IMG/VR virus record: IMGVR_UViG_3300037247_000580
Coordinates: 1 to 23,405 of that record
DNA: 23,405 nt
Source: a virus
Direction: 5' to 3' (one strand)
Shown here: piece by piece, positions 1 to 23,405 of the stretch
Layout of the letters: each line of letters opens with the position of its first letter
Position numbering within the stretch: position 1 is the first letter of the stretch
Notes under the pieces: model-generated
Database searches by the model: none
What the model was told of the DNA's origin: nothing
Seen by the model: only the letters and a program-made list of their open reading frames with translations
Program-made: the position numbers and the translations under genes

Positions 1-2
1 AT

Positions 3-1193
3 TTGTTCGGGACAATGGGCGTCGGCGAGAATCGGCGCCTCCTGTTCGATATGTTCGACGGGATTCTGTTCGAGAGTTTCGGCGCGGACTTCCGTCTCCC
101 TCAGACGAGCTTTCCGACGCTGGAGGACGCGGCCGAGGAGATTCGTCAGCGCCTTGAGACGGCGACAACGGATCGCCCGTTCACGATCACGCGCGACGGA
201 ACTCAGGTCCGCATCACGACCCGGTTCGGCGACACGGCTCTCCGACAACAGCCGCCGTCGAACATCGTCCCGCTGAATCAAATGTTCGGGATCGGCTTTC
301 GACAGGAGGCCGCGCCGCCGCGCGCCGCCGTTCGTCAGCGTTTATACATCGACTGGTTCCGCTCGGACAGCGTCGCGCCGGGGACGTCGGGGTCCGGCGT
401 TCCGGACATATTGAGCGAGACGAACGAACCCGCCTTTCTGCAAACGTCGCCGACGGCCCAGAACACTCTCGCTTTCGGCGGGGCGGCTTTGACCTTTGAA
501 CAGGAACAGGAGGCCGGCGGTCGCGAGGGATTCAGCGTCCGCGTCAGCGTCCGCCAGCTCGGAACCTCCGACGACCGGACCCAGTTCCATCAGGAGTTTT
601 ATGACGGCCTCCGCGCCAGCCCGGCCGCCTCATTCTTGACGCTGATCCAAGGGCCGCTCGTTCTCATTCCCGGTTTTGATTTCCCGATGGAGCGGTCGTC
701 CATCGCCATCGAGGTCGCGGACAATTTCTCTGTTCGGCTGACAAAGGTTTTCAATTCCAATTCAGGCGGGATCGCTTTCGACGCTGGCGGGCGCGGCGCC
801 GGTTTCGGCGTTCCCGGCCTCCTCAAGTTCAACATCGTGGAAGGTTCGCCGCCGGTCGCGGGTCTCCCCGGCGGCCTCGCTCAAGTCAACACGACCGGGA
901 TTTTCAATCTCGGGTTTAACGTCGTCCCCGGCGTCATCCTTTCGCTGACGCTCGACGGAACCGTTTTCCAGGAGACAACGATCTCCGAAATCGGCGCCTA
1001 TCGGGCCGCGTGGATTCGCATCCTCGACGCGATCGACCTCGACGCCCGGTTCAGTGTCGTGAATCGGCTCGACGAATTGACCCGAATTTCGCAACGCGCC
1101 GAGATCGTCCGGACGGTCGGGAACACGGCTTTCGATGTGTTCGGCGACGTCGGGTTCGGTCTCCGTGTAGAATTCCGCGACGTGAGTCCCTAG
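3..1193 (+). CDS. Phage structural (tail/adsorption) protein, probably 5'-truncated by window edge
   Basis: The frame is open from the first bases of the window. The first possible start is a TTG at position 3, so the true start probably lies upstream and at least 396 residues are visible. The product has no membrane segment. It is rich in Gly, Phe, Arg and beta-type segments (for example residues 255-290, Gly-rich, and the C-terminal FDVFGDVGFGLRVEF), as in virion proteins. I do not recognise a named family. Its place as first of three co-directional genes, the second with a DUF2793-like domain, suggests a distal tail or baseplate/fibre role (inference). The stop is followed 7 bases later by the next gene, which has a GGAG-type ribosome site (taggagtcagccATG). 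Confidence 0.65.
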   Translation: MFGTMGVGENRRLLFDMFDGILFESFGADFRLPQTSFPTLEDAAEEIRQRLETATTDRPFTITRDGTQVRITTRFGDTALRQQPPSNIVPLNQMFGIGFRQEAAPPRAAVRQRLYIDWFRSDSVAPGTSGSGVPDILSETNEPAFLQTSPTAQNTLAFGGAALTFEQEQEAGGREGFSVRVSVRQLGTSDDRTQFHQEFYDGLRASPAASFLTLIQGPLVLIPGFDFPMERSSIAIEVADNFSVRLTKVFNSNSGGIAFDAGGRGAGFGVPGLLKFNIVEGSPPVAGLPGGLAQVNTTGIFNLGFNVVPGVILSLTLDGTVFQETTISEIGAYRAAWIRILDAIDLDARFSVVNRLDELTRISQRAEIVRTVGNTAFDVFGDVGFGLRVEFRDVSP

Positions 1194-1202
1194 GAGTCAG
1201 CC

Positions 1203-2243
1203 ATGCCACAAACCGCCCTCCCGAATATCGGCGTCAATTTTGAATATACGCTCGGGACGAACGACTGGAAAAACGGTTTCGATTCGTCGATGGTCATTCT
1301 CGACTCACAGGTTCAGGCGTTCGTCATCGACCAGCGGGCCGCCGAACCGGCTGGCCCAGCCGTCGGCGACACTTATCTCCTCGGGCCAGGAACGCCGACC
1401 GGAACAAACTGGAGCGGCGACACGGGCGGGATCGCTGACGCCATCGCCGTTTTCACGAACGTCCCCGGCCAGACTGACGGCTCGCCCTGGTTTTATATTC
1501 AGCCGCGCGAGGGTTTCGTCCTTTACGATCGGACGCTCGATCGGTTCTGGGTCCGGATCGGTTCCGTCTGGACGCCGGGCGGCCACGAACGCCAGTTCGA
1601 GAAACTGGAGATCGGCGCGACTCACACGACGATCCTTGAGGACATCGGACGGATGCTCACGCTCGACGACGCCTCGACGCCCGTCCTCCTCACAATCGCC
1701 ACGTTCGCGAATGTCCCGATCCCGCTCGGAATGTTCTATGACGTCACATATCTCGGGACCGGATTCCTTGAGGTCACAGGCGCGGTCGGCGTCACGATCC
1801 GGTTCGCCGGATACAGCGAGACCGGCGCGCTCGGCGGCGCTCGGCCGACGTTCGAGCTGAATGAACATTTTCGCTTGTGGCATCTGGCGAGCGACGTCTG
1901 GATTCTATTTCCGGACGCCCGGCTCGGAACGATCGAGGCAATAACGGCGGCGAGTTTCGAGCCGACCATGAGAAACCGGGACGGGACCGTCCTGATCGAC
2001 AACGCCGCCCACACGCTGAACATTCCGGACGAGACGACTGTCCCATATCCGATCGGGACGACGCTCGAATTCGTGAATCAGAACGCCGCCGCGATCACCG
2101 TCACGGACGACCCCGCCGTGAGCTATGCGAGCGGCTCCCAGAATCTCGTCGTCGCTGGCATTGCGGCGAACGCCTCCGCTACAATCCGCAAAACAGCGGC
2201 GGACGAATGGTTCGTCCTCGTCAATGCGGCCCTCCCGACATAG
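1203..2243 (+). CDS. Tail protein with DUF2793-like N-terminal region
   Basis: A 346-residue protein. Residues about 30-125 resemble the DUF2793 phage tail domain: a PAVGDTYLLGPGTPTG loop, then a Trp-Ser-Gly-Asp segment, then a FYIQPREGFVLYDR stretch followed by WVRIGSVW. The last 100 residues form a second beta-rich module (IPDETTVPYPIGTTLEFVNQ, then ITVTDDPAVSYASG), of the kind found at the ends of phage tail appendage proteins and describing a small beta-barrel. The ATG at 1203 follows a GGAG ribosome site. The gene is 9 bases after the upstream structural gene and 9 bases before the next, so the three are probably co-transcribed. The exact virion position is inferred; the DUF2793 resemblance is recognised by eye only. 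Confidence 0.7.
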   Translation: MPQTALPNIGVNFEYTLGTNDWKNGFDSSMVILDSQVQAFVIDQRAAEPAGPAVGDTYLLGPGTPTGTNWSGDTGGIADAIAVFTNVPGQTDGSPWFYIQPREGFVLYDRTLDRFWVRIGSVWTPGGHERQFEKLEIGATHTTILEDIGRMLTLDDASTPVLLTIATFANVPIPLGMFYDVTYLGTGFLEVTGAVGVTIRFAGYSETGALGGARPTFELNEHFRLWHLASDVWILFPDARLGTIEAITAASFEPTMRNRDGTVLIDNAAHTLNIPDETTVPYPIGTTLEFVNQNAAAITVTDDPAVSYASGSQNLVVAGIAANASATIRKTAADEWFVLVNAALPT

Positions 2244-2252
2244 GAGATCGAC

Positions 2253-2834
2253 ATGAGCCAGAACCTCCAGCTCCAGAAAACCGTGAACAGTCACGCCCGG
2301 AGACTCCGCCATCGCCGTCGGCTCCTCACGACGGACGGGCGCTTTCGATCGCGCCATCCTGGTTTTGATAATTTCCTCACACGCGAGGCGACTCGGGCGA
2401 ACGCGAGTCCGCTCCGGCTGATCGGCGAGGCCATCGCCGCGGGCGGCTCGGGCTATTTCGTCAACGATCAGTTTTCGATCACAGGCGGGACGTTCTCAGT
2501 CCCGGCGGTCGGAATGGTTTCGGCGGTCGCCTCCGGAGTCGTCACTGGCGCCAAGCTCGTCGAGCGCGGGGTTTATACGGTAGTCACGCCGCCCGCCTCG
2601 CCGACGACTGTCATTCGCCAGAAAAACGGAGCGCCGGCGCCGGGAACCGGCCTCACGATAAACGACGGGATCACTGTCGCGGTCGTGGGCGTCACGGCCG
2701 CCGAGCTGTTGGCGGCTCTCCGATCGCGCCTCAATCTCGCCGGGGCGATCCCGACGCTCAAGGATGCGCGAGCCTACAGGAACCGCGAGAACAGCTCCGA
2801 CACATATCAGGACGCCGGAGTCCCGATTTCCTAG
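2253..2834 (+). CDS. Small tail-associated structural protein with beta-repeat
   Basis: A 193-residue protein with a basic N-terminus (ARRLRHRRRLL, residues 15-25). A central beta-rich stretch (about residues 63-130) alternates Gly/Val/Thr in the pattern GGSGYFVNDQFSITGG, AVASGVVTGAKLVERGVYTV, GTGLTINDG. This pattern of a Gly-Ser-Gly-Tyr turn followed by xVxAVxxGVV is common in phage tail fibre and virion decoration proteins. The C-terminus (residues 150-193) is polar and probably helical. The start ATG at 2253 has a good ribosome site (taggagatcgacATG). It is the last gene of the plus-strand structural run and is followed by a hairpin terminator at 2904-2930. I cannot name the function more precisely. 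Confidence 0.65.
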   Translation: MSQNLQLQKTVNSHARRLRHRRRLLTTDGRFRSRHPGFDNFLTREATRANASPLRLIGEAIAAGGSGYFVNDQFSITGGTFSVPAVGMVSAVASGVVTGAKLVERGVYTVVTPPASPTTVIRQKNGAPAPGTGLTINDGITVAVVGVTAAELLAALRSRLNLAGAIPTLKDARAYRNRENSSDTYQDAGVPIS

Positions 2835-2903
2835 GATTCCAGTGAAATCGGCCTCGTGAGAGCCGTTCTGAGGCGAGAACTCGGGTCGGCCTTGGCCTTG
2901 GTA

Positions 2904-2930
2904 TCCCCGAAAACAGTGGTTTTTCAGGGA
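2904..2930. terminator. Bidirectional hairpin terminator between convergent genes
   Basis: The arm TCCCCGAAAAC and the arm GTTTTTCAGGGA form an imperfect inverted repeat around an AGTG loop. The A-tract on one side and T-tract on the other allow termination in both directions. It lies in the 116-base gap between the convergent stops at 2834 and 2951, exactly where a shared terminator is expected. Confidence 0.6.
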
Positions 2931-2950
2931 TTTGGAGCGATTATCTGAGG

Positions 2951-3376
2951 TCAGTCCGGGGCGTCGTCGTCCTCGCGGAGAACCGAGACGTCGTGAGTCA
3001 TGACCGCCCTCCGGAGTTTCTCCGGACACGGCGCGACGCCCGCCTGTTTGATTGCGCCGCACAGCCAGCGGAGATCGGCGACGCCGAGGCCCGACAGCCC
3101 GACGACAATCCCGCCGAGCGTGATCCCGGCGTGAGTCGGAATGTTTCGCGCGTGAATCCAGGCGACGAACTTTCGCGCGTCGTCCCATTGCATCGCCGAG
3201 CGACAAAAGTTCTCGGGCATCGGATCGGGTTCGGGTCGCGCCGTCCCATAAACTGAAACGCTCGGCGTCGTGTATCCGAGATCATCGGGCGAATTCGGTT
3301 TCGGGTCCTCCTCGGTCGGTCGCTCCGGTTCCTCAAACAGTCCTCGCTGGCCGCTGGTTCGATCAGAATGGATCAT
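2951..3376 (-). CDS. Hypothetical early phage protein, acidic/Pro-rich N-terminus
   Basis: A 141-residue protein, last gene of the second minus-strand unit. The first 55 residues are polar, Pro/Glu-rich and probably disordered. Residues about 62-132 look like a folded helical domain (AMQWDDARKFVAWIHARNIPTH, then VADLRWLCGAIKQAGVAP). The extreme C-terminus is acidic (REDDDAPD). No family is recognised. The start codon overlaps the end of the upstream zinc-binding gene by 14 bases, so the two are probably translationally coupled. The pair is transcribed from the candidate promoter near 3732-3760. Confidence 0.6.
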   Translation of the reverse strand: MIHSDRTSGQRGLFEEPERPTEEDPKPNSPDDLGYTTPSVSVYGTARPEPDPMPENFCRSAMQWDDARKFVAWIHARNIPTHAGITLGGIVVGLSGLGVADLRWLCGAIKQAGVAPCPEKLRRAVMTHDVSVLREDDDAPD

Positions 3377-3659
3377 CGTCTCCGTAGTCCTCCCGCAAAG
3401 TTTCGCGCCTCCTGGACGCGCTCGCTGGCTCAGGCGTGGAATTATCTCCTCCTCCTGAGTCTCGCTTGTAACACGCCGGACAAACTTTCATCCACGGAGC
3501 GCCTTTGAACGCTTTCCCGCATCCGGGCGCCTCACACGTTTGTTCGAGCTGACAACGATGGCGCTCGTCTCCTCCGGGCGTCATGGGCGTCCAGCGATCG
3601 TTCGTGTGAACCCATTTTATCGGTCCGCCGCAATCGCGACACGTCGGTTCGGCTCTCAT
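3363..3659 (-). CDS. Small zinc-binding protein, four CxxC-type pairs
   Basis: A 98-residue protein starting at the ATG at 3659, chosen because GGAGGAG sits 6 bases upstream. A longer reading from 3704 would place this ribosome site inside the gene. Cys pairs occur in CRDCGG near the N-terminus, in CEAPGC in the middle and in CPACYKR further on, the pattern of one or two zinc ribbons. The sequence between them (KWVHTNDRWTPMTPGGDERH) is typical of small phage zinc-ribbon proteins of unknown role. The C-terminal 30 residues are charged and probably disordered. A perfect DnaA box lies 27 bases upstream of the start. Function is unknown; nucleic-acid or protein binding is the usual role of such ribbons. 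Confidence 0.7.
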   Translation of the reverse strand: MRAEPTCRDCGGPIKWVHTNDRWTPMTPGGDERHRCQLEQTCEAPGCGKAFKGAPWMKVCPACYKRDSGGGDNSTPEPASASRRRETLREDYGDDDPF

Positions 3660-3685
3660 GATGTTCTCCTCCGGCTGTCCCCAGC

Positions 3686-3694
3686 TTATCCACA
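3686..3694 (+). promoter_or_regulatory. Perfect DnaA box (TTATCCACA)
   Basis: The 9-mer TTATCCACA at 3686-3694 matches the bacterial DnaA-box consensus exactly. A weaker related 9-mer, TCGCCCACA, follows at 3696-3704. An AT-rich stretch (about 3732-3757), rare in this GC-rich genome, lies 40 bases away. This is a candidate replication initiation region or a DnaA-responsive leader. Only one perfect box is present, so the assignment is tentative. Confidence 0.4.
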
Positions 3695-3730
3695 GGTCGC
3701 CCACAGGGTTCGGCGACGCCAGCGCCCTCC

Positions 3731-3760
3731 GTTACAACAACAGATATTTATAGTTTTCAA
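3731..3760 (-). promoter_or_regulatory. Candidate sigma70-type promoter for the 3659-2951 unit
   Basis: On the minus strand TTGAAA (3760-3755) is followed after 18 bases by TGTAAC (3736-3731), which is preceded by a TG dinucleotide (extended -10). This gives a leader of about 65 bases to the ATG at 3659. The segment is AT-rich and lies downstream of the terminator of the preceding minus-strand unit, so the last two genes need their own promoter. Confidence 0.4.
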
Positions 3761-3925
3761 TCGTTCCGTCTCAGGCCCGACGGGAGGGCGCGAAAGCGCC
3801 AGACACGACGAGACGGATCGAAAGCCGGACGGACCAGTGGATCGCCGGTTTCGGGGACTGTTGCGGGAGGCGGGTCGCCGTGAGAGAATTCAGGCGCCCG
3901 GTCGTTCACCTGCAAAATGCCGACC

Positions 3926-3970
3926 GAAAAAAAGGCCCGCTGATCTCCGTGACCGGCGGGCCTTTACTTT
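3926..3970 (-). terminator. Rho-independent terminator of the early minus-strand operon
   Basis: On the minus strand AAAGGCCCGC, a 15-base loop and GCGGGCCTTT form a perfect 10-bp stem (arms at 3956-3965 and 3931-3940), followed by further T residues to make a U-tract of seven. It lies 27 bases beyond the stop of the gene ending at 3997, the last gene of the upstream minus unit. On the plus strand the flank TTTACTTTAT is weaker but might also terminate. Confidence 0.85.
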
Positions 3971-3996
3971 ATACGCCGTCTCTCGGCGTGAGTCTA

Positions 3997-4437
3997 TTAC
4001 TTGAGCTTGAGGACCCGGAGGCCATAGTCGATCGCCTCCTCCGACGTCGCCTTGAGCGCGTATTCGTCCCAGTCCTCCCGAGCGGCTGTCGTCATGTGAC
4101 GATGCGCGAACTCGACCCATTGATTCTCGGCGTCAATCTGACGCGCCGATCCCCAGTCGTCGTCGCCGATCGGCCGGGCGCATCGGGACATGAGCCGGAG
4201 TTTATCGGCGTTCATGTCGATCTCGATCCGGAGGTCCTCACAGAGCGCGTGGACGCTCGACGGCGCGGTCTGGAGTCCGACGTCATAGAATCGGGCGTCC
4301 CAGCCGATCGGCGTGTCGCAATGATGGCAAACCCGAGCCGCTCGCCTGTGAATCGCCTCACAGTCCCGATGGCCGCATCCCGGCGCGCATGGCGAGAACT
4401 CGCCAGCGAACTCGGGAGGCATCACTCCAGCGGCCAT
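3997..4437 (-). CDS. Hypothetical zinc-binding early protein
   Basis: A 146-residue protein. I place the start at the ATG at 4437, which overlaps the upstream stop as TAATG (translational coupling); the longer frame to 4668 would lie wholly over the upstream gene. Residues 17-50 hold a cluster of potential zinc ligands: CAPGCGHRDCEAIH followed by CHHCDTPIG, and a further HALCEDL at about residue 62. The middle and C-terminal parts look helical (QWVEFAHRHMTTAAREDWDEYALKA). No known family is recognised. It ends the 6403-3997 operon and is followed directly by a strong terminator. Confidence 0.65.
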   Translation of the reverse strand: MAAGVMPPEFAGEFSPCAPGCGHRDCEAIHRRAARVCHHCDTPIGWDARFYDVGLQTAPSSVHALCEDLRIEIDMNADKLRLMSRCARPIGDDDWGSARQIDAENQWVEFAHRHMTTAAREDWDEYALKATSEEAIDYGLRVLKLK

Positions 4438-5048
4438 TATTGCGCCGCCCGGAACAGTTCGAGCGCCTCCAGTTCGGGGAGGCCGTTCAGGATCGTCGCT
4501 TTCGGATTGTCCTTTTTCACTTTGACGAGGAACTCGGCCATGTGAGCTTTCGGACACTTGGACGTCCGGAAACACTCGCCGTCCTCGATCATGAGGACCC
4601 GCCCGCTCATGGCGCGTTTCATGTCCTTGAGGTACAGCGCGACCGTGAGGGCCTCGCTGACGAGCCATTCAAAAACGTCCCAGCTTGTGACCCCGTCGGT
4701 TTTCATCGTCCATTCATCGACGTCAATGTCGTCCACGGCGACGGCCTTTCCGTCGGTCGTCGTGACCATCCGGACCCCGTCGTCGTCCTTTTTCGGAATG
4801 TCGTCATAGCGCCGTTTCGAGAGCGGATTGACCTTGAGGCCGATCGCGTGAATGTCCTCGTCGAGCTTGTGTCCGGCTCCGCCTCCCGAGGTCAGCGCGT
4901 CGAACCGATCCGGTCCTCCGTGGCCCTCGTTCGACGCGACACAGAATCGTTTTCCGTCAACGTAAACCGTCGCCTGAAAACACGTCGTCTCCTCGCTCGC
5001 GAACTCCGCGACCTTGAGACCTTTCAACGTAATGGCTGGCGCTGTCAT
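4437..5048 (-). CDS. Conserved phage early protein of unknown function
   Basis: A 203-residue protein with the start at 5048, preceded by AGGAGGACAATC. The N-terminal third (LKGLKVAEFASEETTCFQAT, then VYVDGKRFCVASNEGHGGPD) is a beta-rich module. I have the impression of having seen this pattern (ASEET-CF-A-VYVDGK, then SN-GHGG) in other phages of Gram-negative bacteria, but no function comes with it. The C-terminal part includes KCPKAHMAEFLVKVKKDNP and ends ALELFRAAQ. The downstream gene starts within its stop (TAATG), and its own start overlaps the stop of the upstream 67-residue gene (ATGA), so it is a tightly coupled operon member. Function is unknown. Confidence 0.7.
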   Translation of the reverse strand: MTAPAITLKGLKVAEFASEETTCFQATVYVDGKRFCVASNEGHGGPDRFDALTSGGGAGHKLDEDIHAIGLKVNPLSKRRYDDIPKKDDDGVRMVTTTDGKAVAVDDIDVDEWTMKTDGVTSWDVFEWLVSEALTVALYLKDMKRAMSGRVLMIEDGECFRTSKCPKAHMAEFLVKVKKDNPKATILNGLPELEALELFRAAQ

Positions 5049-5248
5049 GATTGTCCTCCTATTGGCTCCGCGGTATAGCGGAAATCAGCGGTCCGATATG
5101 GGCCGTTTGTTTTTTTCATGAGGCGAGCCGCCTCGGTCTCGGCGGTTTCCTTGTCGGGGAAAATGACCTCGACGCCGCCGTTTTTCAGATAGGCGTTCCG
5201 GTATCCCGTCACGCCGCCCGAAACCTCACACAGAATTCGATAGTTCAT
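5045..5248 (-). CDS. Small hypothetical early protein
   Basis: A 67-residue protein. The fold looks like beta-beta-alpha: MNYRILCEVSGGVTGYRNAYL, then VEVIFPDKETAETEAARLMKK, then YRTADFRYTAEPIGG. This is a pattern seen in many very small phage proteins that describe an input value and a helix; no family name can be given. The ATG at 5248 lies inside the end of the upstream gene (stop at 5226) with an AGGAGGACGACG ribosome site. The downstream gene starts at the ATGA overlap. It is clearly part of the operon but its role cannot be inferred. Confidence 0.65.
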   Translation of the reverse strand: MNYRILCEVSGGVTGYRNAYLKNGGVEVIFPDKETAETEAARLMKKTNGPYRTADFRYTAEPIGGQS

Positions 5249-5759
5249 CGTCGTCCTCCTCGTCTCGTTGCCAATCGCCGACCGAATAGTCGGTCAGTTT
5301 CCCGTTCTGGACGTCGATTATCATCGTCCCCGAATACGGGCCGACCTCGTCCTGATCGACCTCGTTCGGACCGAAAATCGCTTTCACCGGAACGGCGAAC
5401 GATCGTCCGTCCTTGGGCCGTCCATAAGGTTCGATGTTCTCCCAGTCGATTCCCCGAATGTCCTTTCGGGCGAGGCTGATCTCGTCCATCATTTCGGCCG
5501 TGACCTTGTTCCGGACCTTGACCTCGGAGCCGTCGCGATACCCTCGGCCGATGCTGAACTCCATCACGTTCACGCCATCCTCGAACTCGTCGAAATTGTT
5601 CGGCTGTTCATATTCGATACAGTGATCCGCCCAAAGCTCGGCCATCATGGCGCGAGCGTGTTTCTCGGTCTCGCCAAAAGCCTCGAACGAAAAATGACGA
5701 GTCTCCAGCGCGGCGCGGAACATGACGAGATTTTCGATCGGATTGTCTGAGGTCCCCAT
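5226..5759 (-). CDS. Hypothetical early protein, acidic C-terminus
   Basis: A 177-residue protein, start at 5759 with an AGGAGTTCAGTC ribosome site. The N-terminal 60 residues are mixed alpha/beta (MFRAALETRHFSFEAFGETE, then HARAMMAELWADHCIEYEQP). The region around residues 95-150 contains alternating polar and hydrophobic stretches (VPVKAIFGPNEVD, GTMIIDVQNGKLTDYSVGDW). The C-terminus is strongly acidic (DEEDDDEL). Such acidic small proteins are common among phage early genes that act on host proteins, but nothing here shows a target. No family is recognised. It overlaps the next gene by 23 bases. Confidence 0.65.
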   Translation of the reverse strand: MGTSDNPIENLVMFRAALETRHFSFEAFGETEKHARAMMAELWADHCIEYEQPNNFDEFEDGVNVMEFSIGRGYRDGSEVKVRNKVTAEMMDEISLARKDIRGIDWENIEPYGRPKDGRSFAVPVKAIFGPNEVDQDEVGPYSGTMIIDVQNGKLTDYSVGDWQRDEEDDDELSNSV

Positions 5760-5769
5760 GACTGAACTC

Positions 5770-6174
5770 CTAAAGTTTGAACATCGTCCGGAGATTCCGG
5801 CGCAGTAAGTGAGCGACGCGGGCGAAACCCTCGTCGGTCGAATCGCGGACGTGACTCCAGTCCCATCCCTCGTTGATTTCGGCGAGCGAGTCGGCGTCGA
5901 GATACCCGAACCCGTCGGCCTCGCAATACGCCTCCCATTGGAGATCGGCGCTGACTAGATGCTCGATCTCGCCCTCATAATGGAGACACGCGATCACGAG
6001 CGGGCGGTCGTCCATTGCGGCGTAATGTTTCGGCGGCTTGACGTTCGCGATCCGCTCGGCGCGTCGTTCCTCATAGGCTTTTTCGATCGACTCAATACTG
6101 ATCGGCGGCGTCGCGACGGCCTCGGCCTCGCGCTTGATTGTCGTCCCGTCGGGGAGCTTGATTGTGATTTCCAT
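5770..6174 (-). CDS. Hypothetical early protein
   Basis: A 134-residue protein whose ATG at 6174 overlaps no gene but lies one base after the upstream stop (6176), with GGAGGAC as ribosome site. It opens with a beta-hairpin-like segment (MEITIKLPDGTTIKREAE), followed by a helical charged linker and a domain with several aromatic residues (LVIACLHYEGEIEHLVSADL, DGFGYLDADSLAEINEGWDW). The C-terminal helix is basic (VAHLLRRNLRTMFKL). No family is recognised. It is the second gene of the early minus-strand operon. Confidence 0.65.
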   Translation of the reverse strand: MEITIKLPDGTTIKREAEAVATPPISIESIEKAYEERRAERIANVKPPKHYAAMDDRPLVIACLHYEGEIEHLVSADLQWEAYCEADGFGYLDADSLAEINEGWDWSHVRDSTDEGFARVAHLLRRNLRTMFKL

Positions 6175-6175
6175 G

Positions 6176-6403
6176 CTAGTCCTCCAGTTTTTCGATCATG
6201 TCGAGCCGAACTCGCTCACACGGAACGATCGGCCAGTCCATAAGAGAGACGGCCGAAATGTCGATCCGGTCGTGTTCGATCCCGTCGGGATTGTTCTCGG
6301 TCGGAATCGAATCCTCGCGGACGATGTAAACCTCGCCCGCCTCCTCATTTTTCCCGAGCCATTCGGGGACAATTTTGACCTTGTCGCCTTTCCTGAATTT
6401 CAT
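6176..6403 (-). CDS. Small SH3/KOW-like hypothetical protein, first gene of minus operon
   Basis: A 75-residue protein opening MKFRKGDKVKIVPEWLGKNE and continuing GEVYIVREDS, which resembles the short SH3-like or KOW-type beta-barrel modules in many phage proteins. I place the start at the ATG at 6403 because GGAGG lies 7 bases upstream and because the longer start at 6430 overlaps the -10 element of the promoter at 6428-6456 and would therefore lie upstream of the predicted transcription start near 6421. Function is unknown. Confidence 0.65.
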   Translation of the reverse strand: MKFRKGDKVKIVPEWLGKNEEAGEVYIVREDSIPTENNPDGIEHDRIDISAVSLMDWPIVPCERVRLDMIEKLED

Positions 6404-6427
6404 CGTTTCGGCCTCCGTGAGCGTGGA

Positions 6428-6456
6428 CATATAGTATCATGACGCGAGACGGTCAA
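6428..6456 (-). promoter_or_regulatory. Strong sigma70-like promoter of the early minus-strand operon
   Basis: On the minus strand TTGACC (6456-6451) and TATATG (6433-6428) are separated by exactly 17 bases. A second reading, TGATACTAT (6439-6431), gives an extended -10. The predicted start of transcription near 6421 lies 18 bases upstream of the first gene's ATG (6403). This is the best consensus promoter in the window. Confidence 0.7.
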
Positions 6457-6473
6457 TGTGACGGGGATCACAT
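6456..6473. promoter_or_regulatory. CRP-like palindrome / operator (TGTGA-N6-TCACA)
   Basis: ATGTGA (6456-6461) and TCACAT (6468-6473) form a perfect 6-bp-arm palindrome with a 6-base spacer, identical in its core to the CRP consensus TGTGA-N6-TCACA. It abuts the -35 element of the minus promoter, with its centre about 43-44 bases upstream of the predicted start, close to the class II CRP position (-41.5). It also lies between the divergent minus operon and the XRE regulator gene, so it could instead be that regulator's operator. Confidence 0.5.
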
Positions 6474-6507
6474 AATCGACGGGATTTCTGGCGATAGTCT
6501 CTCCCCG

Positions 6508-6517
6508 TGTTACACTG
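6508..6517 (+). promoter_or_regulatory. Candidate extended -10 element upstream of XRE gene
   Basis: TGTTACACTG contains TGn followed by TACACT (4 of 6 matches to TATAAT). The identical 10-mer occurs at 9719-9728, again 25-50 bases upstream of a gene with a strong ribosome site. No good -35 hexamer is visible in either case, as is usual for extended -10 promoters. Tentative. Confidence 0.3.
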
Positions 6518-6563
6518 TCAGCCTCAGACATCGCGCTCGCCAGGGCGCTCCCAGGAGAGATTT

Positions 6564-6800
6564 ATGACAAACCCGAAACCCAGCCTCCTCCGCCAAGCTC
6601 GCGACGAGAGCGGGATGACGGTCGAGGAGATTTGTCAGAAAGTCGATTGTAAAAAGCCGACTCTGTATCGCGTCGAGAAAGGCCAAGTGACGCCGAAACG
6701 CCCGCTCGCTCGGGCGCTGTTCGCCTTGTATCGCGGCTCGGTCCCGCTGTCCCATATCTATGATCCAGAATGGGCGGGGAAAGTCGCCGAGGCGTCGTGA
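6564..6800 (+). CDS. XRE-family helix-turn-helix transcriptional regulator
   Basis: A 78-residue protein that is essentially one XRE/Cro-CI type DNA-binding domain: LLRQARDESGMTVEEICQKV (helices 1-2), CKKPTLYRVEKGQ (recognition helix, residues about 29-41), then LARALFALY. The start at 6564 is chosen for the AGGAGAGATTT ribosome site; the longer frame from 6507 has none. It is divergent from the early minus-strand operon, and the shared control region holds a palindrome (6456-6473) and promoters on both strands, so it probably represses or activates that operon and perhaps its own (inference). It lacks any C-terminal oligomerisation or cleavage domain, so it is closer to a Cro or small regulator than to a full CI repressor. 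The next gene begins in its stop (GTGA). Confidence 0.85.
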   Translation: MTNPKPSLLRQARDESGMTVEEICQKVDCKKPTLYRVEKGQVTPKRPLARALFALYRGSVPLSHIYDPEWAGKVAEAS

Positions 6801-7120
6801 CGACTCGGACGCTGACGGTTCATAAGCCGGAGCGGTTCGTCCCTTGGCGCGCCGTTCCGGACCCGTCCACGACCGTCGAGGAGCTACAGGCGGCGGTCGA
6901 TCGCCTCCCGGTCAAGGTCGTGACCGAGGCCGAGTTCGGCGTCATTCTCATGATGGCGAACGCCGTGGACGTCCCGCCCACGATCGAGGTCCTCGCGGAC
7001 ACGATGTTCGGGACCGACTCGAACCCGATTCTCGTCGAGGAGACCGGCGTCCACAGGACGCCCGACCTATTCAATCAGGAGGCGCGCGAGAGACACGCCG
7101 AACAGGACTCAGAACAATAA
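6797..7120 (+). CDS. Hypothetical protein coupled to the regulator
   Basis: A 107-residue protein starting at the GTG at 6797, which overlaps the XRE stop as GTGA; the longer frame from 6770 would overlap the regulator gene by 31 bases and has no better ribosome site. The middle contains hydrophobic stretches (VVTEAEFGVILMMANAVDVP, TIEVLADTMFGTD), and the C-terminus is charged (NQEARERHAEQDSEQ). No family is recognised. Coupling to the regulator suggests a joint early function, such as a partner or an anti-host factor, but nothing in the sequence proves it. A terminator-like hairpin follows at 7168-7191. Confidence 0.6.
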   Translation: MTTRTLTVHKPERFVPWRAVPDPSTTVEELQAAVDRLPVKVVTEAEFGVILMMANAVDVPPTIEVLADTMFGTDSNPILVEETGVHRTPDLFNQEARERHAEQDSEQ

Positions 7121-7150
7121 AGTTTCGCCGGGCGGCCGTTCCGTTGGCGC

Positions 7151-7167
7151 GAGGCCGTGAGGGCCTC
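7151..7167 (+). repeat. Hairpin with GTGAG loop (copy 1)
   Basis: GAGGCC-GTGAG-GGCCTC is a perfect 6-bp stem with a 5-base GTGAG loop in the gap between 7120 and 7210, followed at once by a second hairpin with a T-tract. Similar GTGAG-loop hairpins occur at 10777-10791, 12008-12020 and 22263-22285, all just upstream of plus-strand genes. Confidence 0.5.
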
Positions 7168-7191
7168 ACTGGGGCGGTCTCCCGGTTTTTT
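7168..7191 (+). terminator. Candidate rho-independent terminator or attenuator
   Basis: ACTGGG and CCCGGT (one G-T wobble) form a 6-bp stem around GCGGTCT, followed by a run of six T (7186-7191). It lies 48 bases after the stop at 7120 and directly before the ribosome site of the 7210 gene, so it may act as a partial terminator inside the operon. Confidence 0.5.
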
Positions 7192-7209
7192 CTATCAGGG
7201 AGAAAACCG

Positions 7210-7455
7210 ATGTTGAGTTCGTCCGATTTGCCCGCGTGTCCCGCTTGCGGCTCTCGCACAGTCCGACCCGTTCACAAACAGGAGGAGGGCGGCGGCGCCA
7301 TCCTCGCGACTTTTTACGCCTGTTCTCAATGCGGGTCCGACCGGACTCAGGCGTGGACCCTCGTCCAGCCGCCGAAAACCGCCGAATCTCCCGACCGTAA
7401 GGGTCCGCATCGACTCGGGATCGGAGGGACGGCCAACACTGGAGACGACACATGA
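7210..7455 (+). CDS. Small zinc-ribbon protein
   Basis: An 81-residue protein with two CxxC knuckles, CPACGS near residue 9 and CSQCGSDRTQAW near residue 40, separated by a basic, Gly-rich stretch. This is the classic zinc-ribbon layout of small phage proteins that describe nucleic-acid or protein contacts. The start ATG at 7210 is preceded by AGGGAGAAAACCG; the much longer frame from 6844 would run through the upstream gene and the terminator and is rejected. The C-terminal 30 residues are polar and probably disordered. The stop overlaps the next start (ATGA at 7452-7455). Function is unknown. Confidence 0.65.
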   Translation: MLSSSDLPACPACGSRTVRPVHKQEEGGGAILATFYACSQCGSDRTQAWTLVQPPKTAESPDRKGPHRLGIGGTANTGDDT

Positions 7456-7766
7456 ACGAACGCAAAGCGCCGGCGAGAATTTTCATCGACCCGAGAGTCG
7501 CCGCAACACTCCCCGAGACGCTCCCCGACGGCGGCGCGGCCCTCGGGCCGGGCGGCGTCAAGTCGATCGAATACATTCACGGCGACGTCGTTCGGGAACA
7601 AATCCGAGCGGCGTCGAATGTCGGCGAGGAGATCATTATCATGATCCAGACCGTCGGGGACGTCATTCACGGACTCTCGAATCAGGGACGACTTTGGGCG
7701 TTCGGCGTCGTCGCTGGCGGCGAAACCGAGTGGCATCTGATCGCCGGAAATGAGCTGAATTCGTGA
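7452..7766 (+). CDS. Hypothetical protein
   Basis: A 104-residue protein of mixed alpha/beta character. It opens MNERKAPARIFIDPRVAATL, and a segment VKSIEYIHGDVVREQIRAAS is followed by IIIMIQTVGDVIHGLSNQGR and a C-terminal beta-like stretch WAFGVVAGGETEWHLIAG. The repeated Ile-Met-Ile core suggests a folded beta-sheet domain, but I recognise no family. The start overlaps the upstream stop (ATGA) and the next gene starts in its stop (GTGA at 7763-7766), so it sits in a tightly coupled operon with zinc-ribbon and winged-helix proteins. Confidence 0.6.
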   Translation: MNERKAPARIFIDPRVAATLPETLPDGGAALGPGGVKSIEYIHGDVVREQIRAASNVGEEIIIMIQTVGDVIHGLSNQGRLWAFGVVAGGETEWHLIAGNELNS

Positions 7767-8074
7767 GAGCCTGGAAATCCGCGACGACCGACGCCGAGCG
7801 TGTCTGGCTTTATTTTCGGGAGCATCCGAACCAGTTTTTCACGGAGGATCACGTCGCCTCACAGACCGGAATCCCGCGGCGTCGATGTCGGCGGATCGTC
7901 GGCTGGCTCGCCGCCGAGGCCAAGCTCGAACCGATCGACACGGTCTCGTCCTCCAGCTGGGGACGTCCGAAAAAAATGTTTCGCTCGGTTCGGACGAACT
8001 CCGACTCGTTCCGCCAGCTTGAGGTTTTCCGCGACGCGCTCGCGTCCGCGGGCTGGGGCGACCCGTATGGATAA
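7763..8074 (+). CDS. Small winged-helix-like DNA-binding protein
   Basis: A 103-residue protein starting at the GTG at 7763 within the preceding stop. Residues about 9-60 look like a winged helix-turn-helix: ERVWLYFREHPNQFFTEDHV, then ASQTGIPRRRCRRIVGWL (recognition helix), then AAEAKLEPIDTV. The wing and C-terminus are Ser/Arg-rich. The pattern of a 'replication/maturation' HTH module with TGIPRRRCRRIV is typical of phage regulators and small replication initiators. The next gene, also winged-helix-like, begins in its stop codon region (ATGGATAA at 8067-8074). DNA-binding is inferred from the HTH pattern; the target is unknown. Confidence 0.6.
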   Translation: MRAWKSATTDAERVWLYFREHPNQFFTEDHVASQTGIPRRRCRRIVGWLAAEAKLEPIDTVSSSSWGRPKKMFRSVRTNSDSFRQLEVFRDALASAGWGDPYG

Positions 8075-8414
8075 CGAAATTTTCACGCTCATTCGAGGGA
8101 TGGTTCGCAAGGGCGACCCGTTCACTTGCATCCTCGCCGCCACGACCATCGAGAAAAAGGCGTCGGAATTACACGCCGCGATCACGCTGGAGATCAGGCG
8201 TCGCGGCCCGATGACTGACGGCGAACTGGAGGACTTGAGTCGGTTCAGCCGATACGCTTATTCGAGCGTCCGGAAACGCCGGACCGAATTGTTTCAGGGC
8301 GGCCTCCTGATCTCAGTCGGGAGCCGGAAAAACAAGCGCGGGAACACGATGCTCGTCTGGGATTTAATCGGCCGCGTCGAACCCGAGGACCCGCGCCAGG
8401 GCGATTTGTTTTGA
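8067..8414 (+). CDS. Winged-helix DNA-binding phage protein
   Basis: A 115-residue protein. I place the start at the ATG at 8067, overlapping the upstream stop, rather than the frame start at 7800, which lies wholly over the upstream gene. The C-terminal 70 residues match a winged-helix pattern known from many phages: ITLEIRRRGPMTDGELEDLS, then YSSVRKRRTELFQGGLLISV, then a Gly-rich wing and VWDLI. Such proteins often sit beside methyltransferase or replication genes. The methyltransferase that follows starts with TTG within its stop (TTGA). The role is unknown; regulation of the adjoining genes is a plausible inference. Confidence 0.65.
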   Translation: MDNEIFTLIRGMVRKGDPFTCILAATTIEKKASELHAAITLEIRRRGPMTDGELEDLSRFSRYAYSSVRKRRTELFQGGLLISVGSRKNKRGNTMLVWDLIGRVEPEDPRQGDLF

Positions 8415-9526
8415 CGAAACTGACCGTCCTCGACACGTTCGCGGGGATCGGCGGTTTTTCGCTGGGCCTTGAGTGGACCGGCTTTTTCGAGACGGTCGCG
8501 TTTTGCGAAATCGAGGATTATCCTCAGAAAGTTCTCCGGCGACACTGGCCCGAGGTTCCAATTTATGACGACATCCGAACGCTCACCGCCGAGCGACTCA
8601 GAACAGACGGACTTTTGGAACGAGGGATCGACGTCATCACGGGCGGCTTTCCGTGTTCAGACCTTTCGCTCGCGGGACGGCGCGCTGGCATCGACGGCGA
8701 AAAGTCGGGTCTCTGGGGCGAGCTTTCGCGATGTATTGGCGACATTCGCCCCGCTTACGCGGTCATGGAGAACGTCTCAGCTCTCCTTTCTGGAGACCGA
8801 GGGCGATGGTTTGGCCGAGTTCTTGGAGACATGGCCGCGATCGGGTATATCGTCGAATGGTATTGTCTCCCGGCTGCCCGACTTGGCGCGCCGCACAGAC
8901 GCGATCGAGTCTGGCTATTGGCCTACCCCGAGCGCGCTGGAGAGTCTCCCGACGGACGAACTGATCGACGAGATCAAGGACTCGACGGACGCGACTCACG
9001 AGCGACTGTATCTCCCCGGCCGGAAATATCATTCTCAGCGGACCCTGGCCCGAGTCGTTCACGCTTGGCCGACGCCGAAGTCCAGCCCGTCGGGTCCGGA
9101 TTACGCCCGGACGAATCGACCGGAGAGCGGCGGCGACGATCTCGCGACGGCGGTCGCCCGCTGGCCGACGCCGATGGCGTCCGACGCGGAGGGATCGGGG
9201 AGCCGGAACACGCCGAACTCGAAAGCTCATCCGGGGATCAGCCTCACGGACGCGGTCCGGGGCGACGGCGGGATCGGGAGAACCCCGACACCGTCGGCGA
9301 ACGACTGGAAAGGTTCATCGAAAAGTGGACAGCGACGCGGCCAGTTGACCGACCCGGCGATGGGAGTTATCGAGCCGGGTGGACAGTTGAACCCGACGTG
9401 GGTCGAGTGGCTCATGGGGTTCCCGCTCGGGTGGACCGACTTAAATGTCTCGGAAACGCGATCGTCCCTCAGACCGCCCTCCTGATCGGATACGCCATCG
9501 CGGAGCGTGAGGGACTGATCCCATGA
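8411..9526 (+). CDS. DNA (cytosine-5-)-methyltransferase, Dcm-like
   Basis: A 371-residue C5-cytosine methyltransferase that transfers a methyl group from S-adenosylmethionine to cytosine. Motif I is DTFAGIGGFS (residues 8-17), the acidic AdoMet contact is EIE (33-35), motif IV is GGFPCSDLSL with catalytic Cys82, motif VI is ENV (120-122), motif VIII is HRRDRVW (162-168) and the C-terminal motif is LGNAIVPQ (347-354). The stretch between (about 175-335), where the target-recognition domain belongs, is unusually Arg/Gly/Asp-rich. It contains repeated LADA motifs (RLADAEV, PLADADG), a trait I associate with this phage subfamily. The start is a TTG overlapping the upstream stop. Nearly the whole gene overlaps a second plausible frame (8565-9485). 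No restriction enzyme is seen, so it is probably a solitary phage methylase protecting or marking phage DNA. Confidence 0.9.
   Translation: MTKLTVLDTFAGIGGFSLGLEWTGFFETVAFCEIEDYPQKVLRRHWPEVPIYDDIRTLTAERLRTDGLLERGIDVITGGFPCSDLSLAGRRAGIDGEKSGLWGELSRCIGDIRPAYAVMENVSALLSGDRGRWFGRVLGDMAAIGYIVEWYCLPAARLGAPHRRDRVWLLAYPERAGESPDGRTDRRDQGLDGRDSRATVSPRPEISFSADPGPSRSRLADAEVQPVGSGLRPDESTGERRRRSRDGGRPLADADGVRRGGIGEPEHAELESSSGDQPHGRGPGRRRDRENPDTVGERLERFIEKWTATRPVDRPGDGSYRAGWTVEPDVGRVAHGVPARVDRLKCLGNAIVPQTALLIGYAIAEREGLIP
8552..8555 (+). promoter_or_regulatory. Ribosome site for the overlapping WPTP frame
   Basis: GAGG lies 9 bases before the ATG at 8565. It is inside the methyltransferase gene and supports internal translation initiation of the second frame. 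The match is short, so this is supportive rather than decisive. Confidence 0.35.
8565..9485 (+). CDS. WPTP-repeat protein encoded in an alternate frame inside the methyltransferase gene
   Basis: A 306-residue frame, +1 relative to the methyltransferase. The ATG at 8565 is preferred over a TTG at 8469 because of the GAGG site. It has a Ser/Thr-rich N-terminus, a segment SWRTSQLSF...AEFLETWPRSG (residues 67-94), three WPTP motifs (119, 168, 200) and a TPTP copy (240). It ends in the signature LNPTWVEWLMGFPLGWTDL (275-293). From memory, this architecture matches a widespread phage protein of unknown function, often annotated vaguely near methylases. The WPTP codons are the LADA codons of the other frame, and the C-terminal signature overlaps the methylase EPDVGRVAHGVPARVDRL segment. 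It is either a real dual-coding gene or an unusually family-like shadow; its function is unknown. Codon-level selection tests would decide. Confidence 0.55.
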   Translation: MTTSERSPPSDSEQTDFWNEGSTSSRAAFRVQTFRSRDGALASTAKSRVSGASFRDVLATFAPLTRSWRTSQLSFLETEGDGLAEFLETWPRSGISSNGIVSRLPDLARRTDAIESGYWPTPSALESLPTDELIDEIKDSTDATHERLYLPGRKYHSQRTLARVVHAWPTPKSSPSGPDYARTNRPESGGDDLATAVARWPTPMASDAEGSGSRNTPNSKAHPGISLTDAVRGDGGIGRTPTPSANDWKGSSKSGQRRGQLTDPAMGVIEPGGQLNPTWVEWLMGFPLGWTDLNVSETRSSLRPPS

Positions 9527-9729
9527 GGTCGGGCGGTCGCTGTCTGGATTGCGGCTCTCAGTTCGCGACACCGTCGTTTTCGGAGGGTCCGAAAGTCTGG
9601 GACGACGGCCTCCAGACAGTCGTCCGGTTTCGCGAATGTCGGTTCATGTGTCCGGAGTGTCTGTCCACGAATATCGAGCCGGACAAAGGCGTCGAGGGTC
9701 GATCAGGGTCTCGCGAAATGTTACACTGA
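9523..9729 (+). CDS. Small zinc-ribbon protein
   Basis: A 68-residue protein with two Cys pairs, CLDCGSQF at residues 8-15 and CPECLSTN at about 43-50, the layout of a zinc ribbon. The start ATG overlaps the methyltransferase stop (ATGA at 9523-9526), so it is translationally coupled to it. The C-terminal tail is short and polar. The role is unknown, but the coupling suggests a function connected with the methyltransferase or the following DNA-metabolism genes. A TGTTACACTG promoter-like element overlaps its end (9719-9728), so the next gene may also have its own promoter. Confidence 0.65.
   Translation: MRSGGRCLDCGSQFATPSFSEGPKVWDDGLQTVVRFRECRFMCPECLSTNIEPDKGVEGRSGSREMLH
9719..9728 (+). promoter_or_regulatory. 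Candidate extended -10 element upstream of the 9754 gene
   Basis: TGTTACACTG is identical to the element at 6508-6517. It overlaps the last codons of the zinc-ribbon gene and lies 26 bases upstream of the ATG at 9754. No clear -35 hexamer is seen. Confidence 0.3.
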
Positions 9730-9753
9730 ACGGGCATTTTGCAGGAGAGAACC

Positions 9754-10785
9754 ATGAACGAAAAAACAGCCGGGGCGGTCGTCCCCGTGGAGTCCCGTGA
9801 CCCCGGAAACGGCCAGGCGCTTGAGATTCGATCGGCGCTCGATGTCAAACCCTCAGTTTTCAAAGCCGGACTCGAACGTCGAAAAACGAATCGAGAGACG
9901 CTGATCGAGTGGCTGAAAACGGCGCTCGTCGAGGGAACGGATTTCGGACGGATTCACGTCATAAAAAAGGACCAGTGTGATCGCGGAAAGTTTTGCGACA
10001 ATCCGTATCATTTCAGCAAGCCGTCCCTGTGGAAATCCGGCGCCGAAAAAATCGTCGGTTATCTCGGACTGATCGTTCGCTGGCCGCGGCTCGCGGACAT
10101 TGAGGATCGGGTCATTCGCGGCGAGCCGGTCGTTCAGTTGATGCTCCGCTGTGAACTCCAGAACTCCGCGGGAGCTGTTCTCGCCGAGGGCGTCGGAGCG
10201 CGCGCCCTGGAAACCGATTATGGCGACTTGAACAAGGCGCTGAAAATGACGAAAAAATCCGGACAGATCGACGCCGTCCTGAATTGCGGCGGACTCTCGG
10301 AGATTTTCACTCAGGACCTTGAGGACATGGACCCCGAACGGCTGGAGACTGGATCGCGTGATCCGTATCAGCCCGGCGAGGATCGCATCGACTCGGCTGT
10401 CCCGCGGACTCAAAAGCCGCTCTCGACTCATTGCCCGATCGGGCGCGAGTGGAAAGGCGTCCCGTGGGCGGAGGTCGAGGACGGGTTCCTCGTCTGGATT
10501 TGTGGACACATCGACGACAAACCCGACCTCGTCGATCGCGCTCAAACCGAGCTCGCCAGCCGATCCGTCGAATCTCAGGAGTCGAGCGCGAGGCGTGTTG
10601 ATGCTAAAATCCAAGGGCCGACGAAAAAGGTCTCAGACTACGCCCGCGCCATAACCGACGCGACGAATCTCGATCAGCTCACCGTCATTCGCGAGGAACT
10701 CCCGGCTGATTTCGAGCCAGCTCTCCGGACGTTTCTCGCTGAACGTGAGCGTGAACTCGGACCCGATTCACAAACCAGCGCGTGA
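9754..10785 (+). CDS. Phage DNA-metabolism protein (recombination-associated type), function unproven
   Basis: A 343-residue protein starting at the ATG at 9754 after an AGGAGAGAACC site. The central part, LWKSGAEKIVGYLGLIVRWP, MLRCELQNSAGAVLAEGVGA and ALKMTKKSGQIDAVLNCGGL followed by EIFTQDLED, matches a phage family I recognise by pattern (K-P/S-GAEK, then RCEL, GEG, then L-K-MAKK-A--DAVL, then FTQDLED). Members lie next to recombination and replication genes and are sometimes suggested to be single-strand DNA-annealing or binding proteins. A region near residues 225-250 (GREWKGVPWAEVEDGFLVWI) resembles the short GK-KG-W-EVP-YL-W module found in DUF3820-type proteins. The gene pairs with the coiled-coil protein that follows. 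The stop codon lies in a GTGAG-loop hairpin. The biochemical role is inferred only. Confidence 0.65.
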   Translation: MNEKTAGAVVPVESRDPGNGQALEIRSALDVKPSVFKAGLERRKTNRETLIEWLKTALVEGTDFGRIHVIKKDQCDRGKFCDNPYHFSKPSLWKSGAEKIVGYLGLIVRWPRLADIEDRVIRGEPVVQLMLRCELQNSAGAVLAEGVGARALETDYGDLNKALKMTKKSGQIDAVLNCGGLSEIFTQDLEDMDPERLETGSRDPYQPGEDRIDSAVPRTQKPLSTHCPIGREWKGVPWAEVEDGFLVWICGHIDDKPDLVDRAQTELASRSVESQESSARRVDAKIQGPTKKVSDYARAITDATNLDQLTVIREELPADFEPALRTFLAERERELGPDSQTSA

Positions 10786-10791
10786 GGCGCT
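10777..10791 (+). repeat. Hairpin with GTGAG loop (copy 2), spanning a stop codon
   Basis: AGCGC-GTGAG-GCGCT is a perfect 5-bp stem with the same GTGAG loop as at 7151-7167. The loop holds the TGA stop of the upstream gene and the hairpin ends directly before the AGGAGG ribosome site of the 10804 gene, so it could tune translation of the downstream gene. Confidence 0.5.
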
Positions 10792-10803
10792 AGGAGGACA
10801 ACA

Positions 10804-11520
10804 ATGGAAATCTCGACACAACGGTCGCTCGCCGTGGCCGAACTGAATCCGATCGTCACGGACATCGCCGCGTTCGCCGGAACGATCGAGGGAATCGACG
10901 TCGCCGACGAGGAGACTCAGGGCCAGGTCGGCGATCTCGTGAAAATGATGCAACACCGCCGCCGCAAACTGGAGGACAAACGCGAGTCGCTGGTCAAGCC
11001 GCTGAACACGGTCGTCCGCGAAATTAACGCGCTTTTCAAGCCGCCGCGGGATCGAATCGACGAGATCGTTCAGATCGCGAAAAAGAAAATGAACCGATTC
11101 GCTCAGGCTCAGGTCGCCATCGCGAACGAAAAGGCGCGACAGGAACGGGAGACGGCGGCGCGCGAGCGCCGCGAGGCTCAGGAACTCGCCGACTCGCTCA
11201 GGAAAAAAGCCGGACAGGAGGCGGCGATCGTCGCCGACGTCGTCGTCGAGGAGGCCGAGAAAAAGGTCGAGCGAGCCGCGGCGCCAGCGAAAGTCGCGAC
11301 GACGCGGGGCCGGGAGTCGAGCGTGATTGTGACGAAAACGTGGAAAGCCGAGGTCGTGGACATCCTCGATCTCGTCAAGGCGGTCGCCGATGGTAAACTC
11401 CCGACTCACGTCCTCGAACCGAACATGACCGCCCTCAACGACATGGCCCGAGAACTCAAGGACGAGGGAACCGTCAACGGCGTCCGGATATTTCAGGACG
11501 TCTCGACGACCGTCCGATGA
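10804..11520 (+). CDS. Coiled-coil phage protein associated with DNA-metabolism gene
   Basis: A 238-residue protein with ATG at 10804 after AGGAGGACAACA. Residues about 45-150 form a long charged coiled coil (MMQHRRRKLEDKRESLVKPL, then EKARQERETAARERREAQEL). The C-terminal 70 residues are a small globular domain with KTWKAEVVDILDLVKAVADG, then LEPNMTALNDMARELKDEG and VRIFQD. The combination of a 'K-P-L/I' helix, coiled coil and a VT--W--EV-D---L--AV----P domain ending in PG(I/V)R-(Y/F) is a pattern I associate with phage proteins beside single-strand annealing or recombination genes. The protein is cytoplasmic, without a signal or membrane segment. The function is unproven; partnership with the 9754 product is a reasonable inference. 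Confidence 0.65.
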   Translation: MEISTQRSLAVAELNPIVTDIAAFAGTIEGIDVADEETQGQVGDLVKMMQHRRRKLEDKRESLVKPLNTVVREINALFKPPRDRIDEIVQIAKKKMNRFAQAQVAIANEKARQERETAARERREAQELADSLRKKAGQEAAIVADVVVEEAEKKVERAAAPAKVATTRGRESSVIVTKTWKAEVVDILDLVKAVADGKLPTHVLEPNMTALNDMARELKDEGTVNGVRIFQDVSTTVR

Positions 11521-11521
11521 T

Positions 11522-11779
11522 ATGAACTGGCCCGACGCCGCTCTCGGATTCCTCCTCGGGTTCATCGTGGCCTCGTGGCTCGCTTGGCGCGCTCAGGCCC
11601 GGAACCGGCTCCGGGCCTTGGCCCATTTCCAGGCGGCGAAATCCGAAATCCTCCGACTGATCGACTCGCTCCGCGACGTCACGGAGGTCCGGATCACGAT
11701 CCGCGACGAGACTGGCGAGCTGACGGTCGAGACCGACGAGACCCCGGCGGACACGCCGCCGCGGTCTGGCTTTCACTGA
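11522..11779 (+). CDS. Small single-pass membrane protein
   Basis: An 85-residue protein with an N-terminal membrane segment (ALGFLLGFIVASWLAW, residues 6-21) followed by a basic stretch (RAQARNRLRAL) and an amphipathic helix. It ends in a polar C-terminus with VRITIRDETGELTVETDE, so the N-terminus is probably outside and the bulk inside (inference from the positive-inside rule). The ATG overlaps the upstream TGA region (ATGATATGAAC). No family is recognised. It is the last gene before the strong terminator at 11861-11885. The role could be in membrane association of the upstream machinery, but this is not shown. Confidence 0.6.
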   Translation: MNWPDAALGFLLGFIVASWLAWRAQARNRLRALAHFQAAKSEILRLIDSLRDVTEVRITIRDETGELTVETDETPADTPPRSGFH

Positions 11780-11860
11780 ATTTCGCGGCGTCTGGGCGTC
11801 CTCCTGAGACGCCGGGAATCACGAGCCGGGCGTCAGAACTCGGCCGCGACGCCTCAATCC

Positions 11861-11885
11861 GGCCCCGGTTCCGGGGCCTTTTTTT
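11861..11885 (+). terminator. Strong rho-independent terminator
   Basis: GGCCCCGG-TT-CCGGGGCC is a perfect 8-bp stem (11861-11868 and 11871-11878) followed by seven T (11879-11885). It ends the regulator/methylase/recombination block and separates it from the lysis and late block. Confidence 0.9.
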
Positions 11886-11956
11886 AACATAATCAACGGT
11901 TTTCGGGGATGCTAGGGCCTAGGGTCTCACGTTTTGACGCCTTAGATCGACGCTCA

Positions 11957-11985
11957 GGAGGTCCCATTTCGCGTTTCGGTCCTCC
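11957..11985 (+). other. Hairpin in the lysis-operon leader, containing SD-like GGAGG
   Basis: GGAGGTCC (11957-11964) pairs with GGTCCTCC (11978-11985) with one T-T mismatch and a 13-base loop. It lies in the 154-base stretch between the terminator and the endolysin start, where a late promoter must act. A TATTAT at 11992-11997 is a candidate -10, but no good -35 is visible. Confidence 0.35.
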
Positions 11986-12007
11986 GGAATGTATTATCGG
12001 GCCTTGA

Positions 12008-12020
12008 CGCCGTGAGGGCG
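12008..12020 (+). repeat. Hairpin with GTGAG loop (copy 3)
   Basis: CGCC-GTGAG-GGCG is a 4-bp stem with the GTGAG loop, 19 bases before the endolysin ATG at 12040 and just before its GGAG ribosome site. It has the same arrangement as the copies at 7151, 10777 and 22263. Confidence 0.45.
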
Positions 12021-12039
12021 CCGACTCCGGAGTTCCTCA

Positions 12040-12519
12040 ATGGCTCAGAATCACAGTTTCGGACCCCGCTCAAACGCCCGTCTCATGACGTGTCACGACG
12101 AACTCGTCGTCATCATGTCCGCGGCGCTCGCGCTCACGCCGCCGTCGATCGACATCACGATCGTTCACGGGTTCCGCGACAAGGAACAACAGAACTCGAT
12201 CGACCCGCGATTCACAAACGCGCGCTGGCCCGCCTCCTATCACAACGCGACCGACGACGCCGGTCTCCCGCTCTCCGACGCTGTTGATTTCGCGCCCTGG
12301 ATCACGCTCCGCAACGGGAAAAAGGGAATCCCGTGGACTGACGTCAAACTGTTTTCGTTCGTCGCCGGGATCATTCAAGCCGCCGCCGCCGAGCTGGATA
12401 TTCCGATCACATGGGGCGGCGATTTCGACCGCGACGGCTCGACTGAGGATCAGACCCTCGCCGACGTCGGTCACATTCAACGAACGAACGCCCCGAAACG
12501 CCCGCCAGCGGAGGATTGA
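12040..12519 (+). CDS. Endolysin, M15-family L-alanyl-D-glutamate peptidase (putative)
   Basis: A 159-residue protein with the metal-ligand pattern of the M15 (VanY/endolysin) peptidases: His68 in ASYHN, Asp83 in DAVDFAPW and His145 in DVGHIQ. WGGDFDRDG lies between them, as in phage L-alanyl-D-glutamate endopeptidases that cut the peptide stem of peptidoglycan. The spacing between His68 and Asp83 (15) is longer than the usual short SxHxxGxAxD core, the extra residues being a Gly/Asp-rich loop. There is no signal peptide, so release requires the holin. The start at 12040 has GGAG 7 bases upstream. It is the first gene of the lysis cassette. The family assignment rests on ligand pattern, length and context. 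Confidence 0.8.
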   Translation: MAQNHSFGPRSNARLMTCHDELVVIMSAALALTPPSIDITIVHGFRDKEQQNSIDPRFTNARWPASYHNATDDAGLPLSDAVDFAPWITLRNGKKGIPWTDVKLFSFVAGIIQAAAAELDIPITWGGDFDRDGSTEDQTLADVGHIQRTNAPKRPPAED

Positions 12520-12525
12520 ATCCAC

Positions 12526-12906
12526 ATGAAACAGCTCACCGGAACTCAGAAAGGCGTCTCGATCGCCGCCGTCGTCGCTTTCCTATTCGGCGGAGGAGGG
12601 TCGCTCGTCGTCTGGGGAGCGGATCAGCGATACGCCCAGAAAGCCGACATCGACGCCCTCGGCGTCATCGTCGAGGAGAACTCCAAGGCCCAGACCGCGA
12701 CGGTCGCCTCGGTCGATGTTCTCCTGATCCAAGTTCTCGACATCGTCATCGAGGAACTGGAGAACGAGAACCGCGAGCTCGAATCTCAGGACGAACTCAC
12801 GTCGGCCGAACAGGGTCTCCTCGCCGATAATCTCCGGGCCTTAGCCGACGCCACGACCGAACGGAATTCGACTCTGTCGCGCATCCTGGCGCGGAGAGCG
12901 AATTGA
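12526..12906 (+). CDS. Membrane-anchored coiled-coil protein of lysis cassette
   Basis: A 126-residue protein with a single N-terminal membrane segment (about residues 10-31, GVSIAAVVAFLFGGGGSLVVWGA) and a long charged helix after it (LENENRELESQDELTSAEQG, then LLADNLRALADATTERNS). Its position between endolysin and holin suggests a lysis-related membrane role, such as an accessory holin or antiholin. The ATG at 12526 follows GGAGGATTGAATCCAC. It does not look like a typical two- or three-pass holin, and no family is recognised. Confidence 0.6.
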   Translation: MKQLTGTQKGVSIAAVVAFLFGGGGSLVVWGADQRYAQKADIDALGVIVEENSKAQTATVASVDVLLIQVLDIVIEELENENRELESQDELTSAEQGLLADNLRALADATTERNSTLSRILARRAN

Positions 12907-13003
12907 ATCAGGCGGGACACAGAGCGCCCCGGCGCCGTCGATCACCTCGACCTCGCCGCAAATCGCGCGCGCATGACGGACGCCGACAATCGAGAGATAT
13001 GTC

Positions 13004-13288
13004 GTGAACGACATCGTCTCACCGGACCCCGTCATCCGTTTCGCGGCCCGGCTCGATGCTTTGCGGATAATCCCGCGGGCGCTGGTCATTGTTTACTATG
13101 CCTTTTTTATGAATTTCAGTTTCTATCTCGCCGATTGGTTCATGGCCTACGATTGGACGACAGTGGAAAATCAGGCCGTGGCTCTCGCCGTGGCCGGGTT
13201 CCCGGTCGGAATTCTGGGAGTGATGACAGGCGTCCTCGGGACGCTGACGAATAACTATTTCAGGACCGGACGATCCAATGGCGGATAA
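13004..13288 (+). CDS. Holin-like membrane protein
   Basis: A 94-residue protein with two membrane segments: ALVIVYYAFFMNFSFYLADW (about residues 26-45) and VALAVAGFPVGILGVMTGVL (about 58-80). The linker between them (FMAYDWTTVENQA) and the tail TNNYFRTGRSNGG are polar. Size, two segments and position after the endolysin fit a class II type holin, the pore that releases endolysin to the periplasm. I recognise the second-helix pattern (V-AVAGFP-GI-G--TG) from holin-like proteins of other phages, from memory. The start is a GTG at 13004 with a weak ribosome site (GAGAG). The next gene follows within a few bases. Confidence 0.7.
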   Translation: MNDIVSPDPVIRFAARLDALRIIPRALVIVYYAFFMNFSFYLADWFMAYDWTTVENQAVALAVAGFPVGILGVMTGVLGTLTNNYFRTGRSNGG

Positions 13289-13291
13289 AAC

Positions 13292-13672
13292 GTGAACATT
13301 CAGGCTCTCCTCGTCGTTCTCGTTCTGGGCGGAGGGATGATCGGCGCCGGGGTCATGCTAGTCAAGGGCCAGATTGACATGAGAGTCTCCGCCGAGGTCG
13401 CCGCGACAGCCGAACGGACCCGAGCCGACCTCGCCGAACAGCAAGTCGGCCGCCTGGAAACCGCGATCGACGCCGAAAGTGAACGCCAGAAAGTGTTGAC
13501 GAGTGAACTCCAAGCCGCCCGAGACCGCGAAATCCAGACGACCGAAGTCCTTGAGGACCGAGAGCGCCTCGCCCGTCTCACTCAGGCAAAACCCGGCCTC
13601 CTCGAACGGCTGGCCCGGCGAGCGACGACTCAGGTCTGGGAGGAGATCGAGGTCGAATCCCGTGAAAACTAG
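13292..13672 (+). CDS. Inner-membrane spanin (Rz-like i-spanin)
   Basis: A 126-residue protein with an N-terminal membrane segment (ALLVVLVLGGGMIGAGVMLV, residues 5-24) followed by a long charged helix (about 30-110, AEVAATAERTRADLAEQQVG, then QKVLTSELQAARDREIQTTE). This is the layout of Rz-type i-spanins: an inner-membrane anchor and a periplasmic coiled coil that joins an outer-membrane lipoprotein to fuse the membranes in the last step of lysis. The GTG start at 13292 follows the holin stop by 3 bases. The following lipoprotein gene overlaps its stop codon by 11 bases, the classic Rz/Rz1 arrangement. Confidence 0.75.
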   Translation: MNIQALLVVLVLGGGMIGAGVMLVKGQIDMRVSAEVAATAERTRADLAEQQVGRLETAIDAESERQKVLTSELQAARDREIQTTEVLEDRERLARLTQAKPGLLERLARRATTQVWEEIEVESREN

Positions 13673-14009
13673 CGTGGCGACGCTTGTTTCGCTCGCGGCG
13701 CTTTCTGGCTGTTCTCTGTTCGGGACCCAACAGCCCGACGTCAACATCATCGAACGGCCGGTCCCGGTCGTTTGCGACACATCGGCCAGGCCGGACGCGC
13801 TCGATCTCAAGGACACGCCGCCGACGCTCGTCATGGACACGAGCGAGGTCTGGGGATATTGGTTCGACTCCGAGCTGTATGCGGCGCTGGCGGAGAATCT
13901 CCAAGCGATGCGGGCGTGGATGACTCAAAGCCGCGCGATCCGCGCCAAGCTCGTCGCGTGTATCGACGAACACAACGATCTCGTTCGGGAGACTCCGCTG
14001 GCTGAGTGA
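13662..14009 (+). CDS. Outer-membrane lipoprotein spanin (Rz1-like o-spanin)
   Basis: A 115-residue protein. I place the start at the GTG at 13662, which gives a clean lipoprotein signal: MKTSVATLVSLAALSGC with lipobox LSGC (residues 14-17) and Cys17 as lipid anchor. The longer frame from 13503 has an Arg/Ser-rich extension lying wholly over the i-spanin gene. The mature part is Pro-rich at its start (IIERPVPVVC) and ends in a helical segment (LAENLQAMRAWMTQSRAIRA). Many small o-spanins are shorter, so this is a longer, partly helical version. It overlaps the i-spanin gene by 11 bases. Confidence 0.75.
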   Translation: MKTSVATLVSLAALSGCSLFGTQQPDVNIIERPVPVVCDTSARPDALDLKDTPPTLVMDTSEVWGYWFDSELYAALAENLQAMRAWMTQSRAIRAKLVACIDEHNDLVRETPLAE

Positions 14010-14106
14010 AACTTGGCCGGGGAGAGGTCGTCGGCGTCGTTGCCAGCTTTGCGTCGGCGTCGGCGGCTTTTTCGGCGTCGTGTCGTTCCGTGTTACTATC
14101 CGCGGC

Positions 14107-14412
14107 ATGGAATACCGGCCCGGACTGTTCCGCTCGTGGCGCCCGCTTTTGTGGATCATGCTCGCGACCGTGGCGTTTTATGCTTACGCTTTCGCAACCT
14201 GGCCGCTCGTCATGTCGGCGATTTTCGCCGTCGCCGCTGGTCTCCTCCTGTCGTTCGGAGTCGGCTCGTGGCGGAAAAACCGACTGGGCGCGCTCCGCGA
14301 GGACAGGGAGTTCGCCGAAATGATCCGGCGCGAACAGTTCGAGGAGGACCTCCGAGAACAGGCCGAGGCCCGGCGCGATTCACTCAACGAGACAGGAGAC
14401 CCCGATGGCTGA
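14107..14412 (+). CDS. Small two-pass membrane protein, unknown
   Basis: A 101-residue protein with two hydrophobic stretches: LLWIMLATVAFYAYAFA and LVMSAIFAVAAGLLLSFGV, after a basic N-terminus (MEYRPGLFRSWRP). The tail is charged (REDREFAEMIRREQFEEDLR). The tail and start of the next gene overlap (ATGGCTGA). I prefer the ATG at 14107 to the GTG at 14080. No ribosome site is seen at either, and a TGTTACTAT -10-like element at 14091-14099 would place transcription start near 14106, so leaderless translation is possible. No family is recognised. It could be another holin/antiholin or a membrane protein unrelated to lysis. Confidence 0.55.
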   Translation: MEYRPGLFRSWRPLLWIMLATVAFYAYAFATWPLVMSAIFAVAAGLLLSFGVGSWRKNRLGALREDREFAEMIRREQFEEDLREQAEARRDSLNETGDPDG

Positions 14413-14725
14413 CCGCAAGCCGAGAACCGACGAACAGAAACAACGCCGAAAGGACCGCGACCGCGAACGCCGAGGCGAGCTGGCTCAGACGCCGCCCGCG
14501 CCGAAACCGGCCGGGGTCCCGATCCCCGCCCTCAAGGTTCAGCGAATGGGGAAAATGTTCCGGATCGCTTACGCCGAGACCCGCAATCTCGCGAAATTCA
14601 ATTCGGGCGAACCCGTGGACGGCGGCGGATATGAGGACGACGTGACCGCACAAATCGAGCTCCAGAAAATAATCGGCGAACAAGGGCCGACACTCGATTC
14701 GGAGGAGGAGGGCGTCGGCCCGTGA
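14405..14725 (+). CDS. Hypothetical basic/charged protein
   Basis: A 106-residue protein with a strongly charged N-terminus (RKPRTDEQKQRRKDRDRERR) and a Pro-rich linker, followed by a short possible fold (VQRMGKMFRIAYAETRNLAK) and an acidic tail (DSEEEGVGP). It starts with ATG overlapping the upstream stop and ends in a GTGA overlap with the next gene, so it is coupled to both. No family is recognised. The composition suggests a mostly disordered adaptor; nothing proves a role. Confidence 0.55.
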   Translation: MADRKPRTDEQKQRRKDRDRERRGELAQTPPAPKPAGVPIPALKVQRMGKMFRIAYAETRNLAKFNSGEPVDGGGYEDDVTAQIELQKIIGEQGPTLDSEEEGVGP

Positions 14726-15351
14726 GGACAGACGGAACGCCGGACGACTATTCCGCCGACGACGTTCGCCAGTATTACGACGAGAAACTCCGACACCGCG
14801 AGGAGGTCATCCCGTGGCTGATCGGCGCGTGGATCGTTTTCATCGTGATCGCTGTCGGCGCGTTCGGCTGGCGCGTGGCGTTCGGCCAGGAGCCGGTCCC
14901 GTTCGAGGAACCGTGTCAGACCGGGAGCTGTACGGTTTACAATCAGGCGCTCGTCTGGAGTCTGACCGGAGACGATCGGACGTTTCGCTGGACTCAGAAC
15001 GCGAACGACGTCGCGACGATGGCGCTGTTCTATGAACTCCAGCTCCTCGAATTCCCGCCGAAAAGTCCACAGGTCCCGATTTTCACGGCCGAACTCCCCG
15101 AGCCGATGACGTCTCAGGTCTGGACCCCGAACCGCGCCGGAGTCTATTTCCTCAAAGTCCGCGCCTGTCGGACCGACATTGTTCAGGACGGGAGCGAGCC
15201 GGATTCCGAACAGCGGCCCGATCAGTCGTGGGTCCTTTGTTCAATCTGGGCCACGTCGATCGACCCGACATTCACAGACCCGACGGCGTATCCTCGCGGG
15301 TTCATCATTCTCGCCCAGCTCGCGCCGGCGACCGGCGGAGGGATCGAATAG
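14722..15351 (+). CDS. Single-pass membrane protein with Cys-containing extracytoplasmic domain
   Basis: A 209-residue protein starting at the GTG at 14722. A 37-residue charged cytoplasmic head is followed by one membrane segment (WLIGAWIVFIVIAVGAFGW, about residues 32-50) and a domain of about 150 residues with four Cys in two clusters (EPCQTGSCTVYN and KVRACRTDIV...WVLCSIWA). These suggest disulphides outside the cytoplasm. The domain has beta-like runs (GVYFLKVRAC, WVLCSIWATSIDPTFTDPTA). Its role is unknown. Genes in this position, between lysis and packaging, often include superinfection-exclusion or virion-adsorption factors, but there is no direct evidence here. Confidence 0.6.
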   Translation: MRTDGTPDDYSADDVRQYYDEKLRHREEVIPWLIGAWIVFIVIAVGAFGWRVAFGQEPVPFEEPCQTGSCTVYNQALVWSLTGDDRTFRWTQNANDVATMALFYELQLLEFPPKSPQVPIFTAELPEPMTSQVWTPNRAGVYFLKVRACRTDIVQDGSEPDSEQRPDQSWVLCSIWATSIDPTFTDPTAYPRGFIILAQLAPATGGGIE

Positions 15352-15360
15352 GAGATCACG

Positions 15361-15681
15361 ATGGCGAAAGTCAAACAGAAAAAACTCACAGTCGATCCGA
15401 CGACGGCGGCGGACGCTTGGGACTGGTATCAGCGCGACACGGCTCCGGACCTTGACGTCTGGCTCGCCTCGATCGACGCTGGCGACGAGACCCCATTCGC
15501 AACAACGACGATCCCCGAGGCTCAGATTCCGGCCGTCGAGGGACAGTTCGATTTCGCTGTCGTCCAAAAGGACAACGCCGGAAACGAAAGCGACCCGGCG
15601 AGTTTTCCAGGCTGGGCCGCGGTCCCTTTAGATTTGAGTCCGCCGCCCCCGGCGACGGGCGGCCAGATCGTTCCCGTCTGA
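15361..15681 (+). CDS. Small fibronectin-III-like protein
   Basis: A 106-residue protein that looks like a single Ig/fibronectin type III-like beta-sandwich: KKLTVDPTTAADAWDWYQRD, then DVWLASIDAG, then FDFAVVQKDNAGNESDPASF. The motif VxxKDxAGNESxPxx is characteristic of Fn3-like modules in phage and bacterial surface proteins. The C-terminus is Pro-rich. The start has a ribosome site GGAGATCACG and the gene follows the upstream one by 9 bases. Whether it is part of the virion or binds host surface carbohydrate is inference. Confidence 0.6.
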   Translation: MAKVKQKKLTVDPTTAADAWDWYQRDTAPDLDVWLASIDAGDETPFATTTIPEAQIPAVEGQFDFAVVQKDNAGNESDPASFPGWAAVPLDLSPPPPATGGQIVPV

Positions 15682-15752
15682 TACTGTACGCCGTGGCCGC
15701 GATTGTGCTGATCGTCGTCCTCGTGTCCCGCTGTCAACAATAGGAGATCGCC

Positions 15753-15893
15753 ATGTTCGGACTTGACCTCACGACTTTAATCACGGGAATCCTGATCGGC
15801 CTCGTTCTCGTTCAACTGTATCCGCCGAGCGCGCGGATCGGCGCGTGGATTGTGACTCAGGTCAAGGCGATGATTGCCAGGGTCCGCGGATAA
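15753..15893 (+). CDS. Short hydrophobic peptide, 46 residues
   Basis: The frame from the ATG at 15753 has a GGAG ribosome site (taggagatcgccATG) and encodes 46 residues with one membrane-spanning stretch (LTTLITGILIGLVLVQLY, residues 6-23) and a basic amphipathic C-terminus (VKAMIARVRG). The stop TAA overlaps the next ATG (TAATG). Nothing identifies its function. Good ribosome site and coupling make it more than a random frame. It was found by reading the gap between 15681 and 15997. Confidence 0.55.
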   Translation: MFGLDLTTLITGILIGLVLVQLYPPSARIGAWIVTQVKAMIARVRG

Positions 15894-16000
15894 TGCGAAA
15901 AGCGATCTGGATCGCCGTCGGCTTAATCGTTCTCGGAATCGCTTTTCTGTTGTTGTTCGCTTTCCTCGGTCTCGTGATGGGACCGGGTTTCGATCCGTGA
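15893..16000 (+). CDS. Short hydrophobic peptide, 35 residues
   Basis: This 35-residue peptide (opening MRKAIWIAVGLIVLGIAF) is almost one membrane segment after a two-residue basic start. It is coupled through TAATG to the 46-residue peptide upstream, and its stop overlaps the RusA-like gene start (GTGA at 15997-16000). The two peptides in series could be a pair of membrane components or a holin/antiholin-like module, but no family is recognised. Confidence 0.5.
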   Translation: MRKAIWIAVGLIVLGIAFLLLFAFLGLVMGPGFDP

Positions 16001-16479
16001 CCGACGAGATCGCGAGAGCCGTGGCGGGAACGGCGTCCCGTTTTTATGACATAGCGCCGACGCCGAAACCCCGGATGACGCGCCGAGACAAGTGGAAACC
16101 GTCCGACGCGGCGCTGAGATATTTCGCCTTTCGAGACGCGGTCGGCTGGGCGAAAATCGAACTCCCGGCTGACTTTTTCCATGTCGTGTTTCTGATTCAG
16201 GTCCCGCCCAGCTGGAGCCGAAAAAAACGAACCGAACACATCGGCCAGCCTCACACTCAAACGCCCGACGCCGACAATCTCGTGAAAGGACTGATCGACG
16301 CCGTGTATCGCGACGCCGACGACGCTCACGTCTGGAACTATGCGACGACGAAACTCTGGTCCGGAATGTCCGGACTCGTGATCTCGGAGACATGGTTTCC
16401 GTTCTGGGAGCTGCCCGTCGATTTGCCGACACTGGTCCGAGGGACCTTTTCCACGATAGACTCCGACCCAGACGTGTGA
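15997..16479 (+). CDS. RusA-like Holliday-junction resolvase
   Basis: A 160-residue protein starting at the GTG at 15997, which overlaps the upstream stop; the longer frame from 15874 lies over the small membrane peptide. The pattern PTPKPRMTRRDKW, then FRDAV, then FLIQVPPSWSRKKR, then TPDADNLVKGLIDAV with YRDADDAHVW matches the RusA family of endonucleases. These are small homodimeric enzymes that cut four-way DNA junctions with metal-binding Asp residues (the DADN and D-DD motif). Size is near the usual 120-150. Position just before the terminase genes fits a role in trimming branched DNA before packaging. Confidence 0.8.
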   Translation: MTDEIARAVAGTASRFYDIAPTPKPRMTRRDKWKPSDAALRYFAFRDAVGWAKIELPADFFHVVFLIQVPPSWSRKKRTEHIGQPHTQTPDADNLVKGLIDAVYRDADDAHVWNYATTKLWSGMSGLVISETWFPFWELPVDLPTLVRGTFSTIDSDPDV

Positions 16480-16498
16480 GACGCCAAAGGACGCCGTG

Positions 16499-17020
16499 AT
16501 GGCCGCCGCCCCGCCGAACGAACAAAAACAGGACGACATCAACGCGCGCGCGCATCCAGGGCGCGTTTCAAAACTCGTCCCGATGAATCTCGTTCGGTTC
16601 CTCGAACTCCTCCGCCACAATGGAAACGTCTCGATGTCCGCGCGGATCATCGGCTGGAGCCGCTCGACGGTTTACGCTTTCGCCGGGAAAAATCCGAGCT
16701 TTCGGGAGGCGATGCGCGAGGCGATGGTCGAGGGCCGAGAACTCCTCGTCGGCGAGGGATGGCGGCGCGCTTATGAGTGGACGGAATTCAAGGATTCGAG
16801 CGGGACGAAACACGTCAAGCCGCCGTCCGACCGCCTCCTCGGCCAGCTTATCGGCGGATATTTCCCCGAGTTCAAGCCGGGCCGGGGCGAGGAGATTCCG
16901 AGCGACGATCTCCTCCCGGCGTCGGCTGACTTGACGCTCCTCGACGATCACGAGCTGGAGGCGCTCGAAAGGATACTCGTCAAAGCGGGCGCCGATGAAT
17001 CCGGCCCTCGCGAGAGTTAG
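16499..17020 (+). CDS. Terminase small subunit (putative)
   Basis: A 173-residue protein (174 if the GTG at 16496 is used; the ATG at 16499 has AAAGG 8 bases upstream). The N-terminal domain has a helix-turn-helix (about residues 32-76): LVRFLELLRHNGNVSMSARI, then IGWSRSTVYAFAGKNPSFRE, then AMREAMVEGRELL. This fold in a small protein directly before the large terminase is the mark of small terminase subunits that recognise the packaging start site. The middle has KPPSDRLLGQLIGGYFPEF and the C-terminus ends in a helix that may contact the large subunit. It overlaps the large subunit gene by 26 bases, as is usual. Confidence 0.8.
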   Translation: MAAAPPNEQKQDDINARAHPGRVSKLVPMNLVRFLELLRHNGNVSMSARIIGWSRSTVYAFAGKNPSFREAMREAMVEGRELLVGEGWRRAYEWTEFKDSSGTKHVKPPSDRLLGQLIGGYFPEFKPGRGEEIPSDDLLPASADLTLLDDHELEALERILVKAGADESGPRES

Positions 17021-18446
17021 GGCCGAGCGCGCCCGACGCGGTCTCGGTCTCCATGACTTTATTCGCGAGGCGTGGCCGTTCGTCGATCCGGTCGAGGGCG
17101 TGTTCGGACGCTACACGCGAACCCTCGCGTGGGTCCTCGAACAAGTTCTCAAAGGACGAATCCGCCGGCTGATTATCAACGTCCCGCCGGGACACATGAA
17201 ATCGCTCACGGTCTCGGTTTTCTGGCCCGCTTGGGCGTGGCTCATGAGGCCCGAGGTCCGGTTCGCGTTCACGTCATACCGGGGCGACCTCGCTCTCCGC
17301 GACGCCGACCGATCCCGCGATCTCATTCGCTCGTCGTTTTATCAGGACCTCCTCCTCGGCCGCCCGCAACAGTGGAACCTCCTCCGCGCCGGACAGGACA
17401 CGAAAACCCGGTTCGCGAACACGGAGGGCGGTTATCGTTTCAGCTCGGCGGTCGCTGGGATCATGGGCGAGGGCGGCGACATCGTCGTCCTCGATGACCC
17501 TCACAACGTCGAACAGGCCGAGAGCGACAACGTCCGCGACGAGACCGTGAGAAAAATCCGCCTGGCGCTCCCGACGCGCGTTCGATCCAAGGACGGCGCG
17601 ATCGTCGTCATCATGCAACGACTCCACGAAAAGGATCTGACCGGAATTTTTCTCGACGAGGAGGGCGAGCTGTGGACTCACCTGTGTCTCCCCGCGCGAT
17701 TCGAGACCGATCATCCGTATCCGTGTCCGTTCGACTGGCGAACGAAACCGGGCGAGCTGTTGTTCCCCGAATTGTTCCCCGTGGAACGTCTCAACGAATT
17801 GACGATCGGCCTCACGGAATACGGCGAGGCCGGACAGTTACAACAGCGCCCGCATCCTCGCGAGGGCGGCATGATGAAAAAGGCCGATTTTAATGTCATC
17901 GACGCGGGCGAGGTTCCAGCTGGAGGAACGATTGTTCGCGGCTGGGACTTGGCGGCGACCTCCTCGACCGACCCGAACGCAAAGCGCGCGGCGTGGACTG
18001 TCGGTTTGCGTTTGCGCTACGTTAAGCGGAAACTTTACATCGAGGACGTGGTTCGTCTCCGTGGCTCCCCGCATCAAGTTCGGACAACAATGAGAACAGC
18101 GGCGGATCACGACGGAAAGGTCGTCATAATCGACTTTCCGCAGGACCCCGGACAGGCGGGAAAGTCACAGGCTCAGGACATCGCGGCCGACTTTCCCGAT
18201 CGTCGAATTTACTATTCGCCAGAATCAGGCGAAAAGTCTGTTCGCGCCGAGGCTCCAGCGGCTCAGGTCGAGGCGGGAAATGTTTTTCTCGTCCGTGGCG
18301 CCTGGAATGGTGTTTTTCTGGACGAGGCTTGCGCCTTTCCGGGGTCATCATTCTCCGATCAAGTGGACGCCTTTTCGCGGGCGTACCATCGGGCCGTGAG
18401 ACAGCCGCGCCGACCTCGATCGGGAGCCATCAAGGGAGCCGCGTGA
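16995..18446 (+). CDS. Terminase large subunit
   Basis: A 483-residue packaging motor and nuclease. ATPase: a PPGHMKS Walker A-type loop (residues 64-70) and a DIVVLDDPH Walker B (162-170), then an IVVIMQRLHE coupling motif (203-212). The C-terminal RNase H-like nuclease has RGWDLA with Asp318, a second acidic site IIDFPQDPGQAGK with Asp380 and a third acidic residue at about Asp458 (DQVDAFSRAY). This is the complete domain order of a headful or site-specific packaging terminase, with full length. It drives genome translocation into the prohead at the portal. The ATG at 16995 overlaps the small subunit; the portal gene follows one base after the stop. Confidence 0.95.
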   Translation: MNPALARVRAERARRGLGLHDFIREAWPFVDPVEGVFGRYTRTLAWVLEQVLKGRIRRLIINVPPGHMKSLTVSVFWPAWAWLMRPEVRFAFTSYRGDLALRDADRSRDLIRSSFYQDLLLGRPQQWNLLRAGQDTKTRFANTEGGYRFSSAVAGIMGEGGDIVVLDDPHNVEQAESDNVRDETVRKIRLALPTRVRSKDGAIVVIMQRLHEKDLTGIFLDEEGELWTHLCLPARFETDHPYPCPFDWRTKPGELLFPELFPVERLNELTIGLTEYGEAGQLQQRPHPREGGMMKKADFNVIDAGEVPAGGTIVRGWDLAATSSTDPNAKRAAWTVGLRLRYVKRKLYIEDVVRLRGSPHQVRTTMRTAADHDGKVVIIDFPQDPGQAGKSQAQDIAADFPDRRIYYSPESGEKSVRAEAPAAQVEAGNVFLVRGAWNGVFLDEACAFPGSSFSDQVDAFSRAYHRAVRQPRRPRSGAIKGAA

Positions 18447-18447
18447 A

Positions 18448-20157
18448 ATGCCACATCAACAGGACTTGAACATCCTCGCCAATTCGACGGCGCCATTCCA
18501 GCCCGGAATCACCGTCCCGCCCCAGTCGTCACAGGGCGGATCGAATATCTCCGATCCACATCCCGACTTTAACGCGCGCCGCTCGGACTGGGTCGTGATG
18601 TTCGACGGGAACGAGGGCCAGCGTCACATCAAATCGAAAACGACGCAATATCTCCCGGCGACGTCCGGAATGAGGGCGCTCTCGACGACGCCGAGTAAGC
18701 TCGACGGCGAGGGTCTCGCGCTTTATACGGCGTATCTCACACGGGCGTTTTTCCCCGATCTCGTCAAGGAAACCGTTCGGGCGCTGACCGGAATCCTCGA
18801 TCGGGAACCGGCGAACATCGAACTCCCCGAGGCGCTGGAGGACATGAGAGAACTCGCGACGCCGAAAGGCGAATCGCTGAACGATCTCCTCGTTCAAATC
18901 CATATCAATCAGCTCCTATATGGGCGGCTTGGCCTCCTCCTCGATGTCGATCCGAATCGCGATCTCCCGCTGATCGTCCGTTATCCGGCGCCCCAGATTT
19001 TGAACTGGGACGACTTGACCGTGACCGGGGACATCCGTCAACAGGACGACTCGAAACGCTCCGAGGCCATCCGGCGGCTCCTCCTCACGGTTCTGGACGA
19101 GAGCCGGTTCGAGCGCGACACCGGAAACAAATTCACCTGGAATCTCGTCCCGAGGTTCCGGGTCCTGAATCTGGGCGACGAGACGGCGAACGTGTTCACG
19201 TCAACAGTCGAGCGCGATGGCGTCCGACAGGCGTCGATCGTCCCGACCATCCGAGGGAAAACACTGGAGGAGATTCCGTTCGTGTTCATCAACACGACCG
19301 ATCTCGCGACTCAGCCGGGCGAGGTCCCGCTGATAAACCTCGCGAATCTGTCGCTGGCGATATACCGGGGCGAGGCGGATCACCGTTCGGCGCTGTTCAT
19401 GTCCGGCCAGGATACGCTCGTGATAACCGGATATGACATTTCAGGATCGCCCGACGGGAACCCGAGCGACGACGAGAAACCGATCATCGGCTCCGGCGCC
19501 TATCTGAACATTCCCGATCCCGAGGGCGACGCCAAGTTCATCGGGCCGGACTCGAACGCGCTCTCCGAACAGCGGGCCAGTCTGGAGGACGACTATAAGC
19601 GCGCCGGGGAGGAGGGAATCAAACTCCTGTCGAGCGGCGCTGGCGCCGAGGCGGCCGAGACTCTCCGGATTCGTGTCGCCGGCCGAACGGCGACGCTCCA
19701 GACGATCGCCATGACCTCGGCGACGGGCCTCGAAACGGCCCTCCGGCTCGCGGCGGTCTGGGTCGGCGCCGATCCCGAGGAGGTCAAGGTCGAGCCGAAT
19801 CTCGATTTCATCACGGAGAGTCAGGACCCGGCCGACCTCGTCCAGTTCGCCACGGCGAAAAAATCACGGGTCCCGCTGTCATGGAAGTCCGTCCATAATT
19901 GGCTCCGACAAAAGGATTTCACGGAGCTGACGTTCGACGAGGAACTCGAACAGATCGAGGAGGAGGCGGACATGAGCGCGTTCGACACGAGCGGCGACGC
20001 CCTCCTCGGCGAGCCGGGAGCGCCCGGCGGCGGCCCCGACCTCAACGACCCGGCGATGGTCGCCCAGCGCCAGGCCGCGATCGACGCCGCCGCGCCCGGA
20101 GGACAGGCGCCGGGAGGCGATCAGGAGCCGACGGGCGACGACGACGACGAGAATTAA
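18448..20157 (+). CDS. Portal protein (DUF4055 type)
   Basis: A 569-residue protein in the portal position. The N-terminal third has the DUF4055 pattern: HPDFNARRSDWVVMFDGNEG, then KTTQYLPATSGM, then LYTAYLTRAFFPDLVKETVR, then ALTGILDREP. The middle (for example LLYGRLGLLLDVDPNRDLPL, then VRYPAPQILNWDDL) and the late helices fit a dodecameric portal ring. The C-terminus is low-complexity, Gly/Asp-rich (GGDQEPTGDDDDEN) and probably disordered. It directs DNA entry and later joins the tail. The ATG at 18448 follows the terminase stop by one base; the MuF-like gene starts 3 bases after its stop. Confidence 0.88.
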   Translation: MPHQQDLNILANSTAPFQPGITVPPQSSQGGSNISDPHPDFNARRSDWVVMFDGNEGQRHIKSKTTQYLPATSGMRALSTTPSKLDGEGLALYTAYLTRAFFPDLVKETVRALTGILDREPANIELPEALEDMRELATPKGESLNDLLVQIHINQLLYGRLGLLLDVDPNRDLPLIVRYPAPQILNWDDLTVTGDIRQQDDSKRSEAIRRLLLTVLDESRFERDTGNKFTWNLVPRFRVLNLGDETANVFTSTVERDGVRQASIVPTIRGKTLEEIPFVFINTTDLATQPGEVPLINLANLSLAIYRGEADHRSALFMSGQDTLVITGYDISGSPDGNPSDDEKPIIGSGAYLNIPDPEGDAKFIGPDSNALSEQRASLEDDYKRAGEEGIKLLSSGAGAEAAETLRIRVAGRTATLQTIAMTSATGLETALRLAAVWVGADPEEVKVEPNLDFITESQDPADLVQFATAKKSRVPLSWKSVHNWLRQKDFTELTFDEELEQIEEEADMSAFDTSGDALLGEPGAPGGGPDLNDPAMVAQRQAAIDAAAPGGQAPGGDQEPTGDDDDEN

Positions 20158-20160
20158 GTC

Positions 20161-21333
20161 GTGGCGCATACGGCGAACGCTGAGATTCGCGATCGGATGC
20201 TCGCGCATCAGGTCGAACTCCTCCGATTCGGAAAGGGCCTCGCGGCCCGAATCAATCGTCTCCTCGCGCGGGCCGAACCCGAGCTCAGGGCGAAAATCAA
20301 AGCGCGCCTCGATCGGATCGCCGTCCTCGGCTGGGACCCCGGCCCGGCCACGACGAAACGGATGATAAAAACCTCGGCGCTCATTGCGGCCATCAATAAG
20401 CCGACATTCGCCGAAATCAATGAACTCGTTCGGCGCGAGCTGGTCGGGCTGTCGATCGGCGAGACCCAGTTCATCGCGGGCGTCATGTCTGAGTCGCTCC
20501 CGGTCATGGTCGTCCCGGCTCTCCCGACGGGGCGGGAGCTGCGTGGAATCGTGTTCGCCCGGCCGTTCGAGAACCGCATCCTCCGCGACTGGCTCGGGAG
20601 CTATTCGCTAAACGACCGGCGTCGAATGATGGACGAGATCAGAATGGGCCTCGTGTTCTCAGAAACGCCGACCCAGATCAGCCGCCGGATTTTCGGGACG
20701 AGGGCGCTCGGCGGGACCGACGGCGTCCGTGAGATCACACGCCGGGGCGCGACGGCGCTGGCGAACACGTCGATCTCGGCCATCGCGAACGCCACATGGA
20801 TCGCGTTCGCGCTGGCGAATAAGCGTTTCATAAAGCGCGAACAATATGTCGCGACCCTCGACTCCAGAACGACGCCGATTTGTCGGAGCATCGACGGCGA
20901 CGTGTTCCCGGTCGGCGAGGGATTCATCCCGCCGCTCCACATCAACTGTCGCTCGATCCGGGTCCCGATCATCGACGGGCGTCGGCTCGGTCGGCGTCCG
21001 GCTGTCGCGGCGACTGACCGCCAGCTCCGCGGACTCCGCGGCCCGGCCAGGAGGCGCGCGGTCGAGAAACTTGTCGGGACTGTCCCGGCCTCGACGAGCT
21101 ATCAGGAATGGCTCGGGCGACAGACGACGGGGTTTCAGAACGAGGTTCTCGGACCGACCCGTGGCCGCCTGTTTCGCTCCGGCCAGATTGATTTGAAAGG
21201 GTTCGTCGATAATTCAGGACGTCAACACACGCTCCGCGAGCTGTATGAAATCAGCCCGCCCCGGTTCCAGCGGGCCGGAGTTCCCGCGCCGCCGCCGCCC
21301 GGCGCTCCCCGTCCGCAACAGCGCGGACCGTGA
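20161..21333 (+). CDS. MuF/SPP1 gp7-like head morphogenesis protein
   Basis: A 390-residue protein (GTG start at 20161) whose C-terminal half carries the MuF (minor head protein) motif: LDSRTTPICRSIDGDVFPVG, then a Gly/Pro loop and PPLHINCRSIRVPI (about residues 236-270). The pattern of C-R--DG-VF...PPLH-NCRS is characteristic. MuF proteins associate with the portal and are needed for head assembly or are packaged in the virion. The N-terminal 150 residues are helical, Arg-rich. The last 25 residues are Pro-rich (PAPPPPGAPRPQQRGP). Position between portal and scaffold agrees. Confidence 0.88.
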   Translation: MAHTANAEIRDRMLAHQVELLRFGKGLAARINRLLARAEPELRAKIKARLDRIAVLGWDPGPATTKRMIKTSALIAAINKPTFAEINELVRRELVGLSIGETQFIAGVMSESLPVMVVPALPTGRELRGIVFARPFENRILRDWLGSYSLNDRRRMMDEIRMGLVFSETPTQISRRIFGTRALGGTDGVREITRRGATALANTSISAIANATWIAFALANKRFIKREQYVATLDSRTTPICRSIDGDVFPVGEGFIPPLHINCRSIRVPIIDGRRLGRRPAVAATDRQLRGLRGPARRRAVEKLVGTVPASTSYQEWLGRQTTGFQNEVLGPTRGRLFRSGQIDLKGFVDNSGRQHTLRELYEISPPRFQRAGVPAPPPPGAPRPQQRGP

Positions 21334-21358
21334 CTTGAATTAAATCTCGCGCTATGAT
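21330..21358 (+). promoter_or_regulatory. Candidate sigma70-like promoter upstream of scaffold/capsid genes
   Basis: GTGACT (21330-21335; 4 of 6 to TTGACA) and TATGAT (21353-21358; 5 of 6) are separated by 17 bases. The site lies just at the end of the head morphogenesis gene and 41 bases before the scaffold ATG at 21400, which has the ribosome site ATAGGAGCG. Tentative; it could boost scaffold and capsid transcription. Confidence 0.4.
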
Positions 21359-21399
21359 CGCCCCGACTGATCGCTGACTGTGATAGGAGCGAGACCTCG

Positions 21400-22242
21400 A
21401 TGACCCTCCAAGCCGTTCTCGAAAACAAAACCGCAATCCCCGACGGGATGGCCGAACACTATGTCGAAACCGACGGAAAGTTCGTCCTCGCCGTCGAGGG
21501 AATGAAAACTCAAAAGGATTTCGACGATTACGCGGCGGCTCTCAAAAAACGACTGACTGACGCGGGCGCTGATTTCGCGAGGAAACAAGGCGCCGGGCTG
21601 ACGCGGGAGGACGTCGTCGATGTCGTCGAGGGCGCGATGAAAAAGTTCGCGGCGCCGGGCGTGAAACCGGGCGACGGGGACGGGACCGGCGGCGGAGAGG
21701 GCGGCGGGAGTGACGTTTCGGCGCGTCTCCATGATGTCGAGCGGAACCTGGCCGCGGTTCAAAAGGAACTCTCGACGACGAAAAAAGAGAGAGACGAGGC
21801 GCTCGGGAAAAGCCGAGACACGACGATCCGAAACCAGCTCACAACAGCGGCGAACGCCGCGGGCGCGACGCCCGAGGGCGTGACGAATCTCGTGTCTCTC
21901 GTCGAGGACAGTTTCGAGGTCGCTCAGGACGGGACCGTCATCACGAAACTGGAGGCCGGAAACGGAGTGAGTCCGAACCAGAAACCGGAGGACTTTTTCG
22001 CCAATGTCGCGCGCGAGAAAGCGTTCCGAATGTTCTGGCCCGCCTCGAAAGGAACAGGCGCCGACGGCGGCGCGGGCGGAGGTCCGGGCGCTGGCGGCGA
22101 GCTTGGAAAGGGAAACCCGTTCTCGAAAGCGGGCTGGAACCTGACCGCACAGGGAAAACTTTACATGGCAAACAAAGCCGAGGCCGAGCGACTCATGAGC
22201 GTCGCGGGCGTGGAACTAGGCGCGACGGTCCCGGTCCGGTAG
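21400..22242 (+). CDS. Head scaffold protein
   Basis: A 280-residue protein. The N-terminus AEHYVETDGKFVLAVEGMKT matches the phage scaffold pattern (EHYVE-DGKFVL-VEG). It has a Gly/Asp-rich flexible stretch (about residues 88-105), a coiled coil (about 108-145, LHDVERNLAAVQKELSTTKK), a helical core and a Gly-rich tail. These features, the length and the place immediately before the major capsid gene identify the scaffold that guides prohead assembly and is later removed. No protease domain is seen, so removal is by exit or by an external protease. Confidence 0.85.
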   Translation: MTLQAVLENKTAIPDGMAEHYVETDGKFVLAVEGMKTQKDFDDYAAALKKRLTDAGADFARKQGAGLTREDVVDVVEGAMKKFAAPGVKPGDGDGTGGGEGGGSDVSARLHDVERNLAAVQKELSTTKKERDEALGKSRDTTIRNQLTTAANAAGATPEGVTNLVSLVEDSFEVAQDGTVITKLEAGNGVSPNQKPEDFFANVAREKAFRMFWPASKGTGADGGAGGGPGAGGELGKGNPFSKAGWNLTAQGKLYMANKAEAERLMSVAGVELGATVPVR

Positions 22243-22262
22243 TATTGCGCCGGTAAACATTC

Positions 22263-22285
22263 GCCGACTCCGTGAGGGTCTCGGC
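22263..22285 (+). repeat. Hairpin with GTGA/GTGAG loop (copy 4) before the capsid gene
   Basis: GCCGA (22263-22267) pairs with TCGGC (22281-22285) around an inner CTCC-GTGAG-GGTC, which can extend pairing with a bulge. It is in the 70-base gap before the major capsid ATG at 22313, with the ribosome site ACAGGAG downstream. It is the fourth such intergenic hairpin in the window, less regular than the others. Confidence 0.4.
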
Positions 22286-22312
22286 TCCGAAAACTGACAG
22301 GAGTAAATCCTC

Positions 22313-23374
22313 ATGGCCGAAGTCCGCGTCGCTGACGTAGTAGTCCCCGAGATTTTCGCCCCATACGTTCGGACCTTGACAGAGCAAAAAACGGCGCTGA
22401 TTGATTCTGGCGTCGTTGTTCGCGACCCAGCTCTCGACGGGTTCCTCGCTGGCGGCGGAACAAGTTTCAACGCGCCCTCATGGCGCGACAATGATGACGA
22501 CTCGAACATCCTCGATGATCGCGTCTCGTCAGATGACCCCGGCGTCGTCGCAACGCCGGCGAAAATCCAATCGAATCAGGAGATCGCGAGACGCCTTTCG
22601 CGAAACCAGTCCTGGAAAACGATGGACCTCGCCGCCGCGCTTGCGGGCGATGATCCAGCGAACTCGATCGCGTCGAATGTCGCGGCCTATTGGCGGCGAC
22701 GCTTACAGGCTGTTTTCGTTTCGACGTGGACCGGGATTTTCGCGGATAACGCTCAGGTCACGCCGAACGATGACCCTCGCGCGGGCATCACGAACAACGC
22801 GGCTCAGGACGACTTGACGGTCGATATATCTGGCGCGTTCACGCCCGGCGTGACGGACTTTTCGGCGGAGGCGTTTATCGACGCGATCACGACCGCCGGC
22901 GACTCTCAAAGCGATTTCGTGGCCGTGTTCATGCACTCGATCGTTTTTTCCAAGGCCCAGAAAAACAATCTGATCGACTTTATTCCGGACTCGTCGAACG
23001 CCCTCGCGGCGGACATCCCGACGTTCCTCGGTCGGCGTGTCATCGTTGACGACACAATGCCGAACGCGGCCGGAGTGTTCGACACATGGATGTTCGGAGC
23101 TATGGCGTCCCGCTGGGGCGTCGGAAATCCGAAAGTCCCAGCCGAGGTCGATCGCGAGCCGGGCCAAGGCAACGGCGGCGGCGGCGAGGAACTGTTCTCG
23201 CGAATTGAGTGGTCAATGCACCCGGTCGGACACAATTTCCTCGGAGCGAGCGTCGCGAACGCGGACGGCGGACCGACGAATCCGGAGATCGCGGACGGCG
23301 TCAATAACTGGGCGCGGACGTTCCCCGAGCGGAAACAAATCAAGGCGGCCAGGCTCGTCACAACTGAATTCTAG
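22313..23374 (+). CDS. Major capsid protein
   Basis: A 353-residue protein. The N-terminus, VRVADVVVPEIFAPYVRTLT, then ALIDSGVVVRDPALDGFLAG, then FNAPSWRDNDD, and further IARRLSRNQSWKTMDLAAAL, GDDPANSIASNVAAYWRRRL and QAVFVSTWTGIF match the phage coat-protein family I recognise (VPE-F-PYV---T---S-L--SGI, then W--NDLA-ALAG-DP). The C-terminal part has DTWMFGAMASRWGVG and HPVGHNFLG. An HK97-like fold is inferred from family knowledge. It is directly downstream of the scaffold gene. The gene is complete in the window. Confidence 0.9.
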   Translation: MAEVRVADVVVPEIFAPYVRTLTEQKTALIDSGVVVRDPALDGFLAGGGTSFNAPSWRDNDDDSNILDDRVSSDDPGVVATPAKIQSNQEIARRLSRNQSWKTMDLAAALAGDDPANSIASNVAAYWRRRLQAVFVSTWTGIFADNAQVTPNDDPRAGITNNAAQDDLTVDISGAFTPGVTDFSAEAFIDAITTAGDSQSDFVAVFMHSIVFSKAQKNNLIDFIPDSSNALAADIPTFLGRRVIVDDTMPNAAGVFDTWMFGAMASRWGVGNPKVPAEVDREPGQGNGGGGEELFSRIEWSMHPVGHNFLGASVANADGGPTNPEIADGVNNWARTFPERKQIKAARLVTTEF

Positions 23375-23405
23375 CCTTTCGCTTTAGCCATGTCGGAGGC
23401 CGGGC

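Follow-up and report, generated by a model that had tools for sequence, protein, structure and literature searches.

A C5-cytosine DNA methyltransferase gene in a tailed-phage genome contains, in its +1 frame, a second open reading frame of 306 residues with WPTP repeats, and the locus raises the question of whether this frame is a gene and, if so, what its product has to do with the methylase. The window analysed, all 23,405 nt of IMG/VR record IMGVR_UViG_3300037247_000580, comes from the genome of a tailed phage (terminase, portal, head proteins, endolysin and RecE-like exonuclease are encoded) and matches IMG/VR contig 3300043256_000112. The methylase frame, designated alpha, begins at a TTG that overlaps the TGA of the upstream ORF (8412-8414), while the +1 frame has no stop between 8424 and 9485 and contains an ATG at 8565, from which beta is read (Table 1).

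Table 1. Positions in the window of the two overlapping genes and of the features within them
Feature	Position	Strand	Details and basis
alpha, C5-cytosine DNA methyltransferase large-domain subunit	8411..9526	+	371 aa, TTG start; PF00145, phrog_363
alpha residues 5-174, motifs I-VIII	8423..8932	+	Pfam match, AF2, Foldseek
alpha residues 175-343, Arg/Gly/Asp-rich linker between VIII and X	8933..9439	+	composition, pLDDT, variability phase
alpha motif X (KCLGNAIVPQ)	9443..9472	+	alpha-type phase; conservation
beta, nested +1-frame subunit, proposed small domain	8565..9485	+	306 aa, phrog_1008 family, shuffle test
Shine-Dalgarno-like GAGG	8552..8555	+	9 nt upstream of beta ATG
beta residues 54-110, conserved N-terminal segment over alpha motifs	8724..8894	+	consensus, shuffle score
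WPTP repeat 1, beta residue 119	8919..8930	+	
WPTP repeat 2, beta residue 168	9066..9077	+	
WPTP repeat 3, beta residue 200	9162..9173	+	
TPTP, degenerate repeat 4, beta residue 240	9282..9293	+	
motif-IX-like segment LNPTWVEWLMGFPLGWTDL, beta residues 275-293	9387..9443	+	invariant residues, third-position divergence

Alpha matches PF00145 over residues 5-174 (E=6e-40) and phrog_363 (E=2e-72). The catalytic GGFPC (8642-8656) and ENV are invariant or nearly so in 72 relatives, as are, without exception, G348 and N349 of motif X (LGNAIVPQ). The sequence-only reading had seen C5 motifs from the start of alpha to its end; this holds for motifs I-VIII and for motif X, but no motif IX is recognisable in alpha, and the stretch separating VIII from X has low complexity (R 18%, G 14%, D 11% over residues 175-343), being the out-of-phase reading of the recognition region of beta. 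The target-recognition region (TRD) and motif IX that PF00145 members have in the same chain are thus not in alpha and are supplied in the +1 frame.

For beta, the positions given in the same reading were all correct. The ATG behind GAGG opens 306 residues free of stops, and the WPTP and TPTP motifs, AEFLETWPRSG (residue 84) and LNPTWVEWLMGFPLGWTDL are exactly where it had placed them; the correspondences it drew between motifs of the two frames (WPTP with LADA, AEFLETWPRSG with FGRVLGDMAAIGY, the LNPTW segment with EPDVGRVAHGVPARVDRL) each come from one stretch of nucleotides translated in both frames. Beta proteins have from one to five WPTP repeats each. Residues L275, P277, V280, E281, L283, M284, G285 and T291 are invariant in the region of LNPTWVEWLMGFPLGWTDL, which ends where motif X of alpha begins in the other frame. 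The consensus of residues 54-110 is LAxYDPxTxSWRTSQ...FSETWPRSGMMRNGxxYQLPPL, and this segment is also found upstream of split beta genes (see below).

Selection on the two frames

The conservation of beta was compared with that expected by chance by shuffling synonymous codons of alpha, with the alpha protein kept, and scoring the +1 frame with a beta profile from which the window was left out. Beta itself scores 290.4 bits against 88.1 +/- 12.5 (maximum 134.8) in 1000 shuffles. Over the TRD and motif IX region the scores are 139.9 bits and 4.1 +/- 5.9, respectively, and over the part of beta that lies on motifs I-VIII they are 115.6 bits and 77.9 +/- 8.2, so that conservation of the +1 frame over motifs I-VIII is partly, but not wholly, forced by alpha, and almost none is forced downstream. 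An open +1 frame occurred in 0.8% of 500 codon shuffles of the window and in 0.0% of those of its duplicate record (L007).

Stops were counted in 64 different complete genes picked by the large domain of alpha only, a sample that avoids selection on the feature being tested. The +1 frames of these loci have 52 stops, where 287 are expected from synonymous shuffles, and the +2 frames, used as control, have 683 against 677 expected and therefore no deficit; 37 of the 64 lack any +1 stop (0.5 expected). In three of the alpha-selected loci (L148, L153 and L155) the methylase frame itself encodes an ordinary recognition region with motif IX and stops close the +1 frame, which makes these loci a natural control. 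An xxMGFPxxW-like segment is present in the +1 frame of every relative inspected by reading frames, in degenerate form in two.

Substitutions were then counted at each codon position of alpha in an alignment made from alpha only. Before the start of beta the pattern is ordinary, with the third position of alpha the most variable (about 0.6 of comparisons differ). This pattern weakens over alpha residues 110-157 and is reversed over residues 173-343, where the most variable position is the first of alpha, which is the third of beta; the third-position divergence of alpha falls to 0.04 at alpha residues 326-337, under LNPTWVEWLMGFP. At motif X (alpha residues 350-361) the ordinary pattern is back, with divergences of 0.15, 0.04 and 0.57 at positions 1, 2 and 3. 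In 16 pairs that share no locus, although L072 and L073, which sit in two of these pairs, have the same alpha and beta proteins, the third-position minus first-position difference is +0.24 to +0.38 before beta and -0.27 to -0.06 over residues 173-318. The bootstrap intervals exclude zero at residues 2-51, 173-318 and 350-361, and at 326-337 the interval just touches zero. As the variability phase reverses over the recognition region and returns at motif X, beta is the selected reading in the recognition region and alpha the passenger there, and the return of the ordinary pattern indicates that translation of alpha continues as far as motif X. Both frames are thus shown to be under selection, the recognition and motif IX region in the frame of beta and motif X in that of alpha.

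These results bear out the earlier proposals that the gene is dual-coding, with its second frame under selection, and that the recognition region of alpha is shaped by that frame. They also make it very hard to believe that beta is untranslated and the open +1 frame a by-product of the amino acids and codons used by alpha. Alpha does impose some of the +1 conservation, as WPRSGMxRNG is the +1 reading of LAxIGYDAEW and shuffled genes retain 88 bits, but a by-product would not account for a stop deficit confined to +1, the switch of variability phase, the 140 bits of the TRD and motif IX region where shuffles give 4 +/- 6, or the beta genes annotated in phages with the split arrangement. Over 8930-9440, the original coding sense was probably that of beta, and the Arg/Gly/Asp-rich linker of alpha is the overprinted passenger there.

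Relation of beta to single-chain and split methylases

Beta matches phrog_1008, a family labelled DNA methyltransferase, over profile positions 59-286 of 329 (E=5e-27), as do all 76 of the 76 aligned nested homologues of beta. Homologues occur in three connected arrangements: a single chain in one frame, two adjacent genes, and the nested form of the window. In the single chain of Mycobacterium phage prophi104-2 (gp17; P0003, locus L093), motifs I-VIII, LPTP repeats, RLAAPFSEWMQGWPLGW and LRIIGNGVVPQ follow one another in one frame; its N-terminal part matches phrog_363 and alpha, and residues 209-412 match phrog_1008 at 9.5e-63. About 30 other single-chain homologues were found. The adjacent-gene arrangement is that of L001, L004 and L006. 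Mycobacteriophage Twister and Streptomyces phage Lilbooboo (gp32/gp33), like mycobacteriophage Alma (gp83/gp82), have two consecutive methylase genes, of which the first stops after motif VIII and the next, in the +1 frame, has LPTP, a motif-IX-like segment and motif X. Alma gp82 matches phrog_1008 at 3e-68. In profile comparisons with hhalign, split beta matches nested beta at 2.5e-28, and the single chains match nested beta at 3e-13 and alpha at 1.5e-65. In Alma, the +1 frame extends upstream of the annotated start of gp82 (L001:2070-2214) with the conserved N-terminal segment of beta, and the true start of gp82 may lie upstream of the annotated one.

Known structures of C5 methylases have the variable region together with motif IX in the small domain, and most of the other motifs in the large one (PMC3404938). 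The WPTP/LPTP segment of the single-chain and split homologues sits between motifs VIII and X, where C5 methylases carry these recognition and motif IX parts, and this position together with the homology identifies the WPTP segment as the likely recognition domain of the methylase, with its motif IX. We propose, from these sequence relationships, that beta is the small domain of the methylase, its target-recognition region plus motif IX, moved into the +1 frame. The last segment of beta aligns in register with an ordinary motif IX (PTWVEWLMGFPLGW with PRERMRLQGFPEDW), the profile match not being significant alone. Searches of the PDB with beta alone and with the beta profile gave no matches, and a search with the single-chain profile aligned the large domain alone.

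The structure predictions (AF2, from input alignments without two rows from annotated records) agree with this assignment. Motifs I-VIII and X of alpha are modelled with confidence (pLDDT mostly above 85 at residues 5-174), and pLDDT falls below 50 at 189-289 and 319-335, the region between VIII and X being predicted as disordered. Foldseek aligns the alpha model with M.HhaI over about 175 columns (E=1.7e-14), in the large domain only. The model of alpha thus folds as a large domain only, with the small-domain region disordered, as would be the case if beta were the recognition domain and motif IX. Beta itself was modelled poorly (pLDDT 58.9) and a fold search with the model found no match, so that its assignment as a small domain rests on sequence homology and position.

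The sequence-only reading had regarded the WPTP proteins as a family of separate function, born by overprinting of a methylase gene. Such an independent gene, whose product might for example regulate the methylase or counter restriction, would be nested in the methylase gene and co-occur with it, as is observed, and the N-terminal part of beta (about residues 1-110), which lies over motifs of alpha, does look overprinted in the usual sense, although it is the only part that does. In the single-chain and split relatives, however, this sequence lies within the enzyme itself, between its motifs VIII and X, with the two frames combined in a single protein or in neighbouring genes, and alpha has neither a motif IX nor an ordered small domain of its own. 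WPTP-type sequences are also not always in the +1 frame of a methylase gene, as single-chain forms exist. An independent gene is therefore improbable, and the alternative offered in the same reading, that beta is a partner of the methylase, is the one favoured by its homology with the VIII-X segment of single-chain relatives.

A second frame within a phage methylase gene has a documented precedent in the ShiLan element, an HNH endonuclease encoded out of frame (PMC11855218). Both are ORFs hidden in another frame of a phage methylase gene, but the ShiLan ORF is an inserted homing endonuclease and beta appears to be part of the methylase. An HNH endonuclease of this kind was rejected for the window, as beta has no Pfam endonuclease match.

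A proposed two-polypeptide enzyme: assembly and precedents

With a probability of about 0.86, we consider the locus to encode a two-polypeptide C5-cytosine DNA methyltransferase whose chains, made from a nested pair of genes, assemble into one site-specific and probably protective enzyme. Two proteins would be translated from one mRNA, alpha from the TTG at 8411 and beta from the internal ATG at 8565. Alpha would provide the catalytic large domain (motifs I-VIII, a disordered linker and motif X), and beta the small domain, with its conserved N-terminal segment, the putative WPTP-repeat target-recognition modules and motif IX. The loose linker of alpha would bypass the small domain, with beta docking in its place, and the assembled enzyme would methylate cytosine at a specific site, most plausibly in protection of the phage from host restriction. 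We infer the separate translation of beta, its assembly in trans, its recognition of DNA and the protective role. In origin, one frameshift between motif VIII and the recognition region would have given the split form, and a second, between motifs IX and X, the nested form.

An ATG at the beta start site of the window or at the next codon is present in 71 of 137 relatives, and the start point of beta may vary among them. At the Tyr codon of alpha that creates this ATG, TAT is preferred over TAC (41:23, compared with 175:226 elsewhere; Fisher p=0.003), and this excess supports a start at 8565. Alternatively, ribosomes translating alpha might shift to the +1 frame after motif VIII and so make one chain of motifs I-VIII, TRD and IX, with no separate start for beta. 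The single-chain relatives do indicate that the fused order of domains is workable, and about half of the loci have no ATG at the start position of the window. Programmed frameshifting is nevertheless unlikely: motif X is under selection in the frame of alpha past the end of beta, indicating that full-length alpha is made and used; beta is conserved beyond the shuffle expectation well upstream of the VIII/TRD junction, where a shift at that junction would need no conservation; and the beta genes of the split relatives have start codons of their own in the annotation.

For two separate chains, the closest precedent is M.EcoHK31I, with which the phage pair is compared here by description rather than as an established member of its family. 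Reportedly (Lee et al., 1995), its small subunit is encoded within the gene of the large subunit, in a different frame, and in vitro activity requires the two together. The assembly of alpha and beta into one enzyme, as reported for M.EcoHK31I, is the most likely outcome. M.EcoHK31I (YGGCCR) is a two-polypeptide C5 methyltransferase whose large subunit carries motifs I-VIII and X and whose small subunit carries IX (PMC3404938), and in both systems motif IX is out of the large subunit and in the small one, as judged for the phage pair by position and single-chain homology. A small subunit encoded in a different frame within the large one, here a +1 ORF under selection, would likewise be shared. 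In contrast, the predicted TRD of M.EcoHK31I is in its large subunit (PMC3404938), whereas here it is selected in the frame of beta, and M.EcoHK31I is a member of a restriction-modification system, whereas the phage gene has no adjacent restriction enzyme identified. M.AquI (CYCGRG) is also a two-polypeptide C5 methyltransferase, its natural break point lying between variable region and C-terminal motifs (PMC3404938). The split form of the mycobacteriophages resembles it, but the small subunit of M.AquI has both IX and X, whereas in the nested form X stays in alpha. The paired 'DNA methylase' genes of mycobacteriophages (Alma gp83/gp82, Twister gp79/gp78) have homologous subunits in the same relative frame (+1); they differ from the window in an annotated overlap of only about 50 nt and in having motif X in the second gene. 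If homology with M.EcoHK31I were true, a 30-year-old oddity would become one example of a large class.

As a part of a methylase, beta would explain the identity of phrog_1008, and the locus would be a clean natural example of a domain that switched frames without leaving its enzyme, in a family that allows single-chain, split and nested forms to be compared. It is conceivable, though rather doubtful, that WPTP and LPTP segments are interchangeable recognition modules chosen by reading frame, with indels switching methylation specificity and alpha and beta as alternative carriers; the loci that prompt this reading are L180, L187 and L200, and the pair L192 and L212, described below.

Distribution, annotation and putative recognition modules

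In a profile census, the nested form was found in 80 of 80 viral loci selected with beta, in 69 of 80 selected with alpha and in 73 of 80 genome loci. Selection with the single-chain protein gave mostly single-chain or split loci. The genome loci are from Pseudomonadota, Bacillota, Actinomycetota, Planctomycetota, Verrucomicrobiota, Thermodesulfobacteriota, one archaeal bin and others, and the nested form is widespread in phages and prophages of many phyla. On a tree of the large domain the arrangement classes form strong clusters, with several changes among them, so that the frames have moved more than once; the tree does not polarise nested versus single-chain. L148, L153 and L155, which are close relatives of alpha, fall inside the nested group on this tree, a placement that suggests replacement of their recognition domain.

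Only alpha is annotated in the RefSeq records of E. coli prophages L320 and L322, though the +1 frame carries a WPTP/LNP protein, and this is also the case in the plasmid records inspected, from a plasmid gene table that is incomplete by design. An exception is ORF30 of Escherichia phage K1G ('Mte8-like'; L091:1180-1872), an annotated nested beta; the origin of the name 'Mte8' was not traced in the literature searched, in which no description of nested subunits in phage methylases was found. Many phage and prophage genes annotated as 'DNA cytosine methyltransferase' thus appear to hide a second subunit left out by annotation, and an enzyme expressed from the annotated gene only would probably lack activity or specificity.

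In a Paenibacillus polymyxa plasmid gene (L088:1110-2600), the +1 frame contains two copies of the motif-IX-like segment (LNPTWVECLMGFPLDW and LNPAWVECLMGFPLGW), suggestive of a duplication. The single-chain methylases of four actinobacterial prophage loci (L180, L181, L187 and L200) have LPTP modules in the methylase frame and more in the +1 frame. Prophage loci L192 and L212 share about 97% DNA identity and have identical large domains, with the putative recognition modules that adjoin motifs IX and X read in different frames, as a single chain in one and in split form in the other.
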